Positions 1 to 64,000 of a stretch of 64,000 nucleotides of DNA are shown here, one piece after another (positions within the stretch are counted from its first letter, which is position 1; every line of letters starts with the position of its first letter). Both the position numbers and the translations under genes were made by a program. Below the pieces are notes generated by a model. It searched no databases and was not told the origin of the DNA. It was given only the letters and a program-made list of their open reading frames with translations. Source of the stretch: Actinoplanes missouriensis 431 (lineage in GTDB: Bacteria; Actinomycetota; Actinomycetes; Mycobacteriales; Micromonosporaceae); contig NC_017093.1 in the NCBI RefSeq assembly GCF_000284295.1, positions 7,502,001 to 7,566,000 on the forward strand. Reading direction: 5' to 3'.

Positions 1-207
1 ACGATGGCGCAGAAACTGGTGGCGTCCAACCGGGGCCGGTGGACGCAGACCACGACCGGCTCGCTGCGGCGCGGGCAGACCAGCTATGTCTACGGCCGGC
101 GGGCCCAGCCGTGCCGCCGCTGCGGCAGCGCCATCCAGAAAGCCGAGCAGGACGAGCGCGTCACTTACTGGTGTCCGCGCTGCCAGCCCGCTCCGACGGA
201 ATCTTGA
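1..207 (+). CDS. Fpg/Nei-family DNA glycosylase, C-terminal part (5' truncated by window edge)
   Basis: The open frame runs in from the window edge and stops at 205-207. About 68 residues are visible. They hold the C-terminal zinc finger of Fpg/Nei base-excision glycosylases: a CRRC pair and a CPRC pair about 20 residues apart, preceded by a Gly/Arg/Gln-rich stretch and the GRRAQPC entry to the finger. Family knowledge: this finger binds DNA beside the lesion in formamidopyrimidine and endonuclease VIII glycosylases. The catalytic N-terminal Pro is outside the window, so Fpg and Nei cannot be told apart. The 3' end overlaps the end of the convergent pspM gene by 47 bases. Confidence 0.85.
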   Translation, partial: TMAQKLVASNRGRWTQTTTGSLRRGQTSYVYGRRAQPCRRCGSAIQKAEQDERVTYWCPRCQPAPTES

Positions 208-958
208 TCTCGTTGGTCCGCAGCTCGGCCAGGCCCTCCGCGAAACCACGCAGCCGGTCGGCCGCCTCGATCAGACCGAAGTACGCCGGGTGGCGGCTGT
301 CGGCGACCGGATGCCCGTCCTCCGCGACGTAACTCGCGGCGGCGGCGACGAGGTTCTCGTACTCCAGCACGCCCTCGGTGAACTGCTCGGCCAGACCCGC
401 GTGCGAGCGCTCCAGCACCTCACGCCGGTCCGGGTGGCTCAGCGGGATGGCCCGCTCCACACTCGCCACCCGCTGGCCCAGCTCGCGCAGCCACTGCTCG
501 GCGCCGGCCGCCTCGATCGCGGCCGGCTCGCCGAGCCCGGTCAGCAGGCCGCTGAGGCCCGCCATGGTCTGCGACGCGCGGTCCAGCCGGTCCCAGCTGT
601 CGGCGATCGCGGAGCCGCGCAGCGCGTAACGGTTCTTCTGCCGGCGGACCTCCTGCAGGACCGTGCGGCCGGCCGGGATGCGCTCCAGCGCGGCCGTCAG
701 TTTCGGCGAGCCGATCGCCGGGGGCGGCGGCGGGGGCGCGGGTGTCGCGGCGAGCTCCCGGTGGTCGCTCCAGCGGAACCAGGCGAGCACGGCCGAGCCG
801 CCGGCGGCAGCCGCCCACGCGGCGTCGGCGATGCCGATCCCCGCGTAGGGCGTCAGGACCACCGCGGCGCCGGTGAACCCCGCCCCGAGCACGCTCCACC
901 GGCGTGCCGCGCCGCGCAGCCGCTTGAGCCGCCGGAAATACCTGGTCCGCTCGTCCAC
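161..958 (-). CDS. Phage-shock envelope stress protein PspM-like membrane protein
   Basis: A 265-residue protein with a basic N-terminus, two hydrophobic segments at about residues 22-62, a proline-rich linker near residue 75 and a mostly helical soluble C-terminus. It starts with GTG at 958, preceded by a GGGAGG ribosome site, 19 bases after pspA. In Mycobacterium the gene directly downstream of the pspA homologue (Rv2744c) encodes PspM (Rv2743c), the membrane partner that tethers PspA; position, size and topology match. The name rests mainly on that synteny. The last 47 bases overlap the convergent glycosylase gene. Confidence 0.7.
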   Translation of the reverse strand: MDERTRYFRRLKRLRGAARRWSVLGAGFTGAAVVLTPYAGIGIADAAWAAAAGGSAVLAWFRWSDHRELAATPAPPPPPPAIGSPKLTAALERIPAGRTVLQEVRRQKNRYALRGSAIADSWDRLDRASQTMAGLSGLLTGLGEPAAIEAAGAEQWLRELGQRVASVERAIPLSHPDRREVLERSHAGLAEQFTEGVLEYENLVAAAASYVAEDGHPVADSRHPAYFGLIEAADRLRGFAEGLAELRTNEIKIPSERAGSADTSK

Positions 959-977
959 CCGTCAGTCCTCCCCGAAC

Positions 978-1838
978 TCAGCCGGCAGCGGTGGTGTCGC
1001 CCCGCTTCTGGTTCATGCTGGCGCGGATCTCGTCGAGCCGGGCCACGCTGGCCGGGTCGGCGGCCGGCGGGGTGGACTGGCCGACGGCGGGCTGCGCCGC
1101 GGTGCCACCCAGTTTCTCGCCGGCCATGCTGGCCCGGATCTGCTCCAGCCGGGACGAGCCGGCCAGGTCCAGGCTGGACTTCTGCACCTCCAGGATCCGC
1201 CCCTCGACGGAGTTGGAGGCGAGCTCGGCGCGACCCATGGCGTTCGCGTAGCGCTCCTCGATCTTGTCGCGCACCTGGTCCAGCGACGGGGTGTTGCCCG
1301 GCGCGGCGAGCTGCGACATCGACTCGAGCGATTTCGCCACGGTCTCCTGCATCTTGGCCTGCTCGAGCTGGCTCAGCAGGCGGGAGCGCTCGGCGATGCG
1401 CTGCTGCAGCACCATCGCGTTGTTCTCCACCGCCTTGCGGGCCTGGCCGGCCGCGGCGAGCGCCTGGTCGTGCAGGGTCTTGAGGTCTTCCATCGACTGC
1501 TCGCCGGAGACCAGCTGGGTCGCCAGCGTCTGCGCGGTCGCCTCGTATTTCTGGGCCTCGGCCTCGTCGCCACCGGCGCGGGCACGGTCGGCCAGCACGA
1601 GCGCCTGCCGGGCCATGCCCTGCAGTTTCTCGACCTCGGACATCTGCCGGGACAGCTTCATCTCGAGCTGCCGCTGGTTGCCGATGACGGCCGCGGCCTG
1701 CTGCACGAGCGCCTGGTGCTGTCGCTGGGCGTCCTCGATGGCCTGCTGGATCTGAACCTTCGGGTCGGCGTATTCATCGATTTTCGCGCCGAAGAGCGCC
1801 ATCATGTAATGCCAGCCCTTGACGAACGGATTCGCCAT
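978..1838 (-). CDS. pspA: PspA/IM30 family envelope stress protein
   Basis: A 286-residue PspA/IM30 protein. The N-terminus ([20 protein letters not shown]) followed by the [14 protein letters not shown] segment is characteristic, and almost the whole chain is predicted long helix and coiled coil rich in Gln, Glu and Ala. The start at 1838 is chosen because a GAGGGG ribosome site lies nine bases upstream; an in-frame start at 1856 has no such site. Family role: a membrane-binding scaffold that stabilises the cytoplasmic membrane under envelope stress. It lies between clgR and pspM, the same order as the mycobacterial Psp locus. Confidence 0.93.
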
Positions 1839-1933
1839 CTCGTGGTGTCCCCTCAAATGTCGCTCCGCCGGACGCGCTGCCTCGGCCCGGTGAGCCTCGG
1901 TGGCGCGAACCCCATCGTGTCAGCCCGACGCCA

Positions 1934-1946
1934 GTGACGTCACGTG
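1934..1946. promoter_or_regulatory. Palindromic site in the clgR-pspA intergenic region
   Basis: GTGACGTCAC is a perfect 10-base palindrome at 1934-1943 and is continued by an overlapping CACGTG at 1941-1946. It lies about 100 bases upstream of the pspA start. The position suits an operator or promoter element for pspA, but no known factor is assigned. A lone GCGAAC half-site, resembling half of a ClgR box, lies at 1905-1910. Confidence 0.3.
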
Positions 1947-2067
1947 TCCTACGGGGGATCTCAGGGTTCTCCCCCGGCTTCGAGGCTACGCTCCCCCGGG
2001 CCGGACGACACGTGCCGCAGACACAGAAACGCACCGGAACCCGCCCGGTGCGCCCCCGAAAAGATGA

Positions 2068-2439
2068 TCATGCAGCGTAGACGACGTCCCGCTTCTTCCG
2101 TGTCGCGTGCAGCGTCGCTTTCAGCGGTGAGTCCTGGCGCACCGAGACGGAGACGTTTCCATCCGTCGCCTTGTCCTCGACCGGGACGAGCACGCCTTCC
2201 ATGTTCTCCGCGAGGGCGAGAGTGTTGCTGACCTCACTGAGCAACTCGGAGAGGCGGGCCCCGAGCGCGTCACAGATCGCCGCGAGCAGCTCGCTGGACG
2301 CCTCTTTCTGACCGCGCTCGATCTCGGACAGGTATCCCAGGCTCACATTCGCAGCTGTCGACACCTCGCGCAGCGTGCGGTGCTGTCCCTGCCGGCGCGC
2401 CCGAAGTGCGTCGCCGATAACGCGGCGTAGCAGGACCAT
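2068..2439 (-). CDS. clgR: ClgR-type XRE-family transcriptional regulator
   Basis: A 123-residue regulator with a helix-turn-helix at about residues 10-65 ([26 protein letters not shown]). This is the ClgR signature; ClgR activates clp protease genes and the psp locus in actinobacteria. The start at 2439 is chosen over upstream in-frame codons because AGGAGG lies just before it and the chain then begins at the HTH domain. The protein ends in Ala-Ala, the kind of C-terminus through which ClgR is degraded by ClpP in related genera (known of the family; inferred here). The order clgR-pspA-pspM supports the call. Confidence 0.92.
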
Positions 2440-2568
2440 GGCACCTCCTCCTGCGGGCGGGGCCGCCGGCATACGCCGGAGGCTTCCCGCAACCGTACCT
2501 GGCGCGAGCCATGCCGACATCCCGCCCCGCCGAATTCCCGGACCCACCGGCCGGCGGCCTATCCGGAC

Positions 2569-2594
2569 AACGATCATGGGACCGGGAGAATTCC
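2569..2594 (-). promoter_or_regulatory. Candidate ECF-sigma (SigE-like) promoter for clgR
   Basis: On the minus strand GGAAT (2594-2590) is followed after 17 bases by CGTT (2572-2569). This matches the GGAAC / CGTT pattern of SigE-type extracytoplasmic sigma factors. It lies about 130 bases upstream of the clgR start. In mycobacteria clgR-pspA is under SigE control, which fits. The match is by eye and is short. Confidence 0.35.
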
Positions 2595-2598
2595 CAGT

Positions 2599-3093
2599 TC
2601 AGGCGCGAGCCGGTGTGGCGCGGAGAGCGTCGGTGAGCAATTGCAGGACGGCCGTCACACTTTCGGTGCGGACGGCGTCCCGGTTTCCGTCGAGTTGCAG
2701 CTCGCGCACCTCGGCGACCCCCGGGCCGGAAACGGCGACATACACCAGGCCGACCGGCTTGCCGCCCTGTGGCTCCGGGCCCGCGACGCCGGTGGTGGCC
2801 AGGCCCCAGTCCGCGCCGCAGCGCTCGCGGGCGCCGGACGCGAGCTCGGCGGCCACGTCCCGGTCCACCGGCCCCCGCTCTTCGAGCAATTCCTCCGGTA
2901 CGCCGGCGAGCCGCGCCTTGAGCTCGGTGGCGTAGACCACCATTCCCCCTCGGTACACCGAACTGACGCCGGCGATCTCCACGATGGTGGCGGCCACCAG
3001 GCCACCGGTGAGCGACTCGGCGGTCGCCAGCGTCTCATGCCGCTCGACGAGCTGGTGCACCGCTGCCGCCGCGGCCACTGACATCTCCACCAC
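2599..3093 (-). CDS. cinA: CinA-family protein, nicotinamide-nucleotide amidohydrolase domain
   Basis: A 164-residue stand-alone CinA C-terminal (PncC) domain. The motifs AESLTGG near residue 24 and TTGVAGP..QGGKPVG near residues 100-115 are those of NMN amidohydrolases, which return nicotinamide mononucleotide to NaMN in pyridine nucleotide salvage. The N-terminal molybdopterin-like half of full CinA is absent, as in many actinobacteria. It lies six bases after pgsA and is probably co-transcribed. The exact start is uncertain: GTG at 3093, GTG at 3090 and ATG at 3084 are all in frame near a GGAG site. Confidence 0.9.
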   Translation of the reverse strand: MVEMSVAAAAAVHQLVERHETLATAESLTGGLVAATIVEIAGVSSVYRGGMVVYATELKARLAGVPEELLEERGPVDRDVAAELASGARERCGADWGLATTGVAGPEPQGGKPVGLVYVAVSGPGVAEVRELQLDGNRDAVRTESVTAVLQLLTDALRATPARA

Positions 3094-3099
3094 GAACTC

Positions 3100-3690
3100 C
3101 TACCGCCGTGCGCCCGCCCGCAAGCGCAACGCCTCCACCAGGTACGCCACCCCGGTCACCACGGTGACCACGAGCGCGGCGCCCATGAGGCATACCCCGA
3201 TCAGGCGCGCCGATTCCGGAACCGGCCACAGGTACCAGGCGATCGCCACGATCTGCAGCCCGGTCTTGAGCTTGCCACCCCGGGAGGCCGGAATGATGCC
3301 GTACCGGATCACCCAGAACCGCAGAGCGGTGACTCCCCACTCGCGGACCAGGATGGCGATCGTGACCCACCAGGGCAGGTGGTCGTAGGCGGAGAGCAGC
3401 ACCAGAGCCGTACCGGTGAGGGCCTTGTCCGCGATCGGGTCGGCGACCTTGCCGAACGACGTGACCAGATGCCACCGGCGGGCGATCCACCCGTCCACGA
3501 AGTCGGTCGCGGAGGCCACGCAGAACGCCAGACAGGCGGCGATCCGCCAGTCCGGGTCGGTCATCTCGGACGCGATGACCAGAGCCACGAAGACGGGGAT
3601 GAGCACGATCCGGACCACGGTCAACGCGTTCGCCGCGTTGTAGAGCGACACCACGCGCGGCGCGGGCACCGGAGCAGGCTCGTTGGTCAC
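3100..3690 (-). CDS. pgsA: CDP-diacylglycerol-glycerol-3-phosphate 3-phosphatidyltransferase
   Basis: A 196-residue integral membrane enzyme. The CDP-alcohol phosphatidyltransferase motif is complete in the segment starting [12 protein letters not shown] and ending [10 protein letters not shown], with all four metal-binding aspartates. Several hydrophobic helices follow. It makes phosphatidylglycerophosphate, the precursor of phosphatidylglycerol and cardiolipin. Its GTG start overlaps the rimO stop (GTGA), indicating translational coupling. The same neighbour (pgsA3) lies by clgR in mycobacteria. Confidence 0.93.
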
Positions 3691-5144
3691 CGCGCCACCG
3701 GCGCTGCCGAGATCATCTCCACCGGCACCGCGATCAGGTCGACGCCCTCGGTGCCGGTGACGGTGGCCCGGACCAGGTCACCGGGGCGCAGGGCGGACAG
3801 GTCGACGCCGCTCTCCCCGGCGACGAGCGTGGTGGAGCCGTCGACCTCGGGGGCCTGGTGCTCGGCGCGGCCCTCGACCTCGTCGCCCTCGATCGTGTCG
3901 ACGAGCACCTCGACGGTGGCGCCGATCCGCTCCTCGGCGCGCTGGGCACACAGCTCCTCGGCAAGCGCGGTGATCCGCTCGTACCGCTTCTGGACGGTCT
4001 CCTGGTGGACCTTGCCGGTCATGCCGGCGGCCTCGGTGCCGTCCTCGTCGCTGTAGTCGAAGATGCCGATCGCGTCGAGCCGGGCCTCGTTGAGGAAGCG
4101 GACCAGCTCCTCGTACTCCTGCTTGGTCTCGCCGGGGAAGCCGACGATGAAGTTGCTCCGGGCGCCCGCCTGCGGCGCGAACCTGCGGGCCGAGTCGAGC
4201 AGCTCGAGGAAGCGCTCGGTGGAGCCGAACCGGCGCATCCGGCGCAGCACCGTCTCGCTGGAGTGCTGGAAGGAGAGGTCGTAGTAGGCCGCGACGCCGG
4301 GCGTGGTGGCGATCGTCTCGACCAGGCCGGGGCGGGTCTCGGCGGGCTGGAGGTAGCTGGCGCGCACCCGGACGATGCCGTCGACCGCGGCGAGCTGCGG
4401 CAGCAGTTTCTCCAGCAGGCGCGGGTCGCCCAGGTCCTTCCCGTACGACGTGCTGTTCTCGCTCACCAGGACGAGCTCGCGGACGCCGGTCTTGGCCAGC
4501 CACTCCGCCTCGGCGAGCAGCTCCTGCGGGTCGCGGGAGACGAAGGCGCCGCGGAACGCCGGGATCGCGCAGAACGAGCAGCGCCTGTCGCAGCCGCTGG
4601 CCAGTTTGAGCGACGCCACCGGGCCGGTGTCCAGCCGGCGGCGCAGCACGGTGCGCAGGTGGGCCGGGGTGTGCTCGTCGACGGTGGCGTGACCGGGGAC
4701 GACGACCTTGGCGGCGCGCCGCTCCACCGGAGTGATCGGGAGCAGCTCGCGGCGGTCCCGCGGGGTGTGCGCGTCGAGGCTCTCGCCGCGCAGCACGGCG
4801 TCGAGCCGGTCGGTGATGTCGGTGTAGTCGTCGAAGCCGAGGACCGCGTTCGCCTCGGGGAGGTTGTCGGCGAGCTCCTTGCCGTACCGCTCGGCCATGC
4901 AGCCGGCGGCCACCACCTTGGCGCCGGTGTCGGCGGCCGCGAGCAGCGTGTCGATCGAGTCCTGCTTCGCCTTCTCCACGAAGCCGCAGGTGTTCACGAC
5001 GACCACGTCGGCGCCCTCGGCGTCGGTGCCCACCTCCCAGCCCCCGGCGTCGAGACGGGCGGCGAGCTCTTCCGAGTCGACCTCGTTACGGGCGCAGCCC
5101 AGGGTCAGCAGGGCGACGCGGCGGGAAGAAGGGGTTGCAGACAC
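3687..5144 (-). CDS. rimO: Ribosomal protein S12 methylthiotransferase RimO
   Basis: A 485-residue radical-SAM methylthiotransferase with three domains in order: an N-terminal UPF0004 domain ([14 protein letters not shown], then [13 protein letters not shown], with Cys ligands), the radical SAM core with [11 protein letters not shown] near residue 187, and a C-terminal TRAM domain. RimO adds a methylthio group to an aspartate of ribosomal protein S12. The NTCGF..KQDS and [14 protein letters not shown] sequences favour RimO over MiaB. The start at 5144 is GTG and has no clear ribosome site. Confidence 0.95.
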
Positions 5145-5268
5145 CCCGTAAGGTTAGCGGCCTTCTGAAGCACCGACTTCGTCCGCTCGGCCGGTAACCC
5201 GCAGAACACGAATTGTTCATCAAGGTCAATACGTGGGGTAAATGTCACCCAGGTAGATTTCTCGATTT

Positions 5269-6501
5269 GTGCAGCCATTCCGAAATCGGGGGATTTTCCC
5301 GGAAGTAACGCTCATTCTAGCCCTGGCCGTCATCGCGGGGGCCCTGCGCTACCTGGGGTTCGGCCTGGTGTCCGGCGACTACGAGGGCTTTCTGCGGCCG
5401 TGGGCGCAATTCATCGCGGCGAACGGCGGATTCGACGCCCTCGCGCATGATTTCGCCGATTACAACGTTCCGTACCTCTATGTCCTGACCGCGCTCACCT
5501 GGCTCGCCACCCACTCCCCGCTCGGCATGATGCTCCTCGTCAAGCTGACCTCTGTCGCGTTCGACGTGGTGATGGCGTACTACGCCGGGCGGATCGTCGG
5601 ACTGCGGTGGCCGGACTGGCGGATCCGGGCGCTCGCCGCCGTGAGCGTGCTGCTGCTCCCCACCGTCGTGCTGAACGGCGCCTACTGGGCCCAGTGCGAC
5701 TCGATCTACACCGCGCTGACCCTGGCCGGGCTCTACCACCTGCTGCGGGACCGGCCCTGGTGGGGCGTCGCGCTGCTCGGGCTCAGCCTCACCGTCAAAC
5801 TCCAGGCGATCTTCGTCTTCCCGGCCCTGCTGACCCTGCTGCTGGCCGGGCGGATCCGCTGGCGGCACCTGCTGACGATCCCGGCGGTCTACCTGCTCTG
5901 CGCGGTGCCGGCGTGGCTGGCCGGCCGGCCGTTCGGCGACCTCATGCTGATCTACCTGCACCAGTCCGGCCAGTACGGCGGCCTGACACTGGGCGCGCCG
6001 TCGATCTACGCGTACGTCCGGCCCGGCGAGCAGCTCGACACGATCCGGACCGCCGGCTCGCTGCTCGCGGTCGCCGCCGTGCTGGTCGTCATCTGCGTGC
6101 TGCTGATCCGGCGGATCCGGTTCGACCGGACCGGCACGGTGCTGCTCTTCGCGACGTTCAGCATCCTCGTGCCGTTCCTGCTGCCGAGCATGCACGAGCG
6201 GTACTTCTTCCAGGCCGAGGTGCTGGCGGTCGTCGCCGCGTTCTGGCTGCCCCGCGAGCTCTGGTACGTGCCGCTGCTGACCCAGGCGGCCACGTTCGCC
6301 GAGTACCAGGACTACCTCTTCGGCACTCCGGAGGTCGTCGATCTGCGGATCCTCGCCCTCCTCACCGGGGCGGCGCTGGTCGCCACCGCGTCCCGGCTGC
6401 TCCGCCACGACCGGGAGCCCGATCCACCCGTACCGGTGCAGGCGGAGGCACCGACGCCCGCGCCGGTGGAGGAGACGGCCCGGGTCCCGCAGCCCGTCTG
6501 A
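5269..6501 (+). CDS. GPI18-like membrane mannosyltransferase (paralogue A)
   Basis: A 410-residue polytopic protein with about ten hydrophobic helices and a short Pro/Glu-rich cytoplasmic tail. Segments such as DYEGFLRPWAQFIAANGG, FADYNVPYLY, LNGAYWAQCDSIYTALTLAG, TVKLQAIF and LLPSMHERYFF are typical of bacterial GT-C glycosyltransferases related to Gpi18 mannosyltransferase. These use a lipid-linked sugar at the membrane; the acceptor here is unknown. Start is GTG at 5269. The gene is followed 89 bases later by a close paralogue of similar size, so the pair looks like a tandem duplication. An exact substrate cannot be read from sequence. Confidence 0.75.
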   Translation: MQPFRNRGIFPEVTLILALAVIAGALRYLGFGLVSGDYEGFLRPWAQFIAANGGFDALAHDFADYNVPYLYVLTALTWLATHSPLGMMLLVKLTSVAFDVVMAYYAGRIVGLRWPDWRIRALAAVSVLLLPTVVLNGAYWAQCDSIYTALTLAGLYHLLRDRPWWGVALLGLSLTVKLQAIFVFPALLTLLLAGRIRWRHLLTIPAVYLLCAVPAWLAGRPFGDLMLIYLHQSGQYGGLTLGAPSIYAYVRPGEQLDTIRTAGSLLAVAAVLVVICVLLIRRIRFDRTGTVLLFATFSILVPFLLPSMHERYFFQAEVLAVVAAFWLPRELWYVPLLTQAATFAEYQDYLFGTPEVVDLRILALLTGAALVATASRLLRHDREPDPPVPVQAEAPTPAPVEETARVPQPV

Positions 6502-6590
6502 GTGAGACCTAGCTCTCGCAGGAGCGCCCGAAAACGCTGGTACCGGTATCTTCCGTCCATCTGTGTCGATCGCGCTGACGGGGAGCGACG

Positions 6591-7775
6591 TTGGACGGAG
6601 AAAGAAAACGGGCTGCGCCGGAGCTGCTGCTCACCATCGCGCTGGTCGCGGTGGCTGTCGCGGTACGCCTTCTCGGGCTGGGACTGGAGACCTACGACTG
6701 GCTCTGGTACCTGGACCCGTGGACCCGGTTCATCGCGGAGAACGGTGGCTTCGCCGCGCTGAAATTCCAGTTCGCGGACTACAACGTCCCGTACCTCTAC
6801 CTGCTCACCGGCTTCGTCTGGCTGTCCCAGCACACGCCGCTCGACGTCCTGGCCTGGATCAAACTGGGCTCGGTGGTCTTCGACGCCGTGCTGGCGGTCT
6901 ACGCCGCCCGGATCGTGGCTCTGCGCGGTCCGGGCTGGCGGATGCCGCTGCTCGCCGGGCTCACCGTGCTGCTGCTGCCGACCGTCGTGCTCAACGGCGC
7001 GTACTGGGGGCAGTGCGACACGATCTACAGCTCGTTCGCGGTGGCCGGGCTCTACTACCTGCTCCGCGGCCGGCCGTGGGTCGGTACCGCGCTGATCGGT
7101 GTGGCCTTCGCCTTCAAGCTGCAGGCGATCTTCCTCTTCCCGGTTCTCGCCGCTCTGCTGCTGACCGGCCGCCTGCGGTGGCGGTGCGTGATCACCATCC
7201 CGGCGGCCTACGTGCTGTTCGCGGTGCCGGCGTGGCTCGCCGGGCGGCCGTTCGGCGAGCTGATGCTGATCTACGCGAACCAGACCGGCAAGTTCCCGCA
7301 GCTCACCTACAGCGCGCCGAGCATCTACTCCTTCCTGCGCCCGGCGCCGCAGTACCTGGACATGGTCCGTACCGCCGGTGTGCTCTTCGCCGTGGCCGCG
7401 TTCCTCGCCCTGGTCTTCCTGCTCCTGGCGCGCCGGGTGGAGCTCGACACCGAGCACGTCGTCTACCTGGCGGCGGCGTCCGCGCTGATGGCGCCGTTCC
7501 TGCTGCCGGGCATGCACGAGCGGTACTTCATGCTGGCCGAGGTGCTGACCGTGGTCGCCGCGTTCTGGGCGCCGCGCAAGCTCTGGTTCGTCCCGGTGCT
7601 GGTGCAGGCCGCGTCGATCATCACCTACCAGACCTATCTGGTGCAGGCCAAGCCGGCGCCGGTGGATCTGCGGCTGCTCACGCTGCTGGTCCTCGCGGCG
7701 CTCGCCACACTCGTCGGCCGCCTGTTCCGGGGCTCTCTAGCGCCAACGCCGGTTAGCAATACGATTGCCGGGTGA
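6591..7775 (+). CDS. GPI18-like membrane mannosyltransferase (paralogue B)
   Basis: A 394-residue polytopic protein aligned with its upstream neighbour over almost its whole length: FADYNVPYLYLLTG, LNGAYWGQCDTIYSSFAVAG, FKLQAIFLFPVL, PAWLAGRPFGELMLIY, FLLPGMHERYF. It lacks the long acidic-proline tail of paralogue A. The start is TTG at 6591 with GGGGAG eight bases upstream; I see no better start. The stop overlaps the GTG of the next regulator gene (GTGA), implying coupling. Family and role as for paralogue A: a GT-C transferase probably acting in cell-envelope glycan assembly. Confidence 0.75.
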   Translation: MDGERKRAAPELLLTIALVAVAVAVRLLGLGLETYDWLWYLDPWTRFIAENGGFAALKFQFADYNVPYLYLLTGFVWLSQHTPLDVLAWIKLGSVVFDAVLAVYAARIVALRGPGWRMPLLAGLTVLLLPTVVLNGAYWGQCDTIYSSFAVAGLYYLLRGRPWVGTALIGVAFAFKLQAIFLFPVLAALLLTGRLRWRCVITIPAAYVLFAVPAWLAGRPFGELMLIYANQTGKFPQLTYSAPSIYSFLRPAPQYLDMVRTAGVLFAVAAFLALVFLLLARRVELDTEHVVYLAAASALMAPFLLPGMHERYFMLAEVLTVVAAFWAPRKLWFVPVLVQAASIITYQTYLVQAKPAPVDLRLLTLLVLAALATLVGRLFRGSLAPTPVSNTIAG

Positions 7776-8386
7776 CGAACCCGGAAGACCTCGCGGCCAT
7801 CGCCGCGCTCACCGACAGGGTACGGCGGGACGCATACCGCGCCGTGTCGGACGCGCGGCCGGCGCCGATCGGGCGGGACGAGGTGGCCGAGGCGCTCGGC
7901 GTCGGCCGGTCGCTCGCCGCTTTCCACCTCGACAAACTGGTCGACGCGGGACTGCTCGAGGTGTCGTACGCCCGCCGGTCGGGCCGGACCGGCCCCGGCG
8001 CCGGGCGTCCCGCCAAGCTCTACCACCTCACCGCGGCGGAGCATTCGGTCAGCGTGCCGCCGCGCGCCTACCGCACCGCCGCCGGGCTGCTGGCCGAGAC
8101 CCTGGAGCGGCTCGGGGCGGACGAGGCCCTGGCGAAGGTGGCACGGGCACACGGCCGCTCACTCGGCGACCTGTCCGCGCTCGGCTACGAGCCCGACTTC
8201 TCCGACCACACGGCGATCTTCCGGAACTGCCCCTTCCACCAGCTCGCCGAGCAGTTCCCCCCATTGATCTGCGGGATGAACCTGGCACTCGTCGAGGGGA
8301 TCGTGGAGGGCAGCGAGTGGACCGCCCGGATGGACGCGGCGCCTGGCCGGTGCTGCGTGACGTTGTCTAAAAAGCAAACTGATTGA
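7772..8386 (+). CDS. Winged-helix regulator with SufR-like cysteine motif
   Basis: A 204-residue protein. Residues 1-85 form an ArsR/SufR-type winged helix (EVAEALGVGRSLAAFHLDKLVDAGLL, then a Gly/Arg wing). The C-terminal half carries cysteines in the pattern FRNCPFHQLAEQFPPLICGMN and PGRCCVTL, as in SufR-type iron-sulfur cluster sensors that repress Fe-S assembly genes. No suf genes are in the window. It is translationally coupled to the mannosyltransferase upstream (GTGA overlap). The metal or cluster ligand is inferred from the cysteines only. Confidence 0.7.
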   Translation: MTNPEDLAAIAALTDRVRRDAYRAVSDARPAPIGRDEVAEALGVGRSLAAFHLDKLVDAGLLEVSYARRSGRTGPGAGRPAKLYHLTAAEHSVSVPPRAYRTAAGLLAETLERLGADEALAKVARAHGRSLGDLSALGYEPDFSDHTAIFRNCPFHQLAEQFPPLICGMNLALVEGIVEGSEWTARMDAAPGRCCVTLSKKQTD

Positions 8387-8417
8387 CTTTAGAAGGCCGG
8401 GCTGGTGAGCTGAGGTC

Positions 8418-8903
8418 ATGACCGACTTCCACCTGGCCCAGATCAACACCGCCCGGCTGCTCGCCCCGCTGGAAGACCCGTCGATGGCCGAGTTCGTCGC
8501 CGGCCTCAGCCTGATGAACGCGTTGGCCGACCGCTCGCCCGGCTTCGTCTGGCGGCTCGAGGGAGAGAACGGGGACGGCACGATCGCCGCGCCCACCGAC
8601 CCGATGCGGATCTACACGCTCTCGGTCTGGGAATCGGTCGAGCACTTGCGGGCATACGCCTACCAGAGCGAACACCTCGATTACCTGCGCCGCCGCCGCG
8701 AGTGGTTCGTTCCGCACGGGCACGAGACGGCGCTGGTGCTGTGGTGGATCCCGGCCGGCAAGCGCCCCACGCTGCGCCAGGGGATCTCCCGGCTGGGCCG
8801 GTTGGCCGCCGCCGGCCCGACCGCCGAGGCCTTCAGCTTCCGGCAGGTCTTCCCTAGTCCACGCGCAGCGACGCGAGAGTCTCTTCCAGCTCGTCCGGCT
8901 TGA
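8418..8903 (+). CDS. DUF3291 domain protein
   Basis: A 161-residue protein with a dimeric alpha-beta-barrel-like DUF3291 domain: FHLAQINTARLL near the start, SPGFVWRLEGENGDG, MRIYTLSVWESVEHLRAYAY and ETALVLWWIPAGKRP. The family resembles antibiotic-biosynthesis monooxygenase folds but its biochemistry is not settled. It lies 31 bases after the SufR-like regulator on the same strand, so the two may form a unit. The last 50 bases overlap the end of the convergent ftsK gene, so the final 16 or so residues may be poorly conserved. Confidence 0.8.
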   Translation: MTDFHLAQINTARLLAPLEDPSMAEFVAGLSLMNALADRSPGFVWRLEGENGDGTIAAPTDPMRIYTLSVWESVEHLRAYAYQSEHLDYLRRRREWFVPHGHETALVLWWIPAGKRPTLRQGISRLGRLAAAGPTAEAFSFRQVFPSPRAATRESLPARPA

Positions 8904-11394
8904 TCAGCACGTCCCGGGCCTTCGACCCCTCGGACGGGCCGACGATCCCGCGGGTCTCCATCAGGTCCATCAGGCGGCCCGCCTTGGCGAACCCGACCCG
9001 CAGCTTGCGCTGGAGCATCGACGTCGAGCCGAACTGACTGGTCACCACGAGTTCGATGGCCTGGATCAGCAGGGCGAGATCGTCGCCGATCTCCTCGTCG
9101 ATCTCCTTCTTCTTGCTCGGCGGCGCGTCCGTGACACCCTCGGCGAACTCCGGCTCGCGCTGGTCCTTGCAGAACTTGACGACCGAGTGGATCTCTTTCT
9201 CGTCCACCCAGGCGCCCTGGATGCGCACCGGCTTCGAGGCGCCCATCGGCAGGAACAGGCCGTCACCGCGGCCGAGCAGTTTCTCGGCGCCCGGCTGGTC
9301 GAGGATGACCCGCGAGTCGGCCAGGCTGGACGTGGCGAACGCCAGCCGGGACGGCACGTTCGCCTTGATCAGGCCGGTGACCACGTCGACGCTCGGCCGC
9401 TGGGTGGCCAGGACCAGGTGGATGCCGGCGGCCCGGGCCAGCTGGGTGATCCGGACGACCGAGTCCTCCACGTCGCGCGGCGCCACCATCATCAGGTCGG
9501 CCAGCTCGTCGATGATCACCAGAAGGTACGGGTACGGCTTCATCTCCCGCTCGACCCCGGGCGGCGCCGTGATCTCGCCACTGCGGACCTTGCGGTTGAA
9601 GTCGTCGATGTGGCGCACCCCGTTGGCGGCGAGGTCGTCATACCGCTTGTCCATCTCCGCGACCACCCACTCCAGGGCGTCCGCGGCCTTCTTCGGGTTC
9701 GTGATGATCGGCGTGACGAGGTGCGGGATCCCCTCGTACGCGGTCAGCTCCACCCGTTTCGGGTCGACCAGCAGCAACCGCACCTCGTCCGGGGTGGCCC
9801 GGGTCAGCAGGCTCACCAGCAGCGAGTTCAGGCAGCTCGACTTGCCCGCGCCGGTGGCGCCGGCGATCAGGATGTGCGGCATCTTCGCCAGGTTCGCCAC
9901 CACGAACCCGCCCTCGATGTCCTTGCCGAGCGCGACGAGCATCGGGTGGTGGTCCGCGGCGGCAGCGCGGGAGCGCAGCACGTCACCGAGCGACACGTTC
10001 TCCGGGTCGGTGTTCGGGATCTCCACACCGACCGCGCTCTTGCCCGGGATCGGGCTGAGGATCCGCACGTCCGGGGACTTCACCGCGTACGCGATGTTCC
10101 GGGACAACTGGGTGATCCGCTCGACCTTGGTGCCCGGACCGATCTCCACTTCGTACCGTGTGACGGTCGGGCCGCGGGTGAAGCCGGTGACCAACGCGTC
10201 CACATTGAACTGCTCGAAGACGCCGGTGAGTGCTGCCATGATCTCGTCGTTGGCGCGGCTGCGCGCTTTCGCCGGCGGACCGGCGGCCAGGATGTTCGCC
10301 GGCGGCAGGCGGTAGTCGCCGTTGAGCGCGGAGATCTCCAGCTGCTCGGCCCGGGTCGGCGGCATCGGCGAGTGCTCCGGCGGCGGCTTCTTCCGGCCGG
10401 CGGCCGGCTGCTTCGGCAGCGGCACCGTGTCGTGCAGGATGATCTCTTCGTCGAAGTCGTCCGGCGGGTCCACCGGGATCGGGACGGCCTCGACCGGATC
10501 GGCGAGCGCGGCCTGGCGGCGACGAGGCGACGGGCGGCGCGGCTTGGGGGCGGGCGCCTCGTCCTCCTCCTCGTCGATCACCGCGGCCGGCTGGCGGGGC
10601 GCGGCACGGCCGGACACCAGATCGATGACCTGCACGATCCGGTCCGGAATCCGCGCGATCGGCGTCGCGGTGATCACCAGGAAACCGAAGACGAAGAGCA
10701 GGACCAGCAACGGTACGGCCACCCAGGCGGTCACCGCGCGTTCCAGCAGGCCACCGATGCCGTAGCCGAGCAGCCCACCGGCCTGGTCCATGGCCAGGTC
10801 GTCGGCCGGCCGGCCGGAGACGTGCATGAGCGACGCGGTGGCGATGATGATCGCCGTCCAGCCGACCAGGGTGCGCCCCCGGTGGTCGGGATCGGCGGGC
10901 TCGCGCATCAGCCGGATCGCGCCGTAGAAGAGCAGCAGCGGGAAGAGCGCCGACAGGCTGCCCAGGAAGAGCCGGATGGTGTCGGCCAGCCAGGTGCCGA
11001 CCGGTCCGCCGCTGTTCGCCCAGACCGCCACCGACACCAGGATCGCGAAGCCGAGCAGGAGCAGGCCGGCGCCGTCGCGGCGGTGCTCCGGGTCGATGTT
11101 GCGCGCGGTCGCGGCCTGCCGGCCCACCCCGCGGAAGACCCAGCCGACGCTGTGCGCCATCCCCATCCAGAGCGCACCGACGCCGCGGCCGAGGCCGGTC
11201 GCCAGGGTGGCGCCCGCCGTGGAGCGCCGGGCGACCGGGCGTTTGCGGGGCGCGGTGGCCTTGCGGGTGGCACCGGTGCGCGCGGCCGGCTTACGAGCCG
11301 CCGGTTGACGGGCACGGTTGGTAGCGGCGCCGCGCGGCGTGGACGCGGCGCGACCCCGGCTCGCCGGAGGAGTACGGCCCGCCATGGATGTCAC
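8854..11394 (-). CDS. ftsK: DNA translocase FtsK
   Basis: An 846-residue FtsK/SpoIIIE translocase. In order: a basic Ala/Arg/Pro-rich tail (about 1-60), four to five membrane helices (about 65-250), an acidic linker, the RecA-like motor with Walker A GATGAGKSS and Walker B LLVIIDELADLMM, and a C-terminal gamma winged helix (SMLQRKLRVGFAKAGRLMDLME) that reads oriented KOPS-type sites. It pumps chromosome ends through the division septum. Start is GTG at 11394, or ATG at 11385 three codons later; neither has a strong ribosome site. Confidence 0.97.
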   Translation of the reverse strand: MTSMAGRTPPASRGRAASTPRGAATNRARQPAARKPAARTGATRKATAPRKRPVARRSTAGATLATGLGRGVGALWMGMAHSVGWVFRGVGRQAATARNIDPEHRRDGAGLLLLGFAILVSVAVWANSGGPVGTWLADTIRLFLGSLSALFPLLLFYGAIRLMREPADPDHRGRTLVGWTAIIIATASLMHVSGRPADDLAMDQAGGLLGYGIGGLLERAVTAWVAVPLLVLLFVFGFLVITATPIARIPDRIVQVIDLVSGRAAPRQPAAVIDEEEDEAPAPKPRRPSPRRRQAALADPVEAVPIPVDPPDDFDEEIILHDTVPLPKQPAAGRKKPPPEHSPMPPTRAEQLEISALNGDYRLPPANILAAGPPAKARSRANDEIMAALTGVFEQFNVDALVTGFTRGPTVTRYEVEIGPGTKVERITQLSRNIAYAVKSPDVRILSPIPGKSAVGVEIPNTDPENVSLGDVLRSRAAAADHHPMLVALGKDIEGGFVVANLAKMPHILIAGATGAGKSSCLNSLLVSLLTRATPDEVRLLLVDPKRVELTAYEGIPHLVTPIITNPKKAADALEWVVAEMDKRYDDLAANGVRHIDDFNRKVRSGEITAPPGVEREMKPYPYLLVIIDELADLMMVAPRDVEDSVVRITQLARAAGIHLVLATQRPSVDVVTGLIKANVPSRLAFATSSLADSRVILDQPGAEKLLGRGDGLFLPMGASKPVRIQGAWVDEKEIHSVVKFCKDQREPEFAEGVTDAPPSKKKEIDEEIGDDLALLIQAIELVVTSQFGSTSMLQRKLRVGFAKAGRLMDLMETRGIVGPSEGSKARDVLIKPDELEETLASLRVD

Positions 11395-11471
11395 GGTAGC
11401 CCGCGCGGGCCATTCCGCCGAGAAGGCGCACCGTGACAGCTTCTCGCTTTCTGGGCGAATAGTCTTATGCC

Positions 11472-11888
11472 GTGCAGTCTCTCGATAACGACATGATCAA
11501 GGCCGCCCTCGACGCGCGCGGCTTCGCGTACTTCGTCGATGCCGACGGCGACATCGCCGGCAACTTCCAGGGCAACCTCATCTACTTCTTCCGCCTCGGG
11601 CAGAACAAGGAGATGCTGCAGATCCGGGCGATGATGCAGCACGTCTTCTCGGTCGACGACGTGCCGAAGCTGTACGAGTTCTGCAACGCCTGGAACCGCG
11701 ACCAGCTGTGGCCCAAGGCGTACGTGCAGGTGACCGACGACGGCCAGGCGATCGTGGTGGGCGAGGTCTCGTCCGACTGGGAACGCGGCGTGACCCCCGA
11801 GCAGCTGGACCAGGTGCTGCTCTGCGGCATCGCCACCGGCTGCCGGCTGGGCGAGTCGCTGGGCGAACTGAAAGGGCCCGCCGCGTAA
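11472..11888 (+). CDS. YbjN domain protein (type III secretion chaperone-like fold)
   Basis: A 138-residue acidic protein with the YbjN pattern: FAYFVDADGDIAGNFQGNLIYFF, IRAMMQHVFSVDDVPKLYEFCNAWNR and the DDGQAIVVGEVSSDWERGVT strand pair. Actinobacterial members are abundant and of unknown function, and the fold resembles secretion chaperones. Start is GTG at 11472. It is transcribed divergently from ftsK across a 77-base gap and ends inside a terminator-like hairpin. Confidence 0.8.
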   Translation: MQSLDNDMIKAALDARGFAYFVDADGDIAGNFQGNLIYFFRLGQNKEMLQIRAMMQHVFSVDDVPKLYEFCNAWNRDQLWPKAYVQVTDDGQAIVVGEVSSDWERGVTPEQLDQVLLCGIATGCRLGESLGELKGPAA

Positions 11889-11899
11889 GCGACGGGCCC
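11874..11899 (+). terminator. Hairpin terminator after the YbjN gene
   Basis: GGGCCCGCCGC (11874-11884) pairs with GCGACGGGCCC (11889-11899) with one mismatch around a GTAA loop that contains the stop codon. There is no T-tract, as is common in high-GC actinobacteria. It separates the YbjN gene from the convergent protease gene. Confidence 0.6.
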
Positions 11900-11914
11900 C
11901 CTCACGCACGTACG

Positions 11915-13450
11915 TCAGGAGACGTTGAAGCCGAGCTGGTAGGCGCCGGTGCCACTGGCCGACACGACCACGTACCGGTAGGTGCCGGAACGGCCTTCGA
12001 AGGTGAGTGTCTTGTCCCCGTCACCGTCGGCCCGGGCCACCGTGCGGAACTGCCCGCGGCTGTTCTGCCGCTGCAGCACCAGGTCGAAATCGGCGCCGTC
12101 CGGGGCGGCCAGGCAGGCGGTGTGCGTGCCGGCCCGGGCCCGGTAGGCTCCGCCGTCCGGCTGCACCTGGGCAGCCCCGGTACGGGCGATCGAACCCTCG
12201 CGCTGGACCGGAAGGGCATCGCAGGCGTTCGTCCCGGCAGCGGGAGGCTCGGCGGCGGGAGGCTCCGCGGCGCCGCCACCACCTCCACCCGAGGTGACAA
12301 GCGTCAGGTTGTTCGTCGCCAGGATCTCGTTCAGCGGCTGGAAGAACGTCTCGCCACCCGCCGTGCAGTCACCGGATCCACCCGAGGTCACACCCTGGGC
12401 CTGGTCACCGGAGAGCCACGGGCCGCCGGAGTCGCCACCCTCGGCACACACATCGGTACGGGTGAGCCCGGTCACCGCGCCCTCCGGGTACCGGACGGTC
12501 TGGTTCTTCGCGAGGATCGTGCCGCAGAACGTGCCGGTGGTGGAACCGGACCGGCAGACGGCCGCGCCGACCGGGGCCTCGGTGTTGCCCGCGACCGGCA
12601 GCTCGTTGCCCCGGAAGTCGTTGACCACCGCGCGCGGGGTCCAGTCGCCGTTCACCGCGACGAAGCCCATGTCCGCCTCGCCCGGGAAGACCGACGCCTC
12701 CACGGTGCCCTGCGCCTCGTTGTTGAAGCCGGTGGTCCGCGTGCCCTCGGCGCCGCAGTGCCCGGCGGTCACGAAGCCGCCCTTCACCGAGAAACCGATC
12801 GAGCAGCGGGCCTGCCCGCCGCCGATGTCGATGAAGTACGGGTCGGCGCCCCGCACGTCGAAGAGCGGCTTCGGCTGCGCCTTGCTGATCTTCACGGTCA
12901 CCGCGGAGGCCGGCACACCGGCGTCCTCGGCGAGATCCAGCGCCTCCGACTTCGCGCCCGGCTTCGCCACCACGACGACCCTGTTGGTGGCGACGTCGAC
13001 GTACCAGCCGGTCACGTCGTCCGCGTCACCGACCGCGGCGTCGAGCTTGGTCTTCGCCGCGTCCAGTTCGGCCTCGCTGCGCTTGACCAGCACCGGCACC
13101 GCGCCGGCGGCCTTGACCGCGGCGGTCGCCCGAGAGTCGGTGACCGCCACCTTCAGCGTGGTGCCGTCGTCGGCGAGCCAGGCGCCGCCGAAGTCCTCAC
13201 CGGTCTGCGCCGCGAGCGTCGCCGAGACACCACCGGCCCACTCGGACCGGGCGAGCCGGGTACGCGCCTGGTCCCCGTCGAGGCCCATGTCGCGTTTCAT
13301 CGCCGCGAGCAGATCCGGGGACACTCCCCCGGCGGTCACGGACGACGCGTCCGGCTCGTTGGTGCCGGCCAGCGACGGCAGTGTGAAGGCCACGGCCGCC
13401 CCGGCCGCCACCACTACCGCCGCCGCCACGGCGATCGGTCTGCGCTGCAT
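11915..13450 (-). CDS. Secreted S1-family serine protease with C-terminal PPC-like domain
   Basis: A 511-residue pre-pro-protein. Order: signal peptide (about 1-35), an alpha-lytic/streptogrisin-type prodomain (about 45-195), a chymotrypsin-fold domain with TAGHC (His), EADMGF (Asp) and GGDSGGPW (Ser), a Gly/Pro-rich linker and a C-terminal beta domain like bacterial pre-peptidase C domains. The start at 13450 is chosen because GGAGGG lies ten bases upstream; GTG at 13471 has no site. Family role: extracellular protein degradation after self-cleavage of the prodomain. The protease has paired cysteines typical of secreted streptogrisins. Confidence 0.92.
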   Translation of the reverse strand: MQRRPIAVAAAVVVAAGAAVAFTLPSLAGTNEPDASSVTAGGVSPDLLAAMKRDMGLDGDQARTRLARSEWAGGVSATLAAQTGEDFGGAWLADDGTTLKVAVTDSRATAAVKAAGAVPVLVKRSEAELDAAKTKLDAAVGDADDVTGWYVDVATNRVVVVAKPGAKSEALDLAEDAGVPASAVTVKISKAQPKPLFDVRGADPYFIDIGGGQARCSIGFSVKGGFVTAGHCGAEGTRTTGFNNEAQGTVEASVFPGEADMGFVAVNGDWTPRAVVNDFRGNELPVAGNTEAPVGAAVCRSGSTTGTFCGTILAKNQTVRYPEGAVTGLTRTDVCAEGGDSGGPWLSGDQAQGVTSGGSGDCTAGGETFFQPLNEILATNNLTLVTSGGGGGGAAEPPAAEPPAAGTNACDALPVQREGSIARTGAAQVQPDGGAYRARAGTHTACLAAPDGADFDLVLQRQNSRGQFRTVARADGDGDKTLTFEGRSGTYRYVVVSASGTGAYQLGFNVS

Positions 13451-13538
13451 CTGGAGAACTCCCTCCGCCACGGGTGCCGTGGGGGCGGCACCGGTGACTG
13501 GAGGTACGCAACTCAGCCGAGAATGGTTGAAAAACCGG

Positions 13539-15227
13539 TCAGACTTCCACCACGGTGGGGACGATCATCGGCCGGCGGCGGTACGCGTCGTTCACCCAGC
13601 GGCCCACCGTCCGGCGCACCACCTGCTGCAACTGGTGCGGGTCGGTGATGCCGTCCTCGGCGGACCGGTGCAGCGCCGCGGTCAGCAACGGGATCACCGG
13701 GCTGAACGCGTCCGGGTCCTCGCTGAAGCCCTTCGCCGAGACGCTCGGCTCGCCGACCACCTTGCCGGTCACCGAGTCGATCACCACGGTGGCCGCGATG
13801 AAGCCGCCGTCGCCGAGGATCCGCCGCTCGGTCAGCAGCGACTCGCTGACGTCGCCGACCGCGAGGCCGTCGACGTAGACATACCGGCTCTTCACCCGGC
13901 CGACCACGCGGGCGTGGCCCTCGACCAGGTCCACCACGTCGCCGTCCTCGCAGAGCACCACCCGGTCCGGCGCGACGCCGGTCTCGATGCCGAGCTGGGC
14001 GTGGGCGCGCAGGTGCCGCCACTCGCCGTGCACCGGCATCAGGTTGCTCGGCCGGACCACGTTGAGCAGGAAGCGCAGCTCGCCGGCGGGCGCGTGCCCG
14101 GAGACGTGCACCTTCGCGGTCTCCTTGTGGACCACCGTGGCGCCGGCCCGGGCCAGCTGGTTGATCACCCGGTAGACCGAGGTCTCGTTGCCCGGCACCA
14201 GCGAACTGGCGAGCACCACGGTGTCGCCGGACTCGATGGTGATGTGCCGGTGGTCGCCGGTGGACATCCGGCCCAGGGCGCTCATCGGCTCACCCTGCGA
14301 ACCCGTCGACATGAAGACGATCTCGTCGGGTGGGAGCCGGGTCGCCTCGTCCAGGCCGACCAGCAGGCCGTCCGGGATGCGCAGCAGACCCAGGTCACGG
14401 GCGATGCCCATGTTGCGGACCATGGAACGGCCGATCAGGGCGACCTTGCGGTCGTACTCCCAGGCGGCGTCCATCACCTGCTGGACCCGGTGCACGTGCG
14501 AGGCGAAGCTGGCCACGATGATCCGGCCGCGGGCCTTGCCGAAGATCGAGGTGAGCACCGCGCCGATCTCGCGCTCCGGGGTCACGAAGCCCGGGACCTC
14601 GGCGTTCGTCGAGTCGGAGAGCAGCAGGTCGACACCCTCGGCGCCGAGCCGCGCAAAACCGGCCAGGTCGGTGATCCGGCCGTCCAGCGGGACCTGGTCC
14701 ATCTTGAAGTCGCCGGTGTGCAGCACCAGGCCGGCCGGGGTGCGGATCGCGACGGCCAGCGCGTCCGGGATCGAGTGGTTCACCGCGAAGAACTCGCACT
14801 CGAACGGGCCGAGCCGCTCCCGCTGCCCCTCCCGGACGGTCAGCGTGTACGGATCCAGCCGCCGCTCCGCGAGTTTCGCCTCGATCAGCGCCAGCGTGAA
14901 CTCGGAGCCGACCAGCGGGATGTCCGGCTTGTGTGCCAGCAGGTACGGCACCGCGCCGATGTGGTCCTCGTGCCCGTGGGTCAGCACGATCGCCTGAATG
15001 TCCTCGAGCCGATCGAGGACGGGTGCGAAGTCGGGCAGGATCAAGTCGACGCCCGGCTGCTCGACGTCGGGGAAGAGCACCCCGCAGTCGACGACCAGCA
15101 GCTTGCCGTCGTACTCGAAGACCGTCATGTTGCGGCCGATGGCGCCGAGTCCGCCGAGCGGGACGACGCGCAGGGCGCCCTCCGGCAGCGGCGGTGGCGG
15201 ACCCAGCTCCACGTGAGCTTGACTCAT
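13539..15227 (-). CDS. rnj: Ribonuclease J
   Basis: A 562-residue metallo-beta-lactamase/beta-CASP ribonuclease. The zinc motif THGHEDHIGAVPYLL lies near residue 85, further ligand motifs follow (VLHTGDFKMD), and the beta-CASP part has STGSQGEPMSALGRM and HVSGHA. It processes and degrades RNA with 5'-exo and endonuclease activity. Start is ATG at 15227 with a GGAAGAAGG site. It lies 14 bases after dapA, the conserved actinobacterial dapA-rnj pair. Confidence 0.97.
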   Translation of the reverse strand: MSQAHVELGPPPPLPEGALRVVPLGGLGAIGRNMTVFEYDGKLLVVDCGVLFPDVEQPGVDLILPDFAPVLDRLEDIQAIVLTHGHEDHIGAVPYLLAHKPDIPLVGSEFTLALIEAKLAERRLDPYTLTVREGQRERLGPFECEFFAVNHSIPDALAVAIRTPAGLVLHTGDFKMDQVPLDGRITDLAGFARLGAEGVDLLLSDSTNAEVPGFVTPEREIGAVLTSIFGKARGRIIVASFASHVHRVQQVMDAAWEYDRKVALIGRSMVRNMGIARDLGLLRIPDGLLVGLDEATRLPPDEIVFMSTGSQGEPMSALGRMSTGDHRHITIESGDTVVLASSLVPGNETSVYRVINQLARAGATVVHKETAKVHVSGHAPAGELRFLLNVVRPSNLMPVHGEWRHLRAHAQLGIETGVAPDRVVLCEDGDVVDLVEGHARVVGRVKSRYVYVDGLAVGDVSESLLTERRILGDGGFIAATVVIDSVTGKVVGEPSVSAKGFSEDPDAFSPVIPLLTAALHRSAEDGITDPHQLQQVVRRTVGRWVNDAYRRRPMIVPTVVEV

Positions 15228-15241
15228 TCGCCTTCTTCCTG

Positions 15242-16135
15242 TCAGAGCTCGATGCCGGCTGCGGCGGCGTCCTTGCGCAGTTGGATCAGTTCGTCCTCGC
15301 CCGCGTCGACCAGCGGCGAGCGGACCGGGCCGGCGGGCAGCCCGGAAGCATTCAGACCGGCCTTGACCAGCATGGTCCCCGGCGAGCGGAAGATTCCGGT
15401 GAACAGCGGCAGAGCCTGCCGGTGCCGGGCCAGCGCGGTGGCGTTGTCGCCCCGCTCGAAGGCCTCGATCATCTCCTTGGCGAGCACACCGGTGAAGTGC
15501 GTCGACGTGCCGACCAGGCCGACCCCGCCGATGGAGAGCAGCGGCAGCGTGGCCGCGTCGTCGCCGGAGTAGTACGCCAGGTCGGTCCGGGAGAGCACCC
15601 AGGACGTGGCGATCAGGTCGCCCTTGGCGTCCTTCACCGCGACGACCCGCTCGTGCTCGGCGATCCGGACCATGGTCTCGGTGGCGATCGCCGTGCCGGC
15701 CCGGTGCGGAATGTCATAGACCATGATCGGCAGTCCGGTGGCGTCGGCGACCGCGCGGAAGTGCCGCTCGACGCCGGCCTGCGGCGGCTTGTTGTAGTAC
15801 GGCGTGACGACCAGCAGGCCGTGAGCGCCCGCTTTCTCCGCGGCGTGGGCCAGCTCGATGGTGTGCGCGGTGTTGTTGGTGCCCACCCCGGCGACCACCG
15901 TGGCACGGTCACCGACGGCGTCGATCACGGCCCGCAGCAGCGTCTCTTTCTCCGCGTCGGTCGTGGTCGGCGACTCCCCGGTGGTCCCGCTGATCACGAG
16001 AGCGTCGTTGCGCTGCTCGTCGACGAGGTGCGCGGCCAATCGTGCCGCTCCCTCGATGTCCAGGGATCCGTCCGGGGTGAACGGGGTCACCATGGCGGTC
16101 AGCAGCCGTCCGAAGGGCCGCGGGTCGTGCGTCAT
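15242..16135 (-). CDS. dapA: 4-hydroxy-tetrahydrodipicolinate synthase
   Basis: A 297-residue class I aldolase-fold enzyme. GTTGESPTT, the YYNKPPQAG segment, the proton-relay Tyr in VYDIPHRAG, and the Schiff-base Lys in VAVKDAKGDL are present. It condenses pyruvate with aspartate semialdehyde in the first committed step of lysine and diaminopimelate synthesis. ATG at 16135 is preferred over an upstream GTG at 16165 because the family begins close to it. The partner dapB lies at 30 kb, on the other side of the accessory region. Confidence 0.96.
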   Translation of the reverse strand: MTHDPRPFGRLLTAMVTPFTPDGSLDIEGAARLAAHLVDEQRNDALVISGTTGESPTTTDAEKETLLRAVIDAVGDRATVVAGVGTNNTAHTIELAHAAEKAGAHGLLVVTPYYNKPPQAGVERHFRAVADATGLPIMVYDIPHRAGTAIATETMVRIAEHERVVAVKDAKGDLIATSWVLSRTDLAYYSGDDAATLPLLSIGGVGLVGTSTHFTGVLAKEMIEAFERGDNATALARHRQALPLFTGIFRSPGTMLVKAGLNASGLPAGPVRSPLVDAGEDELIQLRKDAAAAGIEL

Positions 16136-16161
16136 ACCTGACAACCTATCGGACGCTGGTG

Positions 16162-16719
16162 TCACACGTAGAAAGCGGTGAACGGGGCCCAGGGAAGGTT
16201 ACGCAGGATGCTCCAGACACCCCAGACCGCCATGAATGTGATCATCGCGGCCGGACTGATCGTCAACTGCGGCAACCGGAGATTGAAAAGCCGGCGCCCG
16301 GCCCAGGCCACGTAGAGATAGAGCAGGAACGGCACCGCGAAGACGAACATCGCGTGGTGCCGGGCCGCCGCGGGCAGGTCGCCGTGCAACAGGTACCAGG
16401 CGGCGCGGGTGCCGCCGCAGCCCGGACAGACGAAGCCGGTCAGGTATTTCAGGATGCAGGTCGGCTCGGCGCCGGCCTCCGACGAGATCGGGTCGCTGAC
16501 CAGCGTGTAACCCGCCGCGGCACCCATGCAGGCGAGCAGCGCCACCGGGGCGAGCCAGATCGGCGAGCGGACCGCGACCCGCTCCACGAACCGGGTGATC
16601 CGGTCCTGCTGGGGCGGCGGATATCGATAGGACACCCACTCCGGCGGGATCGGCGGCCCCTGCACCGGCTCGTCAGCCAGCCACGGCGGCAGGCCGGTCG
16701 TACTGCTCATGGCCGTCAC
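16162..16719 (-). CDS. DUF2752 membrane protein
   Basis: A 185-residue protein with a proline-rich cytoplasmic N-terminus and about three membrane helices. It has the DUF2752 signature FVCPGCGGTRAAWYLLHGDLPAA. The function of the family is not established; the conserved CPxCGGTR lies at a membrane edge. GTG at 16719 overlaps the stop of the preceding YcaQ-like gene (GTGA), suggesting coupling. ATG at 16710 is the alternative start. Confidence 0.8.
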   Translation of the reverse strand: MTAMSSTTGLPPWLADEPVQGPPIPPEWVSYRYPPPQQDRITRFVERVAVRSPIWLAPVALLACMGAAAGYTLVSDPISSEAGAEPTCILKYLTGFVCPGCGGTRAAWYLLHGDLPAAARHHAMFVFAVPFLLYLYVAWAGRRLFNLRLPQLTISPAAMITFMAVWGVWSILRNLPWAPFTAFYV

Positions 16720-17939
16720 GGTACACCCGGCTCGCGTTTCAGAGCCTCGGCGAGCGGCCCGGCCAGATCACCCCGCTCGGGCACACCGATGCTCGTCAGC
16801 CCCAGCCAGCCGGCCAGCCGGGCCAGCTCCGCCGCGAGGGCGTCAGCCGTCTCCTCCGGGTCGGCGCCGGGCTCCCGCCAGACCGCCGGGATCTGCAACT
16901 CACCGGTCCGCCGCTCGGCCTTCAGATCGACCCGGGCGGCGAACCTGTCGCCGAGGAGGAACGGGAGCACGTAATATCCGTACACCCTCTGGGGTTTGGG
17001 AACGTAGATCTCGATGCGGTAGGTCATGTCGAACAGCCGCTCGGTCCGGCCCCGCTCCCAGATCAGCGGATCGAAAGGGCTGACCAGCGTCCGCGCCCGG
17101 ACCCAGCGCGGCAGGCGGGCGTCGCGATGCAGGTAGGCCTGCGGTTTCCACCCGGCGACCGTGACCGGCAGCAGCGTCCCCTCCGCCACCAGCTCGGCGA
17201 TCGCCGGCTTGACCACCTTGGCCGGCAGGCGGAAATAGTCCCGCAGCTCCGGCTCGGCGGCGACACCGAGCGTCCTCGCGGAGAGCTCCACCAGGTGCCG
17301 GAACGGGTCAGCCGGGGCCGGCGCCTCCAGCACCTCGCGGGGTAGCACCCGCTCGGTCAGGTCGTAACGCCTGGCGAACGAGCTGGTCCGCTCGGCGGCG
17401 GTCACCTGGCCGGTGAAGAAGAGCCACTCCAGCGCCTGTTTCACCACCGACCAGTTCCACCCCCAGTGGTCCTTGCTGCGGGGCGCGTCGTGCTCGATCT
17501 CGGCGGCCGTGATCGGACCGCGCTCGCGCACCTCGTCGAGCACCCAGGCCACCAGCTCAGGCTGCTCCGCGACGATCCGCCGCATGTTGCCCCAGGCGAA
17601 CTCGCCGGCCCGCGCCATCCGCCAGCGGAAATAGGGCTGGAGATCGGTGCGGATCAGCGACGCCTCGTGCCCCCAGAACTCGAACAGCTCCCGCGGCCTG
17701 CGATAGGCCGCCCGGTCCAGCAGGGCCGCCGGGTAGGGCCCGAGGCGACTGTAGAGCGGCATGAAGTGGGCGCGCTGCAACACGTTCACCGAGTCCATCT
17801 GGATCAGGTGCAGGCGCGACAGCACCCGCCGCAGATGACGCATGCCGGCCGCGGCGCCCGGCTGCGGATCGGTGAAACCCTGCGCGGCCAGGGTGATCCG
17901 GCGGGCCTGGGCGACGGTGAGCGAATCGGGGACAGCCAC
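16716..17939 (-). CDS. YcaQ/AlkX-type winged-helix DNA glycosylase-like protein
   Basis: A 407-residue protein of the YcaQ (AlkX/AlkZ, HTH_42) family. The segment LIQMDSVNVLQRAHFMPLYSRLGPYP holds the QxD catalytic motif (Q-M-D) seen in enzymes that remove bases at interstrand crosslinks and bulky alkyl adducts. Later conserved blocks include FEFWGHEASL, VSPFDPLIWERGRTERLF and YGYYVLPFLLGDRFAARVDLKAER. The GTG start at 17939 places the first conserved helix near residue 5; the longer frame upstream would run through the divergent GNAT gene. Family knowledge suggests a role in repair or self-resistance to DNA-damaging metabolites. Confidence 0.85.
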   Translation of the reverse strand: MAVPDSLTVAQARRITLAAQGFTDPQPGAAAGMRHLRRVLSRLHLIQMDSVNVLQRAHFMPLYSRLGPYPAALLDRAAYRRPRELFEFWGHEASLIRTDLQPYFRWRMARAGEFAWGNMRRIVAEQPELVAWVLDEVRERGPITAAEIEHDAPRSKDHWGWNWSVVKQALEWLFFTGQVTAAERTSSFARRYDLTERVLPREVLEAPAPADPFRHLVELSARTLGVAAEPELRDYFRLPAKVVKPAIAELVAEGTLLPVTVAGWKPQAYLHRDARLPRWVRARTLVSPFDPLIWERGRTERLFDMTYRIEIYVPKPQRVYGYYVLPFLLGDRFAARVDLKAERRTGELQIPAVWREPGADPEETADALAAELARLAGWLGLTSIGVPERGDLAGPLAEALKREPGVP

Positions 17940-17979
17940 GTGAAGCAACTTAGGACAGGGGTGTGACAAAGTTGCGGCC

Positions 17980-18543
17980 ATGGCTCTCGGCTTCGTCCGC
18001 CCCGCGCGTCCCGAGGACGCCCCGGAGATCGCCCGCATCCAACTCTCCACCTGGCGTACCGCGTACCGCCGGATGTTCCCGCCGCATGTGCTGGCGAACC
18101 TCGACGAGGCGTACCTCGCGCGCGGCTGGACCGAGGCGATCACCGCGCCGCCCTCCGCCCGGCACCGCGTCCTGATCGCCGTCGAGCAGAGCGAGACGTC
18201 CAAGACCGTGGTCGGTTTCGCCGCGTCCGGCCCGGCCGACGAGCAGGCCCTCGCGCCCACCGAGAAACCACTGCCGGACGACGTCGCCGCGGTCACCGAC
18301 CTGCTGATCGAACCCCGCTGGGGCCGGCGCGGTCACGGCAGCCGCCTGCTCGCCGCCATGGTCGACCACTGGCGTTCTGATCAGTTCCGGTCGGCGGTGG
18401 CCTGGGCGTACGAGGCCGACGAGGTGATGCGCAAGTTCCTCGGCTCGACCGGCTGGGAACCCGACGGAGCGGCCCGCGCGCTCGACGTGGACGACATGCT
18501 CGTACCCCAGGTTCGCCTGCACGTCGCGGTCACGGACGACTAG
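17980..18543 (+). CDS. GNAT-family N-acetyltransferase
   Basis: A 187-residue GNAT protein. Acetyl-CoA motif A is seen in VTDLLIEPRWGRRGHGSRLLAAM near residues 105-128, and the C-terminal strand in VAWAYEADEVMRKFLGSTGW. The substrate is unknown. It is divergent from the YcaQ-like gene with a 40-base gap. Its last 14 bases overlap the end of the convergent membrane-protein gene. Confidence 0.88.
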   Translation: MALGFVRPARPEDAPEIARIQLSTWRTAYRRMFPPHVLANLDEAYLARGWTEAITAPPSARHRVLIAVEQSETSKTVVGFAASGPADEQALAPTEKPLPDDVAAVTDLLIEPRWGRRGHGSRLLAAMVDHWRSDQFRSAVAWAYEADEVMRKFLGSTGWEPDGAARALDVDDMLVPQVRLHVAVTDD

Positions 18544-19876
18544 TCCCGGGCCCTCCTCCTTCCCGCAGCGCCGCGTCGAGTTGCTGGTTCAGCTCGCCGA
18601 GCAGGCCGTCCAGCCGCTTCTCGAGCACGATGACCTGGTGCTCGTCGAGCACCCGGCGGCCCTGTTCCAGCACGTAGACGCGCAGGCGGGGGTTGGCGAG
18701 CCCGGCGTAGAACTGGGCACCGGCCAGCATGTCGGCGTCCGGTGCTCCGGTGGCGAAGTCCGGCGCGATCGCGCCGGCGCGCTGGTGCCGCTCCCGTTCC
18801 TCGGCGATCTGCGCCCATGCCTCGGTGAGGCACCGGCGGGCCGCCGCGGCCGCCTCCTCGGTCGTCGCCTCCAGGTGGTACCAGGCCGCGCTGCACCGGG
18901 CGACCTCGGTACGTGCGGCGGCCTCGAGTGTGCCCCGCCGGGCCGTGGCCGACTCCAGACCCCGCCGGGACGCGCGCTCCCGGTCCGCGAACGGATTGTG
19001 CGACATCGCCTTCAGCGCGATCGCCGACATCGTCAGGAGCAGCAGCAACGCGACGAGCGGCCACTGCAGGCTGTCGTCGCGGATGCCCTGGCCGCGCAGC
19101 CATGCCCAGTATCCGAGGACGCCGGACACCATCAGCACGAAGAACACCGGCAGCGGCCAGCTGGGCCAGGGCAGATCCGTCTCCGATCGGGTCTGGGTGT
19201 CCGGCCGCCACACCCGGAACACCCGGTTGAACACGATGCGCCAGCTCAGCGGCCCACGCTCGGGCCGGCGCTCGGCGCGGACCCGGTGCCGGAACCACGG
19301 CGAGGCGAGGAGCGTGCCGGAGATGATCAGCGCGATCGCGATGCCCACGCCGGGGACGTAGGAGACCATCGTCTCCCACAGCGAGGGGTTCTCCTCGAGG
19401 TCGAGCGCGTCCTGGAACGTGGTCGCGAAGAAGTAGGAATCGTAGAGCGCGCTCGCCAGGATCATCCCCCACACCACAGGGGCGGCGAGCCACCAGGGAC
19501 GGGAACGACGATCCTCCGGGCCGTCGTGCCGATGGTCGTCCAGTACCTCACGGCGTCGCCGACCGGCCTCGGCCAGCCGCCGCTCGGAGCGCAGCCCGGC
19601 GAGCCGCTGCAGCGCGGCACCCGCGTCGTGCCAAGCCCGTACCAGCTGGTCGGCTGCCTCGCGGATGGTGGTGTACGCACTCGCGAGGCTCTCGTCAGCG
19701 GCCCGGGTGGCCCGGTTGATCAGCGCAGACTCCGAGTAGGAGAGCTGCTCTGGCTCGTACTTCGCCGGTTCGGCGGCGACCTGACCCAGCAGCGGCAGTG
19801 TGCCGCCGGAGCGGCGTGGACAGGGCACCGGCGCGTAGCGGCGGCCGTTCGCGCCGCTGGGAACCACATCGGTCAC
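18530..19876 (-). CDS. Four-helix membrane protein, last gene of the cyclase/NTPase cluster
   Basis: A 448-residue protein of no family I recognise. Residues 45-115 are helical and charged. Membrane helices are seen at about 128-152, 171-194, 239-260 and 271-291, the middle pair separated by a basic loop. Residues 300-440 form a long Ala/Glu/Arg helical region likely to be coiled coil. The GTG start at 19876 has GGAGGG seven bases upstream, lying in the end of the preceding gene, three bases after that gene's stop. It is the distal gene of the minus-strand cluster that begins at 27.06 kb and may anchor the complex at the membrane (inference). Confidence 0.7.
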   Translation of the reverse strand: MTDVVPSGANGRRYAPVPCPRRSGGTLPLLGQVAAEPAKYEPEQLSYSESALINRATRAADESLASAYTTIREAADQLVRAWHDAGAALQRLAGLRSERRLAEAGRRRREVLDDHRHDGPEDRRSRPWWLAAPVVWGMILASALYDSYFFATTFQDALDLEENPSLWETMVSYVPGVGIAIALIISGTLLASPWFRHRVRAERRPERGPLSWRIVFNRVFRVWRPDTQTRSETDLPWPSWPLPVFFVLMVSGVLGYWAWLRGQGIRDDSLQWPLVALLLLLTMSAIALKAMSHNPFADRERASRRGLESATARRGTLEAAARTEVARCSAAWYHLEATTEEAAAAARRCLTEAWAQIAEERERHQRAGAIAPDFATGAPDADMLAGAQFYAGLANPRLRVYVLEQGRRVLDEHQVIVLEKRLDGLLGELNQQLDAALREGGGPGTSRP

Positions 19877-19879
19877 CGG

Positions 19880-21085
19880 TCAGCCCTCCACCGTCGTCGC
19901 GATGATGTCGACGCGCCGGTCCCGCTGCAGGCACGACTGCTTCTCCGCCGGACACGTCGCGTCCCGCTCGCCTCGGCCGTCGTGCGTCACCCCGGAGATC
20001 CCGCTGTCCGTCAGAACCTTCGCGACCGCAGCCGCCCGGTCCTTCGACAGCTGGAGGTTGTGCCGGTCCGTGGCCCGCCGGTCGGCGTGCCCGATCACCT
20101 TGACCGCCTGGACCTGTGACGTCCGCATCCGGACGGCCAGCCCTTGCAGCGCGGCCCGGCCCTCCGGCCGGACGACCGCCGAGTCGGTGTCGAACAACAG
20201 ATCGGTCCGGACACTCGTCACCTCGTCGAGGTCCGGCGCACCGGCGTCCGGCACGAACGGCACGTCCGGATCCGCGGCGAGGCCGTCCGCGCCCGCCTCG
20301 CCGGACGACGCGACCGGGAGCGTCGAGACGTCGCAGAGCGCGGCCCCGGCCGTCTCGCACACCCGGCGCCAGAGATCGCCGAGGAAGGAGACGTGCCCAG
20401 TAGCCAGCGCGGACTGCCCGGATCCGGCATGCCCGACCCCCGCCATGATCAGGCTGACGCCGGCGAGCCGATCGCCCCAGCCGTCCCGCACCGGACAGGT
20501 CGCGATCAGCTTGTCGACGAAGGCCTGCTTGCCGGCGTTGCCGCCGGTCAGGTCGAGGCACCCGGTGGTGCTGAGGCCGTCGGTGCCGACCACCACGGTG
20601 CGAGGGCCGGCGTCGGCGTCCTTGACCGCGTCCGCCCCGGTGAAGATCCCGGCGAGCACATCGGTGCCGCCCATTTCCGGCTCGCTCCGGGTCGCCTCGC
20701 CGAGCCAGCCCTTGAGGCAGTCGGTGAACTCCGCCCGATCCAGCTCCCGGTTCTTCTCCCGGTTCGCGAACGAGAAAGTCAGCTTCTTCTCCGCGGTCCA
20801 CCGGACGCTGGAGGAGCTGCCGTCGAACGTACCGATGTAGACGTGATCGCCGCGCTGCACCGCCGCCTCGATCTGTGCGGTCAGCGCGGCGGTGTAGTCG
20901 GGGCGTCCGGTGCCGCCCCGCACCGAGGCGCTGACGTCGGCGAGCAATGCGGTCACGCCGCTCTCCGGGCGCTGCCGCTCGGTCATCCGGTCGCAGTCGG
21001 GCCCCTCGTCGTCGTCGCAGGCGGCCGCCGTCGTGGCGAGGAGGAGCAGGGCCAGCACCAGCAGCGCCCTTCCGAACCGGGCCAT
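19880..21085 (-). CDS. VWA-like and OmpA-like domain lipoprotein
   Basis: A 401-residue predicted lipoprotein. A signal peptide ends in the lipobox ATTAAAC (Cys 23). A von Willebrand A-like domain follows with a MIDAS-type ADVSASVR at about residues 49-56, GGTDVLAGI and VVVGTDGLSTTG. The C-terminal domain (about 275-401) is OmpA-like: FDTDSAVVRPEGRAAL, VIGHADRR, LSKDRAAAVAKVL and RDRRVDIIA. OmpA domains bind peptidoglycan. ATG at 21085 overlaps the preceding stop by one base (TGATG); the longer frame upstream is a shadow of the neighbour. It probably sits outside the membrane, fixed to the wall. Confidence 0.82.
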   Translation of the reverse strand: MARFGRALLVLALLLLATTAAACDDDEGPDCDRMTERQRPESGVTALLADVSASVRGGTGRPDYTAALTAQIEAAVQRGDHVYIGTFDGSSSSVRWTAEKKLTFSFANREKNRELDRAEFTDCLKGWLGEATRSEPEMGGTDVLAGIFTGADAVKDADAGPRTVVVGTDGLSTTGCLDLTGGNAGKQAFVDKLIATCPVRDGWGDRLAGVSLIMAGVGHAGSGQSALATGHVSFLGDLWRRVCETAGAALCDVSTLPVASSGEAGADGLAADPDVPFVPDAGAPDLDEVTSVRTDLLFDTDSAVVRPEGRAALQGLAVRMRTSQVQAVKVIGHADRRATDRHNLQLSKDRAAAVAKVLTDSGISGVTHDGRGERDATCPAEKQSCLQRDRRVDIIATTVEG

Positions 21086-21894
21086 CACGACCGCCCCGCG
21101 GTGAGCTCGGCCTCGACGATGTCCCGGACGAACTTCTTGTCCTCCTCGCCGAGCTGGCTGACGAAGGCAGCGGCGGCGGACGCGTACATCTCGGCGAACT
21201 CGAACATGCCGAGCTGCTGGTGGTCGAGGGCGGCCTGGCCGAGCACGTCGACCAGATCCTGGCCCTGCTGCCGGCGCTTGGCGGCCAGCAGATCCAGGAT
21301 CTCCGCGAAATGGCGGTCGGTGAGCTGGGCCGCGGCCACCGTGATCGGGCTGACGCCCAGCTCGGTGAGGACCTTCCGCCAGCGGGTGACGAGGTTCTCC
21401 ACCATCTCGGCCCGGCGGTTGCCGATCTCGGTCTCCTGGTTCAGGTCGATGCGGCGGAGCGCGTACGGGACCAGATGCTCCCGGACCCGTTCGTCCGGCC
21501 GGACCCGGATCTCGGCGACACACCGGATCTGCCCCCGATCGGTGTCGTAGCACCACTCGGCGGCCTCCGCCCGCATCCGCTCCTCGGCCGCGTCGGCGGC
21601 GTCCGGGTCGAACTGTCGGCCGATCCGCCAAACGCGCCGCCGCAGCTCGTCGTGCGCGGCCGGGGTGTACTCGACGGACTGCCGGACCAGCTCGCTGTGG
21701 TCCATCACCGAGCTGATCCACTCCAGGTCCGCGATCACCTGGAACTCGTAGACGTCTCCTTTGGACAGGACCGGGACGGCGTCGCCCGGAGTGCTGGGCC
21801 GGTGCCGCACTTCGGGCAGGGCCGAGCGGTCGGGTCCGGTGTCCGGGCCCGCAAGCCAGGTGCGGAACCGCCTCCACCACGATTGCTGTGCCAT
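21085..21894 (-). CDS. Divergent SPFH/band-7-like protein
   Basis: A 269-residue protein. The pattern (a strand-rich start with VYEFQVIADLEWIS, a helix with VRQSVEYTPAAHDELRRRVWRIGRQFDPDAADAAEERMRAE, then GQIRCVAEIRVRPDERVREHLVPYALRRIDLNQE and helical ends) resembles actinobacterial SPFH-like proteins. There is no N-terminal membrane helix, only a Trp/Arg-rich segment that could bind membranes. ATG at 21894 has an AGGAG site eight bases upstream. It lies 37 bases after the NTPase gene and is coupled to the lipoprotein gene. The SPFH assignment is tentative. Confidence 0.6.
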   Translation of the reverse strand: MAQQSWWRRFRTWLAGPDTGPDRSALPEVRHRPSTPGDAVPVLSKGDVYEFQVIADLEWISSVMDHSELVRQSVEYTPAAHDELRRRVWRIGRQFDPDAADAAEERMRAEAAEWCYDTDRGQIRCVAEIRVRPDERVREHLVPYALRRIDLNQETEIGNRRAEMVENLVTRWRKVLTELGVSPITVAAAQLTDRHFAEILDLLAAKRRQQGQDLVDVLGQAALDHQQLGMFEFAEMYASAAAAFVSQLGEEDKKFVRDIVEAELTAGRS

Positions 21895-21931
21895 GTGAAC
21901 TACTCCTGAGGGGTCGGAAGCTGACGAGGGG

Positions 21932-24148
21932 TCAGAGCGAGGTGAGGAGCTCACGGGCGGACCTGCACTCCCGCGCCCACTGGCGCAGGGTGAATCGGGC
22001 CCGGCCGTCCAGCGGGGGTTTGAAGATCTCGGCGCACAGCGGGAGGAGCAGTTTCCGCAGTTCCCCGTCGCTGTCCGCGCGGCGCAGCCAGGCGTGCAGG
22101 ACCCACCAGGCCCGGCGTCCGGTGGTCGGGCCGGCGAGCGCGGCGCGCCACGGCTCGACGAGTGCGTCGGCGCCGCCGCGGTCCGCGGCCATGTCGGCGA
22201 GCAACCGCGGCCATTGCGACCGCGGGGCCTCCCCGGCCAGCACCGCGATGAGGATCAGCGAGCGGGCCGCGTGCACCTGGATCCGGTACAGGTCGTCACG
22301 CATCCAGGTGAGCAGTTCCTCGCGAATCTCCGCCGGGTGGTTCAGGTACAGGCGCTGCATGGTTCGGGCGATCGATGCGCTGCCGTTCAGGTCGGCGCGA
22401 GCAGCGAGGAGGTGGAGGTCGTCGAGCGCCTCGCGGACGAACAACTCGCCGAGCCGGGTCCCGTACGCCCGGGCCGCCGCGTCATGCAACCGGCTGTTCC
22501 GGGCGGCACGTGCCCACTCCCGGACCCGGCTCCGGATCGGGCCGAGGAGCCGGTCCTCCTCGGTGGCCGTGTCCACCGCCCACGCGGCGGCCTGCCGCAG
22601 GTCGCCCGACTCGGACAGCGCCCACGGGCGGATCAGCTCCCGCCATACCTCGTCGAAGTCGTGCGCGGCCAGCCACCCGGCGACCGAGGCCGCCCGCAGC
22701 CGGATGCCGGGCCGCTCCTGGCGGACCAGCCGGTCCAGCCACCGGCGTACCGGTGGGCGGCCCTGGTCGAAGTCGTTCCAGGCCACGTCCAGGATGTCGA
22801 ACGGCATCCGGACGTCCACGAACCGGACCCGGCGCGGCCGGTCGGCCGGGTCGAACCGGAGCAGGCTCGCCTGGTCCGGGACGCTGAGGATCTCCTCCAC
22901 GCCGCCGTCGAAGATCACCCGGTCCGGGTCGGCCTCACTGTTCTGCTCCGCCCAGAGGATCTCGTACAGCTGCTGCCCGACGTGGAAGACGTCGGCCAGG
23001 GTGTAGCCGACGAAAGCCGCGTACGCGATCTGCACCGCCTGCCGCCGCGGCTCCATCGGCGCCGAGGTGTCCTTCCGGCCGCCTTTGACAAGCGTGAACG
23101 CCAGGTCCCGGGCCCGGCCGCGAATCCGCCCGAGCACTGCCGCGAGCGAGCCCTGCTCGCCGTCCCAGCAGGACAGCGCCTGGGCGAGATCGGCCACCGA
23201 CGCCGGGCGCGGATGGGTCTCCAGCTGCTCCTTGATCTCCGGCAGGTCCAGGGCCCGTTCGATGAAATCCGGGTGACATGCGCCACCACAGACCGTGCAC
23301 GAGCCCACGCACGCGGACCGGCGGCGTAGCGCGAACCCCAGGTGCCGGCGCAGCACCGACTCCGGGTCCGGCAAGCCGGGCCGGATCTCGTAACGGCTCA
23401 GCGACGCACCGCTCGAGCCGGCCTGAGTTCCGATGATCACCAGGTACGCGTTCACGGCCGCGGCGAGCGTCGCGAACGTGTCCAGCAGAGCCGGCGTGAC
23501 GGTGCCGGGATCGGCGAGCTCCAGCACCACACCCGCGTCCGGGACCAGCAGGTCGTCCTGCCGGGCCAGGTCGACGAGCGACACACCCTTCTCCGGGAAG
23601 TGCACACCGTGCACCTCCTGTCCGGCCGCAGCCCTGGCGGCAAGCCGCTCGGCGAGAAAACGCCGCCCGGTGCCGGGCTCGCCGCACTCGTAGACGACCC
23701 TTTCGTTCCGCAACGTGGTGACGAACTCCGCGAAATTCGGCACCTGGACGAACGTCTGATCCGCCTCGGTGAGCTGGGCCGCGCTCCGGTGATAGCGCAG
23801 GGCGGTGACCTGCCGGCCGTCCGGCAGCTCGATCACCGTCATGGTGGCGTTGTCGCCGACGATGATGCCCTTGCTGTTCTTGATCGCGGTCTTGAAGTCG
23901 TGGTCGGACCGGGCCCCCTCGGGCTGCTCGCCCTGGCTGGTCCAGCTCTGGTCCGCCGCGTTCGAAGCAGACCTGTCGCCGCCCGGCGCGGCCTGATGGG
24001 AGCCGGCCGACTCGGCTTGGTGGGAGCCGGCCGGCGCGGCCTGACGGGGAGCGACCGGGGGCGCCTGAACAGCCGGTTCGGCGGGCTGCTCGGCCGGTTC
24101 CTTCGCCGCCGGCTCGTCCGGCGGCGGCGCGGCCTCCTCGGGATTCAT
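21932..24148 (-). CDS. Degenerate P-loop NTPase with GIIVGD motif and helical repeats
   Basis: A 738-residue protein. Residues 1-80 are Pro/Ala/Gln-rich and disordered. NSKGIIVGDNATMTVI (91-106) closely matches the C-terminus of the protein encoded just upstream. A P-loop NTPase-like domain follows, with GEPGTGRR at 156-163, where Arg replaces the usual Walker A Lys. Four cysteines (280, 284, 287, 291) could bind zinc. The rest is helical and HEAT-like. It shares a four-base overlap (ATGA) with the cyclase-like gene. The layout resembles NTPase switches of bacterial conflict systems, with the motif as a docking or amyloid-like signalling element; both are inference. Confidence 0.7.
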   Translation of the reverse strand: MNPEEAAPPPDEPAAKEPAEQPAEPAVQAPPVAPRQAAPAGSHQAESAGSHQAAPGGDRSASNAADQSWTSQGEQPEGARSDHDFKTAIKNSKGIIVGDNATMTVIELPDGRQVTALRYHRSAAQLTEADQTFVQVPNFAEFVTTLRNERVVYECGEPGTGRRFLAERLAARAAAGQEVHGVHFPEKGVSLVDLARQDDLLVPDAGVVLELADPGTVTPALLDTFATLAAAVNAYLVIIGTQAGSSGASLSRYEIRPGLPDPESVLRRHLGFALRRRSACVGSCTVCGGACHPDFIERALDLPEIKEQLETHPRPASVADLAQALSCWDGEQGSLAAVLGRIRGRARDLAFTLVKGGRKDTSAPMEPRRQAVQIAYAAFVGYTLADVFHVGQQLYEILWAEQNSEADPDRVIFDGGVEEILSVPDQASLLRFDPADRPRRVRFVDVRMPFDILDVAWNDFDQGRPPVRRWLDRLVRQERPGIRLRAASVAGWLAAHDFDEVWRELIRPWALSESGDLRQAAAWAVDTATEEDRLLGPIRSRVREWARAARNSRLHDAAARAYGTRLGELFVREALDDLHLLAARADLNGSASIARTMQRLYLNHPAEIREELLTWMRDDLYRIQVHAARSLILIAVLAGEAPRSQWPRLLADMAADRGGADALVEPWRAALAGPTTGRRAWWVLHAWLRRADSDGELRKLLLPLCAEIFKPPLDGRARFTLRQWARECRSARELLTSL

Positions 24149-24939
24149 TCCTCGGCCCCGCCCCGGTACTGATGGACCGTGCCGTAGTCGCCGACGATGA
24201 TGCCGGAGCTGCGCTTGATACGGACTCCACCGGGTGGGGCCGCCGGCTTCGGCTTCGGATCACCGACCGGCGCCCGCCCCGCCTCGTCCGCTGCCGGTGC
24301 CCGGACCACCTCGTGAGCGACCTGCGCCCGGACCGCCCCGTCCACATCCGGCGGCTCGAACCCCGGCAGGTACAACCAGGCGATCTGCTCCCGGCCCTCG
24401 ATCCTCAGCTCCAAGCGCCGGAAATGCCGCGGGTCCAGGCCCAGCGCCCGGTACGGCACCGCCCGCTGATACACCGTGTCGGACACCAGCGCGCAGATCG
24501 GCGCGTCCGGCACCGCCGTCATGGCCTCCCGGTTGGCGGGGTGCTCCTGGAGCCGGGCGGCGATCACCAGCGGGTCCCCGCCGCGCGGCACCCCCCGCGC
24601 GTCGACCTGGATGTCTCCCGAGTCGAGGCCCAGCCGGAGCCGGAGCTGGTGTTCCTTCGTCTTGTTGCCGTTGTACCGGACCAGCGCGGCCGCCAGCCGG
24701 GGCAGAGCCGTGGCGAGCAGCGTCGCTGGGGCGACGCCGGCCGGCGCCACGCTCATCTCGCCGTCGCCGCGGCTGCTGCGGGCCCACTCGCCGGGCTGCC
24801 CCGCCGCGGCGATAGCTGCGCCGATCGCCTCCTCGGCCGCGAGTCCGAGTTCCGAGTGCCGTGGGTAGCCTCCGGGGCTGGACCTGACGATGTCCGACGA
24901 CACGGCAGTGCCGGGCCGGGGAAGAGTTTCCTCGTACAT
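24145..24939 (-). CDS. Class III nucleotide-cyclase-fold protein with C-terminal GIIVGD motif
   Basis: A 264-residue protein. Residues 10-192 follow the class III adenylate/guanylate cyclase pattern: SSDIVRS with metal-binding-type Asp 16, RGDGEMSV with Asp 59, LRLRLGLDSGDIQVDARGVPRGG and IAARLQ. Both metal aspartates and Arg 129 are present. The transition-state Asn normally four residues before that Arg reads Val, so catalysis is uncertain. A Pro/Ala/Arg linker leads to SSGIIVGDYGTVHQ at 244-257, the motif shared with the next protein. Start is ATG at 24939. Such proteins are common in actinobacterial conflict islands; Pycsar cyclases (PycC) have the same fold. Confidence 0.75.
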   Translation of the reverse strand: MYEETLPRPGTAVSSDIVRSSPGGYPRHSELGLAAEEAIGAAIAAAGQPGEWARSSRGDGEMSVAPAGVAPATLLATALPRLAAALVRYNGNKTKEHQLRLRLGLDSGDIQVDARGVPRGGDPLVIAARLQEHPANREAMTAVPDAPICALVSDTVYQRAVPYRALGLDPRHFRRLELRIEGREQIAWLYLPGFEPPDVDGAVRAQVAHEVVRAPAADEAGRAPVGDPKPKPAAPPGGVRIKRSSGIIVGDYGTVHQYRGGAEE

Positions 24940-25004
24940 GGAAATTCCTTGATCCTCAGACGATGGAGGTTCAACTCTCAGTAACCAACCCCGACCGACG
25001 CCAG

Positions 25005-25029
25005 CTGATCTTCATCAAATGATGAAGAT
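25005..25029 (-). promoter_or_regulatory. AT-rich palindrome with FNR-like box upstream of the cyclase gene
   Basis: ATCTTCATCA (25008-25017) is followed after AA by its exact reverse complement TGATGAAGAT (25020-25029). Overlapping it on the minus strand is TTGAT-GAAG-ATCAG (25018-25005), nine of ten bases of the FNR box TTGAT-N4-ATCAA. It begins directly after the stop of the Crp/Fnr gene and lies about 70 bases before the cyclase start. It could be an operator for a Crp/Fnr protein of the cluster, or a short terminator between the genes. Confidence 0.5.
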
Positions 25030-25707
25030 TTACCGGATGCCCGCGATCTTCTCGATCGCCGCGAGGTTCTTCACCAAGATCGATCGGTGTTCAGTCTCCA
25101 AATAGCCCAGACCTGCGAATTTGCGCAGAATCCGGTGTACCGACACGGCCGATGCACCCACACGCATCGCCAGGTCGCCCTGGGTGCACCACACCCGCTC
25201 GGGTTCCGGTGAATGTGAATCCACCGCATTTACATAGTCACAGAGAGCAACCGCAACGCGCCCTTCGACGTCCGCCGAGGCGGTTACGAAGCGGTTCTCC
25301 GCGGCACGCAGCCGCTCGGTCAGCGAGCGGGCGAGCACCCGGTACGCACGCGGGTGCGAGTCCAGGTACCTGTCGAAGACCTCACCCGCGAGCCGCTGCA
25401 CCAGCACGCGGCGATACGCCACAGCGGAGGCGGACCGCGGCCGCCGGTCCAGATGGGCGACCTCGCCCAGCAGATCGCCGCGCGTACAGGAGGCGACCCG
25501 GTGCTGACCCCCGCCCAGCTTCGACACCATGATCCGGACCTCACCGGAGTGCACCACGAAGACGTGGTTGCCCGGCTCGCCCTGGTGGAGGATGTACACC
25601 CCGCCGTTGTAGGCCTCGAACCCGCCGAGCTTGACGAGGTCGCTCCGGTCCAGCGCCGGCAACCGCCCGACGAACGACGTCTGCGGCCAGGGCTCGATGT
25701 CGCTCAA
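25030..25707 (-). CDS. Crp/Fnr-family regulator 2 with cyclic-nucleotide pocket
   Basis: A 225-residue protein with an N-terminal cyclic-nucleotide-binding barrel, a long dimer helix and a C-terminal winged helix (WCTQGDLAMRVGASAVSVHRILRKF). The phosphate-binding cassette is well kept: GDLLGEVAHLDRRPRSAS, with Glu 82 and Arg 91 in the positions that hold the ribose and phosphate of cAMP in CRP. I see no Fe-S cysteine cluster as in FNR. The TTG start at 25707 is supported by GGAGGAG six bases upstream. It lies between the PycTM-like and cyclase-like genes, so it may sense a product of the cyclase (inference). Confidence 0.88.
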   Translation of the reverse strand: MSDIEPWPQTSFVGRLPALDRSDLVKLGGFEAYNGGVYILHQGEPGNHVFVVHSGEVRIMVSKLGGGQHRVASCTRGDLLGEVAHLDRRPRSASAVAYRRVLVQRLAGEVFDRYLDSHPRAYRVLARSLTERLRAAENRFVTASADVEGRVAVALCDYVNAVDSHSPEPERVWCTQGDLAMRVGASAVSVHRILRKFAGLGYLETEHRSILVKNLAAIEKIAGIR

Positions 25708-25764
25708 GGGACACTCCTCCCGGATGGCTTCGGCACACAGGTGAGGGGACGCCAGAGGGGTACG

Positions 25765-26346
25765 TCAGAGGGCGACGGCGAGGAAGAGGACGGCGGCGAG
25801 CATGCCGAAGACCGTCCCGGCCCGGATCCAGCGGAACTTCAGCACCGCGAGCCGGCTCAGCCAGCACAACTGGCTGACCAGCCCGGCCATGGTGTCCCCG
25901 GCCGCCTGTTCCAGGCAGCGGCGGACCCGGTCCGGGTCTCGCAGGCGGTACACGTGTCCGAAATAGGCGATCAACTCCAGGTCCGAGGCGCCCCGGGTCC
26001 GCGGGAACAGGGCGAGCGCGAACGCGGCCGCCGCCAGCGCGACGCAGATCAGGCCGGCGGGCACCATCCCGGCCGGCGCGCCGGCCACCGGCCAGGCCCG
26101 TTCCAGCGGAACCCCCCAGAGCGCGATCAGGCCGGCCGTCCCGGCGCCCAGGATGGAGAGCCACTGCGCTGCCTTCGCGTCGGCCCGCCGGACCTCCTCC
26201 CGAGTCTCCGCGATCAGCCGCCGGGTGAGCCGGACCTCGGCCGAGGCGTCGCTGCGGGTCACCGGCGCGGTCGGCGCGCCCACCATTCCTTGATTCATGC
26301 CTTCAGGCTGACGGTCCGCTCGGGTGCGCATCCGGTCGATCGTCAC
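25765..26346 (-). CDS. PycTM-like (Pycsar effector) membrane protein
   Basis: A 193-residue protein matching the layout of the Pycsar effector domain (PycTM). A helix LTRRLIAETREEVRRADAKA (40-59) carries the conserved D-x-K-A at 56-59. Two membrane helices follow (63-79 and 92-113), then a soluble part (YFGHVYRLRDPDRVRRCL), a helix QLCWLSRLAVLKFRWIR, and a last membrane helix (173-192). In Pycsar defence, PycTM responds to cCMP or cUMP made by a PycC cyclase and damages the membrane. GTG at 26346 overlaps the preceding Crp stop (GTGA); ATG at 26298 is an alternative start. The domain call is by pattern, not by search. Confidence 0.72.
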   Translation of the reverse strand: MTIDRMRTRADRQPEGMNQGMVGAPTAPVTRSDASAEVRLTRRLIAETREEVRRADAKAAQWLSILGAGTAGLIALWGVPLERAWPVAGAPAGMVPAGLICVALAAAAFALALFPRTRGASDLELIAYFGHVYRLRDPDRVRRCLEQAAGDTMAGLVSQLCWLSRLAVLKFRWIRAGTVFGMLAAVLFLAVAL

Positions 26347-27062
26347 GGTGCCTCTGTCGACATCGACACAGAACGACCGAGCGCGCGCAGCACGTCCGGC
26401 TGCAGAACCACGATGAGCCGACGCCCGGTCTGCACGGTCTTGCGGCTGCGGAGCACCCGCATGGTGCGCGCCACCACCTCGCGGGACACACCGACGGAGG
26501 AAGCCAGGTCCTGCTGGGAGAGGCCCAGCTCGATGCGGACGGCGCCCCCGGGCTCCGGCTTTCCGGTCCGGTCCATGAGGTCGACCAGGAAGACGATCAA
26601 ACGGCCGTCACCGTTGCTGGATCCGAACTGCATCCGCTGCCGATCCGACTCCCGCAGACTGTTGGCGAGGTGCCGGGAGATCGCGAGGGCTACCGATGGC
26701 TCCTTCACGATGCAGGCGTCGAGGCGGTCGCTGAGGATCACGACCCCGGTCGCCTCGGTGAGCGTCGCGACGGTCGCCATCCGCGGCCGCCCGTCGAGCG
26801 CAGACATCTCACCGACGATGTCACCGGGACCGCGGAGCGCCAGCACAGCGGTCCACCCGCGCCGCGAGGTTGCGGTCACCTTCACCCAGCCGTCCTCGAT
26901 CAGGATCACGTGCCGGGTCGGGTCGCCCTGGTGGAAGAGGGGCGTCCCGGCCGGGTAGGTCTGCCGGACGCCCGCGTCCACCAGCACCTTATAGGCCTCC
27001 GGGCTGAGATGCTTCGCGAAGCTGCCCGTGACCGGCTCCGGAAGAGGCAGAGTGACCACCAC
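26343..27062 (-). CDS. Crp/Fnr-family regulator 1 with cyclic-nucleotide pocket
   Basis: A 239-residue protein: cyclic-nucleotide-binding barrel (about 10-125), dimer helix, and winged helix (LGLSQQDLASSVGVSREVVARTMRVLRS). The phosphate-binding cassette reads GDIVGEMSALDGRPRMAT, with Glu 85 and Arg 94 kept. Start is GTG at 27062, or the next GTG at 27059. It is the first gene of the minus-strand cluster and overlaps the PycTM-like gene by four bases, so the effector is translated together with a potential cyclic-nucleotide sensor. It is diverged from its neighbour regulator 2, so this is not a recent duplication. Confidence 0.88.
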   Translation of the reverse strand: MVVTLPLPEPVTGSFAKHLSPEAYKVLVDAGVRQTYPAGTPLFHQGDPTRHVILIEDGWVKVTATSRRGWTAVLALRGPGDIVGEMSALDGRPRMATVATLTEATGVVILSDRLDACIVKEPSVALAISRHLANSLRESDRQRMQFGSSNGDGRLIVFLVDLMDRTGKPEPGGAVRIELGLSQQDLASSVGVSREVVARTMRVLRSRKTVQTGRRLIVVLQPDVLRALGRSVSMSTEAP

Positions 27063-27091
27063 CGTCCTGAGATCCGTTCCTGCGGTCGCAG

Positions 27092-27199
27092 TGACACTTT
27101 TCTATCGGTCGGGACCGCGCCTCCTCATCCCATGTTCGGTCACGCTGTCGCCCCACAGCATCAGCACCGGTCCCCGATCGGCGCTCCCCGCTGACACTT
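27092..27199. promoter_or_regulatory. Divergent intergenic region with paired TGACACTT elements
   Basis: The 206-base gap between Crp/Fnr regulator 1 and the DUF393 gene holds TGACACTT at 27092-27099 and again at 27192-27199, exactly 100 bases apart. The gap must hold the promoter of the minus-strand cluster, so the repeats could be operator half-sites. No full CRP-type palindrome (TGTGA-N6-TCACA) is seen. Confidence 0.25.
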
Positions 27200-27268
27200 C
27201 GTCATCCTCCGATGGGTCATGCAGCCGACCGCCCCCTGCCACCAGCGTTCCGGAGACACCGGCGGAGA

Positions 27269-27658
27269 ATGACCATCGTGACGACCACACTGCCCACGTT
27301 CGTCTTCGACGGCGACTGCTCGTTCTGCTCCCTGTGCGCCGAATTCATCGAGCGCCGCATCCCGACGACCGCCACGGTGATCCCCTGGCAGTTCGCCGAC
27401 CTGGCGAAACTCGGCCTGACCGTCGAGCAGTGCGAGGCCGCCGTCCAGTGGGTCGGCGCCGACGGCGTCACCGCGGCCGGCCCCGACGCGATAGCCCTCC
27501 TGCTGCGCGACGCCGGCCGATTCTGGTCACTGCCCGGATCGGCCCTCACGCTGCGCCCGGTGAGCCGTCTGGCCTGGCCGGCCTACCAGTGGGTGGCAGA
27601 TCACAGGCACCTCATGCCCGGCGGAACAGCGGCGTGCGCAGTCCGCCCACGCCCATAA
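27269..27658 (+). CDS. DUF393 thiol-disulfide oxidoreductase-like protein
   Basis: A 129-residue DUF393 (YuxK-type) protein. It begins with FVFDGDCSFCSLCAEFI, the DGxCxxC motif of the family (CSFC, residues near 18-21), and ends near the conserved aromatic helix YQWVADHRH. Members are thioredoxin-like and often lie near HTTM proteins; an HTTM gene does lie at 28.6-29.5 kb on the other strand. ATG at 27269 is preceded by GGCGGAG; the longer frame from 27212 has no support. Confidence 0.82.
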   Translation: MTIVTTTLPTFVFDGDCSFCSLCAEFIERRIPTTATVIPWQFADLAKLGLTVEQCEAAVQWVGADGVTAAGPDAIALLLRDAGRFWSLPGSALTLRPVSRLAWPAYQWVADHRHLMPGGTAACAVRPRP

Positions 27659-28070
27659 TTTCCCGGTACGGAAGGACAACTCCCCCAACCGCACCGGACC
27701 CGTCCCCGAGAAGCCGCGCGACCATCTGCCGGGTCCAGGCCGTCCGGCGAGTTTCGCTACCGCTGCCCACTCACCCTCGGCGGCTCCCGCCACGGGCTGA
27801 GCGCCCTGTTTTTCAGGCGCACGACGACCAGCCACCCAGCGTGTGAAGTTCAGCGCGATCCGCACCCCGGTTCCACACTCAGACCGGATGCGACCCAGTG
27901 TGTGAAGGTGGGGCCGGCACGAGAAGCGAATCTCCGACCGCAGTGACAAATCCGATATGTCCGGCGGGCAGCGGCTGTCCAGTTATCGCCGACGCTGTTT
28001 CTGTTGTCGTCAGCGGTAGGCCGGCGCTGCCCTGCGGTCGTGGGCACTGAGCCGGTGCCGCGCCAGCACC

Positions 28071-28132
28071 GGACCGGCACTGGACCGGCGCTGGAGCGGC
28101 ACTGGACCGGCACTGGCGGCACTGGACCGGCG
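28071..28132. repeat. Short GGACCGGCACTG-type tandem repeats
   Basis: About six imperfect units of GGACCGG(C/-)(A/G)C-TG, 9 to 12 bases each, lie head to tail. Some units lack one or two bases, as in slipped-strand repeats. Confidence 0.75.
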
Positions 28133-28157
28133 CCGTGGACCAGCTCGGTGATCAGCT

Positions 28158-28223
28158 CTGCGGGCCAGCCGGTCCGGCCGGTTCTCAGCGCTGCGGGCCA
28201 GCCGGTCCGGCCGGTTCTCAGCG
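28158..28223. repeat. Exact 33-base tandem duplication
   Basis: The 33 bases at 28158-28190 are repeated without change at 28191-28223. Each unit starts CTGCGGGCCAGCC and ends GGTTCTCAGCG. It lies just before the long hairpin at 28242. Confidence 0.9.
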
Positions 28224-28241
28224 CAGCTCGAGCACGCTGCT

Positions 28242-28291
28242 GACAGCACTGGTAACCAGCTCACCTCGCCCAGCTGGTTAACAGTGCTGTC
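28242..28291. repeat. 20-base inverted repeat (long hairpin)
   Basis: The 20 bases at 28242-28261 (GACAGCACTGGTAACCAGCT) pair with those at 28272-28291 with a single mismatch, around a ten-base spacer. The arms are only moderately GC-rich and there is no T-tract, so it looks unlike the usual high-GC terminators of this window. Confidence 0.85.
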
Positions 28292-28611
28292 GCGCGCCCG
28301 TTTTGTCCGCGCTGAGCGCCAGCCGGCATCGGCGTTTCCAAGATCTGCAAGAGGGGACCGTAGGACGGAACTCACGACATCGCGCGCTCATGGCGATGAC
28401 CGCACACGCAAGCCGATCGCGTGCGTTGGTCGCCGTCGCGGCTCCGCGGGCGCGAGCATGGTCGACCGGGCGCGCCGATCGGTGGCTCTTTGGATGCGTG
28501 GGCTACGGCTCCGTGGCGCTTGTCGCCGGTACAACCGGACCGGCGGGGCGACGGAGCCGGGGCGGGAGGGGGCGCCGGGGGCGGCGGCGGGATGCGCCGG
28601 CGGGAGGGGCG

Positions 28612-29496
28612 TCAGGGGTGGTCGGCTGGGGACGGGGTGGTGCGGTTGGGGAGGGTTTCGGGCGTACCCGATGGGGGTTTGCGGGTGCGTAGCCAGTGGA
28701 TCGGGCGGATGCGTTCCAGGGAGAGGAAGCTCGCCATCGCCACCAGGTGCGGGGCGAAGGAGATCGTGATCGTGGAGAAGGTGACCACGTGGAAGGAGTA
28801 GAAGAAGGCCACGACGGCGTTGCGCCAGCGCTGAGGCACCACGAAGACCAGGGGGCTGAGCAGCTCGAACGCGATGATGCCGATCTGGGCGGCGATCAGC
28901 AGTCCGGGCACTGAGGCGATCGCGTCGGCCAGGTCGGTGCCTCGGCGGATGATGGCCTGGGCGAGGACCGAGCTGGTGAACCAGTCGAGGCCACCGAAGC
29001 GGAGTTTCGCGAACGCGGCCAGAAAATAGGTGCAGATCACCGCGATCTGGGTCACCCGTAGGGCCCAGCCGCCGGCGGATGTCCGGTCCTGATCGCCGTG
29101 CCGGGCGGCGCCGGCGGTGGGCAGCGCGGCCAGGGCCACGAGTAGGCCGATCCGGTCGTGGTCGACCTTGCCGTAGGACATCGCGATGATCATCCACTCG
29201 AAGTAGAGCAGGAAGACCGCCCAGCCGAGGGCTCGTGGCGCCCGGCCGGTCGCGGCGGCCAGCGACAGGGTCAACAACGTCCAGAAGATGCCCCACACCA
29301 GCAGCGGTCCCGGTGTCGGCAGGTGCAGGAGCCGGCCGATCAGCAGGGGCTCGTAGAGCTCGCCCGGGGTGTTCGCGTGCGAGCGCACCCACGGTGTGAA
29401 GACCACCAGGTCGAGGGCGACGAAGAGATAGACGAGGGTACGGAAGGAGGCGATGCGACCCTTCGGGACCGGTTCGAAAAGCCAGCGTGTGATCAC
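28612..29496 (-). CDS. HTTM-domain membrane protein
   Basis: A 294-residue polytopic protein with about seven hydrophobic helices, matching the horizontally transferred transmembrane (HTTM) domain related to vitamin K-dependent gamma-carboxylase: an N-terminal RIASFRTLVYLFVALDLV helix, FLLYFEWMIIAMSYGKVDHD, CTYFLAAFAKLRFGGLDWF and FFYSFHVVTF. The bacterial role is unknown. GTG at 29496 overlaps the stop of the companion gene (GTGA). The Pro/Thr-rich C-terminal tail is cytoplasmic. Confidence 0.82.
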   Translation of the reverse strand: MITRWLFEPVPKGRIASFRTLVYLFVALDLVVFTPWVRSHANTPGELYEPLLIGRLLHLPTPGPLLVWGIFWTLLTLSLAAATGRAPRALGWAVFLLYFEWMIIAMSYGKVDHDRIGLLVALAALPTAGAARHGDQDRTSAGGWALRVTQIAVICTYFLAAFAKLRFGGLDWFTSSVLAQAIIRRGTDLADAIASVPGLLIAAQIGIIAFELLSPLVFVVPQRWRNAVVAFFYSFHVVTFSTITISFAPHLVAMASFLSLERIRPIHWLRTRKPPSGTPETLPNRTTPSPADHP

Positions 29497-29930
29497 GGGC
29501 GGACCCAATCCGCGATGACCTCGTCGGTCCAGGTGCCGGTCGGACGGCTGTGCTCGACCAGGTGCCAGCGGATCACGATGCGGACCTCGCGCAGCGCCGG
29601 GGCGGTCGGGGTGTGCTCGGCGTACGCGTCGGCGACCCGGCTCAGGCGGGACGGGTCGGCCTGGTACGCCGACTGCTGGCCCTCGATCTCGGCACGCCGG
29701 ATCCCGCTGTTCGCCTCGGTGATCGGCACGACCGCGCCGGTTACGTCAACGCCCTCGACGCGGGTGTCCTTCGCCGCGCCGTTGGGGTCGGGGGCCGTCG
29801 AGTACATCCGGAAGGGGCCGAACGGGAAGTCGTCGTCCTGGCCCCAGAAAGTGCCGGCGAGCAGGAGCACGAGCCCGGCGACGGTCGCCAGGACCCGTGC
29901 CCGGCGGCCGGTCGTCGTCAGCTCGGTCAT
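29493..29930 (-). CDS. HTTM-companion membrane-anchored protein
   Basis: A 145-residue protein with one N-terminal hydrophobic helix (about 15-32), then FPFGPFRMYST and an extracytoplasmic domain ending in WHLVEHSRPTGTWTDEVIADWVRP. I know no function. The MYST-type motif and the coupling to an HTTM gene suggest the two products work together. ATG at 29930 is preferred to an upstream start at 29957. Confidence 0.72.
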   Translation of the reverse strand: MTELTTTGRRARVLATVAGLVLLLAGTFWGQDDDFPFGPFRMYSTAPDPNGAAKDTRVEGVDVTGAVVPITEANSGIRRAEIEGQQSAYQADPSRLSRVADAYAEHTPTAPALREVRIVIRWHLVEHSRPTGTWTDEVIADWVRP

Positions 29931-29956
29931 CGACGACAACCTAGCCACCTCACGCA

Positions 29957-31746
<1,790 letters not shown>

Positions 31747-31752
31747 GGGTAA

Positions 31753-33090
31753 CTAGGCCGGAAAGTCGTCCTCGCCGAACGGCCCCACCACGGCCAGCGA
31801 ACGCTCGCCGGAGAAGAGTTCGGCGGCGACCTTGTTGACCTCGGCCACGGTGACCGCGTCCACCCGGGCGAGCAGCTCGTCGACGCCCATCATGTCGCCG
31901 TGGAGCAGCTCCGACTTGGCGAGGCGGCTCATCCGGGAGCCGGTGTCCTCCAGGCCCAGCACGTACGAGCCCTTCACCATGCCCTTGCCGCGGGCCAGTT
32001 CCTCGGCGGTGATGCCCTGCTCGGCGACCCGGTCCAGCTCCGTCCGGACGAGGTCGAGCACCTCACCGGCCTTCGCCGGCGCGCAGCCCGCGTAGACACC
32101 GACCAGGCCGGCGTCGGCGTGCTGGCTGGCGTACGAGTAGACCGAGTAGGCCAGCCCTCGCTTCTCCCGGATCTCCTGGAAGAGCCGGCTGGACATGCCG
32201 CCGCCGAGCACGTTGTTGAGCACACCCAGCGCGAACCGGCGCTCGTCGTGCCGGCCCAGTCCGGGGCCGCCCAGGACGATGTGCGCCTGCTCGGTGTCGC
32301 GGTGCACGATCACTTTTTTGCCGCGGGCGACGCGGACCCTACGATCCGAGGGACGGGTCGCCGCGGGCTCGGCCGCGCCGGTGTCCAGCGGGGTGCCGGC
32401 GAGAGCCTTGCGGACCAGCTTCACCACCGTGGCATGGTCCAGGTTGCCGGCCGCCGCGATCACGACCTCGGGGGCCGTGTAGCGCTTGCGGTAGAACCGG
32501 TTGATCTGGTCCCGGGTCATCGGCGTGATCGACTCCGGCGTTCCGGAGATCAGCCGGCCGAGCGGGTGGTTGCCGAAGATCGCCTCGGCGAAGACGTCGT
32601 GCACCTCGTCGCCGGGCTCGTCCTCGTGCATGGCGATCTCTTCGAGGATCACCCCGCGCTCGGTCTCCACGTCGGCCGGCTCCAGCAGCGAGTCGGCGAC
32701 CGCGTCCACCAGCACGTCCACCGCGAGCGGGAGGTCGGCGTCGAGCACCCGCGCGTAGTAGCAGGTGTACTCCTTCGTGGTGAAGGCGTTCGTCTCGCCG
32801 CCCACCGCCTCGATCTCCGCGGAGATCTCCAGCGCGGTGCGCTTGTGGGTCCCCTTGAAGAGCAGGTGCTCCAGGAAGTGCGAGGCGCCGTGCAGCGCTG
32901 GCGTCTCGTCCCGGGAACCGATGCCTACCCAGATCCCCAGCGAGGCGCTGCGGGTGGTGGGGATGGCCTCGGTGAGAATGCGCAGGCCACTCGGCAGGAT
33001 GGTCTTTCTGATGCCGTCCTGGAGAGTGGTGGTCCGGGGGACAACGCGGGCCGGCCTTTCGGCCGGCCCGCGGTTGCTGTTCGCTGTCAC
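31753..33090 (-). CDS. M16-family zinc metallopeptidase
   Basis: A 445-residue insulinase-fold peptidase. The inverted zinc motif HFLEH (in GASHFLEHLLFKGT) and the downstream Glu region ETNAFTTKEYTCYYARV are present, with a second M16 domain carrying EKRGLAYSVYSY. The gene sits directly after pnp (TAAGTG, no gap), the usual actinobacterial order. The related B. subtilis gene is mlpA. Confidence 0.95.
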   Translation of the reverse strand: MTANSNRGPAERPARVVPRTTTLQDGIRKTILPSGLRILTEAIPTTRSASLGIWVGIGSRDETPALHGASHFLEHLLFKGTHKRTALEISAEIEAVGGETNAFTTKEYTCYYARVLDADLPLAVDVLVDAVADSLLEPADVETERGVILEEIAMHEDEPGDEVHDVFAEAIFGNHPLGRLISGTPESITPMTRDQINRFYRKRYTAPEVVIAAAGNLDHATVVKLVRKALAGTPLDTGAAEPAATRPSDRRVRVARGKKVIVHRDTEQAHIVLGGPGLGRHDERRFALGVLNNVLGGGMSSRLFQEIREKRGLAYSVYSYASQHADAGLVGVYAGCAPAKAGEVLDLVRTELDRVAEQGITAEELARGKGMVKGSYVLGLEDTGSRMSRLAKSELLHGDMMGVDELLARVDAVTVAEVNKVAAELFSGERSLAVVGPFGEDDFPA

Positions 33091-35430
33091 TTAGTCGCGG
33101 CGCTCGCCACGGTCACCCGACGGGCGCGACCGGCGGCGGCGGGGCTCGCCACCACCCTCACGCGGGCCACGGTCCTCGCGCGGCGCGCGCTCCGGACGGC
33201 CACCCTCGGAGTCGGCGGCAGCGGCCGGAGCGGCCGGCGCCTCCTCGCCCTCCGGGCGGACCTTGTCCAGGTAGATCTTGCCGCGCGCGTCGATGTCCGC
33301 GATCGAGACCTCGACCTTGTCGCCGACGTTGAGGAAGTCCTCGACCTTCTCGACCCGCTTGCCGTCGCCCACCTTGGAGATGTGCAGCAGGCCGTCGCGG
33401 CCCGGCAGCAGCGAGACGAACGCGCCGAACGCGGCCGTCTTCACCACGGTGCCGAGGAACTTGTCGCCGACCTTCGGCAGCGTCGGGTTGGCGATCGCGT
33501 TGATCCGCTCGACCGCGGCCTCGGCGGCCGGGCCGTTCGTCGCGCCGACGTAGATCGTGCCGTCGTCCTCGATCGAGATGTCGGCGCCGGTCTCGTCCTG
33601 GATCGCGTTGATGGTCTGACCCTTCGGGCCGATCACCATACCGATCTTGTCGACCGGGATCTTCACGCTGGTGACGCGCGGCGCGTACTCGCTCATCTCG
33701 GCCGGGGCCTCGATGGCGGCGGTCATCACGCCGAGGATCGTCGCGCGGGCCTCGTGCGCCTGCTGCAGGGCACCGGCCAGCACGTCCGACGGGATGCCGT
33801 CGAGCTTGGTGTCGAGCTGCAGCGCGGTGACGAACTCAGCCGTGCCGGCGACCTTGAAGTCCATGTCGCCGAACGCGTCCTCGGCGCCGAGGATGTCGGT
33901 GAGCGCGACGTACTGCGTCTTGCCGTCGACCTCGTCCGAGATCAGGCCCATCGCGATGCCGGCGACCGGCGCCTTCAGCGGGACACCCGCGGAGAGCAGG
34001 GCCAGCGTCGAGGCGCAGACCGAGCCCATCGAGGTCGAGCCGTTCGAGCCGAGGGCCTCGGAGACCTGGCGGATCGCGTAGGGGAACTCCTCACGCGACG
34101 GCAGGACCGGGACCAGCGCCCGCTCGGCCAGCGCGCCGTGGCCGATCTCGCGGCGCTTCGGCGAGCCCACCCGGCCGGTCTCACCGGTCGAGTACGGCGG
34201 GAAGTTGTAGTTGTGCATGTAGCGCTTGGTCTTCTCGGGGGCGAGAGTGTCCAGCGCCTGCTCCATGCGCAGCATGTTCAGCGTGGTGACACCCAGGATC
34301 TGGGTCTCGCCGCGCTCGAACAGCGCCGAGCCGTGGACCCGCGGCAGCACGCCGACCTGCGCGGTCAGCGGGCGGATGTCACGCGGGCCACGCCCGTCGA
34401 TGCGGACCTGGTCGCGCAGCACGCGCTGCCGGACCTCGGACTTGGTGATCGAGCGGAAGGCCGCGCTGATCTCCTTCTCCCGGCCCTCGAAGCGCTCGTC
34501 GAGCAGCTCGTGCGCCTTCGCCTTGACCAGGTCGAGGGACTCCTCGCGCTCCTGCTTGCCGGCGATCTTCAGAGCCTCGGTGACCTCGGCCCGGACGGCC
34601 TCGCCGACGGCGGCGAAGACGTCGTCCTGGTAGTCCAGGAAGACCGGGAACTCGACGGCCGGCTTCGAGGCGATCTCGGCCAGCTCGGACTGCGCGCGGC
34701 ACAGCTCGCGGATGGCGGGCTTGGCGGCCTCGAGGCCGCTCGCCACGATCTCCTCGGTCGGCGCGGTCGCGCCACCGGCGATCAGCTTGACCGCGTTCGG
34801 CGTGGCCTCGGCCTCGACCATCATGATCGCGACATCGCCGTCACCGACGACCCGGCCGGCGACCACCATGTCGAAGGTGGCGCGCTCCAGCTCCTCGATG
34901 GTCGGGAAGGCGACCCACTGGCCGTCGATGTGCGCGACCCGGGTCGAGCCGATCGGGCCGCTGAACGGCAGGCCGGACAGCTTCGTCGACAGCGAGGCGC
35001 CGTTCATGGCGACCACGTCGTACGGGTGGGAGGGGTCGAGCGCGAGGATGGTCTCGACGACCTGGACCTCGTTGCGCAGGCCCTTCGTGAACGACGGGCG
35101 CAGCGGCCGGTCGATCAGGCGGCAGGTGAGGATGGCGTCCTCGCTGGGACGACCCTCCCGGCGGAAGAACGAGCCGGGGATCCGGCCTGCCGCGTACATC
35201 CGCTCCTCGACGTCCACGGTCAGCGGGAAGAAGTCGAAGTGCTCCTTCGGCTGCTTGCTCGCGGTCGTGGCGGAGAGGACGGTGGTGTCGCCCAGCTGGA
35301 CGATCACCGAACCAGCGGCCTGCTTGGCGAGGCGGCCGGTGGAGAAGACAATCTCGCGGGTGCCGAACGATCCGTTGTCGATGACGGCGGTGCGGGATTC
35401 GGTGCCGAGAGCGGTGTTCTGCTCTGTCAT
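33091..35430 (-). CDS. pnp: Polyribonucleotide nucleotidyltransferase
   Basis: A 779-residue PNPase: two RNase PH-like domains, an all-alpha linker, then KH (about 600-660) and S1 (about 665-735) RNA-binding domains and a charged Arg/Glu/Gly tail. Motifs include [27 protein letters not shown] and MDFKVAGT. It degrades RNA phosphorolytically. ATG at 35430 is chosen by family length and an AAGGAG site; the frame extends to 35529 without support. In Streptomyces the protein also has guanosine pentaphosphate synthase activity (GpsI). Confidence 0.97.
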
Positions 35431-35582
35431 GAAGTGCGGTACTCCTTCGTCGAGGACCCGGCGGTCAACAGCGCGGTTCAGAAGGCCGGTCTTCGATCGA
35501 AGTGCCCAGGACGAGGGCCTGGGAACCACTACCGAGGACCGGTGCTGGGCGGTTAGGCCGCGCGGGTCCGTGGGGTGGAAAT

Positions 35583-35613
35583 CCTTGGGGGCGACCAGCG
35601 GCCGCCCCCAAGG
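35583..35613 (-). terminator. Hairpin terminator after rpsO
   Basis: CCTTGGGGGCG (35583-35593) and CGCCCCCAAGG (35603-35613) form a perfect 11-base stem with a nine-base loop, five bases after the rpsO stop. On the minus strand it is followed by ATTTCC. Confidence 0.8.
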
Positions 35614-35618
35614 TCACG

Positions 35619-35888
35619 CTATCGGCGCAGGCCGAGACGCTCGATGAGCGTCCGGTAACGCGCGATGTCCTTCTTCTGCACGTAGTTCAGCAGGCGGCGA
35701 CGCTGACCGACCAGCAGCAGCAGGCCACGCCGGCTGTGGTGGTCGTGCTTGTGCACCTTGAGGTGCTCGGTCAGGTCGGCGATCCGCTTGGTCAGCATCG
35801 CGACCTGAACCTCGGGCGAACCGGTGTCGCCGTCCTTGGTCGCGTACTCACCGATGATCTTGTTCTTGGTCTCTTGATCGAGCGCCAT
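35619..35888 (-). CDS. rpsO: 30S ribosomal protein S15
   Basis: An 89-residue S15 protein. The motifs [45 protein letters not shown] and the C-terminal [13 protein letters not shown] are complete. It binds 16S rRNA in the platform. It lies upstream of pnp, an order found in most bacteria. Confidence 0.98.
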
Positions 35889-36002
35889 ATTCTCCGGACT
35901 TCTGTGTTGCCGATTGCACGGTTACCCCGCGACCCGCGGCGTCGGGCAGGCAGGCGGGACCGGTGTCGGATATTCCAACGACCATTCCACCCTACCAGCA
36001 GG

Positions 36003-36935
36003 TCACGCGAGCATTACCCGGGTCTGTTCGACGTCCGTCTGGATCTGCGCGATCAACGGCTCGATGCCGTCGTATCTGCGCTGCTCACGGAGGTGCGCGA
36101 CGAAATCTAGGCTGACCCGCTCACCATACAGGTCACCGGAGAAATCCAGCACGTACGCCTCGACGCGCCGCTCGGTGCCGGAGAACGTGGGATTGGTCCC
36201 GATCGACACGCTCGCGGGCCACCGCCCGGCATTCTCCCCGGTGCGGGTGAGCCAGGCGGCGTAGATGCCGTCGGCGGGCACCGCGGCGTACCGATGGACC
36301 ATCAGGTTCGCGGTGGGGTAGCCCAGCTCCCGGCCGCGCGCGTCACCGCGGACCACCACGCCGGAGAGCCGGTGCGGCCGGCCCAGCGCGGCCGCCGCCG
36401 CCCGGACGTCACCGGCGTCCACGCAGCTGCGGATGTAGGTCGAGGAGAAGACCAGCCCGTCCTCGGCGACCAGCGGCGCGTCCTCCACGGTGAATCCGAA
36501 CGTGCGGCCGAGCGTCTCCAGCATCGTCACGTCGCCGGCCGCCCGGTGACCGAACCGGAAGTTGTCCCCCACCACGACGACCGCCGCGTGCAGCGCCTCG
36601 ACAAGCACGTCGTGGACGAACTCGTTCGGCTCCTTGTGGGAGAAGGCCGGGGTGAACGGCACCACGCAGAGCGCGTCCACACCGAGCTCCTCGATCAGCT
36701 CGGCCTTGCGGACCGGCTCGGTCAGCACCGCCGGGTGCGAGCCGGGGCGGACCACCTCGGCCGGGTGCGGGTCGAAGGTCATCACCACCGACTGCAGGTC
36801 GAGGTCGTGCGCCCGCTTCACCGCGTGCCCGATGATCGCCTGGTGCCCGCGGTGCACGCCGTCGAAGACGCCGATCGTCACGACCGACCGCCCCCACCCA
36901 CCAGGCACCGACTCATAGCCCCGCCAACGCTGCAT
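36003..36935 (-). CDS. ribF: Bifunctional riboflavin kinase/FAD synthetase
   Basis: A 310-residue enzyme. The N-terminal FAD synthetase domain has VTIGVFDGVHRGHQ and FSSTYIRSCVDAGDV. The C-terminal riboflavin kinase domain has GRELGYPTANL and SIGTNPTF. It makes FMN, then FAD. ATG at 36935 is chosen for the GGGAG site eight bases upstream. Confidence 0.96.
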   Translation of the reverse strand: MQRWRGYESVPGGWGRSVVTIGVFDGVHRGHQAIIGHAVKRAHDLDLQSVVMTFDPHPAEVVRPGSHPAVLTEPVRKAELIEELGVDALCVVPFTPAFSHKEPNEFVHDVLVEALHAAVVVVGDNFRFGHRAAGDVTMLETLGRTFGFTVEDAPLVAEDGLVFSSTYIRSCVDAGDVRAAAAALGRPHRLSGVVVRGDARGRELGYPTANLMVHRYAAVPADGIYAAWLTRTGENAGRWPASVSIGTNPTFSGTERRVEAYVLDFSGDLYGERVSLDFVAHLREQRRYDGIEPLIAQIQTDVEQTRVMLA

Positions 36936-36968
36936 CGAAGAACTCCCTTCCGGTGACACAGTATCGAC

Positions 36969-37850
36969 TCACGCCGGGGCGAGGACGATCTCCGCCTTGG
37001 CCTTGCCGCCACGCTCGCTGACGATCGCGAGGAGCATGCCGTCCGGGTCGAACACCGCGTAGGGGCCCTCGATGCCGGCGGCGGCCAGCGGACCACCGTG
37101 CCGCAGCACCTTCGTCTCCTCGGCGGTCGCGACACGCTGCGGGAACGCCCGCCGGGCCGCCTCCGCCATCGGCAGCGACACCACGTCCGGGGCACGCTCC
37201 TCGAGCTGCTCCAGGGTGGCCGCGGCGTCCAGGGTCATCTCGCCGACGGCGGTCCGGCGCAGCGCGGTCAGGTGGCCGCCGACACCGAGCGCGGCGCCGA
37301 GGTCGCGGGCGATGGCCCGGATGTACGTCCCGGACGAGCAGGTGACGTCGATGTCCACATCGATCACGTCGCCGCTGCGGCGGATGTCCAGGACCTCCAG
37401 CCGGGAGATGGTGATCCGCCGGGCCGGCAGCGAGACCTCCTCGCCGTCGCGGACCCGCTTGTAGGACCGGACTCCCTTGATCTTGATGGCGCTGACCGCG
37501 CTGGGGACCTGATCGATCTCGCCGAGCTGCGTTCTCAGCGACTCGTTTATCGCATCATCGTCGATATGTCCGGCGGGGGTCTGCGCGGTGATCTCGCCCT
37601 CGGCGTCGTCGGTGATCGTGGACTGCCCGAGGCGGATCGTCCCGGCGTAGCTCTTCGACGCGCCGATCACATAGGTGAGCAGCCGGGTCGCCCGGTTCAC
37701 CCCGATGATCAGCACGCCGGTCGCCATCGGGTCCAGCGTCCCGCCGTGCCCCACCCGCCGGGTCTTCGCCAGCCGCCGGATCCGGGCGACGACGTCGTGC
37801 GACGTCATCCCGGCCGGCTTGTCCACCACGATCAGTCCGTCCGTGTTCAC
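36969..37850 (-). CDS. truB: tRNA pseudouridine-55 synthase
   Basis: A 293-residue TruB. GLIVVDKPAGMTSHDVV and the catalytic-Asp motif GHGGTLDPMATGVLIIG are complete, then a C-terminal RNA-binding domain. It makes pseudouridine 55 in the T-loop of tRNAs. Start is GTG at 37850. It lies 33 bases before ribF. Confidence 0.97.
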   Translation of the reverse strand: MNTDGLIVVDKPAGMTSHDVVARIRRLAKTRRVGHGGTLDPMATGVLIIGVNRATRLLTYVIGASKSYAGTIRLGQSTITDDAEGEITAQTPAGHIDDDAINESLRTQLGEIDQVPSAVSAIKIKGVRSYKRVRDGEEVSLPARRITISRLEVLDIRRSGDVIDVDIDVTCSSGTYIRAIARDLGAALGVGGHLTALRRTAVGEMTLDAAATLEQLEERAPDVVSLPMAEAARRAFPQRVATAEETKVLRHGGPLAAAGIEGPYAVFDPDGMLLAIVSERGGKAKAEIVLAPA

Positions 37851-37912
37851 CGCAAAACCCTAGCGTCCGGTTCGGGAGCCGGGCGCAGCCCGCCTCCCTC
37901 CCCGGCCGGACG

Positions 37913-39220
37913 CTACCGGGCGGCTCCGAGGACCACCCATCGCGGCGATCGCCAGCGCCAGACGAGCGGCACGAACCGTCCGAAGGTGAACAACCCCAGT
38001 CCGGCCCACACCCCGCCGAGGCCAAGGTCGAACGCATAGGCGAGCCAGATGGCGGGCAGGAAACCGAGAACCGCTGACAAGATCGTCACGTTACGCAGGA
38101 AGGCCACGTCACCGGCTCCGATGAACACCCCGTCCAGCGCATAGACCACCCCCGCGAACGGCAGCAGCCCCACGAACCACGGCCAGAGGATCATCGCCTG
38201 ATCGTGGACCGCCGGATCCGGCGTGAAGAAGCCCGGGATCACCCGCGCCCCGGCCGCCGCGAGGGCGGCCAGGACCACCGCCGCGACGCCGCCGGCCACG
38301 GTCACCCGGCGGGCCACGTCCCGGGCCTGGTCCGCGTCACCCGCGCCGAGCGCCGCCCCCACCAGGGACTGCGCGGCGATCGCGACCGCGTCCAGGGCCA
38401 GCGCGGCGAAGAACCAGAGCTGCAGGCCGATCTGGTGGGCCCCGACCGCGGCGACCCCGAACCGGGACGCCACGGCGGTGGCCGACAGGAAGCACGCCTG
38501 GAACGCCGCACCACGGATCAGCAGGTCACGGCCGAGGACCACCTGACGCACGATGATCGACGGGATCGGCCGCAGCGCGCGGGTCTCCCGGACCAGCGCG
38601 AACAGGAAGAGCAGGCCGCCGACGGTCTGCGCGGTGACGTTGGCGATCGCCGAGCCGGTCAGCCCGAGCCCCAGCGGATAGACCAGGATCGGGCAGAGCA
38701 CGGCGGAGAGCACGTTGGCGCCCAGCACGATGCCGAGCGGCCGGCGGGTGTCCTGCACCCCGCGCATCCAGCCGTTGCCGGCCGCGGCCAGCAGCAGGCC
38801 CGGCGCGCCGAACGCGGCGATCCGCATCCAGCCGGCGGCGGCGTCGGCGATCTGCTCGTCACCGGCCAGCAGGTGCGCGACCGGACCGGCCCCGATCAGG
38901 CCGAGCAGCGCGAGCAGCAGACCGACGCCGAGCGCCAGCCAGGACGCCTGCACTCCCTCGGCGACGGCGGCCGGTCGGTCACCGGCGCCGAACCGGCGGG
39001 CGGCACGGCCGGTCGTCCCGTACGCCATCAGGGTGCCGAACCAGGCGGCGACCGACATCACGGTCCCGCCGACCGCGATCGCGGCGAGCTCGACCGAGCC
39101 GAGGTGGCCCACGACGGCGGTGTCGACGAGCACGTAGAGCGGCTCGGCGGCGAGCACCACCAGTGCGGGCAGGGCCAGGGCGGCGATCCGCCGGGGTGTC
39201 GCGGTGGAGGGCGGGCTCAT
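37913..39220 (-). CDS. MATE-family efflux transporter (DinF-like)
   Basis: A 435-residue protein with about 12 membrane helices in two halves. LAAEPLYVLVDTAVVGHLGSVELAAIAVG and GNGWMRGVQDTRRP are typical of the DinF branch of MATE transporters, which export cations or drugs using ion gradients. The substrate is unknown. ATG at 39220. A DinF-like gene beside truB is common in actinobacteria. Confidence 0.9.
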   Translation of the reverse strand: MSPPSTATPRRIAALALPALVVLAAEPLYVLVDTAVVGHLGSVELAAIAVGGTVMSVAAWFGTLMAYGTTGRAARRFGAGDRPAAVAEGVQASWLALGVGLLLALLGLIGAGPVAHLLAGDEQIADAAAGWMRIAAFGAPGLLLAAAGNGWMRGVQDTRRPLGIVLGANVLSAVLCPILVYPLGLGLTGSAIANVTAQTVGGLLFLFALVRETRALRPIPSIIVRQVVLGRDLLIRGAAFQACFLSATAVASRFGVAAVGAHQIGLQLWFFAALALDAVAIAAQSLVGAALGAGDADQARDVARRVTVAGGVAAVVLAALAAAGARVIPGFFTPDPAVHDQAMILWPWFVGLLPFAGVVYALDGVFIGAGDVAFLRNVTILSAVLGFLPAIWLAYAFDLGLGGVWAGLGLFTFGRFVPLVWRWRSPRWVVLGAAR

Positions 39221-39253
39221 GGTGGTCCATGATGCCCGCCCGCCGCAGATGTC

Positions 39254-39349
39254 TTACTGGCGCGTGTCCAGCGAGGCCTGCAGGGCGCGGCGCGCCTGCT
39301 CGCGGGCGTCGTCGGCCGGCTTGGGCTGTGGCTTGGGCTTGGCAGCCAT
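39254..39349 (-). CDS. Possible small basic protein of 31 residues
   Basis: Starts MAAKPKPQPKPADDAREQAR and ends in a short helix (RRALQASLDTRQ). It has a Lys/Pro repeat followed by a charged helix. ATG at 39349 has a GAAGGA site about 12 bases upstream. It lies just upstream of the MATE gene, on the same strand. Codon positions look GC-biased as in real genes. No family is recognised; this is a weak call. Confidence 0.4.
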   Translation of the reverse strand: MAAKPKPQPKPADDAREQARRALQASLDTRQ

Positions 39350-39665
39350 GAGAGGAAATCCTTCCACGGTGGGTGTGGGCGCGCCGCGCGGAGCGGGCGC
39401 CCGGAATCGGTCGAGCGGGGCGTCACAGAAGGCCGGTCCGGGATCGCCGGACACTGGCGGAGGTGACACCGGCCCGGGCCGGTGGACCCGGGTGGCTCGA
39501 GGTCTCACGGAGAGGCGGTGGTGGCGGCCGCGTGAAACCAAATCACCGTTCAGGTCCCAAACTAACGTTCACTCGGCCGGCCGTTGGGCGGATCCCGCCA
39601 TCCGGGACAACGACGAAGGGGCCCGACCCGTTCGGGTGAGCCCCAGTCAACTGCGCAAACAAACG
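39350..39665. other. Gene-free stretch between the small protein and the DHH gene
   Basis: About 316 bases with no convincing gene. It holds the terminator of the DHH/rbfA unit at its right end and a less GC-rich patch near 39530-39575 that could hold the promoter of the minus-strand MATE unit. No clear -10 and -35 pair is seen. Confidence 0.5.
39618..39644 (-). terminator. Hairpin terminator after the DHH gene
   Basis: GGGGC (39618-39622) pairs with GCCCC (39640-39644), enclosing an inner ACCC-GTTC-GGGT stem; the two stems are joined by unpaired CCG and GA. It lies 22 bases after the DHH stop on the minus strand. Confidence 0.65.
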
Positions 39666-40667
39666 TCAGTTCAGGAAATCGTCCAGTCGGCGACGCACCG
39701 CGTCCACCACGTCACGCACCTCCCCGTAACCGGTGAAACCGGCCGCGAGACGGTGACCGCCACCACCCTGGGAGACCGCCACGCCGCTCACGTCGACGGC
39801 GCCCTTGCTCCGGAGCGACACCGCCCACTCCCGTGCGCCGATCTCCTTCACCACCACCGACACGTCCGCCTCGGCCACCGAGCGGACCGGGTCGATCAGC
39901 GTGTCCAGCACGTAGGGCGGCTGGGCGAACCGCTCCAGGTCGCTGAGCGTGGCGTAGGTCCACACCATGCCGCGCCCACCGGCCGCCGCGGGGTCCAGGA
40001 TCGCCCGGCCCAGCACCTCACCGGTCAGCTTCATCGCCCCGAACGGACGGCTGTCGAAGATCCGGCGGGAGATCTCCCCCGGCCGGATCCCGGTGGCGAT
40101 CAGCCGGGCCGCCAGCTCGTGCACCGCGACGGTGGTCATGTCGAACTTGAACGAGCCGGTGTCGGTCGCCAGCGCCACGTAGAGGCACTCCGCGATCTCC
40201 GCGTCCAGCGGCACGCCGAGCCGCTCCAGCAGTTGCTCGGCGACCACCGAGGTGGCCGCGGCCCGCGGATCGACCAGGCGCACCTCGCCGAAACCGGTGT
40301 TCGACGCATGGTGGTCCAGCACCACGCTGCGCGGCGCGGCCAGCCGGTCGGCCAGCCCGCCCAGGCGCGACTCGCTCGCCACGTCGAAGATCAGAACCAG
40401 GTCCGGGTCCGGCCAGGCGTCCGCCTCCGGCACCAGAAGATCAAGACCCGGCAGCCCCGCGTACGGCTCGGGCACCGTGAAGTCACCCGGAAACGTCGCC
40501 CGGATCCGGGTCAGCCCGAGCCGCCGCAGCCCGAGAGCGAAGCCCAGCATGCTGCCCAGCGCGTCCCCGTCCGGGTTCACGTGACAGATCAGCAGGACCT
40601 CGTCGTCCGGACCGGCCGAGCGGACCGCCGCAACCGCGGCGGCCCACTGCTCGGCGGACGGACTCAC
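39666..40667 (-). CDS. DHH/DHHA1-family phosphoesterase (NrnA-like)
   Basis: A 333-residue protein. The N-terminal DHH domain has CHVNPDGDALGSMLGFAL, DLVLIFDVAS and VLDHHASNTGFGEV; the C-terminal DHHA1 domain has SLRSKGAVDVSGVAVSQGGGGHRLAAGF. Family members degrade nanoRNA and 3'-phosphoadenosine phosphate, or cyclic dinucleotides. Start is GTG at 40667 overlapping the rbfA stop (GTGA). The rbfA-nrnA pair is common. Confidence 0.93.
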   Translation of the reverse strand: MSPSAEQWAAAVAAVRSAGPDDEVLLICHVNPDGDALGSMLGFALGLRRLGLTRIRATFPGDFTVPEPYAGLPGLDLLVPEADAWPDPDLVLIFDVASESRLGGLADRLAAPRSVVLDHHASNTGFGEVRLVDPRAAATSVVAEQLLERLGVPLDAEIAECLYVALATDTGSFKFDMTTVAVHELAARLIATGIRPGEISRRIFDSRPFGAMKLTGEVLGRAILDPAAAGGRGMVWTYATLSDLERFAQPPYVLDTLIDPVRSVAEADVSVVVKEIGAREWAVSLRSKGAVDVSGVAVSQGGGGHRLAAGFTGYGEVRDVVDAVRRRLDDFLN

Positions 40668-41119
40668 CCCTGATCCTCGCCGGCGCCCACCGGCTCGGAC
40701 TCGTCGTCGTCGCTCTTGTACGGGTCGGCGTCGCCGGCGTACTTCTTCCCGGCGGCCAGCCGCTGGACCTCCTGGTCCCGATGCCGCGCCTGCTCCAGCA
40801 GATCGTCGATCTCCTTCACGTTGTCCAGGACGTTGTCCAGGACGAACGCCAGGCTCGGCGAGTGCCGCAGGCCCAGCGCGTGACCGACCCGGCTGCGCAG
40901 CATGCCTTTCGCGCTCTCCAGCGCCGCCGCGGTCGAGGCCTGCTCGGTCACGTCGCCGAGCACCGTGTAGTAGACCGTCGCCTCGCGAAGGTCTCCGGTG
41001 AGCCGGGCATCCGTGATCGTCACCATGCCGAGCCGGGGATCCTTGATCTCCCGCACCAGCGAAGCCACCAGTTCACGGACACGCTCCGCGTGCCGCCGTG
41101 TCTTGGCCGGATCCGACAT
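40664..41119 (-). CDS. rbfA: Ribosome-binding factor A
   Basis: A 151-residue RbfA. RHAERVRELVASLVREIKDP and the KH-like domain (VTITDARLTGDLREATVYYTVLG) are typical; the tail is acidic. It helps 16S rRNA 5'-end maturation in the 30S subunit. ATG at 41119 has GGAGG eight bases upstream; the frame extends to 41137 without a site. Confidence 0.95.
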   Translation of the reverse strand: MSDPAKTRRHAERVRELVASLVREIKDPRLGMVTITDARLTGDLREATVYYTVLGDVTEQASTAAALESAKGMLRSRVGHALGLRHSPSLAFVLDNVLDNVKEIDDLLEQARHRDQEVQRLAAGKKYAGDADPYKSDDDESEPVGAGEDQG

Positions 41120-41190
41120 CTCGCCCACCTCCGACAATGGTTCCCGCGGGTCAGAATCGCCCCCGCCCTAACTGCTGAAGCCTACCTACG

Positions 41191-41484
41191 TCAGTCGTCC
41201 TCGCCGTACAAGCGTCGCTTCACTGAGAGCAACTCGACCTCGGGGCGGCCGGCCACCTGATGCTCACAGGTGTCGACCACGGCACGGGCCTGTGAGGGTT
41301 CGGCCGCCACCGCGGCGACCCCGATCTGGGCCCGGCCGTGCAGGTCGTGGAAACCGACCTCGGCGACGCTCACCTCGTACTTCTTCAGCATCGCGATGAT
41401 CGGGCGGACGTAGGAGCGCTTCTGCTTCAGCGAACGCGAGTCACCGGGCAGGAGCAGGTCGAAGACTGCGGTCTCGGTATACAT
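41191..41484 (-). CDS. DUF503 family protein
   Basis: A 97-residue protein with the DUF503 pattern: a short ferredoxin-like fold with LPGDSRSLKQKRSYVRPIIAML and VAEVGFHDLHGRAQIGVAAV. Its function is unknown. It sits between the translation-factor genes and rbfA in most actinobacteria. Confidence 0.9.
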   Translation of the reverse strand: MYTETAVFDLLLPGDSRSLKQKRSYVRPIIAMLKKYEVSVAEVGFHDLHGRAQIGVAAVAAEPSQARAVVDTCEHQVAGRPEVELLSVKRRLYGEDD

Positions 41485-41517
41485 CAGCGAGCAGGGTACG
41501 CCGGTGATCTGCGCCGG

Positions 41518-42549
41518 TCAGCCGGTTTTCCGGGCCACCAGGACGTCCCGGTCGATCCCCTGGTCCACCCGGTGCTCCAGCGGCAGGTGCTCGACGATCT
41601 CCAGGCCGTTCGCCAGGAGGATGTCCTCGGCGAGCTCCCGCTTGGCGACCTTGGTGTTCCAGGAGAGGCCGATCGCGCCGCCCGGCCGCAGCAGCGGCAG
41701 CCAGTGCGGCACCGCCCGCTCCAGCAGGTCCAGGGGCCGCCGGGAGATGCCGCCGCCGTCGTCGTAGCTGCCGTGCGCCACGCCGTACGGCAGGTCGGCC
41801 ACCAGCACGTCCGCGACGTTGCTGCGGATCAGGCCGTCGAGCTGGGTGGTGTCCGCGTTCAGCACGGTCACCTTCTGCACCGCGCCGGACTTGTGGTCGT
41901 CCTTGCTCGGCGCCATCGTCACCTCGAGCCGGCGGGCCGCCCGGCGTCCCTGGCGGCGCATCGGGACCAGCTCGGCGGAGTGTTTGAGGCGCTTGCGCTT
42001 GAGCCAGGTCTGCAGGAACAGCTTGTACGCCTCCACGTCCTTCCCGTCGATCTCCACGCCGAGACCGTCGTACCCGTACATGAGGGCCTGGTTGAGTGTG
42101 GTGCCGCGCCCGCAGAGCGGGTCCAGGACGGTCAGCCCGCCGTCGAGCATCCGGGTGGCGGAGGCGGAGGCCAGCAGCGTGAGGTTCAGGACGAGCTTGG
42201 TGAACTGCTCGTTGGTCTTGCCGGCGTACTTCGGAATGGTGATCAGGTCACTGTCGTACCGGGCCAGCGGCGTGAGCGTGAGCGGGCGCAGCAGGTCGTC
42301 GACCTGCTCGAAGAGCGCGTACGCCGACGACAGATTAGAGATGTAGGAAACGTCGGTGACGGTGAGGTCGGCGGTGAAGGTCAGATACTCCACGCCTCCG
42401 ATCACCGCGACGTCGATCTCGTCGAGGGACGAGGAGAGCACCGGGCCGAAGGCGGCCAGCTCCGCGAGGGACATGCGAGAGGCCTGATCCGCGTAGACGC
42501 GGTTGGCGGACGGAGCGAGCAGCAAGGCATACCGGGACATGGCTGCCAT
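41518..42549 (-). CDS. TRM11-type SAM-dependent RNA methyltransferase
   Basis: A 343-residue class I methyltransferase. The SAM site is DPLCGRGTTLNQALMYGYDGLGVEID and the catalytic motif is VADLPYGV (D-x-P-Y like). A TRM11-like N-terminal region is present. It probably methylates guanosine in tRNA; the site is not known. ATG at 42549, or 42540 (three codons later), are both possible starts. It lies just after the infB terminator. Confidence 0.8.
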   Translation of the reverse strand: MAAMSRYALLLAPSANRVYADQASRMSLAELAAFGPVLSSSLDEIDVAVIGGVEYLTFTADLTVTDVSYISNLSSAYALFEQVDDLLRPLTLTPLARYDSDLITIPKYAGKTNEQFTKLVLNLTLLASASATRMLDGGLTVLDPLCGRGTTLNQALMYGYDGLGVEIDGKDVEAYKLFLQTWLKRKRLKHSAELVPMRRQGRRAARRLEVTMAPSKDDHKSGAVQKVTVLNADTTQLDGLIRSNVADVLVADLPYGVAHGSYDDGGGISRRPLDLLERAVPHWLPLLRPGGAIGLSWNTKVAKRELAEDILLANGLEIVEHLPLEHRVDQGIDRDVLVARKTG

Positions 42550-42558
42550 TTTGCAGCG

Positions 42559-42590
42559 ACGGCCCCCGGTGCCTGAGCACCGGGGGCCGT
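42559..42590 (-). terminator. Strong hairpin terminator after infB
   Basis: ACGGCCCCCGGTGC (42559-42572) and its exact complement (42577-42590) form a 14-base perfect stem with a CTGA loop, 18 bases after the infB stop. It also lies ten bases before the methyltransferase start, so that gene needs either read-through or a promoter close by. Confidence 0.85.
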
Positions 42591-42608
42591 TTCACTGATC
42601 CGTGAGCG

Positions 42609-45600
42609 TTACGCCCGCGGCTTCTCGCGCATCTCGAAGGTCTCGATCACGTCGCCGATCTGCGGCGAACCGTAGCCCTGGAGAGTCAGACCACACTCGA
42701 AGCCCTCACGGACCTCGGTGGCGTCGTCCTTGAACCGCTTCAGCGAGCTGATCGTGACGTTGTCCGCCACGACCGTGCCCTCGCGGATGATCCGGGCCTT
42801 GGCGTTCCGCTTGATCAGGCCGGACCGGACGATACAACCGGCGATGAGACCGATCTTGGACGAGCGGAAGACCTCGCGGATCTCCGCCGTGCCCTGCTCG
42901 ACCTCTTCGTACTCCGGCTTGAGCAGACCCTTGAGCTCCGCCTCGATCTCCTCGATGGCCTGGTAGATCACGCTGTAGTAGCGGATCTCCACGCCGGCGC
43001 GGTCGGCCATCTCCTTGACCTTGTTGGAGGCCCGGACATTGAAGCCGATGATCGTGGCGACCTGGTCCGACGAGGCCGACGCCAGGTTGACGTCGCTCTC
43101 GGTGATCGCACCGACGCCGCGGTGGATGACCTTGAGCTGCACCTCTTCGGGGATCTCGATCTTGAACAGCGCGTCCTCGAGAGCCTCGACCGAACCCGAG
43201 CCGTCACCCTTGATGACGAGCGTGAGAGTGGCCCGCTCGCCTTCCTTGATGTCGCGCATCATCTCGTCGATCGACTTCGGACGCGTCGAGTTCGCGAAGG
43301 TCGCCGCACGGCGGCGAGCCTGCCGCTGCTCGGCGATCTGCCGCACGGTGCGGTCGTCCTCGGCGGCGAGGAACGTGTCACCCGCGCTCGGCACCGAGGT
43401 GAGACCGAGCACCAGGACCGGACGGGCCGGACCCGCCTCGGTGACCTGCTTGCCGTTCTCGTCGAGCATGGCGCGGACGCGGCCGTGCGCGCCACCCGCC
43501 ACGATCGAGTCGCCGGCACGCAGCGTGCCCTTCTGCACCAGGACGGTCGCGACGGCGCCGCGGCCCTTGTCCAGGTGGGCCTCGACCGCGACACCCTGGG
43601 CGGGGCCGTCGATCGGGGCGGTCAGCTCGAGCGCCGCGTCGGCGGTCAGCAGGACGGCCTCGAGGAGGTCGTCGATGCCGATGCCGGGCTTGGCCGCCAC
43701 GTTCACGAACATCGTGTCGCCCTGGTAGTCCTCAGCGAGCAGGCCGTAGTCGGCGAGCTGCTGGCGGACCTTCTCCGGGTTGGCGTCCGGCTTGTCGACC
43801 TTGTTCACCGCGACGACGATCGGCACCTCGGCGGCCTTGGCGTGGTTGAGCGCCTCGACCGTCTGCGGCATCACGCCGTCGTCAGCCGCCACCACCAGGA
43901 TGACGATGTCGGTCACCTGGGCGCCACGGGCACGCATGGCGGTGAACGCCTCGTGACCCGGGGTGTCGATGAAGGTGATCGCACGCTCTTCGCCCTGGTG
44001 CGGGACCACGACCTGGTAGGCGCCGATGTGCTGGGTGATGCCACCCGCCTCACCGGCGACCACGTTGGTCTTGCGGATCGCGTCGAGGAGCTTCGTCTTA
44101 CCGTGGTCGACGTGACCCATGACGGTCACCACCGGCGGCCGGGTGACCAGCCGGTCCTCCGCCACCTCGGCGTCGAGGTCGATGTTGAACTGCGCGAGCA
44201 GCTCACGGTCCTCGTCCTCAGGGCTGACGATCACGACGTTGAAGCCCAGGTGCTCACCGAGCAGCAGCAGCGTGTCGTCGGAGACCGACTGGGTAGCGGT
44301 CACCATCTCGCCCAGGTTGAACATCTCCTGGACGAGCGAGCCCGGGTTGGCGTTGATCTTGTCGGCGAAGTCGGAGAGCGACGCGCCGCGGGAGAGCCGG
44401 ATGTCCTGGCCGTTACCGCGGGGCGCGCCCGAGCTCATCTGCGGAGCCGACAGGTTGTCGAACTCTTGACGACGCTGCTTCTTCGACTTGCGGCCACGGG
44501 TCGGCCGGCCGCCGGGACGCCCGAAGGCACCCGCCGCGCCACCGCCACGACCGCGGCCACCGCCGCCACCCGGACGTCCGGGAGCACCGGCGCCGACCGG
44601 GCCGCCGCCACCGCCACCGGGACCGCCGGGACGGAAGCCACCGCCGCCGCCACCGCCGCCACCGGGACGGAAGCCACCGCCGCCGCCACCGCCGCCACCG
44701 GGACGGAAGCCACCACCGGCGCCGCCACCGCCACCGCGGTAACCGCCACCGCCACCGCCGGGGCCACCACGGCCCGCGCCGGGACCACCGGGACGACCAG
44801 CGCCACCACCGGGACCGCCACCGGGACGACCCGGACGCTGCGCCGGCATGGACGCGGGGCTGGGCCGGGGCGGCATCGAGGCAGGGCTCGGCCGCGGCGG
44901 CATGCCCGGCTGGTTGGGACGCGGCATCGAAGCCGGCGAGGGCCGCTGACCAGCGGCGTTGCCGGAGACACCGAACGGGTTGTTGCCCGGGCCGCGCGCC
45001 GGCGGACGGGGAGCGCCACCGGCCGGGCCGGGACGCGGGCCGCCACCGGGGGCACCCGGGTTGTTACGACCGGCCGCGGGCGAACCCGGACGCGGCGGAA
45101 CCATGCCGGGACCCGGGCGCGGGCCGGAGCCACGCTGTCCGCCGTCGGCCGGCGGCTGCCGGCGCTCGGCGTCCCGGGCGGTGCGCGCGGCCTGAGCAGC
45201 CTGCGCCGCCTTGACGGCGGCCTCCTGCTCGGCCTTCAACGCCGAGGCGCGGGCCTCAGCGGCCGCCACCTCGATGTCGTGTGCGCTGGCCGGCTTGGCG
45301 ACCGGACCGGGCGTCGGGCCCGGACGGCCGGGCACCGGCTTCGGCCGGGCGAACTGCCCGGGCGAGGGAGCCGGCGAAGTCGGGGCGGCGCTGGGCGCAC
45401 CACCCTGCGGCGGGCCGGGACGACGGGGCGGCTGAGGCCGGCCCATCGGCGGGCCCGGGCGCGGGGCCGAGGTGGCACCCGGCGCGCTGGACGCGGAGGG
45501 ACTGGGCGCCGGAGCGGAGGGTGCCGACGATGCGGCGGATCCACCACTCTCGAAGGCGCCACGAAGCCGCCGGGCCACCGGGGCCTCGACGGTGCTGGAC

Positions 45601-45704
45601 GCGGATTTGACGAACTCGCCCATGTCCTTCAACTTGGCGAGAACGGTCTTGCTGTCGACCCCGAGCTCTTTGGCGAGCTCGTGAACGCGGGCCTTGCCTG
45701 GCAC
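42609..45704 (-). CDS. infB: Translation initiation factor IF-2
   Basis: A 1031-residue IF-2. An N-terminal IF2_N helix domain ([23 protein letters not shown]) is followed by about 370 residues of Pro/Ala/Gly-rich, basic low-complexity sequence, including [12 protein letters not shown] repeats. The G domain has [21 protein letters not shown] and NKVDKPDAN, and then come domains II, III and IV. It places initiator fMet-tRNA on the 30S subunit. GTG at 45704 is chosen because GAGGAG lies five bases upstream; the frame to 45716 is not supported. Confidence 0.97.
44628..44740. repeat. 36-base in-frame repeat inside infB
   Basis: GGGACGGAAGCCACC recurs at 44628, 44664 and 44700, a period of 36 bases. 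On the minus strand it encodes [12 protein letters not shown], a 12-residue unit of the disordered N-terminal part of IF-2. Confidence 0.9.
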
Positions 45705-45811
45705 TGCACTCCTCACTTCGAGGTCGTGCGAGCAGTACCCGCACAGACCTCACTCGTGCACTAGAAGCCTGGTCATTTCAGGGACTTCATCGTGTGCTCA
45801 TCTGAGTCGTC

Positions 45812-46141
45812 CTACCTTGCTGGGTCGTGACGAGGCGCTGACGCCTCGTCATCGGTGGGTCCGTGCGGCACGGAGACCGAACGGATGTGCTCGGCAAGCA
45901 ACTCGGTGTCAGCAACACCGGTGAGACGTAGCGCACGCCCGAAGGCGCGACGCCGCTCTGCCTGCGCGAAGCAGGCCGGGTCGGGATGCAGATGCGCTCC
46001 CCGGCCCGACAGTCGGCGGCTCGGATCGGGCAGGAGCCGGAGATCAACCCCGGATCCAGCCGCGACGAACCGCAGCAATGATGCGGCCGGCGCGCGATTA
46101 CGACAGCCGACGCAGGTTCGCGTCGGGCCGACCGGTACCAA
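45812..46141 (-). CDS. ylxR: YlxR (DUF448) family RNA-binding protein
   Basis: A 109-residue YlxR protein: GPTRTCVGCRNRAPAASLLRFVA, RRLSGRGAHLHPDPACFAQAERRRAFGRAL. It is a small basic fold thought to bind RNA and to influence translation genes. The TTG start at 46141 is chosen because GAGGGG lies six bases upstream and the chain then begins at the conserved Cys motif. An in-frame ATG at 46198, overlapping nusA, is the alternative. It sits between nusA and infB as usual. Confidence 0.88.
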   Translation of the reverse strand: MVPVGPTRTCVGCRNRAPAASLLRFVAAGSGVDLRLLPDPSRRLSGRGAHLHPDPACFAQAERRRAFGRALRLTGVADTELLAEHIRSVSVPHGPTDDEASAPRHDPAR

Positions 46142-46175
46142 GTCTACCCCTCGATCGCGGCGAACGCGTATCCGG

Positions 46176-47195
46176 TCAGTTCCCCGCCTCTGCCGCATCA
46201 CGCTCCGAGACTCCGGCAGGCTCGTTGTCCGGCCGGATGTCGATGCGCCATCCGGTCAGCCGGGCGGCCAGCCGGGCGTTCTGTCCTTCCCGGCCGATGG
46301 CCAGGGAGAGCTGGAAGTCCGGCACGGTCACCCGGGCCGTCCGGGTGGCCGCGTCGACCACCTCGACCCGCAGCGCCTTGGCCGGCGAGAGCGCGTTGCC
46401 GACGAACTGTGCCGGATCCTCCGACCAGTCGATGATGTCGATCTTCTCGCCGTTCAGCTCGCTCATCACGGCCCGGACCCGCTGGCCCATCGGCCCGATG
46501 CACGCGCCCTTGGCGTTCACGCCGGAGACCGTGGACCGCACCGCGATCTTGGTGCGATGGCCGGCCTCCCGGGCGATCGCGGCGATCTCGACGGTCCCGT
46601 CGGCGATCTCCGGCACCTCCAGGGCGAACAGCTTCTTCACCAGCGCCGGGTGGGACCGGGACAGGGTGATCTGCGGGCCGCGGAAGCCCTTCGCCACGTG
46701 CACCACGATGCAGCGGATGCGGGAGCCGTGCTGGTACGGGCTTTCGCCGGGCACCTGCTCGGACTGCGGCAGTACCGCCTCCAGCTTGCCCAGGTCGACG
46801 ATCACGATGCCCTTCTCGGCACGGGCCGCGTCGGCCTGCACCACACCGGTGACCAGGTCGCCGTCGCGCCCCGCGTACTCACCGAAGTGCTGCTCGTCGG
46901 TCGCCTCCCGGAGGCGCTGCAGGATGACCTGCTTCGCGGTCATCGCGGCGATCCGGCCGAAGTCGTGCGGAGTGTCGTCCCACTCACGCACCACCGTGCC
47001 GTCCGGGTCCAGCTCCTGAGCCAGCACGGAGGCCACGCCGCTCTTGCGGTCGATCTCCACCCGGGCGTGGCTCTCCGCGCCCTCGGTGTGCCGGTACGCG
47101 GTGAGCAGCGCGGTCTCGATGGCCGCCAGAATCGTGTCGAACGGGATCTCCCGCTCGCGCTCCAGGGCGCGCAGCGCCGCGAGGTCGATGTTCAC
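46176..47195 (-). CDS. nusA: Transcription termination/antitermination factor NusA
   Basis: A 339-residue NusA: N-terminal RNA-polymerase-binding domain, S1 domain (about 130-200), two KH domains with [26 protein letters not shown] and [21 protein letters not shown]. The C-terminal acidic repeats of Gram-negative NusA are absent. It controls pausing and termination by RNA polymerase. ATG at 47195 overlaps the rimP stop (ATGA). Confidence 0.96.
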
Positions 47196-47818
47196 TCCTC
47201 GCCCTCCCCTTCGTCTTCCTCGTCGTCATCGCCGAGATCGGTATCGTCGAACTCGGCTTCGTCCATCCGCTTGAACTCGATCTGGACCTTTCCGGCCCCG
47301 AGATCGGTCCAGGCAAGTTCGCGGGTCGCGGAGTCCACGTCCAGCGTCACGCCGGTGTCATCCGTCGAGATCACCCGGCCGATCAGGCCGTTCACCGCGA
47401 CCAGGCGGCCGGTGTTGCGGCGCCAGTGGCGGGGCTCGGTCAGCGGCCGGTCCACACCCGGCGAGCCGACCTCCAGCTGGTACTCCCCGGCGAGCAGCTC
47501 GCCGCCGGACTCCTCCGCCGCGTCGAGCGCGTCGGAGATCGCCCGGGACACGACGGCCACGTCGTCCAGGCTGATCCCGCCGTCGGTGTCCACCAGCACG
47601 CGCACCACGTGCCGGCGACCGGCGCGGGACACGTTCACGTCCTCCAGGTCGTAACCGGCGGCGGTGACCACCGGCTCGATCACCTCGCGGACCCGGGCAC
47701 GGGCCGCGGTCAGATCGACGCGGGGGACCGAAGGGGTGCGGGGCTCGGCATCCGGCCGGGTACGGCTACTGCCGGGGCGCCCACCGGGCCGGGCCCCGGC
47801 GCGACCACGCTGCGTCAT
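47192..47818 (-). CDS. rimP: Ribosome maturation factor RimP
   Basis: A 208-residue RimP with an extra basic Arg/Gly/Pro N-terminal tail (about 1-33), the two conserved domains ([21 protein letters not shown], then [24 protein letters not shown]) and an acidic Asp/Glu tail. It assists 30S assembly. It is the first gene of the rimP-nusA-ylxR-infB unit. ATG at 47818. Confidence 0.95.
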
Positions 47819-47853
47819 CGGGCTCGACCTCTCGTTAGCTTTGCGCTGGAACG

Positions 47854-47859
47854 ACTATA
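47854..47859 (-). promoter_or_regulatory. Candidate -10 box for the rimP-nusA-infB operon
   Basis: TATAGT on the minus strand lies about 36 bases upstream of the rimP start and fits an actinobacterial SigA -10 (TANNNT). A -35 box is not clear. It stands out because it is AT-rich in this GC-rich gap. Confidence 0.35.
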
Positions 47860-48012
47860 TGCCGCCGGGCAGCATTCGGCCCCGCGGCTGACGCTGAGCG
47901 TAACCCGCCCGCGTCCCGGGCGGAGCGCCGCCGCACCGATTCCATCCCATCCGCAGGTCAGCGGCCCGTGCCGGACGCCCTTCGGGTGATGGTGTTGACT
48001 GGCCCGGTGCGG

Positions 48013-48480
48013 ATGAGCGATTCGGGACACACACGCCGACGGATACTGACCGCGACCGGCGCGATCGTGGCGGCCACCACGCTGGCCGGCTGTGGCCTCT
48101 TCGACGACGAGCCGGAGCCCGCGCCGGCCCCGGACCCGCTGCAGCCGGTCCTGGACGAGGCGCTGGCTCTGACCTCAGCCTACGACCGGGCGATCCAGGC
48201 GCAGGCCGATCTGCGCGAACGGCTGACCCCGCTCGCCGAGGACCACCGGGCGCACGCCGCCGAACTCGCCCGGCTGATCGGCGCGACCCTCCCGTCCGGC
48301 GCCGCCGCCGCACCGTCGGCCGCCGGGCCCGCCGCGCAGTCCCTCGCCCAGCTGCGCGATCAAGAGCTGGCGGCGCAGGAGACGGCGGTGGCCGCCTGCC
48401 TGGCCGCGCCGGCGGAACGCGCCGCGCTCGTCGGTTCGATCGCCGCCTGCCGGGCCACCCACGCGAGCGCGCTGCGCTGA
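48013..48480 (+). CDS. Predicted lipoprotein with Ala-rich helical domain
   Basis: A 155-residue protein. It starts MSDSGHTRRRILTATG with an RRR segment typical of twin-arginine or lipoprotein leaders, a hydrophobic stretch and the lipobox TTLAGC. The mature part is acidic-proline near the start, then an Ala/Leu/Gln/Arg helix. Function is unknown. It lies 11 bases before the ferritin-like DUF4439 gene; such pairs may be a lipoprotein and a cytosolic relative. A start at 47989 is possible but less likely. Confidence 0.65.
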   Translation: MSDSGHTRRRILTATGAIVAATTLAGCGLFDDEPEPAPAPDPLQPVLDEALALTSAYDRAIQAQADLRERLTPLAEDHRAHAAELARLIGATLPSGAAAAPSAAGPAAQSLAQLRDQELAAQETAVAACLAAPAERAALVGSIAACRATHASALR

Positions 48481-48491
48481 AGGGACTCCTC

Positions 48492-48917
48492 ATGAACGAG
48501 CAACTCACCGCCGCGCTCGCCGCCGAGGAGGCCGCGATCTACGCCTACGGCCTGATCGGTGTCCACCTCGCCCAGGAGAGCGAGGTGAAGGCCGCCCGGG
48601 ACTCCGAGCAGGTGCACCGGCAGCGCCGCGACTACCTGGTCAGCCAGCTCGAGAGCCTGAAGGCCAGCGCCGCGCCCGCGCCGGCCGGTTACCGGCTCCC
48701 GTTCGAGGTCACCAACCGCCGCAGCGCGCTCAAGCTGGCCGTCCACGTCGAGGACGGGGTGGCCCAGGCCTGGCGGGCGGTGCTGCCGGTCACCCAGAGC
48801 GCCCAGCGCAAGGCCGCGCTGTCGGCTATGACCGACTCGGCACTTCGTGCGACAACGTGGCGCAAGGAATCCGGCACCAACCCCCTCACCATGGCTTTTC
48901 CGGGACGCCCCAGCTGA
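48492..48917 (+). CDS. Ferritin-like DUF4439 domain protein
   Basis: A 141-residue all-helical protein: LTAALAAEEAAIYAYGLIGVHLAQ and VHRQRRDYLVSQLESL, then AVHVEDGVAQAWRAVLPVT. This is the DUF4439 ferritin-like pattern, with Glu and His residues in two helices that could bind metal. The function is unknown. ATG at 48492 has AAGGGA upstream. Confidence 0.85.
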   Translation: MNEQLTAALAAEEAAIYAYGLIGVHLAQESEVKAARDSEQVHRQRRDYLVSQLESLKASAAPAPAGYRLPFEVTNRRSALKLAVHVEDGVAQAWRAVLPVTQSAQRKAALSAMTDSALRATTWRKESGTNPLTMAFPGRPS

Positions 48918-48929
48918 CAGAATGGCGGG

Positions 48930-49637
48930 GTGATCGGCGAGCTCGACACCACATCGGTCCGCGGGGCGCTCGCGATCCGTCTGCGTGACGTCATCCAGCA
49001 CCGATGGGCCGCCGAGGTGCAGGCCATCGGGGTCCGCGGCTCGGTCGCGCACGGCGACGACGCCGAGTCCAGCGACGTGAACATGGTGGTCGTCACCTAC
49101 CGGCCGCGGACCGGCCCGAAACCGGCCCGCCGCAAGGTGGACGGCGTCCCGGTCGAGCTGTCCGTGGTCACCGCCGAGGACGGCCTCGGCCAGGCCCGGC
49201 AGCTCACCGCCCGCTGGCCGTTGCTCGCCGACGGTTTCCTCACCACGCTGCCGCTCTTCGACCCGGACGAGTGGTTCATCGACCAGCGTGACGCCCACCT
49301 GACCCTGCTCTCCGAGGCCCGGCCGGTCGAGTTCACCCGCCTGGCCCGGGACAACTGGGCGCTCGCCAGCAACGCGCACGCCCGCGCGGTCCGGCTCACC
49401 CAGTGGTACGACACGGACACCGCGCTGGTCCTGATGGCCGATGCGCGCATCCACGCCGCGATGGTCACCGGCCTGCTGACCCGCACCCATTTCCGCAACG
49501 ACGCCGACGCCGTGAAACGCACCGGCGTGGCGATGGCGGACATGCAGGAGCTGGACGCGATCCTGAAATATCAGGCGGAGGAGCTGACCGCCCGCGGCCG
49601 CCCGGTCGACGGCACGCTGGGCGAGCTCTTCGACTGA
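48930..49637 (+). CDS. Nucleotidyltransferase-fold protein with altered active site
   Basis: A 235-residue protein. The nucleotidyltransferase motif GVRGSVAHGDDAESSDVNMVVV begins near residue 34: G-S and the first metal Asp (in SDVN) are present, but the second Asp of the usual D-x-D is Asn. A helical C-terminal domain follows (ARAVRLTQWYDTDTAL, RIHAAMVTGLLT). The Asn change may reduce or change activity, so a pseudo-enzyme is possible. Start is GTG at 48930, 12 bases after the DUF4439 gene. Confidence 0.75.
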   Translation: MIGELDTTSVRGALAIRLRDVIQHRWAAEVQAIGVRGSVAHGDDAESSDVNMVVVTYRPRTGPKPARRKVDGVPVELSVVTAEDGLGQARQLTARWPLLADGFLTTLPLFDPDEWFIDQRDAHLTLLSEARPVEFTRLARDNWALASNAHARAVRLTQWYDTDTALVLMADARIHAAMVTGLLTRTHFRNDADAVKRTGVAMADMQELDAILKYQAEELTARGRPVDGTLGELFD

Positions 49638-49762
49638 GAGGGCGTCCGCGAGCCCGACCCGGCACCGGTAGCCGTAGTCCGCGCAACGGCCGTGCCCACC
49701 CACCGGGTCGCGCGGCTTCACGGGGACGGGTCGGATTCGCGGGACGGCCACACCCGTACCCC

Positions 49763-50452
49763 TTAGGTTCCTAAAGCAACACCGATCAGGAACGTCGCGG
49801 CGGCCGCGGCGCCGCCCAGCAGCAGCTGCCGGAGACCGCCGCGCCACCAGGGCCGGGCCGTCAGCCGCGCCACCACCGCGCCGGTGATGAACAGCCCGAT
49901 GCCACCCACCGTCAGCGCGGCCCCGAGCGAGTCGTGACCGAGCAGCAGGGTGATCAGCGGGATCAGGGCGCCCACCGCGAAACAGACGAACGAGGACGCG
50001 GCGGCGGTCCAGGGGCTCGGCAGCTCGTCCGGCACCACGCCCAGCTCCTCCTGGGCGTGCACCCGCAGCGCCTGGTCCGGGTTGTCCTTCAGCACGTCGG
50101 CGACCTGGCGGGCCAGCGGCTCCGGGAGACCGCGGGCGGTCCAGGCCTCGACCAGCTCCTGGGCCTCACCCTCCGGGTTGACACGCAGCTCGTGCCGTTC
50201 CTTCTCCAGTTCCGCGGCGACCTGCTCGTTCTGGGTCCGGACGCTCGTGTACTCCCCGATCGCCATCGAGATCGCGCCGGCGGCCAGACCGGCGACCCCG
50301 GTGAGGATCAGCGTGTGCCGGCCCGAGCCGGCACCGCCTACGCCGGCGATCAGGGCGATGTTGGTGACCAGGCCGTCCATCGCGCCGAACGTCGCGGCGC
50401 GCAGCCAGCCACCGGAGACGTCGGCGTGATGGTGCTCGACCGGCCGGGTCAC
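49763..50452 (-). CDS. VIT1/CCC1-family membrane transporter
   Basis: A 229-residue protein with about five membrane helices. The VIT1 features are [32 protein letters not shown], the acidic soluble helix [28 protein letters not shown], and the second helix set. The family takes up iron or manganese into stores. The His-rich start is typical. GTG at 50452 overlaps the map stop (GTGA); longer starts would run through map. Confidence 0.9.
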
Positions 50453-51306
50453 GGCAGGGTGAGGATCTCGTAGCCGTCCTCGGTCACGACAAGGGTGTGC
50501 TCGAACTGGGCCGTCCACTTGCGGTCCTTGGTGACGACCGTCCAGCCGTCCTTCCAGATCTCGTACTCATGGGTGCCCAGGGTGATCATCGGCTCGATGG
50601 TGAAGGTCATGCCGACCTCCATGACGGTGTCCAGCCGCGGGTTGTCGTAGTGCGGCACGTAGAGCCCGGAGTGGAACGTCTCACCGATGCCGTGACCGGT
50701 GAAGTCGCGGACCACGCCGTACCCGAAGCGGCGGGCGTAGGCCTCGATGACCCGGCCGATCGCGTTGATCGGGCGGCCCGGCGCGACCGCGCGGATGCCG
50801 CGCATCATCGCCTCCTCGGTGCGCTCCACGAGCAGCCGGGCCTCGTCGCTCACCTCGCCCACGCAGAACGTGGCGTCGGTGTCGCCGTGCACGCCGTCGA
50901 GGTACGCCGTGACATCGACGTTGATGATGTCGCCGTCCTCGAGCACCGTCGAGTCCGGGATGCCGTGGCAGATCACCTCGTTGAGTGACGTGCAGCAGGA
51001 TTTCGGGAAACCCTTGTAACCGAGGGTCGACGGGTACGCCCCGTGGTCGAGGATGAACTCGTGCACCACGCGGTCGATCTCGTCGGTGGTGACGCCGGGT
51101 TTGCAGTGCTCGCCGGCGAGCTGGGTGGCCTGCGCCGCGATCCGGCCGGCGACCCGCATCTTCTCGATCGTCTCCGGTGTCTGCACATGGGATCCGCGCC
51201 ACTCACGGGGCTTCTTCTTCCCCACGTACTCAGGGCGGACGATCTGTGCCGGGACCGATCGCCACGGCGACTGCTTCCCCGGCTGGAGAGGGGCACGTAC
51301 GGACAT
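50449..51306 (-). CDS. map: Type I methionine aminopeptidase
   Basis: A 285-residue protein with an N-terminal extension (about 1-40, with [11 protein letters not shown]), then the pita-bread fold. Metal ligands are visible in [21 protein letters not shown] (two Asp), GHGIGETFH (His), FTIEPMI (Glu) and FEHTLVV (Glu). It removes the initiator Met. ATG at 51306; the extension is typical of actinobacterial MetAP1c. Confidence 0.96.
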
Positions 51307-51374
51307 GCACACAGCCTATCCGCCTGCCAGCCCCGTTCTTGCCGCCCTCGGACCCCTGTGGAAACCTGGATCCC

Positions 51375-51689
51375 GTGGATCAAGACTTCTCGGTGATCGG
51401 GGTGGTCGACGGCGACCACGTCACCGTCACGGTGACCGGCGAGGTCGACATGGCGACGGCCGACGCGATGTTCGACGCCGCGTTGCCGGGCACGGCAGCG
51501 GCCACCGTGGACCTGCGTGCCGTCACGTTCTTCGACTCCGCGGCCATCCACGCCCTGATCCGGATCGCCGAGCACTACCAGGACGCGCTGGTGGTCCTGC
51601 CGTCGTCCCGGGTGCTGCGGGTGCTGGAGATCTCCGGGCTGGGCGACCAGCCGTGGCTCAAGCAGGACGCAGCGGACGCCGGAGAGTGA
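51375..51689 (+). CDS. STAS-domain anti-sigma factor antagonist-like protein
   Basis: A 104-residue STAS protein: VVDGDHVTVTVTGEVDMATAD and the phosphorylation-site motif AVTFFDSAAIHALIRI, with the Ser after Asp. Such proteins are dephosphorylated by SpoIIE phosphatases and bind anti-sigma kinases. GTG at 51375. Its 3' end overlaps the convergent SpoIIE gene by 32 bases. Confidence 0.88.
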   Translation: MDQDFSVIGVVDGDHVTVTVTGEVDMATADAMFDAALPGTAAATVDLRAVTFFDSAAIHALIRIAEHYQDALVVLPSSRVLRVLEISGLGDQPWLKQDAADAGE

Positions 51690-54006
51690 CCGCGGTCCCC
51701 TCCGGGGATCGATGCACGGAGAGTTCGGTCAGCGCCCCGATCAGCGCCAGCCCGCGCCCGCGGAAACCGGGTTCGGTGGCCGGCCGCCAGCGGCCGGTGT
51801 CCCGGATCGTCACCAGCACCGCGTCACCGGTCAGCGAGGCCTCCACCACGATCACCGGCTCGGCCGGGTCGAGCGGGTGCTCGATCGCGTTGGCCGCCGC
51901 CTCGGAGACCGCCACCACCAGGTCGAACGCGTCGTCGTCCGGCACCGCGTGTGCGGCCAGGAAGTCCTCCAGCCGGCGGCGCAGCACGGTGAGCCGGTCC
52001 GCCGCGGCGGGCAGCCGCAGGACGAACTCGCGGTGTTCGGTCGCCTCCAGCGCGATCAGTGCGATGTCGTCCCGGCGGTCGTGCCGGGACGCCTTGCCGA
52101 GCAGCTGGTCGAGCAGGTCCTCGACGTGCTCGGTGGGCTGGGCCGCGTCCACGGTGAGTTCCGCCAGCCCGCTGTCGATGCCCTGGTGCCGGTCCTCGAC
52201 CAGGCCGTCGGTGTAGAGCAGGAGCCGGCTGCCGGGCGGCAGCTGATGTTCCCGGGTGGGATAGGTCACGCTGCCCAGGGCGCCGATCGGCGGTCCCATC
52301 GCGGCGGCGTAGAGGAAATCGCCGGGCTCGCCGCCCGCCACCACGATCGGTGACGGATGTCCGGCCGAGGAGAACCGCAATCTCCGGGTACGGGGGTCGA
52401 ACGCCACACAGATCACGGTGGCGAACTGACGGCGGCCGAGGGTGTCCACGAGCCGGTTCAGCCGGGTCAGCGCCGCGCCGCAGTCGAAGCCCTCGAGAAC
52501 GTAGGCGCGCAGCGCGTTGCGCAACTGGCCCATGCCGGCGGCCGCCTGCACGCCCTTGCCGACCACGTCGCCGATGACCAGGAACAGCTCGCCGTCCGGA
52601 GCGGCGATCACGTCGTACCAGTCGCCGCCGACCCGGGCCTCGCTGCTGCCCGGCACGTACCGGCTCGCCACGATCGCGCCCGGCACCCGCGGCAGCGATG
52701 GCGGCAGCAGGCTGTGCTGCAGCGTGCTGGCGATCCGGTGCTCGGTCTCGTAGAGCCGGGCGTTCGCCAGCCGCAGCCCGATCAGCCGGGCCAGCTGGAT
52801 CAGCACCGCGGGCTCGGCGGGTCCGCCGGCGCCGTCCCAGACCCGCAGCTCGCCCAGCGGCGGCCCGGCGGCGTCCGGCAGCGGCAGCACCACGTCGGGT
52901 TCGGCCGCCGGCGCGGCGCCGCCGTCCTGTTCGGCCCGCGCGTCCGGCGCGGTCACCACCACCCGGCCGGCCGAGGTCATCGCGAGCACGTGCCGGGCCG
53001 CGACGTCGAGCACCTCGGCGGTGGTCGGCACCGCGTTCAGCGCCGCCGCCACGTCGACCAGCCCGCGCAGCCGGGAGACGTGCTCGCGCAGCACGGCGGT
53101 GTCGTCGGCGACCGGGGTTCGGCCGGACCGGTCCCGCAGCGCCCCGGCGATCTGCGCCGCCGCCGCGTCGAAGAAGTCCCGGTACTCGTCGTCCAGGGCG
53201 AGGAACCGGCTGCGCCCGAGGACGAGCGCGCCCCCGGCGACCGGCAGCACCAGCGCGTCGCCGGCCGCGGACGGCGGCGGATCGGTCACCTCGGCCAGCG
53301 GCACCCGGCCGGGCAGCCCGCTCTCGATCACCGCACGGATCGCCGGGTGCGGGTCCGGCTCGTCCAGCCGCAGCACGGCGAACGGCACGTCGTCCTCATC
53401 GCCGGTGAGCGTCGCGACCGCCTCGGCGGCGAGCGTGCGCTGGTCCGGCGCGGCGGTCAGCCGCCTGCCCAGGGCGGCGAGGGTACGGCTGCGCCGCTCC
53501 CTGCGCACCCGCCGGGTGGTGTCGGTGACGACGCAGAGCACCCCGCGCGGCTCGCCCCGGCTGTCCCGGATCGGGTCGTAGGAGACGTCGAAGTACGTCA
53601 TCTCCGGGAACCCGTAGCGCTCGGACAGGAACGGGTGGTCGGGCGCGTAGAACGCCCGGTCGCTCGTGATCACCCGGTCGAGCAGCCGGCGTCGCTCGTC
53701 CCAGCTCTCCGGCCACACCTCGGCGGCCGGTCGCCCGAGGCTGCCGGGGTGCTTGTCGCCGAGGGTCATCAGGTACGCGTCGTTGTAGAGCGTCGCGTAC
53801 CGCGGCCCCCAGCAGATCATCATCTGGGCCCGGGAGGCGAGCATCGTGACGACCGCGCCGACCAGCTCCTCCGGCCAGGTCGCCGGCTCCCCGGCCGGGG
53901 AGCCGGACCAGTCCAGGGCGGACATCCGCGCGCCCATCTCACCGCCTCGCTCGAAGGCGAGACGTAACCGGCTCCGCAGGCCACCCAACACAGACCTCCC
54001 CGACAT
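51658..54006 (-). CDS. PAS/GAF/SpoIIE phosphatase with C-terminal RsbW-like kinase domain
   Basis: A 782-residue signalling protein. Domains: PAS-like sensor (about 45-160, with MICWGPRYATLYNDAY), GAF-like sensor (about 165-400), SpoIIE/PP2C phosphatase (about 430-640, with GGDWYDVI, FLVIGDVVGKGVQAAAGMGQLRNALRAY, LLLYTDGLVE), then a HATPase domain (about 645-780, SEAAANAIEHPLDP, RGRGLALIGALT). It joins the switch phosphatase and the anti-sigma kinase in one chain, and likely acts on STAS proteins such as the neighbour. ATG at 54006. Confidence 0.92.
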   Translation of the reverse strand: MSGRSVLGGLRSRLRLAFERGGEMGARMSALDWSGSPAGEPATWPEELVGAVVTMLASRAQMMICWGPRYATLYNDAYLMTLGDKHPGSLGRPAAEVWPESWDERRRLLDRVITSDRAFYAPDHPFLSERYGFPEMTYFDVSYDPIRDSRGEPRGVLCVVTDTTRRVRRERRSRTLAALGRRLTAAPDQRTLAAEAVATLTGDEDDVPFAVLRLDEPDPHPAIRAVIESGLPGRVPLAEVTDPPPSAAGDALVLPVAGGALVLGRSRFLALDDEYRDFFDAAAAQIAGALRDRSGRTPVADDTAVLREHVSRLRGLVDVAAALNAVPTTAEVLDVAARHVLAMTSAGRVVVTAPDARAEQDGGAAPAAEPDVVLPLPDAAGPPLGELRVWDGAGGPAEPAVLIQLARLIGLRLANARLYETEHRIASTLQHSLLPPSLPRVPGAIVASRYVPGSSEARVGGDWYDVIAAPDGELFLVIGDVVGKGVQAAAGMGQLRNALRAYVLEGFDCGAALTRLNRLVDTLGRRQFATVICVAFDPRTRRLRFSSAGHPSPIVVAGGEPGDFLYAAAMGPPIGALGSVTYPTREHQLPPGSRLLLYTDGLVEDRHQGIDSGLAELTVDAAQPTEHVEDLLDQLLGKASRHDRRDDIALIALEATEHREFVLRLPAAADRLTVLRRRLEDFLAAHAVPDDDAFDLVVAVSEAAANAIEHPLDPAEPVIVVEASLTGDAVLVTIRDTGRWRPATEPGFRGRGLALIGALTELSVHRSPEGTAVTLRRPLRPA

Positions 54007-54741
54007 CTATGCCGGAATGATCGCACCCACCGATGCGGCCTGGGCGAGCGCGGTGAACGCCCGCAGGTCCGAGGTGCGCTCCGGGTGCCACTGCACGCCC
54101 AGCGCGAAGGTCCGCCCCGGGTGTTCCAGGATCTCCACCACCCGGTCGTCCGGGCACCAGCCCACCGGCACGAACTCACCCGGATCGGCGACCGCCTGAT
54201 GGTGGAACGAGTTGACGGTCAGGCAGCGGCCGAAGAGCTGATGCGCGCGGCTGCTCTCGTCGACGACCACGTCGTGCCGCCCGTAGTCGGAGGCGCCGGC
54301 GGCGAGCGGGTCGGTGCCCGCCGCGGCCCGGTGCCGCTCGTGCCCGACCAGGTCCGGCAGGTGCTGGTGCAGTGAGCCGCCGGTGGCGACCGCCATCACC
54401 TGCATGCCCCGGCAGACGCCCAGCACGGGCAGATCGGCCTCGAGCGCTGCGCGCATCAGCATCAGCTCGGAGGCGTCCCGGACCTCGTCGACCTCGGTGG
54501 CCGGGTGCCGGTCGGCCTCCCAGGCGACCGGATCGATGTCGCCGCCACCGGTGAAGACGATGCCGTCGAGCGATTCCAGCACGTCGACGCCGGGCTCGTC
54601 CGGGGTGATCAGCACGGCCCGGCCGCCGGTGGCGTGCACCGCCCTGACGTAGGTCATCGGGAGCATCGCGGCCATCAACTCGTTACGCTGGTACTGGATG
54701 TGCTGAGCGTATGAGGTGAGGCCGATCAGCGGTCTGCGCAT
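54007..54741 (-). CDS. Gamma-glutamyl-GABA hydrolase family peptidase (copy 1)
   Basis: A 244-residue class I glutamine amidotransferase-like hydrolase: RRPLIGLTSYA, GGGDIDPVAW, the nucleophile GVCRGMQVMAV (Cys), and GVQWHPE with catalytic His. It is similar to PuuD, which hydrolyses gamma-glutamyl-GABA in polyamine breakdown. ATG at 54741 is chosen because AAGGAG lies upstream, inside the end of the previous gene. Overlaps copy 2 by 16 bases. Confidence 0.9.
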   Translation of the reverse strand: MRRPLIGLTSYAQHIQYQRNELMAAMLPMTYVRAVHATGGRAVLITPDEPGVDVLESLDGIVFTGGGDIDPVAWEADRHPATEVDEVRDASELMLMRAALEADLPVLGVCRGMQVMAVATGGSLHQHLPDLVGHERHRAAAGTDPLAAGASDYGRHDVVVDESSRAHQLFGRCLTVNSFHHQAVADPGEFVPVGWCPDDRVVEILEHPGRTFALGVQWHPERTSDLRAFTALAQAASVGAIIPA

Positions 54742-55448
54742 GCGGTGCTGTTCTCCTTCATCCCGACTCGTGCCGCGTCCACCAATGAGCCGAACAGGCG
54801 CTGGTCCCGGCGGTATTCCGGATGCCATTGAACGCCGAGGACGAATCGCCTGTCCGGGTGTTCCACCGACTCGGGCAGACCGTCGTCCGCCCAGCCGGTG
54901 ACGGTCAGCGACCCCGGGTCGGCGACACCCTGGTGATGGAAGCAGTGGATCGTCCGGTCCTCGCCCATCAGGTCCGCGATCCGGCTGCCGGGGGCGAACG
55001 CCGCCTCGTGCTCGCCGTAGACCCCCGGGCCGGGCCGGTGCCGCTCGTGGCCGAGCAGATCCGGCAGGTGCTGGTGCAGCGATCCGCCGGCCGCCACGGT
55101 GAGCAGCTGCATCCCCCGGCAGACGCCGAGGATCGGCAGATCGGCGTCGAGCGCGGCGCGCAGCAGCACCAGCTCACCGGCGTCCCGGTCGGCCCGCACC
55201 TCGGTGAGCGGCTCGCACGCGGCGCCGTACAGGGCGGGGTCGACGTCCGGCCCGCCGGCCAGCAGCAGCCCGTCGAGCGCCCGGAGGACGCCGGCGTCCC
55301 GGTCGTCCGGCGGCAGCACGACCGCCCGGCCACCGGCGAGCGTGACGGCCTCGACGTAGTCGTGCGGCACCAGGGTGGAGGGAAGGTTCTGCCAGACGCC
55401 CCAGGTGGCCGGGACCACATAGGACGTTATGCCGATGATCGGACGCAT
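54726..55448 (-). CDS. Gamma-glutamyl-GABA hydrolase family peptidase (copy 2)
   Basis: A 240-residue paralogue of copy 1: RPIIGITSYVVP, AGGPDVDPALYG, GVCRGMQLLTV, IHCFHHQGVADPG, GVQWHPEYR. The catalytic Cys and His are kept. Two tandem hydrolases may act on different gamma-glutamyl adducts (e.g. from spermidine and putrescine). ATG at 55448. Confidence 0.9.
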   Translation of the reverse strand: MRPIIGITSYVVPATWGVWQNLPSTLVPHDYVEAVTLAGGRAVVLPPDDRDAGVLRALDGLLLAGGPDVDPALYGAACEPLTEVRADRDAGELVLLRAALDADLPILGVCRGMQLLTVAAGGSLHQHLPDLLGHERHRPGPGVYGEHEAAFAPGSRIADLMGEDRTIHCFHHQGVADPGSLTVTGWADDGLPESVEHPDRRFVLGVQWHPEYRRDQRLFGSLVDAARVGMKENSTACADR

Positions 55449-55470
55449 CGCACCACCGTAATCACAGGCG

Positions 55471-55496
55471 CGCGGCGCCGGAGAACCGGCGCCGCG
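55471..55496 (-). terminator. Perfect hairpin between the SDR and hydrolase genes
   Basis: CGCGGCGCCGG (55471-55481) pairs with CCGGCGCCGCG (55486-55496) around an AGAA loop. It sits in the 171-base gap after the SDR gene and 23 bases before the next start, so it may be a terminator or a leader structure. The same gap also holds two palindromic elements, CACGGG-N6-CCCGTG (55522-55539) and GGGGATTCGACCCC just beyond it. Confidence 0.6.
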
Positions 55497-55619
55497 TCAC
55501 GGGGCCCCTCTGTCCCACCGACACGGGGATCGACCCGTGCGGGCGGGGATTCGACCCCTCACACCTTGTTGAACTGGGCGTTTGAGGAGTCCTTCCCCAC
55601 CGTGGCGGGTCTCGAAACA

Positions 55620-56390
55620 TCACAGCGGAGTCACATACGCCCCGGTGATCCCGCCGTCCACCACGAACTGGCTCGCGGTCATGAACGACGCGTCGTCACT
55701 CGCCAGGAACGCGACGGCGGCCGCGATCTCCTCCGGTTCCGCGAACCGGCCCATCGGGACGTGCACGAGACGCCGGGCGGCCCGGTCCGGATCCTTCGCG
55801 AACAGGTCCATCAGCAGCGGGGTGGCGACCGGGCCGGGGCAGAGCGCGTTGATCCGGATGCCCTCGCGGGCGAACTGGACACCGAGTTCCCTGGTCATCG
55901 CGAGCACGCCGCCCTTACTGGCGGTGTAGGCGATCTGCGAGGTGGCGGCGCCGAGCAGCGCCACGAACGACGCGGTGTTGATGATCGAGCCCTTGCCCTG
56001 ACGCTGCATGTGCGGGATCGCGTACTTGCAGCAGAAGAAGACGCTCGTGGTGTTGACCTTGAGGACGCGCTCCCACGCGTCCAGGCCGGTGACCAGGATC
56101 GAGTCGTCGTCGGGCGGCGAGATGCCGGCGTTGTTGAACGCGATGTCGACCCGGCCGTGGCGCTCCACCACCCCGTCGAACAGCGCCTTGACCTGTTGCT
56201 CGTCGCTGACGTCGCAGGCGACGAACTCGCCGCCGACCTCGTCCGCCACGGATTTGCCGGATTCCTCGGAGATGTCGACCGCGACGACGCGGGCGCCCTC
56301 GGCGGCGAACCGCCGGGCCGTCGCCAGTCCGATACCGCTGCCGGCGCCGGTGATCACGGCGATCCGGTCCTGCAAACGCTCCACTGTCAC
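55620..56390 (-). CDS. Short-chain dehydrogenase/reductase
   Basis: A 256-residue SDR: TGAGSGIGLATA cofactor site, NNAGISPP, catalytic YTASKGG with Tyr and Lys, and Ser in ASFVALLG. NAD(P)-dependent. Within this polyamine/GABA gene set it may oxidise or reduce a hydroxy or semialdehyde intermediate, but the substrate cannot be read. GTG at 56390 overlaps the aldehyde dehydrogenase stop (GTGA). Confidence 0.88.
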   Translation of the reverse strand: MTVERLQDRIAVITGAGSGIGLATARRFAAEGARVVAVDISEESGKSVADEVGGEFVACDVSDEQQVKALFDGVVERHGRVDIAFNNAGISPPDDDSILVTGLDAWERVLKVNTTSVFFCCKYAIPHMQRQGKGSIINTASFVALLGAATSQIAYTASKGGVLAMTRELGVQFAREGIRINALCPGPVATPLLMDLFAKDPDRAARRLVHVPMGRFAEPEEIAAAVAFLASDDASFMTASQFVVDGGITGAYVTPL

Positions 56391-57742
56391 TCTCCCATAG
56401 CCAGGAACACGTTCTTCACATCGGTGAACGACAGCAGCGCGTCCGGGCCCAGCTCACGGCCCAGACCGGACTGCTTCATCCCGCCGAACGGCGTCCAGTA
56501 CCGCACCGAGGAGTTGCTGTTGACGCTCAGCGCGCCGGTCTCCACGGCTCGCGACATCCGCAGCGCGCGGCCGACGTCCCGGGTCCAGATCGAGCCGGAC
56601 AGGCCGTACTCGGTGTCGTTGGCGAGCCGCACCGCCTCGGCCTCGTCGCGGAACGGCAGCACGCTCAGCACCGGGCCGAAGATCTCCTCGCGCCAGTGCC
56701 GGTCCCGCTCGGAGCCGGCCAGCAGGACGGTCGGCGGGAACCACCAGCCGTCCGTGAAGTCGGCGGTGCCGCGAAATGCCACATCGGCGCCGTCCAGATA
56801 GGAGGCGACGACGTCCCGCTGACCGGAAGAGATCAGCGGGCCCATCTCCGACATGTCGCTCGACGGGTCCAATACCCGGAATTTCTTGACGGCCGGCTCC
56901 AGCAGCGCCAGGAACCTGTCATAGACCGACGCCTCGACCAGGAGCCGCGACCGGGCACAACAGTCCTGGCCCGCGTTGTCGAAGACCGCGCCGGGCGCCG
57001 CCGCCGCCGCCGCCTCCAGGTCAGCGTCCGCGAAGACGATGTTGGAGCTCTTGCCACCGAGTTCCAGGGTCACGCGTTTCACCTGGTCGGCGCAGCCCGC
57101 CATGATCGATTTACCGACCTCGGTCGACCCGGTGAAACACACCTTGCGGACCGCCGGGTGCGTGACGAACCGCTGGCCCACCACGCTGCCCTTGCCCGGC
57201 AGCACCTGGAAGACGTCCTCCGGCAGGCCGGCCTCGCACGCCAGTTCGCCGAGGCGGATCGCGGTGAGCGGGGTCAGCTCGGCGGGCTTGAGCACCACGG
57301 TGTTCCCGGCCGCCAGCGCCGGCGCGAAACCCCAGCCCGCGATCGGCATCGGGAAGTTCCACGGCACGATGATCCCGACCACGCCGAGCGGCTCGTGGAA
57401 CGTCACGTCGATGCCGCCGGGAACCGGTATCTGCCGTCCGGAGAGCCGCTCCGGGGCGCCCGCGTAGTAGTTCAGGACGTCCCGGACGTTGCCCGCCTCC
57501 CAGCGCGCGTTGCCGATCGTGTGTCCCGCGTTGCGTACCTCCAGTTGCGCGAGCTCTTCGATGTGCTCGTCCACCACCGCCGCGAAGCGGCGCAGCAGCC
57601 GCGCCCGATCACCGGGCGCGAGGTCACGCCAGGCCGGGAACGCTTTCTGCGCACGTCCGATCGCCGCGTCGGTCGCGGCCGCATCCAGCGACGGTACGGT
57701 CGTGAGCACCGCCCCGGTCGACGGGTTGATCACCTCTGTCAC
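56387..57742 (-). CDS. Aldehyde dehydrogenase (gamma-glutamyl-gamma-aminobutyraldehyde type)
   Basis: A 451-residue NAD(P)-dependent enzyme. LELGGKSSNIVF carries the general-base Glu and NAGQDCCARSR the nucleophile Cys. Family context (permease, glutamylpolyamine synthetase, PuuD) suggests the PuuC-type step that oxidises gamma-glutamyl-gamma-aminobutyraldehyde. Start is GTG at 57742, 15 bases after the synthetase gene. Confidence 0.88.
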   Translation of the reverse strand: MTEVINPSTGAVLTTVPSLDAAATDAAIGRAQKAFPAWRDLAPGDRARLLRRFAAVVDEHIEELAQLEVRNAGHTIGNARWEAGNVRDVLNYYAGAPERLSGRQIPVPGGIDVTFHEPLGVVGIIVPWNFPMPIAGWGFAPALAAGNTVVLKPAELTPLTAIRLGELACEAGLPEDVFQVLPGKGSVVGQRFVTHPAVRKVCFTGSTEVGKSIMAGCADQVKRVTLELGGKSSNIVFADADLEAAAAAAPGAVFDNAGQDCCARSRLLVEASVYDRFLALLEPAVKKFRVLDPSSDMSEMGPLISSGQRDVVASYLDGADVAFRGTADFTDGWWFPPTVLLAGSERDRHWREEIFGPVLSVLPFRDEAEAVRLANDTEYGLSGSIWTRDVGRALRMSRAVETGALSVNSNSSVRYWTPFGGMKQSGLGRELGPDALLSFTDVKNVFLAMGE

Positions 57743-57757
57743 GTGCTGATCATCCCT

Positions 57758-59113
57758 TCAGAGACGCTCGAACCCACGGCGCAACTCCCAGTCGGTGACC
57801 GCCGCGTCGTAAGCGGCCAGTTCGACCCTCGCCATGTTCGCGTAGTGGGCGACCACATCGCTGCCGAACGCCGATCCGGCGATTCCGCTCTCGGCCCACA
57901 GCAAAGCCGCGTCCCGGAGCGTCCCCGGCACTCGTGTCGCATCCGCATCGTGATACGCATTCCCGACGAATTCGTCCTCCAGTGACAGTTCGTTCTCGAT
58001 GCCGTGCAACGCCCCCGCGACCAGGGCCGCGATCGCCAGGTACGGGTTGACGTCCCCGCCCGGCACCCGGTTCTCCACCCGCATCCCCTGCCCGTGCCCG
58101 GCGATCCGCAGCGCACAGGTCCGGTTGTCGACACCCCACCGGATCGCGGTCGGCGCGAACGACCCCGGCTGGTACCGCTTGTACGAGTTGATGTTCGGCG
58201 CGAAGAGCAGGCTGAACTCCCGCATCGTGGCGAGCAGCCCGGCCAGCACCCGCTGCCCGGTCACGCTCAGGTGCGCCGGTCCGTCCCCGAGCATCGCGGA
58301 CTGCCCGTCCTCGCCCCGTAACGAGAAGTGGATGTGGCAGGAGTTGCCCTCCCGTTCGTTCGGCTTCGCCATGAAGGTGAGCGCCATGCCCTCCTGCGCG
58401 GCGATCTCCTTGGCCCCGTTCTTGTAGATCACGTGCCCGTCGGCGGCGGTCAGCGCGTCCGCGTACCGGAAGGCGATCTCGTGCTGACCGAAGTTGCACT
58501 CCCCCTTCGCGCTCTCCGGCACCAGGCCCGCGCCGTACATCTCGTTGCGGATCCGGCGCAGCAGCGGCTCCACCCGGGCGGTGCCGAGCAGGGAGTAGTC
58601 CACGTTGTACTGGTTCGCCGGGGTCAGGTCCCGGTAGTTCTTCGTGAACGCCTCCTCGTAGCTGTCCCGGTAGAGGACGAACTCGAGCTCGGTGCCCGCG
58701 TACGCGGTCAGCCCGTGCGCCGCCAGCCGGTCCAGCTGGCGGCGCAGGATCTGCCGGGGTGACGGCGCGACCGGCTCCCCCGCCGTGTCGAACAGGTCGG
58801 CGAGCACCAACGCGGTGCCGGGCTGCCACGGGACGCGGCGCAGCGTGCGGAAATCCGGCCGCATCACGAAGTCGCCGTAGCCGGTGGACCAGGAGGACAT
58901 CTCGTACCCGTCGACCGTGTTCATGTCCACGTCGACGGCGAGCAGGTAGTTGCACCCCTCACTGCCGCCGGACACCACCTCGTCCATGAAGTAGCGCCCG
59001 TGCAGCCGCTTGCCCTGCAATCGTCCCTGCATGTCGGTCAGACCCAGCAGCACCGTGTCGATGCTGCCGTTGGCGACCGAGACGTCGAGCTCCTCGAGAT
59101 CCATGTCCGTCAT
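57758..59113 (-). CDS. Glutamine synthetase-family gamma-glutamylpolyamine synthetase
   Basis: A 451-residue glutamine-synthetase fold. Conserved parts include GTELEFVLYRDSYEEAF, GQHEIAFRYADALTAADGH, FMAKPNEREGNSCHIHFSLR and NRTCALRIAGHG. The gene lies in a polyamine-type cluster and most resembles gamma-glutamylpolyamine synthetases (PuuA/GlnA3), which join glutamate to putrescine or related amines. ATG at 59113, or 59104. Confidence 0.9.
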   Translation of the reverse strand: MTDMDLEELDVSVANGSIDTVLLGLTDMQGRLQGKRLHGRYFMDEVVSGGSEGCNYLLAVDVDMNTVDGYEMSSWSTGYGDFVMRPDFRTLRRVPWQPGTALVLADLFDTAGEPVAPSPRQILRRQLDRLAAHGLTAYAGTELEFVLYRDSYEEAFTKNYRDLTPANQYNVDYSLLGTARVEPLLRRIRNEMYGAGLVPESAKGECNFGQHEIAFRYADALTAADGHVIYKNGAKEIAAQEGMALTFMAKPNEREGNSCHIHFSLRGEDGQSAMLGDGPAHLSVTGQRVLAGLLATMREFSLLFAPNINSYKRYQPGSFAPTAIRWGVDNRTCALRIAGHGQGMRVENRVPGGDVNPYLAIAALVAGALHGIENELSLEDEFVGNAYHDADATRVPGTLRDAALLWAESGIAGSAFGSDVVAHYANMARVELAAYDAAVTDWELRRGFERL

Positions 59114-59117
59114 CCCA

Positions 59118-60641
59118 TCAGTCGATCTGCTCGCCGTGATGTGCTTTCTCGATCAGGTTCTGCTTCGGCCCGGTGAACCACTTGCGGGCGCTCGCGAACC
59201 ACCAGATCGTGGCCGCCCCGAGGACCACTGCCACCGCGACGATCGTGTAGTTGAAGTTCGACGCGCTGATCGGGCTCGCGGTCGGCAGCACGAAGAGAAC
59301 GCAGATGACACCTACCCAGACGATCGCGATCCAGCCGACCGGAGCGCTCCACTTTCCGAGATTCCAGGGGCCGGCCTCGAACTCGGCGCCGAGACGGCGG
59401 CGCAGCAGGACCGGTCCGACGTAGGCGATGTACAGCCCGATCACCGCGATCGAGGTGGCCGCCAGGTACGCCGTGGTGTTCCAGAGCGACGGGAGCACCA
59501 GCAGGATCGAGAGGCTCACGCAGAGCCAGATCGAGTTGGTCGGCGTACCGGTGCGGGTGTTGACCTTCTTCCAGATCCGGGAACCGGGGATGGCGTCGTC
59601 CCGGGCGAACGCGTACGACATCCGGGAGTTCGCGGTGACCGAGGCCATGCCGCAGAACCACTGCGCCACCATGCAGATGAACAGCAGGAACGTGCCGAGG
59701 TCGTGGCCTACGGCGTCGATGAAGATCTGTGCGGGCGGCAGGCCGAGATCGCTCGTCCGGGCGCCCTCGTAGTCCTGGATGGACCAGGTGATCGCGAAGA
59801 GCAGCACGAAGCCGGCCAGCACCGAGACCACCACGGACATCACGATGCCCCGCGGCGCGGCCCGGGCGGCGTCGTGCGTCTCCTCCGCCACGTGCGCCGA
59901 GGCGTCGTAACCGGTGTAGGTGTACTGCGCCATCAGCAGACCGATCAGCACGGCGTAGACGCCCGCCCCGGCGAACGTGAAGCCGGTGGCGTTCTGCACC
60001 TCGAAGAACACCTCGGAGATCGGCTTGTGCTGGTCCGGCACGATCGCCAGGATGCCGACGATGACCGCCACGCCGACCAGGTGCCACCAGGCGCTCACGT
60101 CGGAGAGCACCCGCACCAGGTTCACGCCGAACGTGTTCAGCAGGCCGTGCACGACGATGATGAGCAGGAAGATCAGGAAAGTCCGGCCGGTGGTCACCTC
60201 CATGTCGAAGGTGAGACTCAGGAACGCCGACGTGGTGATCGCCGCGCCGAAGTCGATGGCCGCGGTCACCGCGACCTCGCCGAGGAAGTTGAACCAGCCG
60301 ATGAACCAGGCCCAGGCGGCCTTGTTCCGTTTGGCGAGCGCGGCGGCCCACCAGTAGAGGGCGCCGGCGGTCGGATAGGCCGAGCAGACCTCGGCCATCG
60401 CCAGCGCCACGAAGGTCACCATGATGCCGACGAACAGCCAGCCCAGGGTGATGGCGATCGGACCGCCCGCGGCCATGGCGATCCCGTACGAGGTGATCGC
60501 TCCGGCCAGGATGGAAATGATCGAGAAGGAGACGGCGAAGTTGGAGAAGCCCGAGAGCCGGCGGTGCAGCTCCTGCTTGTAACCGAGTTGTGCGAGTCGT
60601 TCCTCGTCGGAGGTGGGGGCGATTCTTGGATCAGCGCTCAT
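59118..60641 (-). CDS. APC-family amino acid/polyamine permease
   Basis: A 507-residue transporter with about 12 membrane helices. The consensus ISILAGAITSYGIAMAAGG and WFIGWFNFLGEVAVTAAIDFG are APC-family features. It probably imports a polyamine, GABA or a related amine for the downstream catabolic genes. ATG at 60641 is chosen for the GGGAG site; the frame to 60722 is not supported. Confidence 0.9.
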   Translation of the reverse strand: MSADPRIAPTSDEERLAQLGYKQELHRRLSGFSNFAVSFSIISILAGAITSYGIAMAAGGPIAITLGWLFVGIMVTFVALAMAEVCSAYPTAGALYWWAAALAKRNKAAWAWFIGWFNFLGEVAVTAAIDFGAAITTSAFLSLTFDMEVTTGRTFLIFLLIIVVHGLLNTFGVNLVRVLSDVSAWWHLVGVAVIVGILAIVPDQHKPISEVFFEVQNATGFTFAGAGVYAVLIGLLMAQYTYTGYDASAHVAEETHDAARAAPRGIVMSVVVSVLAGFVLLFAITWSIQDYEGARTSDLGLPPAQIFIDAVGHDLGTFLLFICMVAQWFCGMASVTANSRMSYAFARDDAIPGSRIWKKVNTRTGTPTNSIWLCVSLSILLVLPSLWNTTAYLAATSIAVIGLYIAYVGPVLLRRRLGAEFEAGPWNLGKWSAPVGWIAIVWVGVICVLFVLPTASPISASNFNYTIVAVAVVLGAATIWWFASARKWFTGPKQNLIEKAHHGEQID

Positions 60642-60768
60642 CTGAGTGCTCCCTTGCCCGGTGTGACCTGGACCACGCTTGCCGTGATGATCTCGCCGTC
60701 GTGTTACGGGCGTCAATGACAAGGGTTAATTGATCGCTTCCGGCTGTGCCGAAACGGTCCACAAAGGG

Positions 60769-60860
60769 CGGCGGCGCTCTTGCGGAGAGGCGGCGGCGCT
60801 CTTGCTGGGGAGCGGCGGCGCTCTTGCTGGGGAGCGGCGGCGCTCTTGCTGGGGGCCGGC
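60769..60860. repeat. 22-base tandem repeat, four copies
   Basis: The core CGGCGGCGCTCTTG starts at 60769, 60791, 60813 and 60835, exactly 22 bases apart. The units are nearly identical, with the last decaying into GGGGGCCGGC. It lies about 130 bases upstream of the permease start. Confidence 0.9.
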
Positions 60861-61337
60861 GGCGCAGGGCGGGCGCTTGCGCGTGGGGGGCGCGCCGAAG
60901 AGAGAGGTGACCGCGCCCCGCACCGCCGCGAAGGTGGGCCGTCCGAGCGGCCCGCGCTTGCCCCTCAAGGCTCGCACCGCCCCCGTCCGCGGGCAACGCG
61001 ATTACTCCGGAAGGCATCGACCGACTACAGCATAATCGCTGGTCAGACAGACCTTTTCCGAAAAAATCTACAGCGGCGAGTCTAGAAATCCGGGCCGGAG
61101 AGGATTACATTCGGGTGGTCGGTCACGGCCGACGGAGCCGGTCGAAAGGCCGGTGAGCAACTGGCACAGTCGCTGAGTTGGAGGAGGAGGACGAGATACC
61201 GCAGCAACGCGTAATCGCAACGTCCCCGGCCCGACAAGAGGTGATCGCAGCCGATGCCCATCACTCCGGCCGACCGCTAGCGGCACGCAGCAGGTCGACC
61301 ACATGCGCCGACAATGATCGGCACAAGAATTGAAAAG

Positions 61338-61368
61338 CCAGGGCCCCGGTTACCCGCCGGGGCCCTGG
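61338..61368. terminator. 12-base perfect hairpin upstream of MerR
   Basis: CCAGGGCCCCGG (61338-61349) and CCGGGGCCCTGG (61357-61368) form a perfect stem with the loop TTACCCG. On the minus strand it is followed by CTTTTCAATTCTT, like a terminator for minus-strand transcription, although no minus-strand gene lies to its right. It ends 31 bases before the MerR start and so may also act in that leader. Confidence 0.6.
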
Positions 61369-61399
61369 ACCACGTCGGAGAGGCCCCGGATGGGAGCGC

Positions 61400-61753
61400 A
61401 TGACCTCGTCGAGCGATGAACCGGCGTTCACCATGGGCCGGGCCGCCGAGCTGATCGGCGTGACCCCGGCCTTTCTGCGCAGCCTGGACGAGACCGGGCT
61501 GATCGCGGCGGGACGCTCCTCCGGGGGCCACCGTCGGTACTCACGGCATCAGCTCGACCTCGCGGCCCGCGTTCGCCGGCTGCTGGACGAGGGTTTCCCG
61601 CTCGCCGCCGCCTGCCGGATCGTCACCCTCGAGGACCGTCTGGCGGCCGCGCACCGGCGGATCGCCGAGCTCGGCGGCACGCCGGGACCGGACGAGGACG
61701 CCACCATCCCCACCCAGACCCGCCGCCGCCGGTTGACCCCCTCAGTGAACTGA
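61400..61753 (+). CDS. MerR-family transcriptional regulator
   Basis: A 117-residue protein with a MerR winged helix: FTMGRAAELIGVTPAFLRSLDETGLI and GGHRRYSRHQLDLAARVRRLLDEGF. A short helix and basic tail follow; there is no long metal- or drug-binding C-terminal domain. It starts with ATG at 61400 after GGGAGC. Confidence 0.88.
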   Translation: MTSSSDEPAFTMGRAAELIGVTPAFLRSLDETGLIAAGRSSGGHRRYSRHQLDLAARVRRLLDEGFPLAAACRIVTLEDRLAAAHRRIAELGGTPGPDEDATIPTQTRRRRLTPSVN

Positions 61754-61780
61754 CAGCCTCATCCATGCGATGGTCACCCC

Positions 61781-63067
61781 ATGCCATCGTGGAACATCGA
61801 AGAGTGGCGTAGGCCAGGCCCGACGCCCGCGCAGCGGAAAGCAGATCTGTGGATCGGCATCGGCGTCGCGGCGGTCGCGGTGCTCAACCTGTTCCTCTCC
61901 CGCAGCGTCGGCATGCTGCACACCGACGACGCTCCGGCCCGAGCCGAGCAGATCGCCTGGGCGGTCGCCACCACGCTGCCGCTGGCCTGGCGGCGGCAGC
62001 GGCCGGACGCGGTCGCACTGATCATGTCGGCGCTCTTCATCGGCGGCCAGGTCCGCGGCGCCCAGGAGCAGCAGGTCACGACGTACGCGCTGTACGCCGC
62101 GATCTACACGCTCGGTGCGTGGGGACCGGTCCGGCGCCGGGCCCGGACGCTCCGGCTCGGCATCATCGCGGCGATGTTCGGCTGGCTCACCGTCGCCTTC
62201 CTGACGCAGTGGGACGAGATCCACGGCGAGTCGTTCGAGGGCGCCTCCGGCGAGCTGCCGGTGCTCTGGTCGCTGGTCTTCAACAACTACTTCGTCAACG
62301 TCATCTTCTTCGGCTCGGTCTACCTGGTCGGCGACGCCGCCTGGCAGGCCGCGCGCCGGCTCAACACGGTCGAGTCGCAGGCCGCCGAGCTGCGCGCCGC
62401 GCAGGCCGCCGAGGCCGAGCGGGCGGTGATCCGCGAGCGGGTGCGGATCGCCCGGGAACTGCACGACGTGGTCGCCCACCACGTGTCGGTGATGGGCATC
62501 CAGGCGTCGGCGTGCCGGCGGGCGCTGGACAAGGATCCGGCGCGGGCGCGGACCGCGCTCACCGCGATCGAGGAGGGCGCCCGGACCGCGGTGGACGAGC
62601 TGCGCCGGATGCTCGGCGCGCTGCGCGCCTCGGGCGCCACCGCGGAGGCGGCCACCAGCGGCGTCGACCGGATCCCGCAGATCGCGGAGAGCGCGCGGGA
62701 AGCCGGCCTGACCGTTCACTCGGCGGTCTTCGGTGACCCCGTGCCGCTGCCGGACTCGGTGTCGCAGACCGCGTACCGGATCGTCCAGGAGGCGGTCACC
62801 AACGCGCTGAAGCACGCGCACGCCCGCACGCTCGACATCCGGGTCCGCTACCTGAGCGGCCTGGTGGAGGTGGACGTGACAGACGACGGGCGGGGCACGT
62901 CCGACAAGCCAGAGAAATCCGGGGGGATGGGAATCATCGGCATGCGGGAACGCGTCGCGGTGCACGACGGAGAGCTGGAGAGCGGTCCACGGCCGGGCGG
63001 CGGATACCGGGTCCGGGCCCGCCTGCCCTTCACGCCCGTGCTGAGCATGGCGGGAGAGTCGCGGTGA
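61781..63067 (+). CDS. NarL-family sensor histidine kinase
   Basis: A 428-residue kinase with about five membrane helices (roughly 25-180), a coiled linker, the HisKA_3 dimer domain ARELHDVVAHHVSVMGIQA with the phosphorylated His, and a HATPase domain (VQEAVTNALKHAHA, DDGRGTSDKPEKSGGMGIIGMRERV). ATG at 61781. It overlaps the response regulator by four bases (GTGA). Its signal is not known. Confidence 0.94.
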   Translation: MPSWNIEEWRRPGPTPAQRKADLWIGIGVAAVAVLNLFLSRSVGMLHTDDAPARAEQIAWAVATTLPLAWRRQRPDAVALIMSALFIGGQVRGAQEQQVTTYALYAAIYTLGAWGPVRRRARTLRLGIIAAMFGWLTVAFLTQWDEIHGESFEGASGELPVLWSLVFNNYFVNVIFFGSVYLVGDAAWQAARRLNTVESQAAELRAAQAAEAERAVIRERVRIARELHDVVAHHVSVMGIQASACRRALDKDPARARTALTAIEEGARTAVDELRRMLGALRASGATAEAATSGVDRIPQIAESAREAGLTVHSAVFGDPVPLPDSVSQTAYRIVQEAVTNALKHAHARTLDIRVRYLSGLVEVDVTDDGRGTSDKPEKSGGMGIIGMRERVAVHDGELESGPRPGGGYRVRARLPFTPVLSMAGESR

Positions 63068-63723
63068 CGATCAGGGTCCTGCTGGCGGACGACCACGCGC
63101 TGGTCCGCACCGGCTTCCGGGTCATCCTGGAGATGGAGGACGACATCACCGTCGTCGGCGAGGCGTCGGACGGCGCGCAGGCCACCGACCTGGCCCTGAG
63201 CCTGCGGCCGGACGTCGTGCTGATGGACGTCGAGATGCCCGGCGTGGACGGCCTGGAGGCGACCCGCCGGATCGCCGCGGCCGGCGGCCCGTCGGTGCTG
63301 ATCCTCACCACGTTCGACCGCGACGACTACCTGTTCGCGGCGCTGCAGGCCGGTGCCAGCGGGTTCCTGCTGAAGAACGGCACACCGGAGGCGCTGACCG
63401 AGGCGGTACGCGTGATAGCCGCCGGCGACGCGCTGCTCGCCCCCGCCGTGACCCGCCGGGTGATCGCCGGCTTCACCGCGCCCCGCCAGCGCACGCCCGA
63501 GCCGGTGGTCCGCCTGGACGAGCTGACACCGCGCGAGCACGAGGTGCTGGTGCTGCTCGCCGGCGGCGCCACCAACGCCGAGATCGCGACCGGGCTGCGG
63601 CTCGGGGAGACCACCGTGAAGACGCACGTGAGCCGGGTGCTGATGAAACTCGGCGCGCGGGATCGGACGCAGGCCGTGGTCCTGGCGTACGAGCTCGGGG
63701 TGGTGCGTCCTTCGCAGGGATGA
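63064..63723 (+). CDS. NarL/LuxR-family response regulator
   Basis: A 219-residue protein: receiver domain (RVLLADDHALVRTGFR, phospho-Asp in VVLMDVEMPG, LTTF, LLKN) and a LuxR helix-turn-helix (LTPREHEVLVLLAGGATNAEIATGLRLGETTVKTHVSRVLMKLG). GTG at 63064. With the coupled kinase and the next ABC gene it resembles a stress-responsive export unit. Confidence 0.95.
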   Translation: MTIRVLLADDHALVRTGFRVILEMEDDITVVGEASDGAQATDLALSLRPDVVLMDVEMPGVDGLEATRRIAAAGGPSVLILTTFDRDDYLFAALQAGASGFLLKNGTPEALTEAVRVIAAGDALLAPAVTRRVIAGFTAPRQRTPEPVVRLDELTPREHEVLVLLAGGATNAEIATGLRLGETTVKTHVSRVLMKLGARDRTQAVVLAYELGVVRPSQG

Positions 63724-63773
63724 CGTTCTCGCGCCGGACGACATCGAGGTCGGCGGCCCCTAGCGTTTACCGC

Positions 63774-64000
63774 ATGACCACCGTCCTCAACGTCGATGCC
63801 GTCAACCGGTCCTTCGGCGACCGGCAGGTCCTCAAGGACGTGTCCTTCGCCGTCGACGCCGGCCGCCTGACCGGCTTCGTCGGCGCGAACGGCGCCGGCA
63901 AGACCACCACGATGCGGATCATCCTGGGCGTGCTCGGCGCCGAGTCCGGGACGACCACCTGGCGCGGCGCCCCGATCACCCGTGAGGTGCGGCAGCGCTT
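63774..64000 (+). CDS. ABC transporter ATP-binding protein, N-terminal part (cut by window edge)
   Basis: About 75 residues are visible. They start at ATG 63774 and hold the Walker A motif GANGAGKTTTMRIILG near residue 42. The chain runs off the window. It probably forms an exporter with a permease downstream and is regulated by the kinase/regulator pair. Confidence 0.92.
   Translation, partial: MTTVLNVDAVNRSFGDRQVLKDVSFAVDAGRLTGFVGANGAGKTTTMRIILGVLGAESGTTTWRGAPITREVRQR

What the first reader, a model, noticed from the sequence alone, without database searches (positions are those of the whole stretch)
21932..24939. Shared GIIVGD motif at the C-terminus of one protein and near the N-terminus of the next
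SSGIIVGDYGTVHQ ends the cyclase-fold protein (residues 244-257) and SKGIIVGDNATMTVI stands at residues 92-106 of the NTPase, after disordered tails. Such short Gly-rich beta motifs, paired between an NTPase and a partner, resemble bacterial amyloid signalling sequences. This may be a cross-seeding link that brings the proteins together.
Basis: partly seen in the sequence, partly recalled or inferred. Interest (0 to 1): 0.75.

Follow-up and report, generated by a model that had tools for sequence, protein, structure and literature searches.

The report
Receptor and cyclase share amyloid-like tag
Two neighbouring bacterial proteins, a receptor-like protein and a cyclic-nucleotide-making enzyme, carry the same short sticky tag, and related gene pairs carry tags that differ from pair to pair but mostly match within a pair, so the receptor probably finds and switches on its enzyme by tag-to-tag assembly.

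Summary
IKRSSGIIVGDYGTV (cyclase-fold protein, 241-255) and IKNSKGIIVGDNATM (neighbour, 89-103) are at the stated places. GIIVGD is encoded only twice in the 8.77 Mb genome, 0.3 kb apart in these genes.

It is not chance. In 52 cyclase/NTPase pairs (window included), 42 cyclase tails match their own partner's N-terminus better than 95 of 100 shuffles. Motifs differ between pairs but match within (0 of 50,000 permutations). In four genomes with several pairs, 9 of 9 tails prefer their own partner. Against this, the three closest relatives fail.

The cyclase has a class III fold with both metal aspartates; the partner is STAND/NLR-like (degenerate P-loop, HEAT repeats). The operon also holds a PycTM effector and two Crp-like regulators.

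Best reading: an NLR-like receptor recruits or activates a nucleotide cyclase by pair-specific homotypic assembly, probably amyloid templating as in BASS systems; the cyclic nucleotide drives PycTM and/or Crp. The motif resembles an amyloid BASS3 peptide but lacks the RHIM glutamine. Amyloid formation and cyclase activity are untested. The review passages I saw name Bell, CHAT and TIR as BASS effectors, not cyclases.

The parts
24145..24939 (-). class III nucleotide-cyclase-fold protein (264 aa); C-terminal tail carries the motif
   Evidence: ORF; AF2 pLDDT 83.5; VIA-align Z 18.3 to 3mr7, 165 residues, rmsd 2.4; profile vs PDB sequences 3mr7 E 7.5e-7; metal Asp D16 and D59 in 35 of 35, R129 in 33 of 35
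24175..24219 (-). effector-side motif IKRSSGIIVGDYGTV (residues 241-255)
21932..24148 (-). STAND/NLR-like receptor candidate (738 aa): low-confidence N-terminus, motif, AAA+/STAND-like P-loop core with Walker A Lys replaced by Arg, HEAT-like solenoid
   Evidence: Pfam nSTAND3 E 7.7e-4, below cut-off; at E 0.01 HEAT_2 hits 15 of 34 and nSTAND3 5 of 34 homologues; model 116-349 vs AAA+ 3whk Z 10.5 (one of 50 rows), 334-738 vs HEAT-type proteins Z up to 13.5, a level the tool calls unspecific for repeats; GxGR in 28 of 34
23840..23884 (-). receptor-side motif IKNSKGIIVGDNATM (residues 89-103)
25765..26346 (-). PycTM-family (Pycsar effector) membrane protein, 193 aa
   Evidence: Pfam PF18967 E 2.6e-11; PADLOC PycTM E 6.8e-15
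26343..27062 (-). Crp-like cNMP-binding regulator 1 (239 aa)
   Evidence: cNMP_binding E 4.6e-19, HTH_Crp_2 E 8.3e-16; a Crp-family homologue within about 5 kb of 44 of 52 pairs
25030..25707 (-). Crp-like cNMP-binding regulator 2 (225 aa)
   Evidence: cNMP_binding E 4.6e-17, HTH_Crp_2 E 2e-8
21085..21894 (-). conserved third gene (p289), no convincing family
   Evidence: homologue near 33 of 52 pairs; no Pfam family in more than 1 of 26 members; no credible PDB sequence match; a 16-bit PADLOC GajB hit, E 8.4e-4, that I take as spurious
19880..21085 (-). lipoprotein-like vWA + OmpA protein (401 aa), same strand, abutting
   Evidence: OmpA E 3.5e-12, VWA_2 E 2.4e-4; homologue also downstream in L032
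18530..19876 (-). membrane protein by eye (448 aa), same strand, last gene of the run
   Evidence: homologue also in L032

Best explanation
The shared motif is a pair-specific homotypic coupling tag of the bacterial amyloid-signalling kind. Shown by sequence: the tag sits at the C-terminus of a class III cyclase-fold protein and at the N-terminus of the adjacent STAND/NLR-like protein, and across relatives it diversifies while mostly staying matched within each pair. Inferred: when the receptor senses a trigger it oligomerises; its N-terminal tags nucleate a cross-beta assembly that templates the cyclase tails; crowding lets the cyclase domains dimerise and make a cyclic mononucleotide; that messenger acts on the membrane effector PycTM and/or the Crp-like regulators of the same operon, as in an abortive-infection (Pycsar-like) defence. 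Estimates: functional tag pairing about 0.85; amyloid as its physical form about 0.6; cyclic-nucleotide output through PycTM/Crp about 0.6.
For: Pair matching: 42 of 52 pairs (window included) reach the 95/100 shuffle level; mean score 45.8 for true against 23.4 for false pairs, 0 of 50,000 permutations; own partner ranks first for 21, in the top five for 38 of 52 tails. It holds for one representative per cluster (22 clusters at 50% identity: 15 rank first, 0 of 20,000 permutations) and inside genomes holding several pairs: 9 of 9 tails in four genomes, including the window and its paralogue L040. Of 344 adjacent same-strand gene pairs in 61 loci, 14 score 40 or more, and 13 of those 14 are this cyclase, or in L078 its TIR neighbour, with the next gene. 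Layout and 4-bp gene overlap as for BASS. Alignment to the amyloid-positive BASS3 peptide: window NTPase 2/1000 shuffles, window tail 25/1000, L033 tail 2/1000, L092 tail 0/1000. Cyclase fold and metal aspartates. PycTM and Crp neighbours. In L078 a TIR protein between cyclase and NTPase bears the same kind of tag.
Against: Ten of 52 pairs do not pass, among them the three nearest relatives (L032, L033, L092). There the cyclase tails of L033 and L092 match the window's NTPase (48, 43) better than their own NTPases (21, 22). The L032 tail and the paralogue L040 tail do not resemble the BASS3 peptide (202/1000 and 364/1000 shuffles). The window motif lacks the RHIM glutamine (GIIVG, not G-[IV]-Q-[IV]-G). 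Half of the receptor-side motif is predicted as a folded hairpin. The cyclase lacks the residue I recall as the class III transition-state Asn (V in 22 of 35, N in 10), so activity is not assured. The Walker A lysine is Arg in 28 of 34 receptors, so ATP-driven oligomerisation is doubtful. No amyloid assay or predictor was available.
Confidence: 0.62

Rival explanations
1. The tags bind each other by ordinary (non-amyloid) beta pairing or a small beta-roll, giving a stable receptor-cyclase complex without templated polymerisation, as proposed for effector-associated domains (EADs).
For: EADs show the same two-copy adjacent-gene layout with closer similarity of adjacent copies, and EAD10 has mixed alpha+beta character (passages of PMC7159879). 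In L053 the cyclase's motif-sharing partner is an EAD10 protein with hydrophobic segments, and the EAD10 match (residues 14-82) covers the motif. The window receptor has a confident hairpin just after the motif core.
Against: No Pfam EAD hit in the window cyclase or NTPase at E 0.1, nor in 35 cyclases and 34 NTPases at E 0.01. The tags lie in or at the end of low-confidence tails. The nearest published peptide I compared (BASS3) aggregates as amyloid.
Confidence: 0.28
2. Chance or compositional resemblance of glycine-rich tails, with no functional pairing.
For: Short motif; three closest relatives fail the pair test; low-complexity Pro/Ala tails inflate unmasked scores.
Against: 0 of 50,000 permutations with masking; 13 of the 14 best of 344 adjacent gene pairs belong to this system; two GIIVGD sites in the whole genome, both here.
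Confidence: 0.03
3. The tag pairing is real, but the cyclase domain is a binding or regulatory pseudo-enzyme and the output is the Crp-like regulators or another effector, not a cyclic nucleotide acting on PycTM.
For: Recalled transition-state Asn replaced by Val in 22 of 35; catalytically inactive cyclase versions are reported in related conflict systems (PMC7159879 passage); PADLOC gives no PycC hit for the cyclase; PycTM was detected near only 15 of 52 pairs by my model.
Against: Both metal aspartates in 35 of 35 and R129 in 33 of 35; cNMP-binding Crp homologue near 44 of 52; my PycTM model missed some: L050 passes the Pfam PycTM cut-off and L037 and L085 hit it weakly.
Confidence: 0.3

Closest known systems
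BASS bacterial amyloid signalling sequences with NLR and Bell/TIR/CHAT effectors (Dyrka 2020, seen only through passages of PMC7889193, PMC8086366, PMC12261475)
   Same: Motif at effector C-terminus and at receptor N-terminus, adjacent or overlapping genes, several motif families, described from filamentous actinobacteria and cyanobacteria.
   Different: The effector here is a class III cyclase-fold protein; receptor P-loop mostly degenerate; no BASS profile could be run, so which BASS families these tags belong to, if any, is open.
BASS3 / RHIM-like amyloid motif (Frankia ORT49035.1 peptide)
   Same: Ungapped alignment over 13 residues of the window tail and 11 of the window NTPase; the tails of relatives L092 and L050 contain GIQVGD.
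   Different: Window motif is GIIVGD in both partners: the RHIM glutamine is replaced by isoleucine.
Pycsar (PycC + PycTM/PycTIR)
   Same: Class III cyclase fold (7r65 cUMP synthase Z 16.0), PycTM effector and cNMP-binding proteins in the same operon.
   Different: No PycC HMM hit; separate tag-coupled receptor; Crp-like regulators are stand-alone with HTH.
EAD / bDLD-coupled conflict systems (Kaur 2020, 2021; passages of PMC7159879 and PMC8195603)
   Same: Duplicated coupling module on a core protein and on the effector encoded next door; cNMP cyclase among the linked signalling domains.
   Different: A roughly 15-25-residue Gly-rich motif replaces a folded domain; no MoxR among the nine neighbouring proteins scanned.

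Membership tests
BASS NLR amyloid signalosome | same short motif at C-terminus of effector and N-terminus of adjacent receptor | tested here: met
BASS NLR amyloid signalosome | receptor has NLR layout (STAND NTPase plus repeats) | tested here: inconclusive
   nSTAND3 19.6 bits, under the 27.2 cut-off; 5 of 34 homologues hit nSTAND3, 15 of 34 HEAT_2 at E 0.01; AAA+ match Z 10.5; Walker A Lys to Arg in 28 of 34
BASS NLR amyloid signalosome | effector is a Bell (or CHAT/TIR) domain | tested here: not met
   class III cyclase fold; one TIR protein with the same kind of tag in L078
BASS NLR amyloid signalosome | motif scores in a BASS1-10 profile | not testable with these tools
   profiles not held; only one published peptide compared
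BASS NLR amyloid signalosome | motif peptides form amyloid and cross-seed | not testable with these tools
   needs bench work
RHIM / BASS3 motif | core G-(I,V)-Q-(I,V)-G | tested here: not met
   GIIVG in both window partners; relative L092 tail has GIQVG; definition from PMC7885112 passage
Pycsar | pyrimidine cyclase PycC | tested here: inconclusive
   fold and metal Asp agree, but no PADLOC PycC hit at E 0.1; product unknown
Pycsar | PycTM or PycTIR effector beside the cyclase | tested here: met
   PF18967 E 2.6e-11
Effector-associated domains (EADs) | a folded EAD on both partners | tested here: not met
   no EAD in Pfam scans of the window pair at E 0.1 or of 35 cyclases and 34 NTPases at E 0.01; EAD10 on the L053 partner

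The most novel reading that the evidence does not exclude
An amyloid-to-second-messenger relay: a STAND/NLR-like receptor switches on a nucleotide cyclase by prion-like templating, and an evolving set of private tags keeps paralogous relays in one cell from cross-firing. It would offer one answer to how Pycsar-type cyclases are activated.
Probability: 0.45. Interest if true: 0.88.

Novelty: new variant of a known kind. Interest (0 to 1): 0.7.

Why it matters
Amyloid signalling in bacteria is described (PMC7889193, passages) from NLRs paired with Bell and, less often, CHAT or TIR domains. If the effector can be a nucleotide cyclase feeding a PycTM membrane effector and Crp regulators, amyloid templating and cyclic-nucleotide immunity are one pathway, with amplification after assembly. 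What activates Pycsar cyclases is discussed only as possibilities in PMC11224242 (passages). Fifty-two natural pairs, with two or three co-resident in four genomes, make tag specificity, insulation and co-evolution directly testable.

Tried and rejected
Considered and rejected: chance similarity. Pfam, NCBIfam and PADLOC gave no name for the cyclase, and Pfam over 35 homologues gave one hit in one member, taken as spurious. PADLOC hits of p289 to GajB (E 8.4e-4) and of the NTPase to PDC-S73 (E 0.019) were taken as spurious. PDB sequence search with the single cyclase found nothing while the profile did. The first gapped, unmasked pair test (35 pairs, 11 rank first) was replaced by the ungapped, masked one because Pro/Ala tails dominated some scores; masking in turn hides real-looking matches (L052, L054 and L081 score 56, 63 and 65 there). 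Other G-[IV]-Q-[IV]-G-D sites in the genome (3 DNA hits with a pattern that leaves out GTG codons) lie in ORFs that look like antisense noise (judged by eye) and were dropped; the regions fetched were not analysed further. Short-peptide searches of the own genome found only the query itself or nothing; since the L092 peptide did not even find the window motif, that absence says little. Foldseek for the receptor was filled by HEAT/armadillo proteins; an Avs-type STAND (9jap) appears at rank 24, and no STAND is among the 50 VIA rows shown, which does not exclude it. p289 resembles no family; my thought of a band-7/SPFH-like protein is recall only. The 50 of 102 loci without an NTPase homologue within 1.5 kb were not tested for a distant partner.
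Full report
Observation. The cyclase-fold gene 24145-24939 (-) overlaps the 738-aa gene 21932-24148 (-) by 4 bp. The aligned cores are IKRSSGIIVGDYGTV and IKNSKGIIVGDNATM (BLOSUM62 score 47). A pattern that allows every codon choice for GIIVGD occurs exactly twice on either strand of the 8.77 Mb genome: these two sites, about 0.3 kb apart. In the window's 36 adjacent same-strand gene pairs the next best tail-to-head score is 30. Shuffling the 45-residue tail reaches 47 in 8 of 5,000 trials unmasked and in 0 of 100 masked.

The proteins. The cyclase-fold protein has no Pfam, NCBIfam or PADLOC hit. Its 35-member profile finds class III cyclases in the PDB (3mr7, E 7.5e-7). Its AlphaFold2 model (pLDDT 83.5) matches class III cyclases (Foldseek 2w01 E 2.3e-8; VIA-align 3mr7 Z 18.3, rmsd 2.4 over 165 residues; cUMP synthase 7r65 Z 16.0). 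D16 and D59, at the positions I take as the metal aspartates, are in 35 of 35 members and R129 in 33 of 35. The position I recall as the transition-state Asn is Val in 22 and Asn in 10. The partner (pLDDT 81.6) has low confidence over nearly all of its first 93 residues, an AAA+/STAND-like core (116-349, 3whk Z 10.5, one of the 50 rows shown) and a HEAT-like solenoid (334-738, Z up to 13.5, a level the tool calls unspecific for repeats). nSTAND3 is a sub-threshold hit in the window protein and hits 5 of 34 homologues at E 0.01; HEAT_2 hits 15 of 34. The Walker A lysine is Arg in 28 of 34, so 'NTPase' should be read as STAND-like with a degenerate P-loop.

The operon. Upstream on the same strand lie a Crp-like protein, a PycTM-family protein (PF18967 E 2.6e-11) and a second Crp-like protein. 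Downstream lie the conserved gene p289, a vWA-OmpA lipoprotein-like gene and a membrane protein. Within about 5 kb of the 52 cyclase/NTPase pairs (window included) a Crp homologue lies near 44, p289 near 33 and PycTM (own model) near 15. Of ten further small proteins, including homologues from loci without an adjacent NTPase, five pass the Pfam PycTM cut-off, four hit it weakly and one has no hit.

Homologues. In 150 family genomes 61 have a cyclase homologue at E 1e-3. In 197 class-level genomes searched with a relative, 31 have one at E 1e-8. Both counts include the window's own genome. I fetched 60 of the 106 places (one of the 106 is the window) and 40 regions for the 62 places, plus the one named hit, L092, Paractinoplanes maris. 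With the window that makes 102 loci, all with a cyclase hit. Of these, 52 (47 genomes) have an NTPase homologue downstream within 1.5 kb; the other 50 were left out of the pair test. Loci were chosen by the cyclase, not by the motif.

Pair test. Last 45 residues of the cyclase against 170 N-terminal residues of each NTPase, ungapped, low complexity masked: mean 45.8 for true pairs, 23.4 for false; 0 of 50,000 permutations reach the true mean (largest 29.3); own partner first for 21, top three 31, top five 38 of 52; 42 of 52 beat at least 95 of 100 shuffles. One representative per cluster: 10 clusters (40% identity) 6 first; 22 (50%) 15 first; 34 (60%) 18 first; 0 of 20,000 permutations each. 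Four genomes hold two or three pairs; for all 9 tails the own partner scores best, e.g. window tail 47 own and 27 on L040, L040 tail 76 own and 18 on the window. Control: of 344 adjacent same-strand gene pairs in 61 of the 102 loci, 14 score 40 or more. Twelve are the cyclase with its next gene, one is a TIR protein with the NTPase in L078, and one (L088) is unrelated. Examples of tag types: GEMRVTGQNAVGHGAMAIGSI / GEMRVTGQNATGHGATAIGSI (L057); NHGPTAIGDNANA / NRGATAIGDNSSA (L085); KVVGGDEINY / KVVGGDEITY (L108); GDQIGGASHRADGHG / GDDIGGASHRATDGG (L110).

Results against. The pairs that fail one search are L032, L033, L052, L054, L058, L078, L081, L091, L092 and L109. L052, L054 and L081 look lost to masking (they score 56, 63 and 65 unmasked and gapped), and L078 has the TIR gene in between. 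L032, L033 and L092 are the closest relatives of the window that I found and fail without such excuse. There the tails of L033 and L092 match the window's NTPase (48, 43) but not their own (21, 22). Their NTPases still carry a weaker stretch with [IV]-G-[DP] at the same place (by eye).

Relation to BASS. The layout is that of BASS: tag at effector C-terminus and NLR N-terminus, adjacent or overlapping genes, mainly actinobacteria and cyanobacteria (PMC7889193, passages). The Frankia BASS3 peptide with cross-beta spectra and Congo red staining (PMC8086366, section 13 read) aligns to the window NTPase (33; 2 of 1000 shuffles), the window tail (27; 25 of 1000), the L033 tail (28; 2 of 1000) and the L092 tail ITNSDGIQVGDNNEQNN (47; 0 of 1000), but not to the tails of L032 (202 of 1000) or of the paralogue L040 (364 of 1000). 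The RHIM core G-(I,V)-Q-(I,V)-G (PMC7885112, passage) is met by L092's tail but not by the window (GIIVG twice), so I do not file the window motif as RHIM/BASS3; it works like one and is probably a derivative. The review names Bell, CHAT and TIR as BASS-linked domains. The rows listed by my searches (the best 10-20 of each) showed no paper whose title or abstract start joins amyloid motifs to nucleotide cyclases, but Dyrka 2020 itself is not held. EADs provide an analogous two-copy coupling, with cNMP cyclases among their cargo (PMC7159879 and PMC8195603, passages). In L053 the cyclase's tag is shared with an EAD10 protein.

Mechanism. Shown: pair-specific shared tags on a cyclase-fold effector and a STAND/HEAT-like receptor, next to PycTM and cNMP-binding regulators. 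Inferred: receptor clustering nucleates tag assembly, cyclase domains are brought together as dimers, and a cyclic mononucleotide acts on PycTM and/or Crp. The class III cyclase AnPycC is a dimer with its catalytic centres at the interface (PMC11224242, passage), which makes induced proximity a natural switch. Whether the assembly is amyloid and whether the enzyme is active need bench work.

Noticed in passing
window 21932-24148 and homologues: Walker A lysine replaced by Arg (GxGR) in 28 of 34 receptor homologues: the 'NTPase' may be a pseudo-NTPase like the inactive STANDs of other conflict systems.
   Followed up: partly
L078:7681-8817: A TIR protein (PF13676 E 1.9e-8) sits between cyclase and NTPase and bears the same kind of tag (ARDIYGD); its second half looks by eye like a decayed cyclase domain: one receptor, two effectors.
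   Followed up: partly
L053:7681-8493: Cyclase whose next gene is not an NTPase but an EAD10 protein with hydrophobic segments, sharing the tag: a possible link between EAD10 and amyloid-like tags.
   Followed up: partly
L040 (own genome, G000:C1:2523050-2537541): Second cyclase/NTPase pair in the same genome with an unrelated tag (PAQFG[NS]HNEM type), a natural insulation control.
   Followed up: yes
window 21085-21894: Conserved third gene (near 33 of 52 pairs) with no recognisable family; not folded here.
   Followed up: partly
window 24145-24939, residue 125: Position recalled as the class III transition-state Asn is Val in 22 of 35 cyclases, while the metal Asp pair is invariant.
   Followed up: partly
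L055 and L060: Cyclases with similar Gly-rich tails (FNGPVAAGDH, VNGPAAFGDH) but with a 586/593-aa protein next door (L060's has a weak membrane-protein hit) and no NTPase homologue found; partner unknown.
   Followed up: no
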